In this document: positions 1-64,000 of the stretch, one piece after another
How the letters are laid out: each line of letters starts with the position of its first letter
How positions within the stretch are numbered: the stretch's first letter is position 1
Assembly (NCBI GenBank): GCA_023627715.1
Contig: JAMAHW010000050.1
Coordinates: 124,001-188,000, forward strand
Length of the DNA: 64,000 bases
DNA from: Periconia sp. R9002
Lineage: Eukaryota > Ascomycota > Dothideomycetes > Pleosporales > Periconiaceae
Reading direction: 5' to 3'
Made by a program: the position numbers and the translations under genes
Notes under the pieces: generated by a model
Told to the model about the DNA's origin: nothing
What the model saw: only the letters and a program-made list of their open reading frames with translations
Database searches by the model: none

Positions 1-2
1 TC

Positions 3-101
3 ACTGAAGATGATATTTTCTCGGCGTCGGATATGGGTTCTTCTTCTTCTTCTTTCGATTTCGGTTCAGGTTTGTGGCTGGATACACCAAGGCGCTCTTG
101 A
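3..101 (+). CDS. 3' end of an unidentified gene (partial)
   Basis: One frame is open from the window edge to a TGA at 99-101 and encodes about 32 residues: acidic (TEDDIFSASD), then five serines, then an aromatic end (FDFGSGLWLDTPRRS). This biased, coherent composition suits the disordered C-terminus of a larger protein whose body lies outside the window. The other two frames give less plausible peptides. No family is recognisable. Short open frames at an edge can arise by chance, so confidence is low. Confidence 0.35.
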   Translation, partial: TEDDIFSASDMGSSSSSFDFGSGLWLDTPRRS

Positions 102-1141
102 CCGAAATTGATTCTCTTAGGGAACAGTTCATTCTTCGCAAGCAATGTTTTTTTTAGCTTATTGTACACAAATTTTGGGCATCTCTTTCAATGTGAAGAA
201 TCAGGGTCACGTGCTTTACTTTCAAGACCTTCTGTGCGCATATGTAGTATTTTCCTGTTACAGCTACTGTGACGTGTAAATTTTCAACTAAATACATCGA
301 CCTCGACCGCCATTATCGTGTGCATGGTCCCATTCTATCAGGACTTGGAAATTCAAAGTCATTAGGTATATCTCAAACCCATGTAGCTACATACCTATGT
401 ATGTACAACATTCTAGGCAAACGTACAATCTTTTGTATCCCCCATAACGTAAGTACCTATGAATTTTCTCGCTACGGAGTACTTCTCGCTACGTGCTGAG
501 GGGTGTTACATTGTTATTATCTAAAGGGCGCTTTAGGATTGATAACTAGAGTTATCTCCTATAATTCTAACTAGATTGGGAGCTATCAGTACGGACAAGC
601 GAAAGCCTAAAAAAAGCAATAATGTGTTAGATCCTTTTTGTTTTCCGTTTTTATGTGTTTGATATATTATCCTCCTTTTAGTATGGGTAGAGATAGCCCT
701 TAGTACTATGGTGCTATAAACTATCTAAATCTCATGTTTTAGACAAAGAGAAACTTGAAAGCTGAAACGAAACGAAACAATTCAATGGATTGGATTGGGA
801 TAATCACTCAAACGCAACTAGAGGGAAATGTTCGCTCAAAGTTCTGACATTGACTACATGCTAGACTAGGGCGATATTTCTTGAGATATTCTCATGAAAT
901 TAAAACAAACTTTCCTTAGACTGGCCTTTTCCTTGAGAAGCAGCCAATAAAGACACCGATTCGCTTTTCCGACCCTATATCATATGACGATAAAACCAAA
1001 GCCTAAATATCTTGCGAGTAGGAGAAATCATAGGCAACTCCGGGTAGTCCCGATGCACAAACGGGGATTCGCAAGCTAAAAACAAGGTCGTGACATTCAT
1101 GCCGCAGCCTGGATCACTTGCATGCCAGTGGGCGCAGCCAT
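102..1141. other. Intergenic, no gene seen
   Basis: This stretch is AT-rich with runs of A and T. It holds only short chance frames; the longest, about 76 codons at 269-499, shows no recognisable protein. It would contain the 3' regions of the two convergent flanking genes. Confidence 0.5.
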
Positions 1142-2437
1142 CTAAGCGGCGGCCGGAGCAGCAGCAGGGGCCTCGGTCTTCTCAGCGGGGGCAGCCTCGG
1201 TGGAGGTGGCAGCAGCCTCTTCACCATCAGTGGGGCCATCGTGGTCGTCCTCCTTTCCAGGGGAGTCGATGGCAACTTTGACAGCGATCTCACGGCCCTC
1301 AATCTCCTTGCCGTTCATCTCCTCACAAGCCTTCTGCTGGAGTTCCTCAGAACCGAGAGTAACGAAGCCGAAACCACGACCCTTGCGAGGCTCACCACGA
1401 GCCTGGAGCTTCTTGACCATGAAGCGGGGGATAGGGCGAAGAGCAATCTTGGCGGTAGTGGGGGAATAATCCTTGAAGATCTCCAAAAGCTAAGGATTTG
1501 TTAGTGGTGTGCAAAACCCACGAAAGAAGTTGAAAAAAACGGACCTTGTCTTCCTTCAGGTCATAAGGAAGGTTAGCAACCATGACCTTGGTTTTGGAGG
1601 GAACACCGTCCTCGGGAGGACCGCGCTGTTTGCGCTCACGGGGAGCCGACTTCTTCTCAGTGCCCTTCTCAGCTGTGAGTGCCTCGTTTGTAGTCTCTGT
1701 GAGAGGAATGACTTGGCCGGGTACATTTGTAGGAGCGCTGTCAGCGGGAGCAGCGTCAGTGAGCTCAACCTGGTCGGCACCTTCAGCGCCGTCGGCTTTC
1801 TATAAATGATTAGCACAGCTTGTCAAGAGTTATTCCAGAATCGCGACTTACAGCACGTCCACCACGGCCTTGGCGGCCACCGCGACCACGGCCACGTCCG
1901 CGTCCACGGGTAGAGGCACGACGGCGAGTCTCATTGGCACCTTCGGCACCGCTGCCAGTTCCCTCGGCATGAGCCTCAGGAGTGCGGGCCAACTGGATGG
2001 AGACCTTGCGTTCGAGGATGGGCTTGCTGTTGAGCTCGGCGATAGCACGCTCGGCCTCGGTGGGGGTAGAGAGAGCCACGAAGGCATAGCCGACGGGGCG
2101 GGAGGTGCGAGGGTTGGTGGGGATGGTGACGGACTCGCTAGTGGCATGTTAGGTATGTGACGTCTGGCAACGTCTGGCAAAACGGAGCAGGGCAAGGGGT
2201 GGCGGGGGCGGCGGATCGGGGTGCTTACACAAGGTAGTCCTTGAAGAAGTCCTTCAATTCCCCCTCGGTGGTCGCATATGCGAGGTTTCCAATGTAAAGT
2301 CGCCTACCCTCGGCGGCGCTGGCGAGGACAGCATCGTTCTCGGCTGTGGTGGGCTGGGTGGCAGCCGTCTCGGCAGCGGAGTTGTCGAGGGAGGTGGTGG
2401 CCAACTGGGCGGTAACACTGTCGACAGAAGCGGACAT
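1142..2437 (-). CDS. Two-RRM RNA-binding protein with RG-rich linker
   Basis: Four exons (2437-2229, 2137-1852, 1799-1545, 1489-1142) join into a 365-residue protein. RRM1 spans about residues 46-122, with RNP2 LYIGNL near 47 and RNP1 RPVGYAFVAL near 83. A linker of alternating R and G follows (about 140-165, RGRGRGRGRGG). RRM2 spans about 233-325, with MVANLPY and GRGFGFVTL. An Ala/Glu/Pro-rich tail follows. Two RRMs plus an RG box indicate an mRNA-binding hnRNP-like protein, probably nuclear or shuttling; the exact target is not visible. Three introns (91, 52, 55 nt) have clear GT/AG ends. The gene is transcribed away from TAH18. Family identity is strong; no specific orthologue is assigned. 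Confidence 0.9.
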
Positions 2438-3709
2438 TTTTGCTGAAGTTTTGGGATTGATGACACGGAGTACAGACGTGCAGGTGAGTTGAGGAAACTT
2501 GGAGTCCTGGTAAACCTAGATGAAAGGCTTGACCGTGGAAAGCAGTGGGTTTTGAGTGGGAGTTGGAGATTGTCGAACCGCCTAGAAGGTGGAACTTGAA
2601 TTGACGAGAGGGGGGTTGGGTAGCTACGAGCCCGGAACGTGTGGGGGAAGCGTTGGGATGATGGTGCGGTGGTCTGCTGGAGTTGTCTGTTGGGTGGAAA
2701 AGGAGCAGCAGGCGTGGTGAGCTTTCAAATATTTTGAGGAAGCCTGCGCGGGCCACCTGGCGCTAAGCCGGGTTGGGAAGGGCAAGCGGATTCTGTGCAT
2801 GCGAGGAAGGGCGCCCCGGCTGGTGAGAGAGATTGCGACCAGCCACGAAAAGGGGTTTCTATTACCAGTATGTACAGGTGTAAGGAGGTACCTATGTAGG
2901 TATGGTATCGCATCATTTGGATTCGGAGATTCGCTCCAGCTAGCTCTTCTTCCTCTCACCGCCGTGGGCAAGTAGGTGGTGGTACATGTGGCCATTCTAC
3001 GATTCGTTACAATCAATCTGTACCTATGATCATAACCATGTATATACTGAGTATCTATCCTTCCGAGAAAAGGGGAAGGGGGTGCACGTCACTACGTGTA
3101 CGTAGCTACCTACTCTCTCCCTATACGGAGAAATCATCATCACCAAATGCAGCAAGAGTGCATGTACAGTGGCCAAGAAGCAAGGGGAAAGATCACAATG
3201 CTTATATCAGCATGCAAGCCCACCTGCATATGTACATTGATATGTAGGTACCATCTTGCCTACATGTACATCCATAGGTAGTAATGTGATTGCGAAGATC
3301 CAACATCACGCAACTATCAATCATACAGATTCACACAAATCGGCCCGCCCCTCCTTTTCCCCAGATCAACTGCTACACATGTACCCAAAAGGTAAGAGGC
3401 TACGCGGCCTGACGTGAAGAGCAGTGGAGCCTCTACGTTGGTTTCCGAGCGTGCCGTAGCCGTAGTGGCGGCTGGGGAAGAAAAAAAAAATTCATCATCG
3501 AGACTGCTCCTCCCTTGACTTATCTAGTTATCGATAGGTATCACCTACCAGCCCTAACGTATCTACCCGTACCCTTGCAGCTTGTTAGTTACCTAGTCTA
3601 GCCCCCTCCCCTACTCTGTACCTCAACCGTACAATTGATGTTTGATATCATCGTTCCTAGACTCACACTCGTGCAATGACTAGAGGCCCGCGCTGAATCA
3701 TAAACAATA
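2438..3709. other. Divergent promoter region, RRM gene / TAH18
   Basis: About 1.3 kb between two divergent starts. Imperfect palindromic TACCTA/TAGGTA motifs recur (for example near 2888-2905, 3243-3280 and 3535-3555), and a run of ten A residues lies near 3481. No convincing coding frame is seen. Confidence 0.5.
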
Positions 3710-5829
3710 ATGACGCTGCAGCAGCGTCGGGCACTGGTCCTATACGGCTCCGAGACTGGCAATGCCCAAGATGTGGCAGAAGAGCTGGGGAAGATGTCGC
3801 AACGCCTGCGCTTTGACACAGAGGTAGCCGAATTGGATGCCATCAGTCTTGTATGTTTGCCCTCTTGGCCCTCGTTTGCCCCCATCTTCTCAGCCACCCT
3901 TTTCCGAGCCTGATGCTTCCCCTAGAAACAGCTGCTGCAATACTCGGTTGTGCTTGTCGCCATCTCTACCACTGGCCAGGGTGACCTGCCTGCCAATAGT
4001 CAGACATTCTGGAAAGCGCTCCGGAGCACCCGCCTTCGCCCTGGTTGTTTACAGCAACTCAAGTTTGCATCGTTTGGACTTGGTGATAGTTCCTATCCCA
4101 AGTAAGTCTATCCACTTACTTATTTGTATCCTCGCATTGCCAAAATTCTGACGTAGCAGGTTTAATTGGGCACATCGAAAATTATACAATCGGCTTGTCC
4201 AGCTCGGAGCACACCCGATATGTGATCGTGGAGAGGCTGACGAACAGCATCCCGAAGGGTATGTGCAACTCTCATCTACTCGTCCTTACTGACTGGAATT
4301 CGCCCTCAGTGTTGATGCATCATTTTTGCCATGGTCGGCTACTTTGCGCAATCGTCTTCTTGAAGAGTACCCCCTGCCTGAAGCCGTTGAACCGATTCCA
4401 GATCGTGTATTGCTAGACCCAAAATGGCTACTTGATTTTGCGACAGAAGCAAAGCAATCGCCTGCTGATGCTGAATCAAACCTGACTAGATCGGTTTCTG
4501 CGAGTATGGACATTCAGGAAATGCCTCCCGAGGATTTATTGGATGTCCCAAAGGGTCTCACCGCAAAGATTGCTTCCAACGAGCGAGTAACTTCACAAGA
4601 TCACTGGCAAGATGTTCGACATCTCACTCTTGATCTTTCTGGTCAGCATCCATATGTTCCAGGCGACGTCCTCACTGTGTACCCAAAGAATTTCCCTATC
4701 GATGTGAACGAATTCTTGGCTGTCATGGGATGGTCACCAATCGCTGATAGACCACTGAAATTTGTCCCGTCGACACCGTCTACTTCACCATCGTCCCGCC
4801 TTCCCATTCCTCATATACATTCAACGACTCCAATCACGCTCCGTACCCTTCTTACTAACTACCTTGATATAATGTCCATCCCTCGTAGGTCATTCTTCGC
4901 CCAACTTGCCCATTTTACAACCGATGAATTCCAGCGTGACCGCCTTCTCGAATTCACAAATCCCGAATACGTGGATGAACTGTACGACTACACCACACGG
5001 CCTCGTCGAAGTATTCTGGAAGTGTTGCAAGAGTTTGAAACAGTCAAAATACCCTGGCAGCGTGTCTGTTCTATCATTCCAACTCTACGCGGTCGCCAGT
5101 TCAGCATAGCTAGCGCAGATGTACCGCCAACCTCAGGTTCACAAACGGATAAAACCAGTATAGAGCTTCTCATTGCCATAGTCAAATACCGCACAGTCAT
5201 CAAGAAGATTAGGCAAGGAGTATGCACTCGTTATATTGCTTCACTCAAACCTGGCCAAGCAATCACGGTTTCCCTCTCAAAGGGAGGGCTCGGTGTTACG
5301 AGGAAAGAGATGGAGAAACCGGTGGTTATGATAGGTCCAGGGACTGGTGTAGCACCCATGCGTTCATTGATTTATCAACGAAATCAGTGGCGTAAGGAAA
5401 CGCAAAGCATGAACCAAGTGAAAGATTTGCTGTTCTTCGGCTGTCGGAACGCAGAGGCAGACTATTTCTTCAAAGACGAATGGGATCAGCTCAAAAAAGA
5501 TGGCGTGCCACTAGAAGTATATGCGGCGTTCTCTCGGGACCAGGTGAGTCCACTCTCCCTTTCCTCGTAGCCAAATCATTAACCCCATGTAGCGCCAAAA
5601 GATCTATGTGCAAGACTTGGTTCGCCTGCAAAGTCGCGATGTGTACGAAGCACTCGGTGAGCAAGCTGGAATGGTGTACATTTGTGGATCTTCCGGCAAG
5701 ATGCCGCAAGCGGTTCGAGAGGCTTTGATTGAAGTTTTTCAAAAAGAAGCCAGCATGCCGAGGGACGATGCAGAGGCATATCTAGTTAGTATGGAGAAGA
5801 GCGGGCGTTATAAGCAAGAAACATGGTAG
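3710..5829 (+). CDS. TAH18: NADPH-dependent diflavin oxidoreductase Tah18 (NDOR1/Ndor1 type)
   Basis: Five exons (3710-3850, 3926-4101, 4160-4258, 4310-5543, 5593-5829) give 628 residues, the usual family length. The N-terminal flavodoxin module has the FMN phosphate loop GSETGN (13-18) and FGLGDSSYPKFNW (about 97-109). A connecting/FAD module carries RQFS (about 401-404), and the NADPH-binding part carries GPGTGVAPM (about 481). In known biology Tah18 passes electrons from NADPH through FAD and FMN to Dre2, feeding cytosolic Fe-S cluster assembly. The cofactor motifs support that assignment; the partner Dre2 is not in the window. Introns of 49-75 nt have standard ends. The next gene downstream is convergent, with about 160 bp between the stops. 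Confidence 0.95.
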
Positions 5830-5992
5830 CTGTGACTCTTCTGATGGTTAGATGGTTAGGGAACATTTAGATATGAACTACTCATCTTAGATGAATATAG
5901 ATCGCTGCATTGTTGCTTTTGTCTTTCACAAACGTCTAACCGATCCGGGACGATAAAAAAAGGATTGACCATGGCGCCTTAATGCTGCATTT

Positions 5993-6922
5993 CTACAACG
6001 CACCTAGCTCCTTTAGTTTGCCAATCATCCCATCTACGTCCTCCACTTTCACACCACCCTTCCTTGGTGGCGGCTCCGTGACCTTAATTGTCTTCAACCT
6101 AGGTTCAGTGTCCAGCCCATAATCCGCCAATGTCTTCTTTTCCAAGGGCTTTTTCTTCGCCTTCATGATGTTAGGCAAGCTAGCATACCTCGGCTCATTC
6201 AACCTCAAATCCGTCGTGATAACCATGGGCAGATTCGCCTTGACTGTTTCCACACCACCATCCACCTCCTTTATCACCGTCACAGTCTTGTCCGCAATTT
6301 CGACCTTGGAAGCCTGCGTCGCCTGCGGCCACCCCAGCAACCCCGCAAGCATCTGCCCCGTCTGCCCAGCATCGTCGTCGATACTTTGTTTACCCAAAAT
6401 GACCAGATCGCTCTTCTGCTCCTCCACAACCTTCTTGAGCAGCTTGGCGACACCTAGAGGTTCTAGTTCGGGGCCCTTCTCGTCGACTACCACGTGGATG
6501 CCCTTGTCGGCACCAATGGCCATGGCGGTGCGCAACATGTCTTGCGATTTTGCGGGGCCGGCAGTGAAAGCGGTGATCTCGGCGATGGGGACTTTGCGTT
6601 CGCGGAGGCGCACGGCTTCTTCAATGGAAAGCTCGTCGAAAGGGTTCATCGAATGCTTTACGCCTGTGGTTTCTACGGCGGTTTGCGCGCGGTTGACTCG
6701 CGGTTTGACCTTTTACATAAGTTGATTTTAGCAACCTGGTTCTGATTTGCTGGTATCTATTTTGATTCATCCGGGAGAAGATTCTCCTGTTCAGAGAGTG
6801 CCGCATCATAGACGCTGCAATGTTTTGCCGGGATCCGCAATTGAAAGCCAAAAAGTACAGGATGCTCTTACTGCATAATCAATGACCCGTTTGACGGGAA
6901 CCAAGATTCTCAAGCCAGACAT
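5993..6922 (-). CDS. ETFB: Electron transfer flavoprotein beta subunit
   Basis: Two exons (6922-6872 and 6709-5993) give 255 residues. The 17-residue first exon supplies the expected beginning of the family (MSGLRILVPVKRVIDYA), which joins VKPRVN and then HSMNPFDELS. A start at MNPFDE (6649) would lose the conserved N-terminus, so the spliced start is preferred. The ETF-beta signature lies at about 173-204 (PMVITTDLRLNEPRYASLP, then IMKAKKK). ETF-beta binds AMP and pairs with ETF-alpha in the mitochondrial matrix, taking electrons from acyl-CoA and other dehydrogenases. The 162-nt intron is long for this window and ends in a less usual AAG acceptor. It shares a divergent promoter region with ALG5. 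Confidence 0.93.
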
Positions 6923-7434
6923 TTTCCAGAAGGCGATGCCGCGTGCGTCGAAATCCCCAGCTATCGGAGTATGGAAGAATTGAAGAGCTGTGCGATGGAG
7001 AGGTGGGGTGGATGAGGATGATCTGGAGAAGGAACGTGAAGCTTGACGGCGCTTTAGGCCGAGGTCTCGTCTGCCAGGGCCCCCGCGGATTTCCGACCTG
7101 AAAGTTCCTCTCGTTCAATTGCCCAAACGCGGGTCCGATGTTTAGCCGTTCCGCAGCAGACGACGTAACTCGTCTACGTAGCATCTTTGAGCATGTGTCA
7201 GAGGGAGCGTCGCGTGTAAACTCGCCCGTCTTTGGCTTTTCCACTTTCCTCCTTGTCCCTTTCACAGTTTTTCTCTGTTCGTTAGTATATCAATTGCATC
7301 CGTATCTGACATTCTATTTTCTTTCCATCGCATTTGATCTTGGAGCGCGCATCCATGTTCACAACGCCCCGCCAGTAGCATAAGCCCTCGCCCGCGCGCC
7401 CGCCCGGGTTGAATACCCTCACTCTACCGCAGCC
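6923..7434. other. Divergent promoter region, ETF-beta / ALG5
   Basis: About 510 bp between two divergent start codons. A frame at 7138-7383 is open but shows no protein character I recognise. Pyrimidine-rich tracts precede both genes. Confidence 0.5.
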
Positions 7435-8752
7435 ATGAATAAATTATACACTTTAGACAATGCGCGGGAATACTCCACGACTGAGATTCAAATGCCACCA
7501 ACATGGGCTCTCGTTCTCGCCCTAGGTTGCCTTTTCGGCGCCTTGGTGTTTTGGGTGAGCACACTTGTCTTTTGCTCGAGTCAATAAATAGACCTGACAT
7601 GTGCAGGCCTACATAGCAGTTCATATTCTGGCCCCTGTTCCCCGCCCACCCCGTCGTTCCGAGAAACAATATACGACAATATTGCCTCAGGGTGATCGAA
7701 GTGACGCAAAAGAATTGCCCTGTTGGTTTGACAAATGGGATGCAGAGAAGAAGTTGATCAAGAAAAAGCCTGATTCCAAGGAGACGCCCACACGGACACC
7801 TATCGAACCGCCGGAATTGTTCATGTCTGTCGTCGTGCCGGCATACAACGAGGAGGAGAGGCTGACTGGAATGCTTGAAGAAGCGGTTGATTACCTGCAG
7901 TCCGAGTATGGAAACGCGCATGAGGTGGAGAGGGAGACAGATACTGGCAAAGTGAAGAGAAAGGGTTGGGAGATAATACTCGTAAGCGATGGCTCCACGG
8001 ACAGGACGGTAGATAAGGCGCTCGAGTTTGCTCGTGAACACCAACTTTCTTTGCACAAAACTCCCCGGTCGGGGCCATGGGCCAAAAACCTAAAACACGA
8101 GAACAATATACCACATGGGAGTATCAGGGTCGTGCAATTGGAAGTGAATCGAGGTAAAGGCGGCGCGGTCACTCATGGTATGAGGCATGCAAGGGGTCAG
8201 TATGTCGTTTTTGCCGACGCCGATGGAGCGTCACGTTTCACGGACCTTGGAAAGTTGGTTGAAGGGTGTCGATCTGTTGAAGATAAGGAAGGTCGAGGTG
8301 TTGCCATTGGAAGCCGAGCGCATTTGGTCGGCAGCGAAGCTGTGGTAAAAGTAAGTAACAAGAGCAGCACATTTTCCACCGAGTATCATCTGACATGTCA
8401 TGCAAAGCGTTCGAAACTTCGAAACTTCCTCATGCACTCTTTCCACTTGCTGCTGCGCTTTATGACACCGCCGGCCACTGCCTCCATCAAAGATACCCAA
8501 TGCGGATTTAAGCTCTTTAGTCGCCCATCACTCCCATACATCATTCCCTATATGCACTCCGAAGGCTGGATCTTCGACGTCGAGATGCTGATGTTGGCGG
8601 AGAGCGCCGCTATTCCCATGACGGAGGTCGCAATTGGATGGAAGGAGGTTATGGGGAGCAAGCTGAACGTGATTCGGGACAGTCTAGGAATGGCCTGGGG
8701 CTTAGCGATTCTGAGGGCTGCTTGGATGCTAGGTGTATATACAAGAGACTAG
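7435..8752 (+). CDS. ALG5: Dolichyl-phosphate beta-glucosyltransferase
   Basis: Three exons (7435-7554, 7607-8350, 8408-8752) encode 402 residues. The first exon provides an N-terminal membrane anchor (about residues 23-45, rich in L, A, V, G, F). The GT2 catalytic region begins near 112, with VVPAYNEEERL, the sugar-nucleotide motif DGSTDRT (about 168), DADGAS (about 244) and QCGFKLF (about 320). This is the Alg5 pattern: transfer of glucose from UDP-glucose to dolichyl phosphate on the cytosolic face of the ER, for glucosylating the N-glycan precursor. The second intron (8351-8407) is 57 nt, has a CTGAC branch site and lacks an in-frame stop, so it can be mistaken for coding sequence. An alternative start at 7492 would shorten the N-terminus. 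Confidence 0.94.
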
Positions 8753-9324
8753 GTAGCTGGGGGGTCGTAACTTCATTGTACGTCATTTGTAGTACTTTTG
8801 ATGTGCTGAGAATTTCATACGTCGGAGGGGCTCGTACGACCCAATTCGAGATGATAACAGCAAAGACATGATTAGTGCGCCAAAAAAAAGGGTTCGATAT
8901 GACGAAGCCTTCGGCCGATGACTAGTCAAACTCAGTAATTTTGTAAGATGCTTACTGTGCAGATGGATGTTCAAAATCAAGCTCTTGCATTGCGCAGTGG
9001 CCAATGCTTGATAGACAGCTATCGTTTTGCTACGCGCTAATGCCTTCTAGCCGATCGACGTCATAATGGCGACTCGGATCTTGCGGAAAACACACCCAAC
9101 AGAAGAGCTAGTTATAAGAGTACCTGGCGCATCAAGTCTCCCGTTCAATTGCACTTCCAATCTGGCTTTGCACTTCACGTCTTAATCGATTGATACCCGT
9201 TTCCTTTTGCGTTTGTTTCGTTGTTGGCTTCACGTGTTGCACGCGACCAATTCCCCTTCTCGTAATTACCTACGTACGGAAAAACATCCGATCTACCTAC
9301 CATTGATACCTGTCGCACAGGCAC
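8753..9324. other. Intergenic between ALG5 and PIC2
   Basis: About 570 bp, holding the ALG5 3' region and the PIC2 promoter and leader, which is pyrimidine-rich near 9180-9310. No coding frame of note. Confidence 0.5.
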
Positions 9325-10357
9325 ATGATGTCGGGGAAACTAGAAACCCTCAAACCCCAGCGTAAGATCGAGCTGTACTCGGGGAACTACTTTGCTGCCT
9401 GTACATTGGGCGGTATCATAGGTACAGTGTTGCACCACGTATTCGGCCATGCTCGCGCTGATGTATCTTCTAGCTTGTGGTCCGACTCACGCCTTAGTCA
9501 CCCCCTTAGATCTTGTCAAATGCCGTCGACAAGTCGATGACAAGCTATACAAATCCAATACGCAAGCATGGAAGATGATTTACCGCAATGAGGGTCTCCG
9601 CGGTGTCTTCACTGGCTGGAGTCCTACGTTTGTGGGTTACGCGTTTCAAGGTGCAGGCAAATACGGATGCTACGAGATCTTCAAATACCTGTACGGCGAA
9701 AAGCTCGCACCTAACGCGAACAAGACCTTGGTCTACCTTGCGGCTTCGGCATCAGCGGAGTTCATTGCGGATATTGCGTTGTGTCCGCTAGAAGCCATCA
9801 AGGTCCGCATGCAGACGACTATACCCCCATTCGCACATTCGCTGCGGGAAGGTATGAGTAAAGTCATTGCTCAAGAAGGCATTTCCGGGCTTTATAAAGG
9901 TTTGTATCCTCTATGGGGTAGGCAAATCCCATACACGATGGTCAAATTTGCGACGTTCGAGAAGGCGGTCGAACAAATCTATAAAACCCTGGGAAAACCA
10001 AAGGAATCATACAATTCCCTTCAGCAGACCGGGGTTTCGTTCTTGGGTGGATATATTGCAGGTATCGGTTGTGCCGTCGTGTCTCACCCCGCTGGTATGT
10101 TCGCATCCCTGGATTTGTTGTGGTAGTTGGGCTAAAACAGGACAGATGTAATGGTCTCCAAGCTTAATTCGGACAGAAAACCAGGCGAGGGCGCCGGGCA
10201 GGCCATGACGAGAATTTACAGTAAAATCGGTTTCCCTGGGCTCTGGAACGGATTACCCATACGAATTGCGATGATCGGAACGCTTACGGCTTTCCAATGG
10301 CTCATCTACGATTCTTTCAAGGTTTACCTCGGTCTACCAACAACTGGGGGACATTGA
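9325..10357 (+). CDS. PIC2: Mitochondrial phosphate/copper carrier, Pic2 type
   Basis: Three exons (9325-9421, 9474-10094, 10146-10357) give 309 residues, the standard carrier length. Three carrier repeats are marked by PLDLVKCR (about 42), PLEAIKVR (about 137) and PADVMVSK (about 237). The opening [20 protein letters not shown] and the end [19 protein letters not shown] are typical of the phosphate-carrier branch (Pic2/Mir1), closest in my reading to Pic2. Such carriers import phosphate, and in yeast Pic2 also copper, across the inner mitochondrial membrane. The two introns are 52 and 51 nt. Two adjacent ATGs open the gene; the first is used here. Confidence 0.93.
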
Positions 10358-11962
10358 TAAAGACGTTTTGATAGAGCTGTACGTTGAAGCAGTCATGTTC
10401 ACGTGCGAGCAGCCCTAGAGCGACTCATGGCAGATGCACAATCGACTAGTTTGCGGGGCAGCGCGCTATAACAGATCTTATTCCCCGGCCGTTGGAAGTA
10501 CCGACGGCAAGCCACGATCGGTCATAGAACTAAGACGGGAGATACTGGGATACAGGGCGGCGGTAGGCAGAATTGGCAGACGATGTCGGCTGTGGACTTC
10601 GGCAATTAAGCATCGCGAATGTTCTGGTCGAGTCAGTAACTTGATTCATGACGACATCAATTTCACTTCACTTCAAAATGGAGGATCAAATCGCAACGGA
10701 GGTGGCGCTCTTCAAGAGAGCCATTGGTGTTTGTGAACGTATGGGATTCGTACCTAGTGAATTAATTCATGTGTTGCCGACAGTTATTTTGACGTCCTTT
10801 TTGACCGTTGGGAATGATAAGCTTGGTGAAACTTTTCCCTGGTTTGAATGTCCGCATGCCGTCATTGCCACAGATGGGTTTTTCCCCATGCATCTATGCA
10901 TGCAAGTAATAAGGAAATCCAGGGGTCAGTCAAGCCCAATCTTTGACCACCGAAGTTTAACCATATTTTGCCCCACATCTAACTCCATATTCTAAACATG
11001 CATCTGTTCTGAGCTTGCTCGCACGTAGTGGAAAGGTGAATACAACAGCACCAAATTGGCCGTACAACCATGTGTACTCTAGGCAGCTATTCCCTCTGCT
11101 ATGTTTCCCAGAATGTAGCAAAGCATGTCATACCATAGCATGTAAAATACCAAGCACAGTGTCTTTCCCCTGGTCATTCTCCCCACATTTTTGTATAGGT
11201 CCAAGAGGCTTCACAAGTATTGCAGAACTGGAGGAGGCATTTTGTCAGTTCCGGGATCTTCTTGGGTCAATTCAAGCACATGCGAGTTTTTGATGCCAAC
11301 ATTTCGTCCTCGGCAAGTTTGATTTTCCCCCTAAAGCAATTGTAGATCCTTGTTTAAACGCTACATGCACTCCACATTAGAGTAAATGTGGGGATTAGCC
11401 AAGGCCAAACATGGCGACGCAGCAAGAAAAAACAGCTGGCCCAAGTCAAAGCTTCCCCCTTGCCTCATTTACTGTACGGTGCGTGTTATAAACAGATAAT
11501 GACAGTTTCCTCAATACAACACAAATCAATTGATCACCAAAACGACTTTGTAGGACGGGGTGTGAGATGTAATATCGAGCACTTGGCTATTGCGGATTCC
11601 AACCCCATGAAGATCTTCCGAGGCACAAGAGAACGCCGCTACGCGTTATTATGTTTAGCGTCAACTGGGGTAATGATCGCATGACTTAGATTGCAGAAAT
11701 ACCGGGCGCATGGGGATAGCTTTTTTGGGATCTCCCTCCTTGCTCGGTCCATTGCCCATGTGGGCGATGGTCGTTGCTAGTGATGTATTCCCCATGCGCG
11801 TTCAATCTTTCTAGAAAAGAAAAAAAGTATTTGAAGGCGCCATCGTGACGCCTCCGTCGGAATTTCTTGTCAACGGTGGCCCTCTTCCTTGCTCCTGCAC
11901 TCCCCCTCATCTAATCCATAGCTAGCGCCCTGTCGATTTTTCTTGACTGGCGAGTATCAAGC
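10358..11962. other. 1.6-kb stretch without a supported gene
   Basis: Only short frames occur. The longest on the + strand (10648-10995, 115 codons) has no recognisable domain and no splice context linking it to another exon. The PIC2 3' region and the carboxylesterase promoter must lie here. Confidence 0.45.
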
Positions 11963-13939
11963 ATGGCTATTCTCAAGAGTCTATCCCTTGGCTTATTTGC
12001 TTCCATTGCGGTTGCAGTGCCTCATGGTTCCTACCGTCGCGATGACGCTCCTACTGTGACCATCAAGAATGGCACCGTTGTGGGTGTGCATTCAGAACAG
12101 TACGACCAGGACTACTTCCTAGGTCTTCCTTTTGCTCAACCCCCCGTCGGTCCTTTGCGGTTCCGTACTCCGCAACCCCTCAACAGTTCCTGGTCCGAGC
12201 CACTCAATGCGAAAGAATACTCTGCTTCTTGCATTGGGTACGGAAGCGATGACTGGAACTACCCCAAACTTTCGGAAGATTGTCTGTATCTCAACGTTAT
12301 CCGCCCAAGTGGTTATGAGAACGAAAAATTGCCTGTGGCCTTTTGGATACACGGTGGCGGACTCACCCAAGGAAGTGGAATTGACCAGCGGTACAACGCT
12401 AGTTTCATGGTCCAAAGGAGTGTAGATATCGGCAAACCGATCATGTTTGTCAGTGTCAACTACCGCCTTTCCATGTGGGGATTCATCACCGGGGACGAGG
12501 TTTTGGAGAGTGGAAATACGAACCTTGGATTCAGAGATCAGAGGTTGGCCATGCATTGGGTACAAGAGAACATTGAGGCTTTCGGAGGTATGCTATTCTC
12601 CAAGGACTTCTCGTATAGAAATTGCTACATAGATACTAATGATTGTGAACAGGCGATCCTAAAAAGGTCACTATCTTTGGTGAATCTGCTGGAGCCCTCA
12701 GCACAGGCATGCATCTTGTAAGTCGGGTCAAAAGTCTTCCTTCTTGTACTGTCGACTACGAAAATGCTGACGCAGTACGAACAGGTGGCTTACGGTGGCC
12801 GCGAAGATTCTCTCTTCCGTGGGGCAATCATGCAATCGGGAAACCCCATCAACTACGGAACCTGGAATTTTGATCCCTCACACTTCCTCCAGGCCGCTTC
12901 GGCTCTAGGATGTGGCAACGCAACCTCCAAACTGGACTGCTTGCGAACCGTGGAGTCATCGACACTTAACACCTACATCAACAGTACAGGCCTCCGTCTG
13001 AACTGGAAGCCCGTCATCGACAACGATTTCATCCGAGGCAAAACCTCTGAGCAGCTCACAAGTGGCAAATTTGTCAAGGTTCCTATCATCGATGGTGCAA
13101 ACAGTGACGAAGGCACTGCCTTTGGCCCCAAACCCGTGTACACTGAAGCGGATTTCTTACGCATTGTATCCAGCGGCCAGCCTGTCCCTCTTACCGCAGA
13201 ACAGGCCCAGCAAGTCGTCAACGCGTACCCTGCTAACCTATCTACGTACGGCGTTGTCGTACCTGCCAACCAGCCCATAAGCTGGGTTCCACCCGTCACT
13301 TCTGGAAATGCGAGTAGGCGGTCCGATGCCTTTTTCGGAGACTACTCCTTCATTGCTTCTCGCCGCAAAACTTGCCAGTCATGGGCTGCCAATGATGTAG
13401 ATGCATGGTGTTTCCGCTTTAACAGCATCCCATTCGGGTGAGCTTTAGATACAGAGTCGTTTGGTATCGAGACACCACGTAGCGTGGCGTATTGAGACAC
13501 TGATCATGTACTCTAACCCCCCTACTTACATTTAACTAACTTCGTACCCGCGATATAGGATCCCAGATTTCATAGGTGCTACGCACTTCCAGGAGGAAAG
13601 CTCTTTCTATATAATGAGTAGATGTATACTGACTACTATTAGGTCGCTTTCGTCTTCAATAACCAGCAGGGCGTTGGATACCTTCCGGCGGCCCAACCAC
13701 CTTTCACAGGCAAGCCCGAGAGCTATTTCCAGCTAGCCGAGACTATGAGCGCTGCTTGGGTGAGCTTCGTGCACGATTTGAACCCTGGAGAGTTCTGGCC
13801 CCGATATGAAAAGGAGAATGGTGAGGATTGGGTATTTGATGCTAACGTTCCTGAGTTGGGATACGCAGAGACGGATGATTGGAGGAAGGCTGGGATTGAT
13901 CTCCTTAACTCTTGGGATGCTGAGGTGCTTGGACGATGA
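11963..13939 (+). CDS. Secreted type-B carboxylesterase/lipase with a non-canonical splice donor
   Basis: The best model has five exons (11963-12587, 12653-12717, 12785-13437, 13559-13595, 13643-13939; 558 residues). A signal peptide opens it (MAILKSLSLGLFASIAVA). The fold is a type-B alpha/beta hydrolase: GLPFAQPPVGPLRF, SEDCLYLNV, the oxyanion HGGG, nucleophile elbow GESAG (Ser about 220), acid in NSDEGTAF (Glu about 339) and His in GATHFQE (about 457). All triad residues are present. It probably hydrolyses extracellular esters; the substrate is unknown. Oddity: the last intron (13596-13642, 47 nt) begins GAAAGC where GTAAGC is expected, yet it has a CTGAC branch and TTAG end. Without its removal the frame meets a stop and loses about 99 residues. 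Intron 2 could alternatively end 9 nt earlier (CGCAG). Confidence 0.85.
13596..13642 (+). other. Putative GA-AG intron (mutated donor) in the carboxylesterase
   Basis: The exon ends CAGGAG and the inferred intron starts GAAAGC, one base from a consensus GTAAGC donor. Branch-like ACTGAC and acceptor TATTAG are intact. Removing exactly 47 nt joins HFQE to VAFVFNNQQG, as expected for the family. No GT or GC donor nearby restores the frame. Confidence 0.6.
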
Positions 13940-14432
13940 GACTTCACTCCAACAGGGCATACGGTGTTGAGGGGGGAAGTGAAAAGGAGAATCACGTGAC
14001 TGTATTACATAATCACCAAATGCTTGGCAGCTTGCTTCCCACGTCGATTCATTGCTGAACCACTAAGACATAGAAGACATGATTCATCAAAGTCGAACGT
14101 TTGGAGAACCCAAGCCGCAACACATTTCAGCATATAGGGTCACCCAGATCTTTGCTTTCCATGTTCAATCAGCTGTCAACTCGCCACTGTCTTGGTCTTG
14201 ACCCGTGAAATGCAGATAACAAGAAAAAGAAAAACAAGAACGGCAATTGTCTAAGTGAGCTGTTCGTTATTTGCATACAGGCTGACTGGCATAAGCAGTC
14301 ATCCCAGTGGATTCCTAGTTCAATGCATACCTATGTACGATCTATGTGACATGTGTTTGCGGCTATGGTCCGTAATATGATTCCAGGAGATTTCGTCAGA
14401 TGCCACCCTAAGATAAAGCTCTGCCAGACAGA
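13940..14432. other. Convergent 3' region, carboxylesterase / PUS1
   Basis: About 490 bp between the stops of two convergent genes. It contains 3' untranslated sequence only, as far as I can see. Confidence 0.5.
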
Positions 14433-16389
14433 TCAACCCTCGCCACCTGAGGCATTCTCATCTTCTGAATCCTCCCATTTCTCTTGATTCGACTTGTTTT
14501 CAAGTTTCTTCTCTGTCGCTTCGATCCCCCCTGAAGTTAGATACAAGAATGTAGGATTCCTGTAGTTGTCAATGTGAGTGAAAAAAGCATTAAATCTAAC
14601 ACGAATTAGTTATCACTGTTGCGAAACAAATGCGAATTAGCGACTCACTGATTTCCTTCCGACTCTTCTCTGAAAATGCGCTGGTAGATTTCCCGCTCTT
14701 TGAACTCCTCGATCTCCTTATCGTATTTGGAGAAGTTGATGCTCTCCCTGCCATGCGTCTTGGCTTGCTTCTGATTGTATGAGTCAAATACCGGCCTCTC
14801 CAACAAGAGACCGAGACCAGGCGCTTTTGGTATGCGGACAGTGACATTTTTGAAAGATTCGTTTATTATGTTTAAGCTGGTTCCGCACCGCACAGCAAGT
14901 GTCGCCATACCGACCATCTTGCGGATTTGATGCATCATGAAGCTCTGGCCGTGGACTTTCAGAGATAGCCATTCGGTATCATTAATAATGATGGGTTTGT
15001 CAGCGACCTTGAATGACTTGATGAATCGTTGAGCCGATTTATCGCTAAACTTCTTCTGGACTGTGTAGTTGTGATACATGTGTGTTCCCACGTATTGGCT
15101 CAGCGCGGCTTTCATACGGGATTGTCGTTCAGGAGATATGCGGTACGCTTTCTTTGCGTCCATGTACGCCTTTTTGAGGTCCTTGATGGCCGTTTCCAGA
15201 GCGAATTTGTTGGCCGTGAACTCGGGTAGAACTATCGAACCGTCCGTTTGATCATCTAGCTTAACGGCGGGGTTATTTTCTTGCATGACTTCAACCGCTT
15301 GTTCAACTTGGGCATCCCCCGTGGTCTGAGCTCCGGTAGCAAGCGACGGAGTCTCATTCCCCTGGGACTTTTTGCCTGTGTCTACCACGGCATCTTCGTC
15401 TGGCAGTTGTGTAGTGTCTACGTTGTAGAGAGCCTCCAGTACTAAAGGCCGTATTGAATCATCTAGGGCGTCTATAATGGGTTTGATGCGCTTCTCCTCT
15501 ACCTCAGCCCAAAACCCTGCGACCTCAGCCTGTCGCTCCCGATAGCCAGCCAAATCATTTTGGTTTTGTGCATATTCTTCCAGCTTCTTACCCAAGAAGC
15601 TAGAGGGATGCGGAGGTAGGAAGGAGTGGGTTGGGATCAGATACTCATACCAGCGGGAGTCGCATGCTTGATAACAACTGAAAGAGCCAATCGTGCGTTG
15701 TATGCCCCATACACGAATCTGCGGAGAAAGATGACTGTTGATTTTTTGAACAATGTCATCATCTTCAATGATGAGCTTCAAGGAGATGACATTTCCGGCA
15801 GCATGAACACCTTTGTCGGTACGTGCGCATCGCACAAGAGACGATTTTTTAGGGTCGTCAGCATTTGCTTTGGATATGGCACCAGCTTCAATGAAAGCTT
15901 TGAACAAATCGCCTTCGATTGTCTTTTGCTTGTTGTCAATTTGCATGCCTTTGTAGCCGGTACCTGAATATCCGAGCATGACAGCAACTTTGCGCTTAGG
16001 ACGACGCTCTTCGGCCTCAATTTCCTCGGCGGGAAAGGTGGTACCTGGAGTTGAGCCTTCGCCTTGCTCAACCTTCTGCTTGTTTTTGGCCTGCTGTTCC
16101 TCGTTGCGACCGCGACGATCTAGTTGCTCACGACTGTTCGGTTAGAGACGGGATTTCCTGGAATGGGAGGCACGTACAAATGCTCGTTCCGTCCCATATT
16201 CCTCTTCTTATGAGAATGGCTGCCGTGTTGAAAGTTCTGCTTGCCGTACCTGCCACGGCCACCTCCTCTACGGAAGTCACCATCCCCTCTTCGGCGCTTC
16301 TTGTCGTCCGCAGGCGAACTATCCCGCTGGCGCTTGCGATCGCCATTGCCGGCGGCGTCGTGAGTACTGGGCGCATTGGAGGAGTCCAT
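14433..16389 (-). CDS. PUS1: tRNA pseudouridine synthase Pus1
   Basis: Three exons (16389-16178, 16133-14649, 14559-14433) give 607 residues. A basic, disordered N-terminus (DDKKRRR, Arg/Gly-rich) likely carries a nuclear signal. The TruA-type core has MLGYSGTGYKG and the catalytic motif RTDKGVHA (Asp about 177). The later motifs HMYHNYT and HGQSFMMHQIRKMVG are also present. Pus1 converts uridines to pseudouridine in tRNAs and some other RNAs. The long exon appears to stop at 14645, but a consensus donor (GTGAGT) lies across that stop. Splicing to 14559 adds NPTFLYLTSGG and an acidic tail ending GGEG. The first intron is only 44 nt. An upstream in-frame ATG at 16425 is an alternative start. 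It shares a 315-bp divergent region with TFIIE-alpha. Confidence 0.93.
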
Positions 16390-16704
16390 TGGTAAGCGCG
16401 CAGGAGCCTGGTCCAGGGGGAACACGCGGGCATGGACGAGGGTTGCAAGGTGTGATTGACAAAAGAGAAGAAAGCGAAGAAAAAGTTTAGTCGGGGCAGT
16501 AAGTCGAGGTGAGTTCCTAATGGGAGCTAGTAGCTAGTGTGGGGTATGCATGCCTAGCGGGACAGGGCAAGCTCTACGGCTTGGCGTGGCAGGCACCCGC
16601 CGACTCGGTTCAGTGAAGCTCTTGTTTGTCGGAACTTGTCTGCTCACTCCGTCGCCACTTTCGGTCGACCACCCACCCTCGAGGGCCTCTTTCACCTGGC
16701 CATA
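16390..16704. other. Divergent promoter region, PUS1 / TFIIE-alpha
   Basis: 315 bp between two divergent starts, probably a shared promoter. No further gene. Confidence 0.55.
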
Positions 16705-18057
16705 ATGGATCCTCTGCAGCTTGCAAGAACGTTTGTGAAGATGGCGGTGCGCATGTTTTATGGGACTGAGCATATGGTTGTCGTTGATGCTCTCGTTTAT
16801 CATGGAGCGTACGTCTGAAGACAATGCGCCCGCCATTCCAATCGTGCAATCCGGCTGACAGCTCATTTACCAGGCTCTCCCTCCCTGACCTGGTTCTAGT
16901 CCTCGATGCTGGCAAGAACACGAAAGGTGTAGGCAAGTTTTGCGGTCGGCTGAAAGAAGGCGGCATCATTTCTGTGTATGCGACTGGCCCTTCCATTGCG
17001 CCTCGTCTTTCAACCCTGTTAACATTAGCGTCATAGGTATTCTCGACAAGAAACCCGGGAAGGCGCCATGAAATCCATCAACCGCGAGTACTATTATATC
17101 GACTACCGCCACGCCATCGATGCGGTCAAATACAAGATCCACAAGATTGACGAACGCATCAAGAAGGATGCTAAGCCTACTGCCGAGAAGATGGAATACG
17201 CCTGCAAGCGCTGTAAGGCCCAATGGACAACCATGGACGTCGTAGATCTAGTAGACGACCTTGGTCGCGACAGTGGCTTCTTATGCAAAAAATGCGAATT
17301 TCCTCTCACCGAGATCACCAACGAAGAAGAAGAGGCCGCGGACAATGACGATACCCCCGCCAAGTTCAACAAACTGTTTGGCCCGTTGCTCACTCTTATG
17401 CAACAAATTGATCATGTTACCATTCCCGCTGTAGAAGGGAAGGATGCTCTTGATGCTGCTATCGAGTTGCCAAGGGATAAATATCTCAACCCCGGAGCAA
17501 GGCACGAAGTGGTTGTCGTTCCAGCAGCAAAACCTACCGCTGTCAAAGGTACAAACAACACAGTCGAGAAAATCGAGATCCAGATTGCCAGCAACTCCGA
17601 GTACAACGAAGCCGCCCGTGCCGCCGAGAAAGCTCGACAGGAGAAGCTTGCAGCGCAGAATGCGCTACCAGAGTGGCACACTAAATCTACCGTTGGAAAT
17701 AAAACAAATAACAACAACAACTCGTCCGCTGCATCCACAAACACGAATGGCTTCCAAACCCCCACCATCAAAACCGAAACGGCTGAAGCCAAGGCAGGCA
17801 ACCAGCAAAACCTGGACGATGTATTCGCTGCTTTGGAGGCGGAACGGAGAAAAAAGGACGAGGAAGACGATGATGACGAAGACGAAGAAGAGGAGGACGA
17901 ATTCGAGGATGTTGACGTGGGCACGTCAAATCCGGATGCGAAGCGCGTGAAGCTAGATTCTTCGGTGGCTGCTACTCCGACTAATGCGGCGACGCCTGCG
18001 ATATCTACTGGTGATGGCGGTGACGAGAGTGATGAAGATGAGTTTGTTGATGTCTGA
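16705..18057 (+). CDS. TFA1: Transcription initiation factor TFIIE alpha subunit
   Basis: Three exons (16705-16808, 16874-16975, 17037-18057) give 408 residues. The N-terminal winged-helix part begins MDPLQLARTFVKMAVRMFYG and continues through GVGKFCGRLKEGGIIS. A zinc ribbon has Cys pairs at about 125/128 (CKRC) and 152/155 (CKKC). The linker is charged. The C-terminus has a strongly acidic D/E tract (about 290-310) and ends SDEDEFVDV. TFIIE-alpha joins the Pol II pre-initiation complex, recruits and stimulates TFIIH and helps promoter opening. All expected elements are present. Introns are 65 and 61 nt. Confidence 0.93.
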
Positions 18058-18533
18058 TTTTGCATAGCGACGGCGCATGGGTTGGAGTTCTATACCTGGT
18101 TTGGCAAACATCGGACCTTGCCACCACTAAAAAAACGTGGAGGGTTCTTTTTTTCATCTTGCCTGGAATCTAAAAACACATGGGATGCGGAATGGTTATC
18201 ACTCTTATTTTTGAACTGAGCTGGTATTTCGGCATTTATCCAATTTGAAGAATGTATGATATGTAGCAACACCATCTTTTTATCTATTATTGGTCCATAC
18301 GGATGTTTGTATTCGATTTTGATAATGAACCTTGCTTCAAAACCTCTCAAATTGGCCTTGAACTACGACATATGTAGGTATGCACAGACCACCAAACTTT
18401 AGGCGATTTCAACATCCCACTTGGCCAACCATTCCCCGCCAAAGCACACGAGTCCGCATTCACTCCCCGCAACTTGCTCCTCGCTCGACCCGCTCTACCC
18501 CCGGATGGATGCGAAATAGCAGCACATATTAAT
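18058..18533. other. Intergenic between TFIIE-alpha and SRP72
   Basis: About 475 bp with the TFIIE-alpha terminator region and the SRP72 promoter. A short upstream in-frame extension of SRP72 (from 18474) is open but looks like leader sequence. Confidence 0.5.
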
Positions 18534-20622
18534 ATGTCCACCGCTGCTGCCAATTCTCTCGCATCGCTGCTCACCCAGACGTCGCTCGATGACCACGAGG
18601 TGCTGAAAGCCGCCAATGCTGAAATCAAGAAATCGAAGACGGATCTCAACGCTCACCATGCCAGAGTTGTGGCTTTGCTCAAACTCGATCGCTTTGAGGA
18701 TGCGGCTGCGGCATTCAGGGACATAGACGGACTGCAACAAAAGGCTCCTTTCGAATATGCATATGCGCTGTACAAGACGGGCGACGCAGCAAATGCCGTG
18801 AAGGTTGCACAGGCTCAAGGCCACAAGGGGGGTCGCGGAACTCAACATGTGCTGGCTCAGGCTGTATGTTGGATCTGCCGTTATATGTTAGGGGGATATG
18901 GCTGATTCAGTCCAGGCATACCGATCGGAGAGCTTCGCGCAAGCCATGAATATTTACCGACAACTTGCCAGCCAGGGCATTGAAGATGAAGAATACGACA
19001 TCCGGATCAATTCTGGTGCAGTAGATGCTCAATTGGAATGGGATGGTCAGGGCGAACTTGCACAGAAGAAGAAGCCGACAAGAGAGGATCTCGAAGTGTT
19101 TGAGACGGCCTATAACGCGGCTTGTGGAAGCATAGCGAGGGGTGAACTGGCGCAGGGAGAGGTGTGCTTGAAAAGAGCTATCAGCCTTTGCAACGCGCTC
19201 GAGGACCTATCCGACGAGGAGAAGGCGGCTGAGATCTTGCCTATGACAGTGCAGCACATCTATATTTTAACGCAGCTGGGGAGGACCGACGAGGCGGAAC
19301 AGCTGGCCGGCACCCTTCCTATCATTGAGTAAGGCTCTTTGGGATGTTTTTGAGGCGCATCGCACTAATTTTCTCGCAGAATCAAAGAACTCTCCACTCG
19401 CTATATTGCTCAAGTAAATAAGATTGCTGCATCGAAAGACCTCGCCAACCCGTATCTGTCCCATCGCCTCTTTCACTCTTCACCAAAGCCATCCAAAACC
19501 GATCAACACTTTTCTTTCCAAACAAATCTTCTGAGACAAGATGAGTATGTCATGTCTCTAATCACACAGAAGACTGCTGGAGTAGCGTTGTCTACGGAAA
19601 AGGTCATCTCCGCAGCACCGACGCCTACTCTATCGCCAGCCGTGAACATGGCCGCTGTTCTCAACGCAGCAGCTCACACAAGGAACGCGACCAACGAGAA
19701 GGCTGCGCTAAAAGAGATACTCCCTGTTCTTGAGAAACGGCCCGGAGATGTAGGCTTGATCCTAACCGTCACACACCTCTACGTCTTGACTGGCAACCAC
19801 GCCGCCGCCACGCAACTGCTGGAATCCTTCTTCAAGCGTCTCGAACAATCCGGTTCGGCAACCGATCTGGATGTCCGCTTCGCACCGGGTTTAATTGCAA
19901 CCCTCGTTTCCCTCTACGCGCAACAAGGCCGACCGGGAGCCTCGCGCTCCGAACTATCGAAAGCAGCAGAGTACTGGCGGAAGCCGCACAAATCAGAGAC
20001 GGCAACACCTTCTAAGGCTCTCATGGTAGCAGCGGCAACGGCACTGCTCGACACGCATAACGCAGAAAACACGAAGCTGGCAGGCGAAATATTCAAGGGC
20101 CTTCACGATCAGGATGACGAGGATAGATCCGCCATCGCCGGCCTAGTCGCCGCTTACTCCATCATCGACCCAGACAACCTGCCCCAAGACCTCGTCGCGT
20201 ACCTCCCCGAGCCTTCACGGCTAATCTCAGACATCGATGCCGCAGCGCTCGAAGATGCCGGTGTACCCATTGGCACTCTGGCCACAACATCGGTCGCACA
20301 TAATCCGTTGACCAGCTCCGCTGCCGCTGAATCGCGCAAACGCGCTGCCCCCAAGAGTGTGCCCTCAAAGGCGAAGCGCATACGCAAGGCCCGGATGCCA
20401 AAGGACTTCGACCCAGACAAGAAGATGGATGCGGAACGATGGCTACCGATGCGGGATCGCAGCTATTACCGACCAAGAGGAAAGAAAGGCAAGAAGCGAG
20501 CAGATGGCTTGACGCAGGGTGGTCCGGTCAGCGAGGATAAAGACAAGGGTAGTCCGGCGCCACAAGTGCAGAAAGCCAGTGGTGGGGGCAACAAGAAGAA
20601 TAAGAAGAAGGGGAAGAAATGA
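18534..20622 (+). CDS. SRP72: Signal recognition particle subunit SRP72
   Basis: Three exons (18534-18863, 18916-19328, 19380-20622) give 661 residues, the normal length. The N-terminal two thirds is an alpha-helical TPR-type array (for example FEYAYALYKTGDAANAVKVA and FETAYNAACGSIARGEL). The C-terminal RNA-binding region holds the SRP72 motif at about 588-612: MPKDFDPDKKMDAERWLPMR, then DRSYYRP. A Lys/Gly-rich tail ends the protein (KKNKKKGKK). SRP72 with SRP68 binds 7S RNA and supports targeting of secretory proteins to the ER. Introns are 52 and 51 nt. ATG 18534 is chosen because the upstream extension is low in protein character. Confidence 0.95.
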
Positions 20623-21105
20623 ATCAGTCCACAAAATGTTCGCAATTATGTGAGACTAAGTTGGATGATGAGCGAATTATATACATCTTTGGAACGAAGT
20701 CAAAAGTGGTCGACATGTACGGAGAAAGCTTCATAAGATACGATACGGTTTCTTATTGAACATGCTCTGTAGTGGATAGAGTAATCATACCGTTCAAGAC
20801 TCTACGACACCCCCTACGTGTGTGGTGGGAACAAAATTATATATCTATATGCCCGCCAGAACCCACTAAGATGGACACCAAAACGCCTACTGCTCGTGTG
20901 TACATATTGAACCATCCTAAATCCCATGGAAACATAGCGAAAGAAAAGTTGTTCACCGTTTATTAGTGTATAAGCATCGCAGGTGCGCAAACATAAGTCT
21001 TCCAGTCCAGGATCAAAGTAAGGAAGTCTTGTCTAATATGAAAGATGACACATTCAAATTGTGTCGTTAATGTTGAATGACGAAGGAAAAGGCGATGAAT
21101 CAAGC
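20623..21105. other. Convergent 3' region, SRP72 / MFS transporter
   Basis: About 480 bp of AT-rich sequence between convergent stops. Only a short chance frame (20772-20966). Confidence 0.5.
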
Positions 21106-23040
21106 TCAGCGTATAACATTGTCATTTTCGTTGGGTTCAACTGCACTTTCTCTTCGCGAAGGTGCACCATTGGAATCGAGGTCCTCAAGGTAGACTGTTC
21201 TGCATGTTAGCTGGAAAATCTTGTGGCCTTTATGACCTGATTCACACGTGGAAACACTCACCATGTGGCCTGACGAACAGGCTACACACCAACGCGAATC
21301 CAAAAGTACCCGCCAAACACACAAAGACGGCTTGTCGGTAACTCGCTGTCGTCGCGCTGTAGATACCATTGAAGATCGTCGGCCCCAACACTCTGGCGAA
21401 CGCGTGAAGCAATCCCGTTGCACCAAGAAGCTGCCCGACCTGATCGGGGCGGACATGCTTTGTTAATGCTGACCCCAGTGTAGGCGACCCAATACCACCT
21501 ATCGCTGCAATGGCGCCCGAAGCAATGAAAACGCTACCGTCCCGCGCGAGCGCATAGCCTATAAAGCCAAGCATGTCGAATAAGACTGCGAAACGAATGA
21601 TGTATAGATCAAAACGGTCAGTGCCGGAGTGGGGTTGTGACTTGGTCCCTGTTTTACCTCTTACAAGACGAGTGAGCAATGGGAGCGCGACGAGGAGAGT
21701 GAAGACGCGAGAACTGTTTACAATGGATACAAAACGACCCGACTCAAGATCCTGCCAGTTGAACTGTTGGCGCATGTATACGACGATGACGCCCATGGCG
21801 CTCATTGCCACGCCAAACATGATAGTGTCAGTTGCAGCGAGAAGAAGCAAATTCCAACGCACAGCCGTGTTTGATCCTGGACCAGTTGGCCAGAGAATCT
21901 TTAGAGGAGCTAGGAGGTTGAGGGACCGGAGCTGGTTGATGAAATCGGAGGATGGGCCACGTTGCTCTTTCTCTCTTCTATGGTTTTCTCTTGCGGCTTC
22001 TTGACGCGCTTTGGACAAGGATTCTGGGATTACGAAATTCAAGAACAGAATGAAAATAACGTGGCATCCAAATGCGATGTAGAATATGAACAAAACAGCG
22101 TCTGTTTTGTCCACATACTTTCGACGCGCTTCGATGATGTAGCCGGCTGCTACGGGTCCAAGGGCTATTCCAGTAAAGAGACAAGCATGGAAGTATCCAA
22201 AGGCTACGTTGCGTTTCTGAGGAGATGTGCAGTCGGACGCATACGAATGCGCAACTGCCATGCCAACAATAAATGAACCACAGATTCCGTCAAGTGCGTA
22301 TCCGACTAGAATCCAGTTGACATGGACCTTTTCTGGGTATTTCGCAGCAAGAACCGTAAGAAGCTCACCTAACAAGGTTCCGCACGTGGTCAATGTCAAC
22401 AACTTTTTACGGCCATATCTATCGGACAGAGCACCCAATTTAGGTGAGGTGATTGCCGTTAGAATCCCAGCTGCCAAACTTCCATACAGCAAGAAAAGAG
22501 AAGAGCGTGCGGATACGGCATCCGTCCGGCACCGGTCAGGTTGCTGGCCTGGATCCATCGGTCCGCTGATGGGGTCGGGGTCCTGCGAAGCATAGTATTC
22601 TTCACACACTAGGTCGATGATTAAATTGATTTTGGGAACAATGATACCTCCGTAAGCCAGAGTAAACAAGAGAAAGGGGGGAAGAAGCCAGAATATCTAA
22701 CCAGCAATTAGAAACCAGCAACCATCGCAAAGTTGGTGGAGGGATAACGTAAAGAGGTACGTACGGAAGGTCTCTTCCACCAGGGAAGTCCTCTGAACTC
22801 TGCATACCCAAACCATTCTTGTATAGTGTCTTCTTCGGCAACGTTTGTACGCCCAGTCTCTGAGTCTTGGTTCGCTGTTACGCGTAGTAGCGGAGCAGAT
22901 TCGTTCGGCTCGACATTGCTTTGGATAGGTGCTGCAGGAATTGGAGCACGCGGGGGTGAGGATGGGTTACGGCTAGAATGTTCCCGTAGATGTTGTTCGA
23001 TCTCTGCATCCTCTGCGAAAGGGGACTCGGCGGACGCCAT
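21106..23040 (-). CDS. Major facilitator superfamily transporter
   Basis: Three exons (23040-22765, 22696-21262, 21194-21106) give 599 residues. An about 90-residue hydrophilic, Pro/Ser-rich N-terminus precedes the membrane domain (from about FWLLPPFLLFTLAYGG). MFS motif A appears as GALSDRYGRKK (about 180-188). The protein shows about twelve hydrophobic segments split by a central cytoplasmic loop rich in K/R/E (KARQEAARENHRREKEQ). It ends in a short acidic tail. The layout resembles the TetA-like/Ycr023c-type branch of MFS drug:H+ antiporters; the substrate cannot be read. The last intron has two possible acceptors, GCAG and AACAG, and only the second keeps the frame. An upstream in-frame ATG at 23100 exists. 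No clustered biosynthetic genes sit beside it. Confidence 0.88.
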
Positions 23041-24301
23041 GGTGGTGTATAAGGTACAGTGTGATGGCTGTAAAACTGGCTTGCCGTGCGACGCGTTCAC
23101 TCTGGATTTCGGAGATAGCGGGGGGAGGACCGCTGCGGTCGCGTGCAGAGGCTTGAAGGGAGGTAGAAATGAAGGTATTCAGGAATCAGGCAGTGGCATT
23201 ACTAGCTAAATGTTTCGCAATTGTACCAATAAGGCTGGACAAGAACAAGTCAACTCTCGCTGTTTGGCGTCATGAATGAGGTTTGGCCAATTGAGTTGAG
23301 ACAGTCTCTAAGGCGATCCTCGGGCGCGGCGCTTTCGGGGACATCGGTGGATTAGGAATAACGTACCAAAGATCCTTCCCTTAACTATTAAGATAGTCCA
23401 CCCAGTAGTTACCCGTTCACACCAATATGTGGAGGAGTAGAGATGGTCTCACAGAGTGAGCGTGGAGATTGATCCGCCCGCATTTTCTGGTCCGAGAGGT
23501 CCGTCAATCATGACACGCTGCCATGCCAAAGGATGCGCTTCAATTTGTGATGACGTTACGACTGATAGCATATGCACTAGGTTCCTTTTAGTATAGCGTC
23601 ATATCACATTAGATCCCACGTCCACATGGTGCTGTACTTATCTCTATACACACTCGAGAGGATTACATGAGAGACAGGCCACTATCGCGCAAACAACAAA
23701 ATTAAACACGCTGATCGCGTGATGCTGTGCACGATACACATAATTCCACACCTCGGCACCGCACCTGCTACCTAGTCTAACTTGCACAACATCCATCTGA
23801 GTGAGACACACAAGCCTATGAAGCACGCCACACTGATCATCTGCGAAATATAATCGGTACATTTCATACCTGGCTGAATTGTTACGTGCTAATTACGATA
23901 CGGTCTCTAGGTCAAAAGAGTCAGCTTAGGAACCTAGATGTGAGAACAATGCAACTCCTCACTTGCGCATATGGCATGGGTGGGGGATGGTCCGGGATGA
24001 ACAACCTGGTGTGCTTTGGGGTGAAACTATGAACACCCCTCGAGAGCGATTCACCTTTTTCTAGCCGATTCAACACAACTCAATATCTTGGCCAAGTGCT
24101 TGCTACATGCTTTGGTTGTAAACTATGTATACATATGCATGCCGACTGCTGATAAGGAAAGCTCGCAATTTTATACTACCGCTTTGAGAGATAATGACCC
24201 CAGTTTCCAGGGTATGATGCGACCATCATGCAAATGCCAGACCGGGAAACAAACCGGTATACGTCAGCACACCACAGAAGAGCAAAAAAGGCTTTTCTCA
24301 C
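23041..24301. other. Intergenic, no gene seen
   Basis: About 1.26 kb between the MFS gene start and the stop of the DUF3445 gene. Only short frames are present; MFS promoter elements must lie in the first part. Confidence 0.5.
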
Positions 24302-25889
24302 TCAAAAGCCTTGTTCACGATGCCATTTCTCCTCCCAGTTTGGAAACCACGGGCTTTCATGGAGCGTATGAACCTCCCAGTCCTTCTCCACCCATCCTCT
24401 GTCCACTTGTTCCTTGGCATATTCTTCAAGCGCGGGTTTGACGACATGTTCAACATGCCATGTGTTCTTATACTCCATCAGACTGCGCTTGCCTTCGTTC
24501 AACACTTTCAGCACAAGTGCGGGGATGAAAGGTTCTTCTCGGAAACTTTCGATTGGGGTAAAAAGCGCCTTGAAGTTGAACACGATGGCACCTGACAAGG
24601 GCAACCGACGTAATGTCTGCCAGTCTACACGTAGGTGACATCGGGAGATATCCAGATCCTCCATCTGTGTGTTCCGATGCTTTTCATGAGGATCGCCCGG
24701 TGGCATATACAGCGGCTGGTCTACCTCGAGACCCCAAGATCCCCGCTGGATGCCTTTATCAGTCGGTTTCTTTGTAAAGTATCTATTTGGTATAAGCCAT
24801 GCACGAGGAATCAGCTAACTTAGTATCCATTCATGGCTTACCTGTCCATCGAGAATTGCATCTTCTCCTTATAATCCGGTATAGGCTTATGGATTTCGGG
24901 TAATGACAGGCCTATTTTTGAACCCAAATTCCAACCCAACGCACTGCATATGATGCCTGCTCGGAACAAATAATAGCCGTCCTCTGGATTCCGCATCATA
25001 ATGGCAAAATCCTCGGGGATATTGTTCAAGAGGACATGAAGCGGATGCATAACCTTCAAATCCGATTCAGTCTTGAGGATGCCGTTATGGAAGACCATTT
25101 TCTCTTTGTCTAATCTGAAGTGTTGAGGATAACGAGTGCACACAAACTGCAGAGCCACTTCCATCAACTCCTTGCAGGCAAATCGGGAACCTGGGAGGGC
25201 ATCCAGTACACTTTTTCCGTGCTTCTCGAATAACTCTCGGCGTTCCGTAATTCGTTGTTCGTACGTGCTCTCGAGCTCGAGCCACCAGTCTGGCTCCAAT
25301 TTCGTAAGAGCTAGGGATGCAATCAGCAACAGCCATCGATTGATTCGTATCTGTACATACACATGGTCTGGTGGTACGCCCATCGGAATGGTCTGTACGG
25401 TCTCGGCTTCGCCCTCGCGAGGTCAAAGTTCAGGTAAGGTTGCGGAGGAGGGATGCCGCTCAATGTTGCATAATCAGGGAAATTACCCATAGCTTTGATT
25501 TCCTCCACCGAAAATCCACAAGGTGTGAGCATGGTGTTCTCTGCGTCTTCCAGCTCAGTGAGTAAAGGAATGTCCTCTCGTTTCTCTGGAGACATTTTCA
25601 ACTGCTCGGCAGTCTTGCGCAGCTTGGATGTCAATCCTGGGATGTCGGGCAAGACAAATCGCCGAGAAGGGGGGTATACGTCGGAGTAATCCAGGTCTAC
25701 CGTCTCACCTTTGAGCGTTGCCCCAGGTGAAAGGGACCTTGGTGGAGTCTTGGAGCCGGAAGTGGCCCTTCGATGGCGAAATTTGACACGATCCACGAAT
25801 ACATGGCGTCTACCTCGATTTGAGAATAACACCACTATGGAGCTGCCAATGAACACCGCACCAAGAAGCAATAGTATCTTGTGCTCCAT
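24302..25889 (-). CDS. DUF3445 family protein (haem-dependent oxidative N-demethylase-like), membrane anchored
   Basis: Three exons (25889-25361, 25310-24842, 24782-24302) give 492 residues. The N-terminus has one membrane segment (ILLLLGAVFIGSSIVVLF, about 5-22) and a disordered linker. The family region starts around YLNFDLARAKPRPYRPFRW. It contains LTKLEPDWWLELESTYEQR, LNNIPEDFAIMMRN and SALGWNLGSKIG. It ends with DWQTLRRLPLSGAIVFNFK and an acidic/aromatic C-terminus. DUF3445 proteins are related to haem-dependent oxidative N-demethylases; a substrate here is not inferable. The frame is open upstream to 26240, but that stretch is low-complexity and looks like leader, so ATG 25889 is preferred. 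Introns are 50 and 59 nt. Confidence 0.85.
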
Positions 25890-27349
25890 CTCAGCTTGCC
25901 ATCTAAGTGGCGATGACCTGGATAAGAACGAGGTTGAGAAGGCAAGAAAGGGGGAGAAGAGATTGACGATAGAAAGGAGGAGGAACAGAAGAAATGGAGA
26001 GGAAGACAGTCCAAATAAAAGAGAACAGATGAATGAGAAAATGGGGACTGCGGCGTAGCAAGGAAAGTCACTGGAAAAGGCCTGGATCTGGGTTTGGGCG
26101 GTCGCACAGCAGAGGAGAGAGATCTGGGAATACGGATGTAGTTCAATTAAGCGGCTAACTACCTCATAAAGTATTTGAAAGATGAGCGCCACGAGCGCTT
26201 GAGATTGTTTGTAAGACGCAGAAGGCGTGATTCTTATCATCGGGCAAGAGCGGGGCGCATGGTGTAGTGAAGTGATTGGCGATGAGGGCGTAGGGCGTTT
26301 GATTCTTTGCCCATCGTTCGAGACAAAGGCGGGTTAGCAACCAACGGCATGCCCATATTTTTCACAGCGTTACCGGGATAAGAGTGGAAGCAGACGAATA
26401 CGAAAGTATTGAAGCACTGCAAGTTGCCAGCATTGAAGAGGGGCATTCAAAAGCTCCCCCACCAAGTCACCCAGCAGCCACATGAAGCTTACCAAACTCG
26501 GTATACGGATCCCTTGCCCGTCATAAACAACCCGTTGGTTCACTACGGTAGTTTGGCCCGAGAGCAGTGTTCGCCTAGATAGATACGGCGTGAGCAATTC
26601 GTACAACGACAATAGCATCCACGCGTCACCTCCTCTAACTAATCGACGAGCACAACCAACATACCGCGTGGTAAGGAAATCAGAGCCGCAAATCATGTCG
26701 TCATTCCACGATACGAGCAGAGGCCAAGAAGCGGGAATACAGAGCGGGACAGAAGTGAGGGATCAATCACCTCTGATGGGTAGAATGTGCTAATGCGCCG
26801 CTTATGCACTGGTCCATCATACAATCTGAGCAACTGTGCCAATAAAAAAGAACGTTGGTCGACTTGGTATGCTGGGGGAGTAATGTGATGTAGTCGCCTG
26901 TGTGACGGTCAGTGCTATCTGAATGGCACGATGGGCAAGTGGATAGCCGCATCGGCGCTAACCAAGATTGGTCCGGAGACTTCCATCATGGAACCAAAAA
27001 ACAACTCGACATTCGTGGTGATAAAACTATGTTGGATCATAGGTTTTTCTCGAGTTTCCTTATGCTATTCGAACTAGTCAGTGCGTAGTGCCCAAACATT
27101 TCACTGCCAAATCCCGCTTGATTTGAGTTGCTTGGCTTCAACAAAAGCTGTACAGTTGGGTCTATCAAGTCGCTATCTGCATAGCCTGCATAACGTATAA
27201 TGACAATCAATGAAATTATGCTTACTCAGAGGTCAGTCCCGTCCTCGTGCAATCTTTCATGTTTCAATATTACTCTCAAGTTTCAACCCATACCGTCAAA
27301 GGGAATCCCTCGTTCGAATCCCTCTTCAACTACCTACGTCACCCTAAAC
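25890..27349. other. Intergenic, 1.46 kb
   Basis: It contains the leader and promoter of the DUF3445 gene and the 3' region of the NmrA-like gene. Minus-strand frames at 26237-26446 and 26370-26696 (about 70 and 108 codons) overlap each other and show no domain; I do not call them genes. A B-box-like palindrome near 27312 is not part of a tRNA fold. Confidence 0.45.
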
Positions 27350-28484
27350 CTACAAATATGCACTATAGTCCTGCTTCGCAATATACTCCTCCATAGTCGT
27401 ATACTTCACATCTACGCCGTACTTTTGCTTGACCTCCCACGGATAAATAACACTTGGATCACCACCGTCATACCCGAACTCGTCCATGTATGTGAACATT
27501 TCTCCGAGCTCCTTCCCAGCGGAGCCCATCTGCTCTTCCAGTACACTTGCGGGGTAAGAGGCAAATGATACGGATACATTGTTCACTCGACCCCAAATGG
27601 CCGCGTACTCTTTCCAGCTGATTTTGGAGCCAGCACCCATGAGGTTGACCTTGGGAGGTAGTTCGACGAGGGCTTTCACGAACTCCCCTAGCGTTTGTTA
27701 GGACCTCCCAAATTGAAACATTCACATGATGGGTTGGGGAAGAAATTGGAGAATGAACGGACCTGTATCAGCATTCGTATCCACGATGGGCACTTTGCTA
27801 TCACCACCCATCGGCATGCTCAAAACATACTCTCCACCTTTATCTGTCTTCTTCGGCAGCGAAACACCAGTCGTCTTCCAATTCGACGCATAGAAACCCA
27901 ACTGCAGCAGGCTCGTCTTCTCCCAAAGCGCGGGGTACTTCTCCTGTAGATACTCGATCGCCCTCCACTTCGAGTCGAAATGGAGGTTGAACGTGATTTT
28001 TCCTTTACTCCAGTGCTTGCTGTCGTTCATGGTACTCATGACAAAGCGGTCGACGGTGGCGATGTTCGCGGCCACAGCATCGACAATGTTTTTGGCCTGC
28101 TGGACTTCCCGTTCGTACGAGACCTCGTTGGGCGTGATGCCCCGCGTTTTGACTTCTTCTTGCACCGACGGGTCTTGCATGTGCCCCCAGAAATCAGTGG
28201 TCCCGAAAATGACGCTGGCGCCGGAGAAGACCTTGGTGAGGCTATCAACACTGTTGAGATTCCCAGAGACGAGCTCGACTCCTTTTTCTTTCCATGAGGA
28301 TGCTGACGGTTTTGTTGGATCGCGAGTGAGGCCTCGAACGTGCCATTCTGGAAGGGCAAGAAAGGTTTCAGCCACGGAACCACCCTTGATATTGTTAACC
28401 TGGAATTGTGATAGTGGGTTTAAAGGACTAATGTACTTGGTTACCGGTGCTTCCAACGATCGCAATGATTTTCTTGGTAGACAT
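27350..28484 (-). CDS. NmrA-like NAD(P)-binding protein
   Basis: Three exons (28484-28437, 28384-27763, 27687-27350) give 335 residues. The Rossmann motif at residues 11-18 is GSTGNQGG, followed by the family run VRGLTRDPTK, VELVSGNL, VIFGTTDFWGH and YEREVQQAKNIVDA. NmrA-like proteins bind dinucleotides and act as redox sensors or transcriptional co-regulators. This atypical SDR-like fold lacks a clear Tyr-Lys catalytic pair, which fits a sensing role. The first intron can end at either CCAG or, 15 nt later, CAAG. The later site restores the uninterrupted glycine motif and is preferred. The gene lies alone, with more than 1 kb of non-coding DNA on each side. Confidence 0.88.
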
Positions 28485-29599
28485 ATTTATGTGTATGTGT
28501 ATGGGGATTTGAAATGGAAACAGCAGACAAGTTAAAAAAACAAATACTAGGTAGATATGATCCTGCTTTTCTCTATTGTACTCGCATTTATATATAAATT
28601 CTATATCCTCTAGCTCCTCACGGCATCGCGAAAACCCGGAAATTAATTCACGCATATCAGGCAGATAGACGTATTCACATTACTTGGGTCTTACAAAAAT
28701 CCGTCGAGATCGCTCGTTGGGGAAGCATACGAGCTCGGCGGTCGCTCTAATGGAGCCGGTAGCTAGGCTGCTTACAAGGACTTCGTGGAGAAAAAGTACC
28801 GAACGATTCCATGTCGCCTACGAAGTGATTGCGTCCCGTTACTACGAATAAGAGCTCTCTACAATCAGCTCGTTTTCGGTTCTTTCTCTAGTAGTCATTG
28901 ATCATTGGTCATATGTGCGTTTCGGACACGACAGGACGACGCCGTGTCACTCGATGAAAGAATACCCTGTAAATGTGCTCCCACAGGGTTGTTTTTTTAC
29001 GACAGGAAAGCCCCATATGCCAAGCATGAAGCCTGTACCCGCTGTCAGAAAGCAGATAGAGGATCCGGGTAACGCTAACTGCAATCGCATGTAGGCAATC
29101 CACCAACATTGCAAGCCAATCCAGCTTGGTCAGCTTCGGCCTACACAGCGAGACGAGCACCGTGCTGTAGTTGTAAGCAGCTTTGACCCTCGGCCAGTTC
29201 TAAAGCCGGAAACTGCAGCAGGTCGCAAAAAAACCATATAGTTGGCTTCACATTACAGGTTAACGTGGTTATCGTGGCTGAAAGGTCAACGTGTTTTTGT
29301 ACTTTGGTACGGCAAGTACATTGCTTGATCGGTTTTCTGAACATACATTTGTCTTCAGGGTGGAGCAAAATAACGGGAGACGTCGCACGTCTCAAGCGCC
29401 TGGGCATCATTTCAAACAGAAAATATATGCATTTAGGACCATAGGTCCTCTGCACCACCATCCTATTGTCATTTACTATGAAATAGAAATACAACCCATG
29501 AAGAGGGTGTGGCTCTCTCGAACCATTCCTTGAAGACCATAAAGGGAAAAGCATGAGTGGAATATAGCAAGGGAAATAAAGAAAAGCAGCCTCAGGAAA
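28485..29599. other. Intergenic, 1.1 kb
   Basis: It holds the NmrA-like promoter (28485 onward) and the DRS2 3' region. No supported coding frame. Confidence 0.5.
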
Positions 29600-32500
29600 T
29601 TACCTCCTGGAACTTGCCATGTGACCGTAACGATCACGTTCTCGTGTCGTATCGTATGCTTGTAATACACGGGCCTGGGATTCATCGGTCTGCGAGAAAG
29701 CATAGCCACGTTGCTTGCGCATACGCTGGACTTGACGCACTTTACGGATGGCTTTCTGGAATTGTTCCATTCTTCACCTTTTGTTAGCAGAGCCCGCAGA
29801 GTACATGGTGGGGAAATTGAGGACATACCGAGGCCTGTAGTCTTGAATATTGTACTTTTGAATCTCCTGCACGTGGTGATAGCTTTGAGGGAAATACATG
29901 CGTTTTGCGTATTTCCAGGCAAAATCTCTGATCAGACACAGTGGAGGTAGTACGCAGAGCATAGCCCAGAACCTCAGATCTGGAAACATGCGTTGAATAA
30001 CGCCTATGTACTCGGTCGAAGTATTCACCTTAGGTGCGACGGTAGCGTAAATAGGAAGGAGAATGAACCAAAGGGCCATTGACCCGGGAATGGCAAGAAC
30101 AGTATATTTGGTCCAGATGTTAGTGATAAGCGCGGCCTTGAGCAGCACCGTGGCAAGTGCAGCAGTGTATAGCGCTGTACCCCATACCCAATGCCCTGCG
30201 TTGCGACCGTCCCACTGGGGCCAATCCCACGCTATAAAGGCTTGTGAGGCGTAATACAGAATAAGCGAATGGTAAAAGCCGTTGGCGACCCAGGACCAAA
30301 ACGAGTGCATCTTGAAGAAGACGCCGGATTGAGTAAGACGATATAGTTGCGGATACCTATCCAACAGGCGGGCGCTGACATATTGGTCGAAGATGCCGAG
30401 AACGAATGGCGGTGCAGCAGTGAAGAAGACGTTGTAGAATGTCAATGTCCACGATTCGTAGATAATCTGTCCCGAGAATGCGTTCTGGCCGGAGTACCAA
30501 AATTGAGTCATGAACAGCGCGATGTTCTTATAGAATGAATACAGGATAACCTTGCTGATACGTTGGTAACTCCAAGCCCCATGGACGAGCAGAAGCTTGC
30601 GCAGGTAACGAAACTGCCCGATTGAAATGTCTGCACTTCTGGCAGCTTGGAGACCCTCCATACCACTGATGCCAATACCAACGTGCGCGGCTTGTATCAT
30701 GGACACGTCATTTGCACCATCTCCGATAGCAAGCAAAATGGCTTTGAGATGGCGTTTCACCAGCTTTACAACCAAAGCTTTCTGAAGTGGCGACACGCGA
30801 CAACAAATGACAGCCTTGCACTTGACGGCCAAGTCCAAGAATTCTTTCTCCAAATCGCGCTCCAATGCGTAAGTAAGAGACTTGCCGTCAATAACGAGAG
30901 CTAGCACATCTTGTTCTGCGCCACCTAAGCTTTGGCTGTTGATCGCATTTAGCTTCTTCTGTATGTTATCACGGGTTGCGTCTTTGGATTCCTCGTTGAC
31001 AATCAACAAGCTCATATCCTCACTGATCAATTTGCAACTCATACCAATGTTGATGGCAGTCTCCTGACGATCCCCAGTCAATACCCAAACCTTAATACCG
31101 GCGGTTTGTAGGGTAGAGATGGTATCTGGGACGCCGTCCTGAAGTTTATCCTCGATTGCAGTTGCACCAAGAAGGGTCAAGTCATGCTCAATGAGCTCGG
31201 CAGCCTTATCGAGTTCTTCAGCTCGATTTCCACTAACGGTTGTCTGTGCCTGATTGAAGATCTTGTACCATTCCTGCCACTCGTGTTCTGGAATCTCACG
31301 CATCGCCAGACACAGTGTTCGTAAACCATCGGCGGCATATTCCTCGAGATGTGTGAGTGTGACTTCGGTGAACGGGTTGTCTTTGGCGAGCCGTTCTAGA
31401 ATGACAGTATCTGCACCCTTGGTGTAGCAATAGATCTTTCCTTCCGGCGAGCGGAAGATTGTTGACATTCGTTTCCGGGTAGAGTTGAATTCACACACTG
31501 CCAAGAGCTCATACTCAAGTTCTTTCCCATCGACCAAGATCCTAACAGCGCGGGGTTTACGGGCAATGAATCTATACCCCAGCTGAACAGCACCCTCCAC
31601 CAAAGCTCCTTCGTCAGGAGAAGCTGCCTGATATTTGATCTCTCCCTTTTCGCCTTTGTTTTCCGGTATGACGGTATGACATGTCGAGAGAAGCGTCAAG
31701 AAATGATGAATGATATCTCTGTTGGGATGTGTCTTACGGTTTTCAGCGAGCTTGGCAAAGTCGTGGATACCAACTTCAACCCCATCTTCGATGGTGGCGC
31801 GTCTATCCTCCGGAACCTCATCTGCGTATTGAATGCCAGCAATAGAAGATTGCCTGAATTCCATGATGTTCTGGGTCAAAGTTCCTGTCTTATCCGAGAA
31901 GATGTATTCGATCTGTCCTAGTTCCTCAACTAGGGACGAAGTTCGGCAATTCGCAGGCGTGTCTGTAGGCTCATAGTATATATCGAGATCAGAGTCGATC
32001 AATGTTCCAGTCCAGTATTTGACCACTTCAATGGTAACAAACAGCGAGATGGGGACTAGATTGGAATACAGGACCCAGTACGTCAGCAAATCGAGAAAGA
32101 ATTGAGAGGCGCCGTTAAAGCTGTCATAGCGAAGATACTCCAGAGTATTGCCTCTTGTCGTTCGAATGAGGACATCACCAACGGAACTGACGATGCTTAG
32201 GCCTATCAGAACACAAACAAGCATAAGAATCTGCTTATTGACCATTCTTTCAACGGCAGTAGTCTTGATAGGGGTGGCGGTGGCGTTCCTCATAAGCTTG
32301 GTTTCATGTCCGGTGAATACAACGACGCCATGAATCCATGGTGTATTTCGCAAAGTAGCCCCACGTAGTAGTAGCTGATCAGGTTGTAGTGGTAGTTCTT
32401 TCTCTCCACCGCCAGCTGCAATTGTCAGCGTGGCTTCGTATGTATACAAGCTACTGTTCGGCTGTTCCGATTTGATCTTTCCGCCTAAACGCCCCAACTC

Positions 32501-33697
32501 TGCCGGACTAACCATATCCGCGGTCTCGGGAATGCCTTGTTTGATCTTCAGATTTGTTTCGCCATCCAAATTTGCGGTTTCAATATAGCATAACGCCTCC
32601 GGTTCGGATGAAGCAAGCAAAACCAAGTCTGCTGGGAACGGATTCTCTGATTCGACGCGAACTATGTCTCCTACGGCAACGTTGATCCACCGAGTGTCCT
32701 GGAACGTTGAGCCTTTCAACACCTGTGCCCTCGAGTTGTTCAAAGTCGAGTCCGATTGTCTTCTTCTATAATCTTCAACATATTCTTTCACGGCCGATAC
32801 AAGTAAAACAACACCCAAAGGAACGATGGTCGTATATCGTTTTGTAGGTGAGATGCCAGGTATTTGTTGCAGTATAGCCGTAAACAAGAAGAAGATATTG
32901 GCGTATTTGGAGAACTGTTCGAAGAGAAATTTGGGTAGAAAGGTTATGACGTTGTACTTGGTGGTGGATATATGGTTGTCGATGTATTTGTTCTGTGCGT
33001 TTGCGGGTGGATTGTTCAGGTGTATTATCCTAGGCCCCAGTGTTGATGGATCAGGGGCTCCTCGGCCGAAACCGAACTTGAACGTCCCTGATTTGCGTTT
33101 CTTTTGAGAGGTAGAATCTTCGGCAGCAGCATTGGGGAGACCGCGGCCTTGTTGCGCGGCATTCTCGGTCAACGGCAAATCCATTTCCGAGTATTCGGGT
33201 TTTTGGCCTAACATGCTCTTTACACGGCCAGTGATGCCCCCGCCCATGCTCATAATGCTGCTTCTATTGGCTTTCTTAGACTGATGGCGACTTCCTTCTG
33301 CTGGCGCCTCATAGGTCGACCCAGCATAGTACCCTTGCGCGGAATGATCGTCATCGGGTGGAATATCCGCGTCCGAATAACGCTGATAGTTGTGCAGGTC
33401 GGACGTTTGTGAATACAACCTCGAGCCTCCCATAGAGTAGGGTGTTTCCCCAGCGATAGGGGCACCAGGACCTCCTGGAAGGCCAGCAGTAGGCCTGCCT
33501 CCCCCTACAAAGTCATCGTAAGATACCGACGGCCGACCCTGCGGCGTATCGGGATTGTGTATGTCGTGTCGGTGTAAGAGTTCGTCATCGTCAACGGGCG
33601 GCCGTGCGCCGGAGGAGTAGTAGGAGGGTTGATGGTCGTCGAAGTCGATTAGGTTCTCGCTATGCGAGGGCGGTTGTCCTGGCGGCCGACCGGCCAT
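29600..33697 (-). CDS. DRS2: P4-type phospholipid-transporting ATPase (flippase) Drs2
   Basis: Two exons (33697-29829, 29771-29600) give 1346 residues. A long Gly/Pro/Asp-rich cytosolic N-terminus is followed by the P4 region: PANAQNKYIDNHISTTKYN, a glutamine pair in TAILQQIPGISPT, the actuator motif LDGETNLKIKQ, the phosphorylation motif DKTGTLTQN (Asp about 601) and the hinge GDGANDVSMI. The glutamine pair suggests phosphatidylserine transport. The C-terminal exon is easily missed. It carries the Drs2-type autoregulatory tail (QRMRKQRGYAFSQTDE) and ends GHMASSRR. Drs2 flips PS at the trans-Golgi, driving vesicle formation. The first true ATG is 33697. The intron is 57 nt with a GCTAAC branch. 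Confidence 0.95.
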
Positions 33698-35000
33698 GGC
33701 GGCCAAATGATTCGCGTGTCTCTCCTTCCACTAGCGATTATCTCCCTCACTTCATCCAGATGGTTTGTATGGCGCACCGAATATTCACTCTGTCTTGACT
33801 GGTTTGCGTGATCGGATGGTGTTGGTGGTGGTGGTGGCACGGGGTATGGGGTAGAATCGAGAAGTTGTCAGACGTTGCTCCTCTTTCCAGCCTCCGAAGT
33901 TCCGCAGCCTTGGCCAACGTTTCGGAATGACGAGGGTAAAGAGCCAACACTAGCGCGGTGATGATGGACGACAAAACAGTAGTTGAGGCTGCACGTTAGA
34001 AAAGGAGACCTGAGATTGTTTTTGAGATTTGGAAATGGGTCGAGGAGGCACAGATGCAACTAAGGCACGGACAGACTGTGCTCTTTGGGGCAGTGCGAAC
34101 GCCTCAGCCCAGCAGTACTATGTAAGCGCGCGGTGACACCCCTGCCGCGTTTCTTCAACCAGCTACTTGTAGGTATTGCGTCGTAAGCTGCTTCTTGGAG
34201 GAATGAAGGAACAGCAGGGGTTGGAGCAAAGCATGATTCAAAATCCAGCTGTTGCGCGCATTCTTTTTCTCTCTTGTTTCTAAGATTCCAAGGTCTCTGG
34301 ATGCCGCGCACGAGGCAGCGGCCTAATTGGCCATAATCATCACGAATCTGAATTGCTTCTTCCGCTTCTGAGCTGTAGATAACAAAAGTACAAAATAAAT
34401 TCCATACCCACCTCGCCAGAGAAGCCCTTCCGGGACTGTGGTGTGTCTGTATACGTAGCTAGAGTTACGTATGGCAAACGGCTGTGCATGGCCATCTCCA
34501 TATGCAAGTAAAAGCACAAGTCTCGTGCGCATTGGTTAGGGACGCCAATTTATTGAACGGGCTACGCCTCCAATCCATATCGAGTATGACCAGGGCGTAA
34601 AAGACAAGGCGGAAGACATGCAAGTGCTCGCATGGGGCTTAAGCTGACGACTTGCGCACTGCCATGCCAGACTGCCAGACTTGATGCCCATCACTTGCAT
34701 ACATACATGTAGACGAAAGACCCCATTCGATCAATATTTGACATTGGTAAACTGCATTTGCGCAGGCTAATGCAAACCCCACATAAGAATGGATAAAGGG
34801 CGATCCAAGATACAAAGATAATCAAGTCGCCTAACTACCAAATGGTGATTGGATCAATTACCGGTTCGTTGCTCTGATGATTAATCACACCGAGACTAAG
34901 TGAAAATCGGGAGAAAAAAATGCACTGACTAAGAACCGCGAGATGATGGTGAAAAACCCATCCGTCACCGACTTTGAGCCTCTTCCATATTTTGGTTTGG
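33698..35000. other. DRS2 promoter and tRNA upstream region
   Basis: About 1.3 kb. The first few hundred bases are CA/GT-rich DRS2 leader sequence. The part close to the tRNA gene is AT-rich. No protein-coding frame is supported. Confidence 0.5.
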
Positions 35001-35008
35001 TATATAAA
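35001..35008 (+). promoter_or_regulatory. TATA-like element upstream of the tRNA gene
   Basis: TATATAAA starts 46 bp before the first tRNA base, in an AT-rich flank. Fungal tRNA genes often have upstream TATA-like elements that help place TFIIIB. The role is inferred from position only. Confidence 0.45.
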
Positions 35009-35083
35009 TTATTTACTTCACCAAATAACCATCAATTCCACTATAAGCCTGGTTAGCTCAATCGGTAGAGCGTGAGACTCTTA

Positions 35084-35120
35084 CAGAGATCACTTTCTCA
35101 GAAAACGATTGATTTAAGCA
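35084..35120 (+). other. Canonical tRNA intron (after position 37)
   Basis: Thirty-seven nucleotides lie between A37 and A38 of the anticodon loop, the position cut by the eukaryotic SEN endonuclease. Removing it leaves the loop CTCTTAA closed by a five-pair stem. Confidence 0.85.
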
Positions 35121-35140
35121 ATCTCAAGGTTGCGGGTTCG

Positions 35141-35199
35141 GTACGTTCCTCCTAGCATATGCAAAGTTCGAATCACAGAAATCACTAACAAATTTCCAG
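35141..35199 (+). other. Spliceosomal-type intron inside the tRNA T loop
   Basis: Fifty-nine nucleotides between G57 and A58 begin GTACGT, contain CACTAAC 11 nt before the end, then TTTCCAG. Length and signals match the protein-gene introns of this window. Its removal exactly rebuilds GGTTCGACCCC, a correct T loop and B box. It is not at a site used by the tRNA splicing endonuclease in known fungal tRNAs. Confidence 0.75.
35166..35174 (+). promoter_or_regulatory. B-box-like element inside the T-loop insert
   Basis: GTTCGAATC matches the core of the Pol III B box (GGTTCGANNCC). The normal B box is interrupted by the insert, which leaves GGTTCGGTACG without the conserved A58. This internal copy could therefore serve TFIIIC binding. 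The function is inferred. Confidence 0.45.
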
Positions 35200-35224
35200 A
35201 CCCCCGCATCGGGCTTACAAAATA

Positions 35225-35232
35225 TTTTTTTT
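35225..35232 (+). terminator. Pol III T-run terminator
   Basis: Eight consecutive T begin ten bases after the discriminator base, a normal RNA polymerase III termination signal. This supports Pol III transcription of the tRNA gene. Confidence 0.75.
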
Positions 35233-36838
35233 GCCTGTACGTACACCAAGGCCGAATGGAATCATCTGTCCTCGACCAAAACTAGAAGACTGCATTTGGC
35301 TGTTATGTTTTTGATGGGTGCAGTGACAGTAAACATTGAAGATTCCAAGGTTCAATCAATTGATGTTGTGTGCTGAGTTCCTGCACGTGATGTAATTTTT
35401 TTTCCAACATTGAAGGTTGGTTCCAGCTTGAGATGTTGTACCTACATACATACCACTTAGATACGTAGATAGACACATACCTCTGTGTATACCACCAACC
35501 AAGAATCTTTGTTCTGTGACTCATCCGTCTTGTTCTACTGTATTGGCACATGTTCCAATGTTGGCAACTCCAGGGCGTGTACATGTCTCACCATCAGCAA
35601 ACTCATAGACTACCTATGTACAACAGAGATATGTACGTATATGTGGATGACGGAGAGGACTTGATGTTGGAGTTGTTCATAGCTGTGTAAGTAGCTGTGT
35701 ATGTATGTAGCTATTTATGTCCATGGGCTTTGGGACGGTGTAGTGGTAAGTTTTATCAAAGTCGCCAGGCGGTTGTTTTTGGAGGGGAGCCGAGGGGAGC
35801 TAGCACAGTTGGGTACAGTAAAGTTTGTAGGGTACCATGAAGGGGGCGCGGCAGGATAAGGGACCCGTGGAGAGATGGAGTTGGATTTGGATGATGATGA
35901 CGAAGTGGCATACGCAGTGGCAGCAGCCAGCGGTCAGCTTCACGTTTAGAACGAGGGCGAAACGGGAAGTCGCCGGCGGGGCGCAGAGTTTCAAATGGCA
36001 GGATCCAAGCAGCGACACCTGATTGGCAGCCGTCCTGGCGTTTCGAACCATCATCAACCCACCCATCCATTGTACCTACATCTCTCATGTATTTATAGGT
36101 ATATAGATAGCACATGAGTGAGATGGTGGTTAGCCGCACTTGCATCCGCCTCACACCACATACAAAGCATTCATCAGCTCAAGGTGTTTCCTTCGTGGAG
36201 AAGACCATGTACCTTTGTATCGATGTACCTATGTATGGACTATGGAGTGGATGCATGCATGCATGCATGCAGGAGCAAAGGCTCAAAGGCTATTTGCTGT
36301 ACTTAGCACTGCAGCTATTACAGTAGTGCTTGCAGTTGAAACACTATGACGGCGCACAGACACCACCCAAACAAGTCCCTACCTCGACCATTATCTCTGC
36401 TCGGTGTGCCCTAACCCTCAACTAACAATCCACCGACTACCTACCTAGCTCTTTCTTACAACCCGCCGTTCTTGGTCTCGCCTTTCTCCACTCTCCTTCC
36501 CGTCTCAATACATATTTGATAACCTTACCCTCTACCTCCCTTCAAACTTACCTGCTCACCTCACCTCAACTCTGCTGTGCTCTGCTATAACTACGCAGTA
36601 TATTGTCGCTACCCAAAGTACCCAGCTTCGTCGCACACGCATTCTCCACTCTCCACTCTCCATTCCGCACCGACTCTAAACCCCTCTCCCTCCCCCCTCG
36701 ACGCCGCCGCCGTTGCCCATGTCTAGGTACATATAGGCCCTAGGTGCTGCTACTTCGATCCTGCACCTGGCGCGATTGCGCCTACCACCCACTCCACTGC
36801 CATCTTGAGGCTGACCAGCCTACCCACCAACCATTGCA
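35233..36838. other. Intergenic and long pyrimidine-rich leader
   Basis: The first kilobase contains repeated TACCTA/TAGGTA and TATGTA motifs and an ATGC tetranucleotide tract. From about 36360 to 36830 the + strand becomes strongly C/T-rich with repeats of CTCTCCA (around 36640-36665). This probably is the promoter and 5' leader of the gene starting at 36839. Short frames in 35756-36154 are not convincing. Confidence 0.5.
36251..36270 (+). repeat. (ATGC)5 microsatellite
   Basis: Five perfect tandem copies of ATGC, self-complementary as GCAT. Nothing links it to a gene. Confidence 0.85.
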
Positions 36839-38778
36839 ATGAAGAGGAAATTCGCTTTCAACCTTGCGCCCGTGGTAGGTCTCCTTTTCGCCTTTGCCGA
36901 TTCATGTTTTGCTCGAGTTTGTTCCGTTTGTTTTGTTTTGGTTTGGTTGCATCTTGTTTATCCATTTTCCTGTGTACAATCCATACACCATCTGTCGGTA
37001 CATTCCTCGCACCGTCTATCCTCGCTCACAAACCCGCATAGAAGGTGCCCCCCACGGCCAAACACACCGCGGAATCTGCTCCCTCCTCACACACCCATTC
37101 GCATCACCGACATGCCAGCAAGGATAGTGTGCCATCGCTAGACTCTCCCCGTATAATGCGTCGCCATCTAGACCCGGTGACCGAGCGAGAATTGCGCGTA
37201 GCATGCAAATTAATCCTCCAAAACTTCAAACCGTCCGACGCAGACTTTGCCGACAACGATCCCAAGTTGGACTTCAGTGGGCCCCATAAACGGAGAGGTG
37301 ACCGTGTCGAAGAATCCCATACGTCACATCTTGCCAAAGATGTCAAGGTCTACCGACCCACCGGCGTCCCTACGGATACCAAAAGCTCCCGCGATATAAA
37401 AACACGCGCCCACAAATCGGATCCCGTCAAGGCCTACCCCGATTTGCCTATGCTGGCAAATAGTAGCCGCCGAAGAGACATCCAGCCAGCGGACAAGGAG
37501 ATAGAGAGGGGTCGATCTATCAAGGTGCCCGAGCGCGACGTTGTGAGGTCAACACCCATGCGAGTTGAGGTGGATTCTGACGATGCAAAGAGCCTTGCTA
37601 CACCCTTAACAGCATCCACTGATCCCCATAACTATCATGGCTCTACAGCGCCGACATCGGTGGGTTCCCACCGAGCCTCCCACCAGTATGATAGTGCGGC
37701 TGCGACTGCAGACGCTCAAGCCGCCGAGTGGATGCGCCAGGAATTTGATAAGCGTCGACCAAAAGACAGTGCTAGTGTCTTACCTGAGCCGCCTCGCTCC
37801 TCTCATAGACCGTCTAGTCGTGCTAGTAGTTTGAAAGCCGGTATTCGGGATTATATCTTCCCTACCTCCAGGAGTCTGAGTCGCACCCCGTCACATTCCT
37901 CTCTACGCACAACAGACAGTCAAAATTCTGGGCAACAACTTAGGCGTAGTGGATCAATGACTGGCTGGCGTAGCTGGGGCTTGCAGCGCATGTCCAGTTC
38001 GCGCAGTAGTAGTCGACCTGGTACATCTAGTGGACGTGCAGAACGACTGGAGCAGGACAAGAAGGCTGAGGTGGACTTGAACCGGAAGCTCCCACCTCTA
38101 CCTAGCCTTGATACATGGAAAGATCCCGAAGAAGTGAAGAAGGAGCAGCCTCGACTCCATGTACAAGGGGGTCATATAGCGAGCGTTATGCGCACGCAAG
38201 GTCAACCACAACACCAACAACAACGGCAGGACTACGCAGCGGCGGTGCGCAAACATCACCGAAAGTCTGGATCCGACTCCATCCCACTGCGATTGGCAAA
38301 TGTACGGAACTCCTCACGCGCGATACCGGTCCCTTCACAACACACGCCTCGCAAACATTCCAGTACAGAGATCGATTCTATGATGTCGGGCATGACATCA
38401 ACGCGGAATCTTGATGACTTGCTTACGTTTCATGTTGGCGGCCACGCACCTAGGCGAAGCACAGGATCCATCTCGCACACTTCTAACATGGCAGTTGGCA
38501 GTGCTGCCCCCAACTTCTCACGCAAAATCAGTAGCGAAATCCCCTCCTCCGCAGTGTCCCCGCATGAACTTCCATACTCCAACGCAGTGGAGATATCAGC
38601 AGGCGGAATGCCTAAAGAAAAGCAAGAGCAAAAGAGCAAACTAAGACAAGTTTTTGGTGGGTGGATGCTTAAGAAAGACAAGAAGGACGATTGGATGCAG
38701 AAGGTTGAGAAAAAGGGGGCCAGGGGTGGTATTATGACACAAGCGGAGGCTGCTCTTCCGCCTGTTGTGCGATATTAA
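36839..38778 (+). CDS. Large, basic, mostly disordered protein of unknown function
   Basis: Two exons (36839-36874, 37042-38778) give 590 residues: a 12-residue first exon (MKRKFAFNLAPV), then KVPPTAKHTAESA. The only compact-looking part is about 45-75 (MRRHLDPVTERELRVACKLI), suggesting a short helical module. The remainder is rich in S, R, H, K, D and P, with serine/arginine patches (SSSRSSSRPGTSSGR) and SRSLSRTPSHSS. It ends in a conserved-looking basic block, FGGWMLKKDKKDDWMQKVEK. No enzyme, membrane or zinc motif is visible. Composition and serine patches suggest a phosphorylated regulator or scaffold, but no function is assigned. The 167-nt intron is long, and the start follows a CT-rich leader. 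Confidence 0.8.
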
Positions 38779-39784
38779 GCTTGATGATTGATGTTCTCCC
38801 ACGGCCAGTGCAAGTTTTTTTCGTTTCCGTCAGCTGGACTGTCGCGATTGTTTTTCATCTATTTTCTTTCTTTCTGCTTTGTTTTCGTCCCGGCATCCAA
38901 CACCAACAGGATCACCGGCCTCTCGGACACTTCTTTTAATCTCAACATATACACCGCAGTTTTGGCATTGCTTTGTACCTGGCAGGCGGGCACGAACAAA
39001 AACTGGAATCATTAATGTACCTTATAGTGTAATGCAAACTTTTTGCTCTATCGTTTTTCCGAATTATTTGACGTGGTACTAAGAATTTAAAGCATAGGGG
39101 TGGACAGCCCGATAGCTAACCAACCCACCACAGAAAGAAAAAAACGAAACCTAGAAACGGTTTCGCGATCCCTGCGATGGCGTGCTACTCTGCTAGAGCT
39201 CGCTGCACCGTTACCCCAATAGCCAAACGATGTTCGCTTTGACACCTGCCGGCAGATGGAAATTGTTTTATCCACCCATCTCGGCAAAAGAAAACCATGA
39301 ACTCGCTTATATCGGGAGAAACAAAGTATCTGTTTCAAATTTATGGGACATCTCCCAGAGCACACCCCTGTGGCTATAGTAGCAAGGTAGTATAACGGGG
39401 GTTCTCTTCGGATCGCTTGGCTTCCGAACGTCGTTAGATATAATAAGAACGTGGTGCTAATTATACCGCGCTCGCATCTGTACATTGAGTATTGGATATT
39501 TTCCAGGGGCATGCAGTGGGTGGGGTGTTTTGGATAATGGCGAAAGAGTGCCCATGTAATGTTGCTTTCAGAGGGATACTCGTCGTCTTTTCTGGAACTC
39601 AGAAGTCCGACAATCGGCCTCTCTATATGTACCTTACTACCGATCATTAGAGGTGAACCATGGGAGGTCGTCACCGTGGGAATGAGATGAATAATGGGAG
39701 AAAATAGACGTTCGGGTTGCGATTGTTTGATGCCGACTTTGTGGTTCTGTTTTCGTGGCATTGCTACATGTATTCTTTGATCTC

Positions 39785-39802
39785 GTGTGTGTGTGTGTGT
39801 GT
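39785..39802 (+). repeat. (GT)9 microsatellite
   Basis: Nine GT units in a non-coding stretch. Confidence 0.85.
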
Positions 39803-39936
39803 GGAAGAGGTACTTCGATACATGTACATGTATACCAGGTATGCTTAGAAGTGAAAGAACGAGGCAAGAGTGGCAACGGAGAGCCTCACTGCAAATTACC
39901 CTTCTGACTTCCCTGGGCAACACGGTCGATTACTCT

Positions 39937-39978
39937 ATTGCAATCCTGCCTAGAATTATTGCAATCCTGCCTAGAATA
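39937..39978 (+). repeat. 21-nt tandem duplication
   Basis: Two adjacent copies of a unit beginning ATTGCAATCCTGCCTAGAAT, differing only in the last base. It looks like a recent local duplication; no function is evident. Confidence 0.8.
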
Positions 39979-40534
39979 TCAATCCTTCAGACTGTTTCCA
40001 CCCCAACAATTGTTGCCAGCGTCGTACGTACATTGCGGTACCCATGAGCGGTGCCGCCTTCACCTCGACTTGGGTTTGTTAGCAAAGAGTAAACAAAGCT
40101 AAGCCACGCGTGCACTTTCCATCTTCGTCTTGGTTGAGCCACAAACTATGTATGTATACATCGCTCTCTGGGTGCGCAGTGGTTGGTAGGTGAAACATGA
40201 GGTTGATGTACGTAAACATTGCCGTCAAGACAGTTTCTCTCACCTTTCCGTTCGACCCTTTTGATTGTTATTTGCCGTTCATCCATATGCTCACCCTCAT
40301 CAATACAAAGTCCACCGCAACGACGAGGACCGTCATCTTTGTCTGGGTCATGATCACCATCTAACAAGCAGGCTGGGTTGGCTTGTCCCTGTTCAAACCT
40401 CACGTTGGATCCCTTAGGACCAAAGTGGACATCTCCAAATCGGCAGCGAAGCTAACATTGGCAGAAAGCGAAACGATAAGTAGAAAAAAAGGGAAGGAGC
40501 CATGTGCAAAGTCATCCGGTATCGATATGTGTGC

Positions 40535-42249
40535 ATGCATACCATCAAGTCCTGCGCCTCTCGTTGCGGTGGATATCGGACCAGGCCAACAAAGACAATA
40601 AGGAATGAGGATGACAGCACTTCCAGGGTCGCATGTTGTGCCGAACCCTATGCTACCATCTGTCTGCAAGGTGACTGCTCGCAGTGTATCCAGGAGGTAT
40701 GTAACTATCTATTCTTTTTTCGGGATAGATGAAGTATAAGAAGACATCTATCTCATTGTTATGCGGAAATGCATGTGCAGCTGCCTAGATACTGGCTTAT
40801 TTTGGACCTAAAACACATTCTAGAACCGCACTCTCTCTCTGCCCTCATCGAGGGTAGAAACAAGTAATCGTGCAGGGCTAACTTTGCAACCTCTTTCCTA
40901 GAAATGGACAAAGCAACAAGAAGCCAGAATATCCCGCGCCGAGAGCTTCAAGAACAAACTTCTCGCTGGCAAAGACGATCCGTCCACCTTTGACATCGAC
41001 GTATACGCCCACATCACCAAACTCGTCGCAGACCTCCGAGATGCTTTCCACGAAACATTGTGGCAAAGACGTTCGCAATATCCTCCAATAGATTCGATGT
41101 CAGAGCAACAATCACAGCCACGTGCTGCTCCTGCTGTGGAGGAAGTGGTAGGCTTATCCAAGGCAAACTACTTCTCAGACCGTGGTTGTAGAAAGCCCTC
41201 CATGCTAAAGTATCAAGTGCAACCAGAAGACATACCCGATCCATCGCCAACCGAACTTCCGTCGACAGATGATCAGGGCTGGGTCATATTCGAATGCGAC
41301 GGCAAAGAAGAAGATTACGAGCGCAGTACGGATCCGTTCCACCCTATCGTCATCCCCGACGATACCATTCCACCTTATGCCTCGGAATTGGAGGAAAGCA
41401 ACGATACAGACGTTGAAAATGACAAAGAGGGCGATGACGTGGGAGGGGTGGCCATGTGCCCCGAGTTCATGCTGTACTACCCGTGTGATGAGCATCCAGA
41501 AGGAGATGAAGAAACTCCAAACTCGTCCGACTGTGAGCATGCCTCCACTGATCGCAATGACTATTCAAAATCTCATGTACATCCGCATCGCCCTGCTCAG
41601 GGCAAAGATCTCAAGAAGCAGATGGATAAGATAGTCGACGAATTCTGGTCTACCGTCGATAGTCCTGATGATTGGGTGGAGCAATCTGACGATTGGGTGC
41701 AGCAATCCGACGACTCGCATCTTGGGCCGTTCTTTACGCCCAGGTTGACCAAATACGATCGTTACCGCCTCGCCAATCGGTCATGTTACAAGCGGCATCG
41801 TCCACACCGTTATTACGCTAATGAGCTATTAATCTCACGGCTGGAACTCAAATCCAGAATGGGAGCTCGGGCGTCGAGCATCTGGAGGTTGAAAGATGAT
41901 GTGGAGTTGGAAGACATACAATTCCCGGTGTAGGATTTTTATGTTGTGGGAGAATTTGGAGGAGGGAAGCATGTGCAATGGTTTGAATATTCGGGGCGTG
42001 CGACGTGGATCGAGCTGGAAAGCTTCTATAACCCGGGGTTTCTGGTTGAATGTAAAAGCAGCACAATCTCGAACATTGACTCTGACTCGCTGGTACGAAT
42101 GGACATGTTCGTTTCTCATTATGGTGTATCTAATCTTGATGAACCAGTTCTTGACTACCGTAGGTGCCCAATAATTGTATGCGCCGTCGCTAATGCTATT
42201 TGCTCATGAAACAGCCATTCTTCACCGTGGATTGTATATGAAGGAGTAG
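40535..42249 (+). pseudogene. Unknown acidic protein gene with an in-frame TAG
   Basis: Proposed exons: 40535-40696 (least certain), 40902-42159 and 42215-42249. The frame joins CIQE to KWTKQQEARISRAESFKNKL and runs through an acidic, disordered middle. That part contains a small repeat, DDWVEQS then DDWVQQS. It reaches QFPV and meets TAG at 41931-41933. The same frame then continues for 75 codons of protein-like sequence (DFYVVGEFGGGKHVQWFEYS) to a GT-AG intron and a final stop. This could be a nonsense allele, programmed readthrough or a sequencing error. If the TAG is a real stop, the product ends at 41930. No known domain is recognised. An alternative start is 40502; ATG 41097 is the first in-frame ATG of exon 2. 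Confidence 0.55.
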
Positions 42250-42461
42250 GTATCTATTCCTTACTAAAGGCACACCCAATAGCCATGGCCGTATTTTCAC
42301 CGTGCCATGACCTCATTCCCCAATTCTGCCCAAGATGGACTTGTTAAGAACGCCCGGATGCTGAGACCCATTTAAGTCACTGCTTGATGCATCCATGTGC
42401 CGCTGTGCATGCCATGGAAGACAGAAGAAGAGCGCGTAGCTCGTCCAGAGGTGTTGACTCT

Positions 42462-43837
42462 TCACCACCTATCACTGCCAAACTCCCGCGAATCGGTGCC
42501 GCTACCAAGCGGATTGCTGAAGAACTGACCTCCACTGCCATCATAGCCTCCGCCCATCAGCGAGCTTATGCCTCGTCTGCTCTGACTCTTGCCATTTTCA
42601 ACAATCTGACTCTTGCGACCAAACTCTTTGGCTGCAGACACGGAGTTGGTGATTGAAGAAAGGAGCTGGACAAGCTGGACGTCGGAAGACTCTTGCTGTG
42701 ATTCAATTGTGAATGCTTCTGTATCGGACGGAGCGAGAATGTCGAGGCGAGCAAGCATGGCGGAAATGCTGCGGAGGATAGGATTATCGAGGGGAAGAGG
42801 GTGGGTGGCCGAAGGCGTGGGATCGAATGGGAGTGCAGGATCTGACAGATAAGATGGTGGGAGTGAAGCGAGATATGTGCGGATAAGTGAAAGTCGGCGA
42901 CTCAGCATACGGATGGCGTTCATCTTTGCTGTGAGGGTTGAAAGAAGCTCGTCGTCTTCTGCTGTCAGTATAGCCGTTTCGTCGATTGATTCCTCTTTCG
43001 GCTTTTCTTTGCCTTTCCCCTTTTCCTTGCCCTTTGAAGTCTTACCCTTGTCTTCTTCGTTCTTGAGTTCACTTGCCTCCGCCGCTGATGGCGGGGGACC
43101 TTCTACTGCAGTAGCATTACCACCTCCTCGTGCAACAAAATCTACACTTATCATCTCCGCTTCTCCAGTCTCAATTGTGTAGGCGAGCTCCCGGAACTTG
43201 AGCGCCTTGTCTCGTACCGCTCCGTCGATCTCCATGGCTTTGTCATTTGGGTCGCCGGATGCGCTCTCGTGGACCGATTCATATAACGTGAGGGGCAATT
43301 TGCCAGCTGCAGTGGCTTCCGAGTCGGCATCTGCTGGGTGGAATAAAAACAGAATCGGTGACTCGATAAAGATCTCGGATATTTGTGCGTGTATAGGGAG
43401 AACGTGCGGCTGTGGCCCAGATGCGGATCCGAGCGTGAACCAACCGACGATGTCTAGTTGCGGTTGTTTGTGCACATCTTTGACTATCGTAGAAGTTAGT
43501 CTCATCTTCAGATATTTATAGAGTTACTGCTATTGATTCGTGATTTTTGGCTAGACTCACAGTCATCTAGTCGTTTGCTAAACCATTGAGTATCCAACAC
43601 CACATTCCCAGCATCATCTGTGACCAGTTTTGCTTGGAATGCGACCTCCATTGATATATCCTGACCATTTTGTTGGCCTAGTATAGCTCCGACGACAGGT
43701 CCTGGCTGGTTCCGTAATGTGTGTCGTGTGATGCAATCTGATATGGTGAGTAGAACAAGCGGATGGAGCTGTATAGTGGGGCTAGTGTCTGAGGCGCGTG
43801 TAGTAGAGAGAAGCGGATTTGCTGTCATGCCCGCCAT
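42462..43837 (-). CDS. CSN6: COP9 signalosome subunit 6
   Basis: Two exons (43837-43561, 43483-42462) give 432 residues. The N-terminal MPN domain begins TIQLHPLVLLTISDCITRH, with GPVVGAILGQQNGQDISM, then LDIVGWFTLGSA. The metal-binding HSHP of active JAMM enzymes is replaced by FTLG, as expected of the inactive MPN subunit CSN6. The C-terminal part is helical (LLSTLTAKMNAIRMLSRRL), interrupted by a Lys/Glu/Gly insertion (KGKEKGKGKEKPKEE), and ends with a disordered Gly/Ser tail. The COP9 signalosome removes Nedd8 from cullins, and CSN6 pairs with the catalytic subunit CSN5. The intron is 77 nt. It converges with the preceding gene; the stops are about 210 bp apart. Confidence 0.92.
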
Positions 43838-44529
43838 CTTGGTCCTTGAATGATTGTCGGTGTTTATTTAAAACTCTGCTTTTCGTATAAAATTTCTGCA
43901 CTGGTGGTTTGGGGTTGTAGCAAAGTGAGAGAGACCTAGAGGTAGAAGGCCGAATAGGCAGTCGTGCTTGGCAATGATGCTCACCTCCCCTCCCCGGAAG
44001 ACGGAACAACTATACTCCACCTTCGGAGCCTCACCCTCATTTTTATCGCTTCGAAACCGCCCAACCTGTTCGAAACAATGAGATTACTTGAAAACGAGAA
44101 TATTTAGGCAATCCACCTCGAATCAAAATGCCTGCAACAAGTTGGCCATCCGTACCGGTAGGTGCACATCTGCGTCATGTCGTACTGGAATCAAGGAGGC
44201 CATCTTTTTGGAGCAACCTTACTTCTATGTTCAAGCAATCTTTGATAGCGAACCGGCAACGAATTGTATGTTTGAGGCATCTCAGATTGTCTTGAGCCTA
44301 CGGCATTACCAGTAACTTGTTAAAAAAACCCAAAAGCACCAGAATAAGGAGAAAAGAGAAAACGCTGAAACCCAGTACAGTAGCATGGTATCTTTCGTCA
44401 ACCCAAGAGAAGTGAACAGCTCATAAACCAAAACGCCTTCATTTGTCCAATGACAACCCTTGTTCTATATTGGTTAAAGTCATAGTCCTCGAATGACACT
44501 TGGCTTGATTCACATGGCCGACAGACGCC
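43838..44529. other. Intergenic, CSN6 promoter side
   Basis: About 690 bp between the CSN6 start and the stop of the dehydrogenase gene. No supported gene. Confidence 0.5.
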
Positions 44530-45934
44530 TCAAGCCTCTACCAAAACTTTCAAGACGAGGTTCCCATCTGGGTCGAGTGTCTTTCCAGCCAGGTCAAACG
44601 CTTCTTTTGCTGCTCCCAGGCCTTTGAATCGATGGGTAATCATATTATCGAGGCTTGGTAAGCATCCTGACGAAATGATCTTTATACCAGTTGGGTAGGT
44701 GTTGGCGTAGCGGAAGATGCCGATGATGTCGACTTCCTTGAGGTGGGATGCTGACATTGGCAATGTTTGTATTGGTGTTCCCATTCCTACCATTATCAAC
44801 TGTCCACCTGGCCTGGTCGCCTGTGAACGTGTTAGCTTAGGACTTCGATCAATCTCGCTGTTCAAACCTACGTAAAGTCCAGTTTGCATGCAAATCTCTT
44901 TGCCAGTGCAATCAAAAGTGACATCGGCACCTTCAAACCCTGGATCATTCACTGATGCGATTTGCATTACATCATCAGCAATCTCCTTTGCTACCGCAAG
45001 CTTTTCAGCAGTGTCAGTCAAATGTTTCCTTGGTGTTACGATGTACCCTTTATGGGCGAATCCATTGGTCAGAGCGTAATTCACGCGGCCGTGATCAATG
45101 TCAGCGATCACTACCGTTGTGGCACCAGACAATTTCGCCATTGCTGCCGTCAACAAGCCAACAGTACCTGCGCCAAAGACGATGACAGTGTCGCCTTGCT
45201 CGATCGTGGCTCTACGAGTGGCATGAATAGCAACACTGAGGGGCTCAAGAAGCGCAGCCGACTCCATCGAGACATGGGGGGGAATCCTAAGCCAGGCTGT
45301 TAGCCAACGCGATGTCTGCAGTGGTCAGGGTTCAGGCAAAGCATACTTGTGGCACCATTTAGCGGGGTGGTTGATGCGATCCTGGAGAGTTCCCTGGAAG
45401 TGAGGTACGGACTTGGCGCTGCTTCGGAACCGCATACCAGGACAGAGGTTATATCGGCCACGCTGACATGACCGACAGTTGTCGCATGGTACACCGACCT
45501 CTAGCGCTACGCGCTCGCCAATCTGAAAACCTGTTACAGCATCGCCAATGGCAACCACTATCCCGGCCGACTCGTGGCCTAGCGATAGCGGCTGCACGGC
45601 CTGAAGATCACCGTTGCGGAACTTGTTGTAGTACGAGACATCGCTGCCGCAGACGCCAGTGGCTTTGATAGCGATCTGAAGTTCGTGGGGTCCAGGGTCT
45701 GTAATGGTTCGAGTTTCCTATTTCGATGATTAGCTTCGTTGTCTGTCCACGCCATGCCGTCTCCCCCACGAACAGTGGGATAAGGTGGGATATTATGTCA
45801 GAGGGTGCAGGAACTATAAAACATACGAGCCGTAAGTCCCTTGGTCCATGCAGGACAGAGGCTACCACCGTGTTGTTCTTGGGGTAGTGCCGTGCTGGGA
45901 TTGGGTAGATATCTGCCAGCGCTGAGGGAGCCAT
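44530..45934 (-). CDS. Zinc-dependent polyol (sorbitol/xylitol-type) dehydrogenase
   Basis: Four exons (45934-45827, 45717-45347, 45286-44872, 44820-44530) give 394 residues, in the usual range for the medium-chain family. Catalytic zinc ligands sit in GVCGSD and LGHESAG. The structural-zinc loop has four cysteines in CDNCRSCQRGRYNLC. The Rossmann motif is FGAGTVGLL, followed by an acidic residue (VVIADID), which favours NAD over NADP. SYYNKFRNGDLQAV before the GHE motif is typical of sorbitol/xylitol/L-arabinitol dehydrogenases. It likely oxidises a polyol to a ketose; the exact substrate is not resolvable. Introns are 109, 60 and 51 nt. A 3.5-kb gene-free stretch lies upstream. Confidence 0.9.
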
Positions 45935-48900
45935 TGCAACACGTCTTCTTCCCTTTGGACACGAAATGTAAGTGAATTGACAGTTCGGGTTGAGATTGAG
46001 AAAGGAAGGTGGGAATGAAAAGGAAGCGGTAGAGATAGCTAGTTGAGGGAAGGCACCCCACGAGAGGTGTGGAGGCTGATATACATGTCTCAAAGCCTAC
46101 TTACTTACGTATCCAACCGTGACTCCGTCTTGCCAACGCAACGCTAAACCCGTGGCCTTTGACGTTCGTGCATCGGTGCGAGATAATGGAATCGCATAAA
46201 AAGGTGTTTGCTTGAGACAAGCGTGCACGTCATTTGCTACCGGACCGGGTTAATGTTGCGGGTAGTATTCACATGGATGCGGATGTGCAGTGCAAGGTGT
46301 GTCCTCTCGGGGATAGACGTTTTTCTCCCACGACTAGTGGTTGGCTTGCTTCACTTCGCGTAGTCTTTTTGTTTATCCCGTTGACCCTGGATTGAAATAC
46401 GAGACTAGATTCTCCATGTGGATGCCAACTGGGGTTGAAGGTCCGACCAGGGGGAGGCGGCATCGCTACAGGCCTAGGTATCTAGTGCCGCATGCTGAGA
46501 CTGTCACTTTTTAACTTTAGTTTCTACCGGATTGACAACCCTGAAACGAACCGTGAGCGTTCAGTTCCAGCGAGTAGCCAGATGAGATGGGCTTTGCTCT
46601 AGTCTGTTGGTGTACTTTGTGGTGATTTAGCTTGCAGACGAGGTTGATGCCCTAGCTTAGGCCATGATAAGAGGTATGTGTATATACATGATGTACTTAA
46701 TTCGTAGTGCATATTATGGAGCTTACACAACCTCTACAGGCAGCGGCGTACATGGCTGTATAGCTCCAGGCGTACATGACATGATGGTTTGCTGGTTGTT
46801 GCTGGATGCGGTGGGGCCCTGCCCTGGAGTATAGCTGGGCATGGCATGGCATAACGGGCGGGAAATGTTCAGGCTGATATGCGGGCTGGACGGTCTGAGA
46901 AATGGACGGACTGTGGAGGGAAGAGGCAGTCGGTGTGTTGTCCTGATTTATTTTGTTGCCCGCAGTGCCATTCGACGCTGGCCATGGCGTTAGCAGTGTT
47001 TCTCTTGACTAGCGTAGCCCGGCGGGTCGAACTGGGCATGGTTGATGTCGTAGGAAGAGCAAGTTACTGCTTAGTATGTACTGCATGTACATCCATCACG
47101 AAATGCAGACTGGGTACATGTGGTCTGGAGCATAGATGGTGGAGCCGGATACGAGGTGCGCCCGCTTTCCAATATCAGGTCAAGATAGACAGACTACCGT
47201 CCAGTACGAAGCTCTATATACCAGGGGGACTCAGGGTTCGCCTCCGGATTGATAGTAACGGATGGGGCCATGTGCGGTGTGGAAGAGGGTGATGGCGCCG
47301 CAGAGTCGCAGGGTATGCCATGTCGCTTGTCGACAATGGTAGTGAAGTGTACATGTCTGGTGCCACCGGTACTTGGACGGATGTACATGGTGTAGTTACA
47401 TACATACATCAGCGCGAGCGGTGCGGCTGCATGGCGGGACTGCGGGCATAGCAGCGTGCGCGGTTGGCGGGATGTGAGGTGATGGTACAGTTTGCCCGTC
47501 GTCTTTGACGGGCGTGTTACCGGTTTGTCGGGACGTGAGACAAGGGCAAGCTTATCTTTGACAAGATTTCGAACCTTTTGACCATGGTGGCATGCATCAT
47601 GCCGTGACCTCAACCGTTTTCAAGTCGCCCATTGCTTGCCCACTTGATTTCCCACGGATGGAGAGGAAAAAGCCACATCCACATCCCTCCCTTCTTCGTC
47701 GCCGGTTCGGCCGGATGGCATGTGAAGCCTGTCCGTCTGCTGCATAGCATACATTTGCCGTAGTCTGACTTACTCCTCAATCCTGAGGCGGCCCGCTATG
47801 GTGCGAGAAATCGACCAAGACCGCTGAATCGCTCCAATGGCACAATCGCAGATCCACTCGACCATCATGAGCAACAAGAGCCGAGACATGTACAGTACAC
47901 CATGTACCCATGAACACTGACCTTGGCCCTTATCGTGTCTTCCATTCCCTCCATTAGGGATACTGTACATGGGCTTTAGGTACAGATAGATCCGCGCCGG
48001 TAGAAACCACGATGCATCCGTACATACCTCGCTACCTAGGTAGATAGCGACGAGCGGCAGAGAGTACCGGACCGAGCACGCCTTAATCCAGCTGCTAGGC
48101 ACATGCAACTACCTATTCATGTACATTGGATACGTATCAATGTACCTACCTTCATCCAGCCGTCCAACTGTTGTTCATTGATCCTTTGCCCAGTCTGAGT
48201 AGCGCACAACATACCTAATGCAATGGAATAATTGATTAGTATCGTACAGTAGATAGTCGCTAAAACGGACAGGCCAACTGATAAGGCACCTCTTCACCTC
48301 CCAGAAGTCACTTCTCCTTGGGATTTGATCTTTTCTGTTACGAGTCCGAGGTAGGTGTGGTAGCCCTCCCTGGGCTTTGCTCGCATCAAGACCTTTTCCC
48401 GTTGCTGTCATGTCTCCCTCACAGGCCCGCATCGCTTTTCTCTCGGGAATGACCAGTCATGCTGCCATGCACGAGCGGATGAACGGTACATCCAGAGCGC
48501 AAATGCAAATTCCCGCTGCAAGCAGCATTCCCATCAATCTCCATGTCCTACACCAAGTGGCAACCATCGTGACACTCTCGCTCCCATCGGAGAGAACAAA
48601 ACGCGGCAGCAGGTGTGGACGAAGCCGTGCGTCGCCTTGTGGTGTGGACCTCGTCAATCATCCTCTCCACGCTTACCTGGCTACCTAGGTACTTACTAGT
48701 ATCCTCCTCCACAGCTGCGGCAAGCTTGTCATGTCATGTCGGTCGGCTGTCAGGTACCCTTCCCCCATTATCCAACTCGTGCCGGAGTGCAGGGCCCGTA
48801 CCTATCATGATGATATTTACCCGTCAGTACAAGCCTGTTTTCATCCAATGGTCCATCACACTCGTCCATACTCGTCCGCTACTGGCTGAAGGTCCATTCC

Positions 48901-49469
48901 AAAAGCGAATTCAGATCAACCCGTATACACATTCGCAAGGATCCTTCAACCGAAGTTCCATACTCCTAGTAACCCGCCGGTTGACCACTAAACCCGAAAC
49001 TGCTTTAGTTGGACGGGCGGCCTGGATAGTGTCATTGATGTTTCTTTGCATGCTCGCCTACAGCCTTCTGCTTCCACGCTTATGCCTGGAACACCAGAGG
49101 GACGCGGATGCAGCTGCACCTATCCCGGTCGTTGCTATCACGCATTGAGACCAGTCGGCGAATCCCATCTTTTCATTCGCTGTTTCAGAGCTTTTACCAG
49201 ATGGAGGAGTAAAGTGCGCCAGTTCTAGATATTTTTTCAACGTGCTTATTCATATGTAAGAACACGCTTCTATCACAGACTCATCGCAAGGTGGCCAAAT
49301 CTTCCAGCGATGGGGTCTTCGATGGGAAGTTTACGCCTATTCAGACTATTTGCAGAAAGCATGATTTACATCCTCGATCAAGAGCAACAGAACTTTGCAA
49401 ATTCTCATGCGGCCGTAATTCCCTATATCCTTAAAATGCAGTTCAAGTGTGCTTATCAAGATCATGTAC
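45935..49469. other. 3.5-kb stretch without a supported gene
   Basis: The longest gene-free region here. Frames of 60-177 codons exist on both strands (for example 46879-47292 +, 47194-47613 -, 48615-49148 +), but none shows a domain, a start context or a plausible splice partner. TACCTAGGTA-type palindromes recur (near 48036, 48135 and 48680), and ACATGTAC motifs are frequent. The dehydrogenase promoter lies at the left end. Confidence 0.45.
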
Positions 49470-51033
49470 CTAAAGAGAACTCTGGACCTTTGATCCAAAC
49501 CCCTGGCCTTGTAGCCACCCCTTGATAATCTTGTTGACCTCTGCGGGTTTCTGCATCAAGATCCAATGTGTTGCGTCAACATCGGCTCTAGTCAGATTGG
49601 GCAAAAAAGAATCCATACTCTTCGACATATTCGGCTTCAAGACCGAATCATGATTGGCCTGCACAAACAGTGTAGGGATCGTGATCTTGATCTTATTTTG
49701 TTCGACAAGCCTAGAAAAGTCAGCTCCTCGTCACGAGGCTACTCGGTGCTACTCACTCTAACTCCTCCTCATAGTTCGTTTTGCGAGTCCGGTACCAGTT
49801 CACTGATGTTCATTAGTCCAATCGTATGTGAAATTTCGACAGCACAATACACTTACAAGTGCTGTGAATGCCGTGGCGGCTGTATTCCTGCACATAATAG
49901 TCAAGCATCTAGGGGAGTGAGCGAAGGCTTTCATGTTTACCATGTACGCAACCATGAAGGGGGTGGTTAGTGGATGCAAGCCGTTACTTACCTTGCCATT
50001 CAGCAATCTACTTTCTCCAACGAGGTAAAGATTTTTGGCAATCACGCCCTTCTCGGGGGAAAAAAGAATTTCCCCGTTCGGACCTTTGCCTCCGTATACG
50101 CCTTTCAGGAATTGGCGAATCGATTGCTCGTCATTGATAAATTTCTCCACATCCCCGGAGGCAAGGTGAAGCTGGTAGCCGAACTGGGGCAAAGGCCCTT
50201 TGACGAGATCTTCGGTGGACACCCATTCTTTTGACGGAGGTGTATATGGAGTGCAGACGGCAAAAACGTGCGTCACCAACTCAGGATGCCTATCCCTTAT
50301 CAATTTCCAATTGAGGTCCAGGGTATACTGGGTTAAACGTACCAGAGCGCAGCTCTCCATACCACAGCGCCTCCCCTGAACAAGGTCAGTAAAACAACAC
50401 GCACTGTATAGATGAGTAAATGTCACCAATCATGACCGCCTAGGATGATTTGCTGTGCACCGACAATCTTTGCGAGTTCTGCAATGTCATCCGAAGCGCG
50501 CTTGAAGCTATAGAGGGATATGTCGCCTTTCGGGGCATCCTATATCGGAAACTCAGCATCGGAGAGGAGATAGTCGCTCAAAGCCCGTATTGTATAAGAT
50601 TTGCCCTAGAATGATCTCATGACCAGCGGGTCCAACGGTTGCTTGAACCTATCCTGATCTCATTCTGCATTGATAAAGTAAATGGGTTGCTTACGGTGCC
50701 ACCATATCCTATCAAATCTGGCGCCACGACTCGCAATCCCATGTCCAAAAGAAGAGGGATCTGATGGCGCCAGCCAGCTGAGCAATCGGGCCAGCCATGA
50801 ATCTGTTGTTGAAGTGTTTTATCAATAATATATTCTTTTATCATGATATCGCGTATCCCCAGCGACTAATTTTTGATCGAATGAAAAAGGGCAATGCTCA
50901 CCAGAAACACGGTGGCTTGGAATACGCCGCTTGCTGGTTGAGCGTACAGGTAATGATAGTTGATTCCGTTCACCAGACTTCGGCGATGCTCGACCCTGGA
51001 ATCGCTCACCGGCTCGAGTGTTTGCGGAGCCAT
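49470..51033 (-). CDS. Epoxide-hydrolase-like alpha/beta hydrolase, eight exons
   Basis: Eight exons (51033-50902, 50802-50695, 50539-50427, 50375-50343, 50295-49992, 49908-49857, 49802-49757, 49710-49470) join in frame to 342 residues. Motifs follow the family order: oxyanion HGWPD, YGGTDAP, the nucleophile elbow GGHDWGG with aspartate as nucleophile, a lid tyrosine in FGYQLHL, the charge-relay acid in ANHDSVLKP and the catalytic histidine in DATHWI. Aspartate rather than serine indicates an epoxide hydrolase or close dehalogenase-like relative, hydrolysing an epoxide to a diol. The protein lacks a signal peptide. The gene is far more fragmented than its neighbours (exons down to 33 nt). Intron 2 is 155 nt, about three times the usual size. 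The substrate is unknown. Confidence 0.88.
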
Positions 51034-52187
51034 GACGCAATCTGACTTTCTTTCCGTCGTACTACTAGGTATGTACCTTATTCGCAGAACAAGTGCAGCA
51101 AGAATGTCACAAGAATCGGATAGGTATTACAATGGTAGCAATCCTCAGAGAGGAACGGCGACGAAATTTGGTCGAACTGGAAAATTTCTTTTTGAATTAA
51201 TGTAGGTACTAACCACGTTGTTGAATCCCCTTTTCCTTTCTGGTGGAGAACCCTCGGTGCCGAGGTACATGTGTGTAGCAGCAATAAATCCTATGGCGGG
51301 TCGCCGCGGTACCTGTTTGCATCTTCACATTCGAGGTGATGTGCAACTCATGTGTATTGATAGCTGAAGGATGAAAGTACAATTAGTTATTGTATGATTC
51401 AAGACAAAGTATTTAGTCTACTCTACTGACGGGTAAAGCCACCACGCACTAGGCTGAATCAACACTGTGACATCCTTTGCGTCGGTATGTACTGCACTGA
51501 GCACTCCAAATGCATCAGGCACAGCCAGAGACAGTACCATCTTTTCAGACTGCTATAATGTATAGAGTTCTCCTTATAATAGTAAAGCTCACTATCACAC
51601 CGAAACACTGCATCCCACCGACCGTGGGGGCTCCGTCATGCCAACCGTCATGCCGGTAGAATGCATATATTAGTATGCAACGAAAGCCGGTCTTAACGAG
51701 CAGGGAATCTCTCGGACGTGGTCACCATATTGCCACTTGCCGGCATTCTTGCATGACATATTCAAATAATCCAGGGTGATGGGAATGCCCTGTATGCAGC
51801 ATCCATTTCTGTCATAACTTGCATCGGTTGTGACGAGCAAGAAGCTCATGAAACATACACAGAAATTTGAACGAGGAAGAAGTGTAGGTAAAAGAGACCA
51901 TCTAGAATATGGCAGCTGTTAAGACATGTGTGAACGAGAAAGCACTTTACGATAAGTAACAGACTAGTGCTGCTCATCATAGGGTACATAGCGACCAGGT
52001 TATGAAAACCGAAAAGTTTGGGTATCATTCGTCTGCAAAACCCAATGGCAAGTAGCCACTGAATATGTCCATCAACCGCCGGCCGTGAAAGTCAAATGCC
52101 CGCAGAGTAGTGCGAAAAGGAAGCATCAAGGGCTGACCATCCAAAGTCAGTGCATCAAAAGCAAAGCATGCGTCATGCGAACGCCAC
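51034..52187. other. Intergenic, 1.15 kb
   Basis: Hydrolase promoter and the 3' region of the pinin gene. AT-rich, with no supported coding frame. Confidence 0.5.
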
Positions 52188-53286
52188 TCAGTAGATTACT
52201 GTGTCCTCCGCGGCTTCTACGACCTCTTCGCCAGTCTCATCTACTGTCTCTCGAGTGTTTTCCTCGGTCGAGGGCTGACGGCTGGTGACTTTGCTCTGCC
52301 GATTATCTGCATCTGCAACCTTCTCATTGACCACTTTACCCGAATCGCTGTTAGAAAAACCGTTTAGATGCTCAGGGTTAATGGGGGAAGAGACTCTATC
52401 GTCAGTAGGGCTGCCATTGGCTGTGGCGTTGCCCTGCATGGTTGTGTCCTTACCAGAATGAGAAACTTGCTTCGTCTGATCGGGTTGATCGGTTTTGTCC
52501 TCACGGGAGACAGCCTGTGACCGCTCAGCGTCCCGTAGGCGACCGTAATCTTTGACTTCCTGTCTGATGATTTCGTGTGCTTCGGCGATTTGGTTACGAA
52601 TACGATTGTCTTCCTCTGTCGTTGTCTCCCAAGGCTTGTAAAGCTAGTCGCAACGTCAGTATTGTATTGTCATTAACCGGAATAGGTATTAGGAGAAACC
52701 AGCTTGCACTTACCAACTGTGGTTCCGCTGTAGTCTTGAGAAAGTGGGCCATTGCGAGGAGGTTATCGTGCCTCACACGCATCTGGTCGACGGTTAGATA
52801 ATCAGATCATAGTAGCCTACCGAAGGGAGTTTGTTTTGTCGAACTCACCGAATATTTATCGAAATACGCTTGCTCTCTCCAACGTTGGGCTTTACGCTGG
52901 GCCAATCGTTCAGTCTTTCTCTGCTCGGTCTCCTCCTCTTCGAGTTTCCGCTGGGCTTGCTGTCTCTTTTCGATTTCAAGACGTCGTTTCTGTCCCGCAG
53001 TAGCTGAATTTTGTGAGAGGGCACCCAACGCAGCGCCAAACAATCTCCTTTCCCTACCCCGTTCTCGGCCCTTTGGGGCTTTCGCAGGTTCAGGCGCAGG
53101 TACAGGCACTTTGGAAGCGGAATCTCGGCGTTGCGTAGGGTCCCCATCTTCGTCTAGACGTGCGCGTTTTGCATCCTGCTCGGACAAAGAAGACTGTCGT
53201 CTCTTGATGCCAGTAGGAGAGGAGGCCGACGGAGGGGGAGAGGGTTCCGCGTCAGGAAGTACAACAGCGGACGCAATGGCATCCAT
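52188..53286 (-). CDS. Pinin/SDK/MemA-domain splicing protein
   Basis: Three exons (53286-52849, 52782-52714, 52643-52188) give 320 residues. The N-terminus is disordered (Pro/Ser and a basic KRRQ patch). The pinin domain runs from about 80 to 180: RRLFGAALGALSQNS, then a long charged helix (RLEIEKRQQAQRKLEEEE, RLAQRKAQRWREQAYFDKYS), then HFLKTTAEPQLLYKPWE. The C-terminus is acidic and disordered. Pinin proteins associate with the exon-junction complex and spliceosome in the nucleus. It is head to head with the PHF5A/Rds3 splicing factor, 341 bp apart. Both introns (66 and 70 nt) are phase 0, so exon 2 is a 69-nt cassette. The ATG at 53286 is chosen as the first in-frame ATG. Confidence 0.88.
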
Positions 53287-53627
53287 GGTGGTAGAAAAAG
53301 AAGGGGACACTGCAGGGAAAGGTTACAAGCACGCGCGTCAAACCATCAAATAAAACGTCGGGTCTGTTTGGTAGTAGCTGTACCTATGTACACACGCACA
53401 TCGAGGTCGACTGCAAAGCTAATGGAGGAAGGAGCTCCCGCACGGAGCAACCGTTCTCCAAACCTTCTCGCGGAGCCGAGGTTCAGCCGGTGGCGGGCGG
53501 TACAAGTTCTACGAGCTTCTTTGCCTACCCAGCTACTTAACTTTGACCACCACTGCGTCTTCCTGCACCTTACAACCCGCACATAACATCGATACTTTAC
53601 TCCTCCTACTGGACTACCACAAGCATC
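53287..53627. promoter_or_regulatory. Bidirectional promoter region, pinin / PHF5A
   Basis: 341 bp separate the divergent starts of two spliceosome-associated proteins. No other gene fits, so a shared promoter is likely. No specific factor site is claimed. Confidence 0.5.
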
Positions 53628-54006
53628 ATGTCTCGACATCATCCGTAAGTCGCCCAAGTCGCTTCTACAAATGTTATAATTGCTAATGACTCGCAGTGAC
53701 CTCGTCATGTGTCGCAAACAAGCTGGAATCTCTATCGGTCGCCTCTGCGATAAATGCGATGGCAAATGCCCCGTCTGCGATTCCTACGTCCGACCAACAA
53801 CTCTGGCTCGCATATGCGACGAATGCTCTTTCGGAAACTATCAAAACAAGTGCGTCGTGTGCGGCGGCGAGGGCATTTCAGACGCCTTCTATTGCTTCGA
53901 ATGCACGCGACTCGAAAAGGACCGGGATGGATGTCCGAAAATCATAAATCTGGGAAGCAGCAGAACGGATTTATTCTATCAAAAAAAGAACTTCAGAAAT
54001 CACTGA
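53628..54006 (+). CDS. RDS3: PHF5A/Rds3, SF3b subunit
   Basis: Two exons (53628-53644, 53697-54006) give 108 residues, the normal size of this highly conserved protein. The first exon encodes only MSRHHP-. The body is a knot of CxxC pairs forming three zinc fingers: [32 protein letters not shown] and CFEC. It ends [12 protein letters not shown]5A/Rds3 sits in the SF3b complex of U2 snRNP, where it helps hold the branch-point adenosine. The 52-nt intron is standard (GTAAGT...CTAATGACTCGCAG). Frames running on past 54006 in other phases are shadows. Confidence 0.95.
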
Positions 54007-54647
54007 TGTGGCGATATGAGATTTCAGGCGCCACACGATCCACGCCGGTCCGCCTCATACGAAACATGTCACCGAAAACAAACCGTCACCATGTGGCGAA
54101 CTTAACAACTTCCAGCTCCAGTTTCCAGTTATTGTCATGGAAAGTGGTCTCTATGGGAAACTGGCGAGGGAGTTTTTCTCTACTGATACTCGTCCATCGA
54201 TGTTGCTCGTTAGAGGAATGTTGGCGTTATATATCAAATCGTTCTCCCGGTAATTTCAACCCAGGCGATTACACTACTATCTACTAATATTGAAGAAGTG
54301 GAAAGTGGTACTGGTCATCGTCATGAATTGTCTGAGGCAAGAGCAATTGGTATAGTGATCATGGCGGATACCGGAGTATGAGGATTTTCTTCAAACCAAT
54401 CATAGTCTCATACCTTGTACGCAGGTGCGGTCAGGCTGCTGTTGCAACCTTCATCATTTCTCGATGAAAATGGTCAGCTATTGTATGGCTGAAATGTACC
54501 ATAATAAAGCTTGATTGATCGAAACAATGTTGAAATAATAATAAATACAGAATCATGCACACAAACAAACACCTACAAGCAGTGACGGCCTACAAATCAT
54601 ATAGAACCAAGCAAGCGAAGAGAAATTGCTTCTTCCCAACACTTATA

Positions 54648-54890
54648 CTATCTCCTCATTAAACCATCGTGACACTCATCCACGATCATTTTTAGATTCG
54701 ATTGAAGAGATGTTGAGGGAGTTAGATGGGTTTCAAAGTCCGGACCGAGTGAGTGGTCTATCCGTCTAGCGCATTCTTCGTCAGTGAAATCAACTAGTAA
54801 TTCAGTATTCTTTACCTGTTCCCACTCTGGAGGGCTATGAGGACTGTAGCTACCACAGCGCGGTTGTTGTTGTTCTTCCTCACTGCTCAT
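54648..54890 (-). CDS. Small ORF, 80 residues, unknown
   Basis: ATG 54890 to TAG 54648. It is acidic at the start (MSSEEEQQQ), with EWEQVKNTELLVDFTDEECA and DECHDGLMRR. Its composition is protein-like and not repetitive, but there is no domain, and the frame is also open upstream to 54998. It could be a small gene or the last exon of one. Confidence 0.3.
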   Translation of the reverse strand: MSSEEEQQQPRCGSYSPHSPPEWEQVKNTELLVDFTDEECARRIDHSLGPDFETHLTPSTSLQSNLKMIVDECHDGLMRR

Positions 54891-55991
54891 AGTTCGATGA
54901 TAGTATGATTGGGGGTGTTGTATTCTTGAAATGGGGAATATGCCTTGATATCCTGGGCGATGTTCGACGGGAAGCACTCCTTGCGCTTTCCTTGTCAATC
55001 TCTGTCTTATGTTGCTTCAGTTCGGTATGCTTATCGATCGGCTTTGCCTCAGATATTTGATCGGTCCAGACGAGAAACGGCGTCCACGTTGAAATTTATA
55101 CTGGACCTTTGAATCTGTGCACAATTTGCAAGCATTTTGAAATCCGACTACAGAAAGCAAGGGTCACTGTCTTGTGGCATTATCCTAATCTAACAAAACT
55201 CTCCCATTAAATGGATTAGTCTTTGGATATGTGTTACTATAAGTCGCAGATGGTGTACAGAGATTTGCATGTAACAACTGATACCGCCTGAGACGGCTTG
55301 CATCGGTCAGTTTGCCACGAGTTGGACGAAGGTTGACAGGGCCATTGTCTGCTTGCATATTTTGCTTCAAGGTGGTACTCAACCCATACACATCTCTCAT
55401 TATACCAAACGTAGCGGGTATCCCGTTTCAGATACCAGGTGCTATTATGAACTGCTCTGAAGGCGATCAACCGGGTTCGGACAATCATTAGACAGTCATC
55501 TTGTATTTCCCCCCTTTTTTGCCGCTTCCACCGACTCACGACAGATCGGTCTGAACAAAAAGGATGGTGTCGCGGACTGCCCAAAGGACACACAACACGG
55601 TCAGTACGACATCCAGAGACATGCAATTAGTACCCAAACTAGTTTAGTACGTATCCATAGATCCCATGGCAGCTTGTCAGTGAGAGGTACTAGGGCTTCT
55701 GATTGGTTTTGTGGTTCATAATCATAATGGCAATGTTACAGACGGACGACAGCAAAGAATATTACAAACATCTAGGTATCCAGGTTTACACTACAACCTG
55801 GTCCTTGCTTGTATTTTTCATCGTTGCATCTGCGAGTCCGCTTCATTTATCCAAAGACAGAATGAGTGAATTTCACAACTGAATTTGGCAATGGGCTTGG
55901 TTACAAAAGTGGTGTAGTTTCTTTCTACCCCCGAAATACCAGTGAGTATAGATTCCCCAACAATGTTTAGGATCGTATTATTTTGGAGAAA

Positions 55992-56564
55992 ATGTGCTGG
56001 TTGATACAAAAGTCACATAATTTCATTGTGTTTGCCCTCCGTTCGCTACCTGGGGAGGTAAACAGGTACCTAAATGTAGCCGTAGCACCTAACGTTGCCC
56101 TTTCCTACACGCGAAATGTATCCTCAAATCTAGGGCCGGTAATAATGTTTTCACGAGATCAATTTCCAGAGCCAATACACTCAACACTGCCAGTCGTGTG
56201 TAATCTAACACTTCGGGAAGTGCTTGCATCTTGCTCGGGTAATGGCATACGTGTTGTACACGCTCTGGGGTTAGTGTATGGTTGTGTTCTCTTTCCTGCG
56301 GGGAGAAACACCGAAAATTATGGGTTTCAATATACTGATGATGCTACGGCAGTCACTTTCAGGTATGACACCGTTTGTAACTCTACCGGTTTTCTAACAA
56401 GCGATGCATATAACCAACTCGTTCAAGAAAGATTCCTCAGACGTCACACGGCTGTACTTCATGATACAGGAATGTTGCAAATGCATCCATGGAAACCGGT
56501 GATTTGGCAGAGCGATAAAAATGTCGATGATTTTACTGAATTGGTATCAGTATACAGATCGTAG
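55992..56564 (+). CDS. Orphan ORF, 190 residues, unknown
   Basis: ATG 55992 to TAG 56564. The sequence is not low-complexity and contains mixed hydrophobic and polar stretches (LPVVCNLTLREVLASC, FQYTDDATAVTFRYD). There is no recognised domain, no clear signal peptide and no obvious intron. It lies alone in an AT-rich gap. A frame this long is only mildly unlikely by chance, so it may be a lineage-specific gene or spurious. Confidence 0.33.
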   Translation: MCWLIQKSHNFIVFALRSLPGEVNRYLNVAVAPNVALSYTRNVSSNLGPVIMFSRDQFPEPIHSTLPVVCNLTLREVLASCSGNGIRVVHALGLVYGCVLFPAGRNTENYGFQYTDDATAVTFRYDTVCNSTGFLTSDAYNQLVQERFLRRHTAVLHDTGMLQMHPWKPVIWQSDKNVDDFTELVSVYRS

Positions 56565-56964
56565 CGCACATAGGTACATACATATAGTTACATAAGTACT
56601 TCCTCATCAGCTATGCTGCGTGTACACGGTGCCTTTGTATTCCGTATCGTTAAATAGAAGGTAGGATGACGTCAGATGTAGCTTCCCACGGTGTGACCAT
56701 AGCAATTCAGTTCAAGATGTTGCTGATTTCTCATGTATGAAGCGCGTGGAGAGCGAAGCATGACTTTGGAGTGGCAGGTGATAGAGACCTTTGTGGCTCG
56801 TGAGTGGCGCTGATAAACCCCCGCCAGATAGCAGGCAGCCGCAGTAACTTAGCCCCTCCCCCTCCACCGCAACAACAATAACGACCACCAACAACCACTA
56901 TATAACCACAGATCCCACGCGCCCTGCTACTCTTATCAAATAAACGAAATCGCAAACGGAAAAT

Positions 56965-58119
56965 ATGGCATACAACTTCGTCCGTTCGTATATAGACACC
57001 TTTCGGGAGCGAACCGCAGCCATCAGCCACACATCCACCTTCCGCGAAACGGGGCAGATTACACCAGAGGAGTTTGTTCTTGCCGGTGACTTCCTCGTCT
57101 TCAAGTTTCCATCGTGGCAATGGGCCGACGCTTCATCACCCTCCAAACGCGTGCCATATCTTCCCGAAGGAAAGCAATTTCTTGTCACGAGGGGAGTACC
57201 GTGTAACCGCCGCCTCGACGACAACTTCGCAGGAGAGGCTGGGCAGGACGAGACGCTGGTTAGAGATGGCTTCGCTGCTGGCGAGGGAGATGCAGACGAT
57301 GATGGTTGGCTCCGAACAGGTGGCATGGCCGCAAGCCAGGAGGCGAAAGTGCGAGATGTTCGCACAGTTGATGAGAGCGGCAACCTGGGAGCGGCTGAGG
57401 ATGAGGATGAGATCCCAGACATGGAGGATGATGACGATGACGACGAGGCTATCATAAGAGATCCACAGGGCGATAATACATCTGCGTATGTTAGAAACTA
57501 TATCTCACGCTGGGCCCATACTGACGCTTCAGCAGACCTCTGCGAACGTACACACTTTACATTTGTTACTCTGCACACTACCGAACTCCTCGTCTTTACC
57601 TCTCTGGCTACGGATCGACCTCTGTGCCCCTGAAACCACAAGAGATGATGGAAGATATTGTTGGGGATTATAAGGACAAGACCGTCACCATCGAGGACTT
57701 CCCATTCTTCGAACACGCCGTTAAGACGGCCTCGGTACATCCTTGCAAGCATGCTTCAGTGATGAAGGTGCTTCTCGACCGTGCGGATGCAGCACTAAAG
57801 CTGCGTTTGGCGAAGCTGAAAGCAGGGAAGGATGTCGGCAAACTGGACAGCGGCATGGAAGCTTTGGTGGACGACACAAAGCTGTTGAGACTGACGGAGC
57901 AGGCGAAGAACAAGGATGGAGAAGAAGGAAAAGACGACTGGGAAGTTCTTGACGATACCGCTACGGACGAGGTTGCTATTCGCGTGGATCAGTATCTCGT
58001 GGTATTCCTCAAGTTTATGGCCAGGTAAGTCATGCATCATCTGCCTCCCAAAATTACAGACACTAATCTCATACAGTGTCACTCCGGGTATCGAGCATGA
58101 TTTCACAATGGGGGTTTAA
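56965..58119 (+). CDS. ATG3: Autophagy-related E2-like enzyme Atg3
   Basis: Three exons (56965-57485, 57533-58024, 58077-58119) give 351 residues. The N-terminus has the membrane-curvature helix ([18 protein letters not shown]), then [17 protein letters not shown]. An acidic flexible insert (MEDDDDDDE) precedes [22 protein letters not shown] and EDIVGDY. The active site is HPCKHA (Cys about 245). The C-terminal [15 protein letters not shown] is typical. Atg3 transfers Atg8 from Atg7 to phosphatidylethanolamine for autophagosome growth. The first intron hides 16 codons of false coding sequence; splicing at GTATGT/TTCAG is required to reach RTYTLY. Confidence 0.95.
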
Positions 58120-58338
58120 ATTTGCTCTTCAGTTTTTGTGTGTACTTTATACTGTTAGACGGTCACAGTCGGATGTGAAAGACTTTTTTTCTAAGAGCGC
58201 GCAAAGGCGTTATTTGTTCAGGTGGACATGGATGAATCTGGCAGCATAGGTTATCAATGGCGCGATGGGATGGGAATATCAGGTGGAGCTTTTTATGTCT
58301 TAGTTATGAATATAATCAAATCTGGACCACTCGAGCCA

Positions 58339-60480
58339 TCAGTATGTGCAGCGGTATTGGGCAGGTACAAATTCCAGTCCCATGCCTTCGAATACGGCTC
58401 TCTCTGCATCTTCAGGGCTTCCGTCCACCCCATGTGGTCCCTCTAGTTCCACCACTTCTCCATTGAGGCGACTCCGGATACCACTCGAGTCGAATTTCCA
58501 GCCCTTGACATATTTTGCATAACGCCGCAGATCTCTCTGGAACGTCGTGCCGCCACTCCATCCCATAACCGCGCAACCTACGGTCCGCCACGGCGAAACG
58601 ATGATATCGACACGTCGGTGAATATTGGGGTTTCTGGCATTTGGATTTGCCGCAAGGTCAGTATCGCGGGCCGGCCAGAACGGATCTTGCCAAACGACAA
58701 GCGCCTTGTCTAGTGTGTCGAATCCGGCGCCGGAAGCTTTCGTGGTGCGGAAAGGCAGCGTAGACTGTCCCCTTTGAGTGTTCTTAAGACTCAAAGTGAG
58801 TCTATGCGTGATCCACTCATCATCTTCCAGTGACTCTACCAGGTCGCTTATCAATCCAGCTGTCGCCTCTAGATCTGGATGCGAGACAATTATATCCACG
58901 TCCCCTGACGCGATCTTCCCTCGTCGGTAGCCGCCAACGATAGTCACAGTGATACGGTTGTCGCGTACACGAACACCATGCTGGCGGACAATATCCGCAA
59001 TCTGCTCTACTTCAGTTCTCGGTATGTTGTCCCGAAATTCATCATAGTATTTGACGCCAATCTGCTGTACCCTGTCCAGCTCCTTCCATCCATATTCAAT
59101 AATATCATTCAAATCGGACCAATGCCTGTTGTAGTAGAAATGGCGCGCCGTCTTCGCGCCTACTCCCCAGATGTCAAAAAAGCTGCGCAGGACCTTCATT
59201 GCTTCATCGTTCTCATAGTCCCCGACAGCTTGAATACGACCAGTGTTTTTCCATTCAACGAAAAGAAGAATCGTTTTCTCGTCGCAGCCAGGCAATCGAG
59301 CGAGTTCACGAGGATGAGACAGTTTGAAGGGGTACGCTGCAATAGAGGCAATGATTGTCGAGTACGCACGAACACCGATCTCATCATCGGTAAGCGTACG
59401 CGCCATTCGGATCTTCTTCAGCTGGGTTATAAAATCCTCGTTCGGTCCATCGGCTGGCGTAAAGCGTTGGCATGCATATTTAACACCTTTTTTAACCCAC
59501 TCAGGAGGAGGTGGAATATCGCTGTCCTCACCCTCATACTCACTAGTGGTCTGCTGCAAGAGACGCGCTGCTTGTGATATCGAGGCTGACGCTCGAGATC
59601 CAGACATGAAGGATTTCCTTTCGCGCTGACCGGATTGAAGACGTGCAGTTTGATGACGCAGATACGGATTTTTACTGGGCACCGAGACCACAGGGTCTGC
59701 CTTTGCTCGCTCTATGATACGTTGATTCGATTGTGCGCCAGGCGGGTATGACTTTTCTGACGAAGTAGCGAACACTGATTTTATCGATTTGCGTTTTGAG
59801 ACCGGCCTCGGCCGCTCGAGAACTCTGCCCTTGTAGACCACATATTCTCCAAAAGCAACCAAACGACCAGCAGCAACGCACGCGTGGAACCAGTCCACTT
59901 TCAGAACCCAGACAAGATCCTCGGTCTGTCGATTTTTAGTAAGAGAGACGAGGAGAGGATTGCTTGATTTGGTATCAAGGGGTGGCGTTGTCGGTGGATT
60001 TGGCCGTACCCTATTTTCGGTACGACTGGCGTCTTCCTCCTTTCGTTGTTCTTCCTCTTCAGTAGTAGACCCTTCATCGCTGATCACTATCAGGTCGCTC
60101 TTCCACGACTCAGACAATTTACGTTTTTTGCTCGGGTGGGCTTCGATTGGTTCCAGCTTCTGGTCTTGCTTTGGCTCCGGGACTGCCTCAACCTTGAACT
60201 TGCGAGACCTCAACTCGAATTCAGCCCGTCTCTTCGTTCCAACCTTCCCAATAAAAATAACGGCTTTAGAAACATCGTGTGTAAGTGTAGCACCGTGCCT
60301 ACGCAATGCTGCCTCGAGATTGTCTTCCTCGTCGTCCTTGAAATGGGTACTAAGAATGGAGATTGGAGGAATACTGCCTAGGTTAAGGCCATGGTCTGAA
60401 AGATTCGAATCCGAGTGAAAGGCCTCGGCCGAGGTCTGTGAAGGGATGCTGTTCATAGATTTTGTGTAACGTCTGCTCAT
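58339..60480 (-). CDS. POL4: DNA polymerase family X (Pol4/lambda type)
   Basis: A single exon encodes 713 residues. The N-terminal part (about 40-215) looks like a BRCT domain with a disordered, acidic insert; its conserved tryptophan lies in VLKVDWFHACVAAGRLV. After a basic linker, helix-hairpin-helix elements appear (LARLPGCDEKTILLF, FFDIWGVGAKTARHFY). The palm follows, with GGYRRGK and catalytic aspartates in DVDIIV (about 527 and 529) and RVDIIVSPW (about 625). It ends in the family thumb (GMGLEFVPAQYR). Family X enzymes fill gaps in base excision repair and non-homologous end joining; the BRCT part favours an end-joining role. It is convergent with ATG3 (about 220 bp between stops). Confidence 0.94.
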   Translation of the reverse strand: MSRRYTKSMNSIPSQTSAEAFHSDSNLSDHGLNLGSIPPISILSTHFKDDEEDNLEAALRRHGATLTHDVSKAVIFIGKVGTKRRAEFELRSRKFKVEAVPEPKQDQKLEPIEAHPSKKRKLSESWKSDLIVISDEGSTTEEEEQRKEEDASRTENRVRPNPPTTPPLDTKSSNPLLVSLTKNRQTEDLVWVLKVDWFHACVAAGRLVAFGEYVVYKGRVLERPRPVSKRKSIKSVFATSSEKSYPPGAQSNQRIIERAKADPVVSVPSKNPYLRHQTARLQSGQRERKSFMSGSRASASISQAARLLQQTTSEYEGEDSDIPPPPEWVKKGVKYACQRFTPADGPNEDFITQLKKIRMARTLTDDEIGVRAYSTIIASIAAYPFKLSHPRELARLPGCDEKTILLFVEWKNTGRIQAVGDYENDEAMKVLRSFFDIWGVGAKTARHFYYNRHWSDLNDIIEYGWKELDRVQQIGVKYYDEFRDNIPRTEVEQIADIVRQHGVRVRDNRITVTIVGGYRRGKIASGDVDIIVSHPDLEATAGLISDLVESLEDDEWITHRLTLSLKNTQRGQSTLPFRTTKASGAGFDTLDKALVVWQDPFWPARDTDLAANPNARNPNIHRRVDIIVSPWRTVGCAVMGWSGGTTFQRDLRRYAKYVKGWKFDSSGIRSRLNGEVVELEGPHGVDGSPEDAERAVFEGMGLEFVPAQYRCTY

Positions 60481-61604
60481 TGAAGGCTATAGCAAGACAA
60501 GCAAGGGTAACTTGACCGTGTACATGGCGTGACCAAATGATAAGACAAAAATCTTCGTCGTGAGCAATTGCAGCGCGACATGGTCCAAGACAAGAACACT
60601 GCGGTCTTCGAGAGTGCAATTGAGTTGCGCGTCCAAGTGAAGGCGAACTGTGATTGTTGATGACGACAAGGTGAGGTTTGAGGGCCGGAGGCTGGGGTGC
60701 CCGACGGGTAATCACGTGTCCGCCGAGGTGGGGCATTCAGATGGCAGCTGGTAAGAACACCAATCCACCGTTCAAGCCAGTACGCGCAAATATACGCCGG
60801 CCCAGCATTGCCTAAAGAACCACCTCCGCTTCATCAATTTGTGACACAGGACCTTCCCTAGCTGTCTATGTTTTCCCGTCCTCTTACGTTTCACCAGCTA
60901 CGTTAGCTAAGCAGCCCACTTTGCACTCTCTCGCTGATTGGACAAGGCATATCGGGCACGAACGAGTGTATATTGAATGGCACCGCCGGCCTTCCTACTG
61001 AGGATGCGGAGTGCACTGTTCCCCTGTTCATCCACCGCGTGGCGTCACCAAACATCGTCGCATGAAACTTCGGTCCTCTAAGACCATTCTTTGGCTTTCC
61101 ACGAACAGCGCCCCTTGCCTGATGCTATCGCGTCGCGCTCAAGCATTCCGACTCGCCCCTCATGCGTCTTCCTAGGAATCCTGCAGCACCTTCACTATTA
61201 GGAAAAGTGCCCATCTCTCCTGCCAAAAAAGCGTGCCTGTACACCCTTGTCCTTCCTTACGGCAGATCACCTGTCTTCTCGCTTCACCATTAGCCAAGGG
61301 AGCAGCTAAGTAGATGGTCAGCGGTAAAAATCCACATATAAGAGGCAAATGCCGTCTTCAAGTAGATTACTCAGGCGTGCCTGGGTTTGTGCCGGCCATC
61401 ATCGTTCATTTCCACATATATCTCTCTGGAGAGATCAGGTCCCTTACTATCTTCACTTCTCCTCACTTCGTGCTTTCTGGCTTTCACGAAGTTGTCTGTT
61501 CATGTTGATGCTTGCAAGGCTCTACGTTGCGGTGCCTCCCCTGCTCGACCAAATTCTCTAACCGAAACAAATATACCAATACACCCCCTCCGCTTCGAGT
61601 CGGT
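60481..61604. other. Intergenic, 1.1 kb
   Basis: Polymerase promoter on the left and a CT-rich leader before the secreted-protein gene on the right. Frames at 61314-61608 overlap one another in three phases and are not called. Confidence 0.5.
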
Positions 61605-62138
61605 ATGAACAAATTCATCTTCGTGGTCTTTGTGGCCTTTGTTGCCTACGTTTGTGCTGTGCCCATAACACCAGCCGCTCCGGAGCTTGCACGACGCGCT
61701 GAGGGATTTAGATTGCAGGGGCTGAAAGAGGTACGTACTGGAAAGGATGCCGATCGATCTTCGAACATGTATGTTAGATTAACAGGATATTAGCACGAGA
61801 TTGCCGCCAAGCTTGTACTCCCACCTAGTGAAGCACATTCGTCGGAAGAGACCCTTCCTCAACCAGTCTCTCTTTCTGAGAGACTGTCATCCCTCTTTCA
61901 CCACTGCGATGAAGAAGATGATGACCATTCTGGCGATATTCCCCCGGGATCTCTTGCGGCGCCAGAAATGCTCCCACATGCCGTCAAACTCGACACTACT
62001 GTGGTTTCGAGGGTTCTTGCTGCTTTGCGGAGAAAGGAACCGGGCAATGACTATGGCTATGAGGGGAAGGAATCGGAGTTACGACGGCCAACTGGAATGA
62101 GGCATTGGGGTGCACACGACAAGTGGAGGTTATTTTGA
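61605..62138 (+). CDS. Small secreted protein, 156 residues, unknown
   Basis: Two exons (61605-61730, 61794-62138) join in frame. Exon 1 encodes a clear signal peptide (MNKFIFVVFVAFVAYVCA) followed by PITPAAPELARRAEG, with a dibasic RR (residues 30-31) that could be cut by a Kex2-type protease. The intron (63 nt) begins GTACGT, has TTAAC and ends TTAG. Exon 2 encodes HEIAAKLVLPPSEAHSS, an acidic part (CDEEDDDHSGD) and a basic C-terminus (RRPTGMRHWGAHDKWRLF). There is only one mature cysteine, so it is not a disulfide-rich effector. No family is recognised. It could be a processed secreted peptide precursor or a lineage-specific secreted protein. Confidence 0.6.
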
Positions 62139-62603
62139 TCGTTTCTGGTCTTTATTCCCTTTTGCACTTTAGTGTTACACTTGGTATTTTATGATGACAA
62201 ACTTTAAAATGCAGTGTTGCTACTAAGCGCCGTATCATTCTACTTTCACCTACCAGCTTTGCTCTGATTTAGAACCTTCACTATTGCTATGGTCATGCGG
62301 AATCCCTCAATGCTAAAATTGATATAGTTCACGTTCTGCTGTCTTCTTACTTGACCTTCAATGAAGCAGTCAATCTCCAAGCAATACACAAACACAGTTT
62401 TTTTTTTCATAATCCCTTCTTCGAATCATACGCAGATGACCTCGTGAAGCACTGAGCTTGCACTACTCTTCTACGGATCACTCCAGTATCATTTAAACTT
62501 ATTTGCGTTTTCATGAGATCAACATTTCCACTACAATTTCATTAACCACGTTATCACGTTCTGCTCAACAGAGTTTCATGAGAAATAAAACCAAAATCTT
62601 CAA
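62139..62603. other. Intergenic, 465 bp
   Basis: AT-rich, with a T-run near 62398-62410. An overlapping frame from ATG 62578 encodes a hydrophobic segment (WTIQICLILVVMGVAGLQYI) before a stop at 62694; see the ORF that follows. Confidence 0.45.
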
Positions 62604-63407
62604 ATGGACTATCCAGATCTGCCTCATACTCGTTGTAATGGGTGTTGCCGGTTTGCAGTATATCGAGGGCGATGGGCACTTGTCTACGCGGTGACAGGTA
62701 AAGGGAGAGTAAGAGTGATTGAGCAACCATCCTTGGAGTCTGGATCTACGGAGCATATTGCTACTAAGACTCAGTTCAAAATAGTGAACTGGGAAAAAGA
62801 TGAGAGAATGCTCTGGCTGGCATTTTCCCTTGTAGCCAGTTGTCCAGCAAGTATGTGTTTGGGATTCATATACGCCGGGGCATATTATGCGCGCAAGCAC
62901 CATGAAGATCAAAGAAGGAAGACGGTTAGGGAAAGGAAGAAGGTTAGGGAAGCAAAGAAGCGACTAAAAAACCTGCCGGAAGCTGATGTTTCTGCTACCA
63001 CCAACCTTCATACCCATTCGGCAATAAAGAGCCAGCTCACTACCATCATCCCCGATACGGAATCAGTTAATTTCCCTGTACAACACAAGCAAGACTCGCC
63101 TCCCCCTGTTAAAGAATCTATACTCGAAAGTATATCTATCGATTACAGACAAACTGCAACCAAATGGTACGAGGACCTGAGGTACAAGTGGAACCCGAGC
63201 CCTCGATATATTGGCACACAGCAAAGAAGCAATAATTTTCAAACCGGTGAGGATGGTTTCCAGATGACGACATTGCGGAGCTGCGAGGAAGTTACAAGGA
63301 CACCGTATAGTGCGGGTCTAGATATTATTGAGGAGAATACGAAGGCCGAATCTGGTGGGCGAGGAAGGAACAGGAATATTGCGATGACCGAGTTTCCAAT
63401 GTTTTGA
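62604..63407 (+). CDS. Putative membrane protein, 267 residues, unknown
   Basis: ATG 62604 opens an uninterrupted frame. One strong membrane segment lies at about 70-95 (MLWLAFSLVASCPASMCLGF), followed by a highly basic stretch (RRKTVRERKKVREAKKRLK) that would sit on the cytosolic side. The remainder is polar and disordered. No domain is recognised. The start is uncertain: the other frame from ATG 62578 supplies a hydrophobic helix and ends at 62694, inside this ORF. A two-helix protein split by a frameshift is therefore possible. Confidence 0.5.
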   Translation: MDYPDLPHTRCNGCCRFAVYRGRWALVYAVTGKGRVRVIEQPSLESGSTEHIATKTQFKIVNWEKDERMLWLAFSLVASCPASMCLGFIYAGAYYARKHHEDQRRKTVRERKKVREAKKRLKNLPEADVSATTNLHTHSAIKSQLTTIIPDTESVNFPVQHKQDSPPPVKESILESISIDYRQTATKWYEDLRYKWNPSPRYIGTQQRSNNFQTGEDGFQMTTLRSCEEVTRTPYSAGLDIIEENTKAESGGRGRNRNIAMTEFPMF

Positions 63408-63518
63408 AAGCCTTCGGGGTGGTTGGTTGGCGGTCAAGGTAAGCTTTGTATTAGAATATGTTGTTTTGTACGTAAAAGTCATTTCCCCCTTGGTCTCTAT
63501 TCCACACATTCATAATTA

Positions 63519-64000
63519 TTATCCAAGTCGGACTTTCTTCCACATTCTCAGACATTCCTGTAAATCTCCCACTACACTCCCCATGGGCTCGCTGACCATC
63601 TCTCTCATCGCCGCCCATACTACGCTTGCTAGCGCAAATGTCATTTGGTCTTCTTTTATAGCAAGATAATGACTCTTCGTCATGCCTCCAGACTGTGTCC
63701 AGCTCTTCCACAAGTCCAACAGTGTCGCTATGCGACGTGAAAATGCAGCATCCTGGATCATGGCATACAAAATCTGCTCAAGCAGTTCTGGGATAACTGG
63801 CTTTCGTTCCAGGTTGAGTTTCTCTTGAAGAAACCTCAGGTTAGCATCCACAATTATGGGAAATGGCAACCGTTGACTTTTCAGAGCATCCACGACTTGC
63901 GACTCCCGTCTCTGCTCATCACGCATTTGTTTTCGACGAAACTCATTATGGAAATCCATAGCCTCGGCCTGCAGTCTTTTTCTCCGCGCCTCGTCCCTCT
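63519..64000 (-). CDS. 3' part of an unknown charged, helical protein (partial)
   Basis: The frame is open from the window end to TAA at 63521-63519, about 160 residues. It begins with a charged, probably coiled-coil helix (RDEARRKRLQAEAMDFHNEF) and continues with amphipathic helices (LLEQILYAMIQDAAFSRRI, EDQMTFALASVVWAAMREMV). It ends CLRMWKKVRLG. The 5' part lies outside the window. No family is recognised. Confidence 0.6.
   Translation of the reverse strand, partial: RDEARRKRLQAEAMDFHNEFRRKQMRDEQRRESQVVDALKSQRLPFPIIVDANLRFLQEKLNLERKPVIPELLEQILYAMIQDAAFSRRIATLLDLWKSWTQSGGMTKSHYLAIKEDQMTFALASVVWAAMREMVSEPMGSVVGDLQECLRMWKKVRLG

Follow-up and report, generated by a model that had tools for sequence, protein, structure and literature searches.

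The accepted view is that the SEN endonuclease cuts the introns of nuclear tRNA genes, and we know of no nuclear tRNA that needs the spliceosome. In fungal U6 genes, introns have reportedly been inserted repeatedly, as Canzler et al. are said to have described in 2016. The U6 snRNA gene of fission yeast carries an mRNA-type intron (Tani and Ohshima 1989, cited in PMC10484740), and the U6 introns of Schizosaccharomyces match the B-box consensus (Frendewey et al. 1990, cited in PMC10484740), both according to the portion of the citing paper available to us. The accessible portion of PMC5832005 places spliceosomal introns in the U3 snoRNA genes of fungi, in the first stem-loop. In the archaea, according to the excerpts of PMC4090602 at hand, tRNA introns are found at positions 53/54, 56/57, and 59/60, and non-canonical tRNA introns occur in Cyanidioschyzon merolae and in nucleomorphs; introns of this sort may stand beside a canonical one in one gene. 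The same excerpts ascribe the archaeal and C. merolae introns to the endonuclease acting at a bulge-helix-bulge and leave the cutting of the shortest nucleomorph introns unexplained.

We analyzed a stretch of 64,000 nucleotides from Periconia sp. R9002, hereafter the window, and compared its tRNA-Lys(CTT) gene with these systems. The likeness to fission-yeast U6, as far as the available U6 text goes, is that of a Pol III gene with a spliceosomal-type intron and, in the Lys genes here, a tRNA-type B box in that intron. Unlike fission-yeast U6, the hosts are tRNA genes of four families, the native B box of the Lys genes is interrupted by the insert, an ordinary anticodon-loop intron is present as well in six of the seven genes, and the U6 genes of this genome show no intron. 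Canonical pre-mRNA splice-site signals in a fungal non-coding RNA gene are shared with U3, although U3, as presented in the accessible part of PMC5832005, is a snoRNA and no tRNA or B box is involved. The window gene does have a canonical eukaryotic 37/38 intron (35084-35120), but the T-arm insert lies elsewhere, carries mRNA-type signals, and in a crude helix test showed no consistent bulge-helix-bulge. Archaeal introns, too, occupy T-arm positions, 53/54 and 56/57 among them; in contrast to the archaeal and C. merolae introns, as described in the excerpts of PMC4090602, the inserts here have GT...CTAAY...AG.

Among the literature matches listed (titles and the starts of abstracts, with subscription literature mostly outside), spliceosomal introns in tRNA genes were not described, and the available part of PMC8216456 mentions none. 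By analogy, the insert seems to work like the U6 case, with the tRNA as a host RNA that is new as far as the literature searched shows. We put the probability at roughly 85% that the tRNA-Lys(CTT) gene of the window is a nuclear gene in working order that has introns of two kinds and is transcribed by Pol III, the T-loop insert being removed by the spliceosome and the 37/38 intron by endonuclease and ligase.

The tRNA-Lys(CTT) gene of the window and its paralogues

The features of the gene are given below; the gene and the TATA-like element were read from the sequence and the exons from sequence and pairing.

35047-35215, + strand: whole tRNA-Lys(CTT) gene (L001)
35001..35009, + strand: TATA-like element, 46 nt 5' of the tRNA
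35047..35083, + strand: exon, tRNA positions 1-37 (acceptor 5' strand, D arm, anticodon CTT)
35084..35120, + strand: ordinary anticodon-loop intron, 37 nt, at position 37/38, present in 5/5 Lys(CTT) genes found
35121..35140, + strand: exon, tRNA positions 38-57, its 3' end being GCGGGTTCG
35141..35199, + strand: T-loop insert, 59 nt, between G57 and A58 (a boundary with a one-G ambiguity), read as a spliceosomal-type intron
35141..35146, + strand: GTACGT, 5' splice-site-like, which also opens two predicted protein-gene introns of the window
35166..35174, + strand: GTTCGAATC, B-box sequence within the insert, 9/9 bases invariant in the four Lys inserts
35183..35189, + strand: CACTAAC, branch-site-like, its presumed branch A being 11 nt from where the insert ends
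35197..35199, + strand: CAG, 3' splice-site-like
35200..35215, + strand: exon, tRNA positions 58-73
35225..35232, + strand: T8 run, Pol III terminator-like

Removal of both segments leaves a 73-nt tRNA with 7/7 acceptor pairs and 5/5 T-stem pairs, identical at every base to the exons of an insert-free paralogue, L005. The sequence-only reading had proposed the T-loop insert from this gene; the cloverleaf that is complete after both removals, three paralogues, and three further families confirm it as real, and the signals that it named (GTACGT, CACTAAC, and CAG) were each located in 35141-35199. The gene escaped the automated searches: ARAGORN reported no tRNA in the window with bacterial settings and none at this locus with introns allowed, and Rfam did not find it at the gathering score. 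A long open reading frame on the minus strand (29774-33706), with the yeast phospholipid flippase DRS2 as its best solved-structure match, lies about 1.3 kb from the tRNA gene.

A genome search with the whole window gene gave five places (L001-L005). The earlier proposal to count the tRNA-Lys(CTT) genes and see whether every copy has the insert has a divided outcome among the five genes found: four carry it, with lengths of 59, 58, 59, and 53 nt in L001-L004, and L005 has the same 37/38 intron with the T-loop insert absent. The 73-nt exons are identical across the five genes (0/73 differences). Pairwise identity is 86-97% for their 37/38 introns, 57-72% for the four T-loop inserts, and mostly 35-57%, with one pair at 66%, for the flanks of 100 nt on each side, the flank values coming from forced alignments. 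The long invariant stretches in the four aligned inserts are GTA.GT, GTTCGAATC, ACTAA, and AG; the 5' splice-site-like sequence is GTAAGT in the three insert-bearing paralogues, as against GTACGT in the window. Unchanged exons next to diverged inserts and flanks suggest that the copies are duplicates of some age on which purifying selection is strong, and they do not resemble decaying pseudogenes.

That the insert-bearing copies are nevertheless pseudogenes, with lysine AAG decoding left to L005 and other copies, is an alternative that we consider improbable. It draws on the existence of the intact, insert-free L005, by which the four insert-bearing genes could be dispensable. It has to accommodate zero exon changes in four copies despite diverged inserts and flanks, the retention of splice signals, B box, terminator, and TATA-like element alike, the presence of an insert in the sole Arg(CCT) match of the assembly, and a pattern common to four tRNA families. 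Intact copies lacking the insert, together with an absence of spliced reads, had been named beforehand as a sign of a pseudogene: one such copy was found, whereas pseudogene decay was not seen in the four that carry the insert.

Against the Rfam tRNA model L005 scored 54.4 bits, and the loci L001-L004 gave no match up to E = 0.1; in the Rfam genome search two of these four appeared, as partial matches only, at 25.8 bits. The 37/38 intron of L005 is closest to that of the window gene (36/37), which would fit a loss of the insert, gene conversion, or chance. L005 (also L035, G000:C14:603052-603161) is called Glu(CTC) by ARAGORN, with the intron placed differently, so automatic annotation of the tRNA-Lys(CTT) family may be wrong.

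T-arm inserts in further families and their splice-type signals

Three more genes with a split T arm came from searches in which splice motifs played no part: Arg(CCT) (L073) from the Rfam tRNA genome search, at 45.7 bits, and Glu(TTC) (L126) and Gly(CCC) (L125) from a D-arm pattern whose nine sites yielded these two plus an already known Val gene. Their anticodons and boundaries were assigned by eye, with a pairing check afterward. The T arm of Arg(CCT) is split at 53/54 by 50 nt (GTAAGT...TTCTAAC...AAG), that of Glu(TTC) at 53/54 by 52 nt (GTACGT...TTACTAAC...CAG), and that of Gly(CCC) at 58/59 by 82 nt (GTACGT...TTGCTAAT...TAG). The anticodon loop holds an intron of 21 nt in Glu(TTC) and one of 16 nt in Gly(CCC). 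Arg(CCT) has no 37/38 intron and would therefore need the spliceosome alone. A DNA search of the assembly with the insert-bearing Arg(CCT) gene, of uncalibrated sensitivity to an insert-free copy, gave no second match, and the gene with the insert may be the only tRNA-Arg(CCT). Exon conservation was assessed on Lys(CTT), the family with several copies found, as against one gene each found for Arg(CCT), Glu(TTC), and Gly(CCC). Rfam detects the Glu gene with both inserts in place (34.9 bits), and the Gly gene was not detected with the Rfam tRNA model. As the tRNA finders tried miss most of the seven genes, fungal tRNA sets may be incomplete.

All seven T-arm inserts start with GTRNGT, contain CTAAY, whose branch A lies 10-16 nt short of the insert's end, and end in AG (CAG, TAG, or AAG); once the inserts are removed, acceptor 7/7 and T-stem 5/5 pairs form in every one of the genes. 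Among 300,000 random inserts with equal base frequencies, none had all three signals, each being counted in a single boundary register where repeated bases permit alternatives (about two per gene), and the product of the single chances for GTRNGT, CTAAY, and AG is ~3e-6 per insert. A chance GT...AG in an unrelated insert was rejected as a poor account in view of this simulation, the three insert-bearing paralogues, and the three motif-independent families. No similarity was found between inserts of different families by short BLAST among the sequences compared, so nothing in that comparison points to a mobile intron common to them.

For the protein-coding genes, junctions between long ORFs of the window were predicted; a GT...AG candidate, 50-77 nt in length, turned up in 13 ORF pairs, two of the 13 having a common 5' site. 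These predicted introns have the same kinds of signal as the T-arm inserts. Their starts include GTAAGT, GTACGT, and GTATGT, and 9/13 have CTRAY with the A 8-13 nt from the end, in the output of a script that itself required GTRNG and CTRAY. The reversed window sequence produced 0 intron candidates but also fewer ORF pairs (11 vs. 62), making it a weak control. The T-arm inserts are 50-59 nt long in six genes and 82 nt in Gly, slightly longer than the predicted host introns; the equality in length with nearby protein-gene introns claimed for the 59-nt Lys insert is approximate, given their range of 50-77 nt.

In total, T-arm inserts were found in 7 of ~52 nuclear tRNA genes examined (the seven plus 45 with an uninterrupted B box). 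Of 1247 first-look candidates, 63 were scored in the Rfam tRNA census, which is therefore incomplete, so the absence of other families from the list means nothing. For the 57/58 type, 4 of the 46 genomic GGTTCRGTRHGT sites are tRNA genes, all Lys(CTT); 45 sites were screened by a script considering the T stem across AG and the A box, and the 46th is the window gene. The 58/59 type gave 12 GGTTCRAGTRHGT sites, one of them a tRNA (the Gly gene). For the 53/54 type, ten of 15 CTAAY...YAGTTCRANNC sites were examined and one is a tRNA (the Glu gene), the pattern missing Arg(CCT), whose insert ends in AAG. The D-arm patterns had 9, 49, and 41 sites, of which 29/99 were examined (9/9, and 8/49 and 12/41 chosen by eye); some of the remaining sites are tRNA genes already in the Rfam census.

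A covariance model trained on the seven insert genes recovers them at 57.8-91.3 bits, by construction; across 96 sources it otherwise found only an insert-free Val gene (37.2 bits), and it identified no further tRNA among the GGTTCRGTRHGT loci. A search for relatives with an exact pattern had 0 matches over viral contigs. Its one match in prokaryote genomes lies in a bacterial stretch that by eye resembles a DNA ligase gene and is not a tRNA. L042 (C148) and L043 (C166), closely similar copies of a repeat that spans ~400 bases, were set aside as unrelated, no tRNA being seen in them. Separately, a tRNA-Gln(TTG) gene (L058, G000:C22:351577-351710) has an anticodon-loop intron of ~62 nt, the longest among those listed by ARAGORN.

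Promoter elements and a proposed maturation pathway

TFIIIC recognizes the B box in the DNA, and splicing is therefore unable to restore that of the window gene. The sequence-only reading had the removal of the insert restoring both the T arm and the B box; the former stands, with 5/5 pairs, and the latter has to be given up, the insert carrying a B box of its own. We scored B boxes with a matrix built from the 45 nuclear tRNA genes with an uninterrupted box, whose native range is 8.2-18.7 bits. In each Lys gene the best site lies inside the insert, at 12.0, 13.7, 10.6, and 7.6 bits in L001-L004, the last slightly short of the lowest native score (8.2). For the native site, which the insert splits, the score is 2.7 bits in L001 and -3.9 in both L002 and L004; in L003 this site falls outside the top three listed for that gene. 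At the 53/54 junction the insert-final AG and TTCRA together form AGTTCGAGTCC in Arg (15.7 bits) and AGTTCAAACCC in Glu (12.4 bits), and in Gly the 5' exon and GTAC form GGTTCGAGTAC (10.7 bits). A B-box match is kept in 7/7 insert genes, at 7.6-15.7 bits, in a mode that goes with the site: insert-borne at 57/58, AG|TTCRA across the 3' junction at 53/54, and GGTTCGA|GTAC across the 5' junction at 58/59. Each of the three insertion points thereby keeps a B box.

Counted from the start of the gene, the B box begins at 101-124 nt in six insert genes, at 68 in the Gly gene, and at up to 113 in ordinary tRNA genes of this genome. In every insert gene a TATA-like element precedes the gene by 39-69 nt, and a T5+ run follows within 40 nt downstream; of the insert-free nuclear tRNA genes, 34/42 show a TATA-like element in the 80 nt before the gene and 36/42 a downstream T5+ run. 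A single TTTT occurs within the Glu transcript, in the anticodon loop. The insert genes have a complete cloverleaf, A and B boxes, and a terminator, the B box being displaced into the insert or rebuilt at it, and from the promoter and terminator sequences we infer that they are transcribed.

On our preferred reading, Pol III would transcribe the window gene by way of the TATA-like element before it, its A box, and the insert-borne B box, and the spliceosome would recognize the T-loop insert of 59 nt as an intron of U2 type (GTACGT / CACTAAC / CAG) and remove it, as the splice signals and exon conservation lead us to infer. The T arm could fold once the insert is gone, and the tRNA splicing endonuclease (SEN) and ligase would then excise the 37-nt anticodon-loop intron. 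This order is suggested by structure only: the tRNA endonuclease as a rule gauges the body of the folded tRNA, and we therefore place SEN and ligase after the folding of the T arm. The same arrangement would apply to the three further Lys(CTT) genes and, at neighboring T-arm positions, to Arg(CCT), Glu(TTC), and Gly(CCC). The spliceosomal-type intron that had been suggested for the window gene is the best account of the insert, which 4/5 Lys(CTT) genes found carry with identical exons and which has counterparts of the same kind, at or close to the same site, in three more tRNA families. We further think it likely that these inserts represent a third class of nuclear tRNA intron, dependent on the spliceosome, gained repeatedly in the T arm in at least four families, needing removal for maturation, and with the B box surviving in DNA.

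The T-arm inserts could instead be ectopic introns cut by the tRNA splicing endonuclease at a bulge-helix-bulge, as in archaea and Cyanidioschyzon, a reading to which we give little credence. T-arm introns are known in archaea and non-canonical ones in red algae and nucleomorphs (PMC4090602, in the excerpts available). A 4-bp central helix at the expected register is possible, with G-U included, in two of the seven inserts (L003 and L073); the other five reach 1-3 of 4 pairs there, in a crude test in which ordinary introns reach only 3/4, and the endonuclease mechanism makes no demand for GTRNGT, CTAAY, or AG. That the insert is retained, so that the T loop is enlarged or some other RNA results, is highly improbable. 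A 7-nt T loop is needed for the contact between the D and T loops and for tRNA enzymes; with the insert it would grow from 7 to 57-89 nt, and the Lys inserts vary outside the splice signals and the B box. Assembly error or contamination can practically be dismissed, with seven loci on six contigs (C50, C7, C9, C21, and C24, of 278 to 741 kb, and C8, of at least 694 kb), flanks that are unrelated among the Lys copies, and an anticodon-loop intron common to the Lys copies with and without the insert.

If removal by the spliceosome is true, these would be the first nuclear tRNAs that we know to depend on it, and several tRNAs, perhaps including the sole tRNA-Arg(CCT), would mature only after spliceosome action, mostly together with the tRNA endonuclease. 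They would offer natural tests of the route to the spliceosome taken by a Pol III transcript that has no cap, of an internal promoter limiting the landing sites of introns (7/7 found keep a B box), and of a possible coupling of tRNA supply to mRNA splicing.

Other Pol III genes of the genome

No intron was found in three full-length U6 copies, L044 (C6), L045 (C30), and L046 (C11), and none was seen in the SRP RNA gene matching Fungi_SRP. As U6 and SRP RNA show none, introns are not general in the Pol III genes here. In the budding-yeast U6 gene, the B box lies after the gene; the U6 copy on C11 has GAGTTCGAATCC downstream, a B-box match 3' of the gene. Two partial U6 copies were also seen. 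One (L048, G000:C6:611800-611868) is a 3' part that adjoins an intact U6, and the other (L047, G000:C107:7510-7610) is a 5' part lying between TAAAGTATCTTT direct repeats, an arrangement that looks as after retro-insertion.
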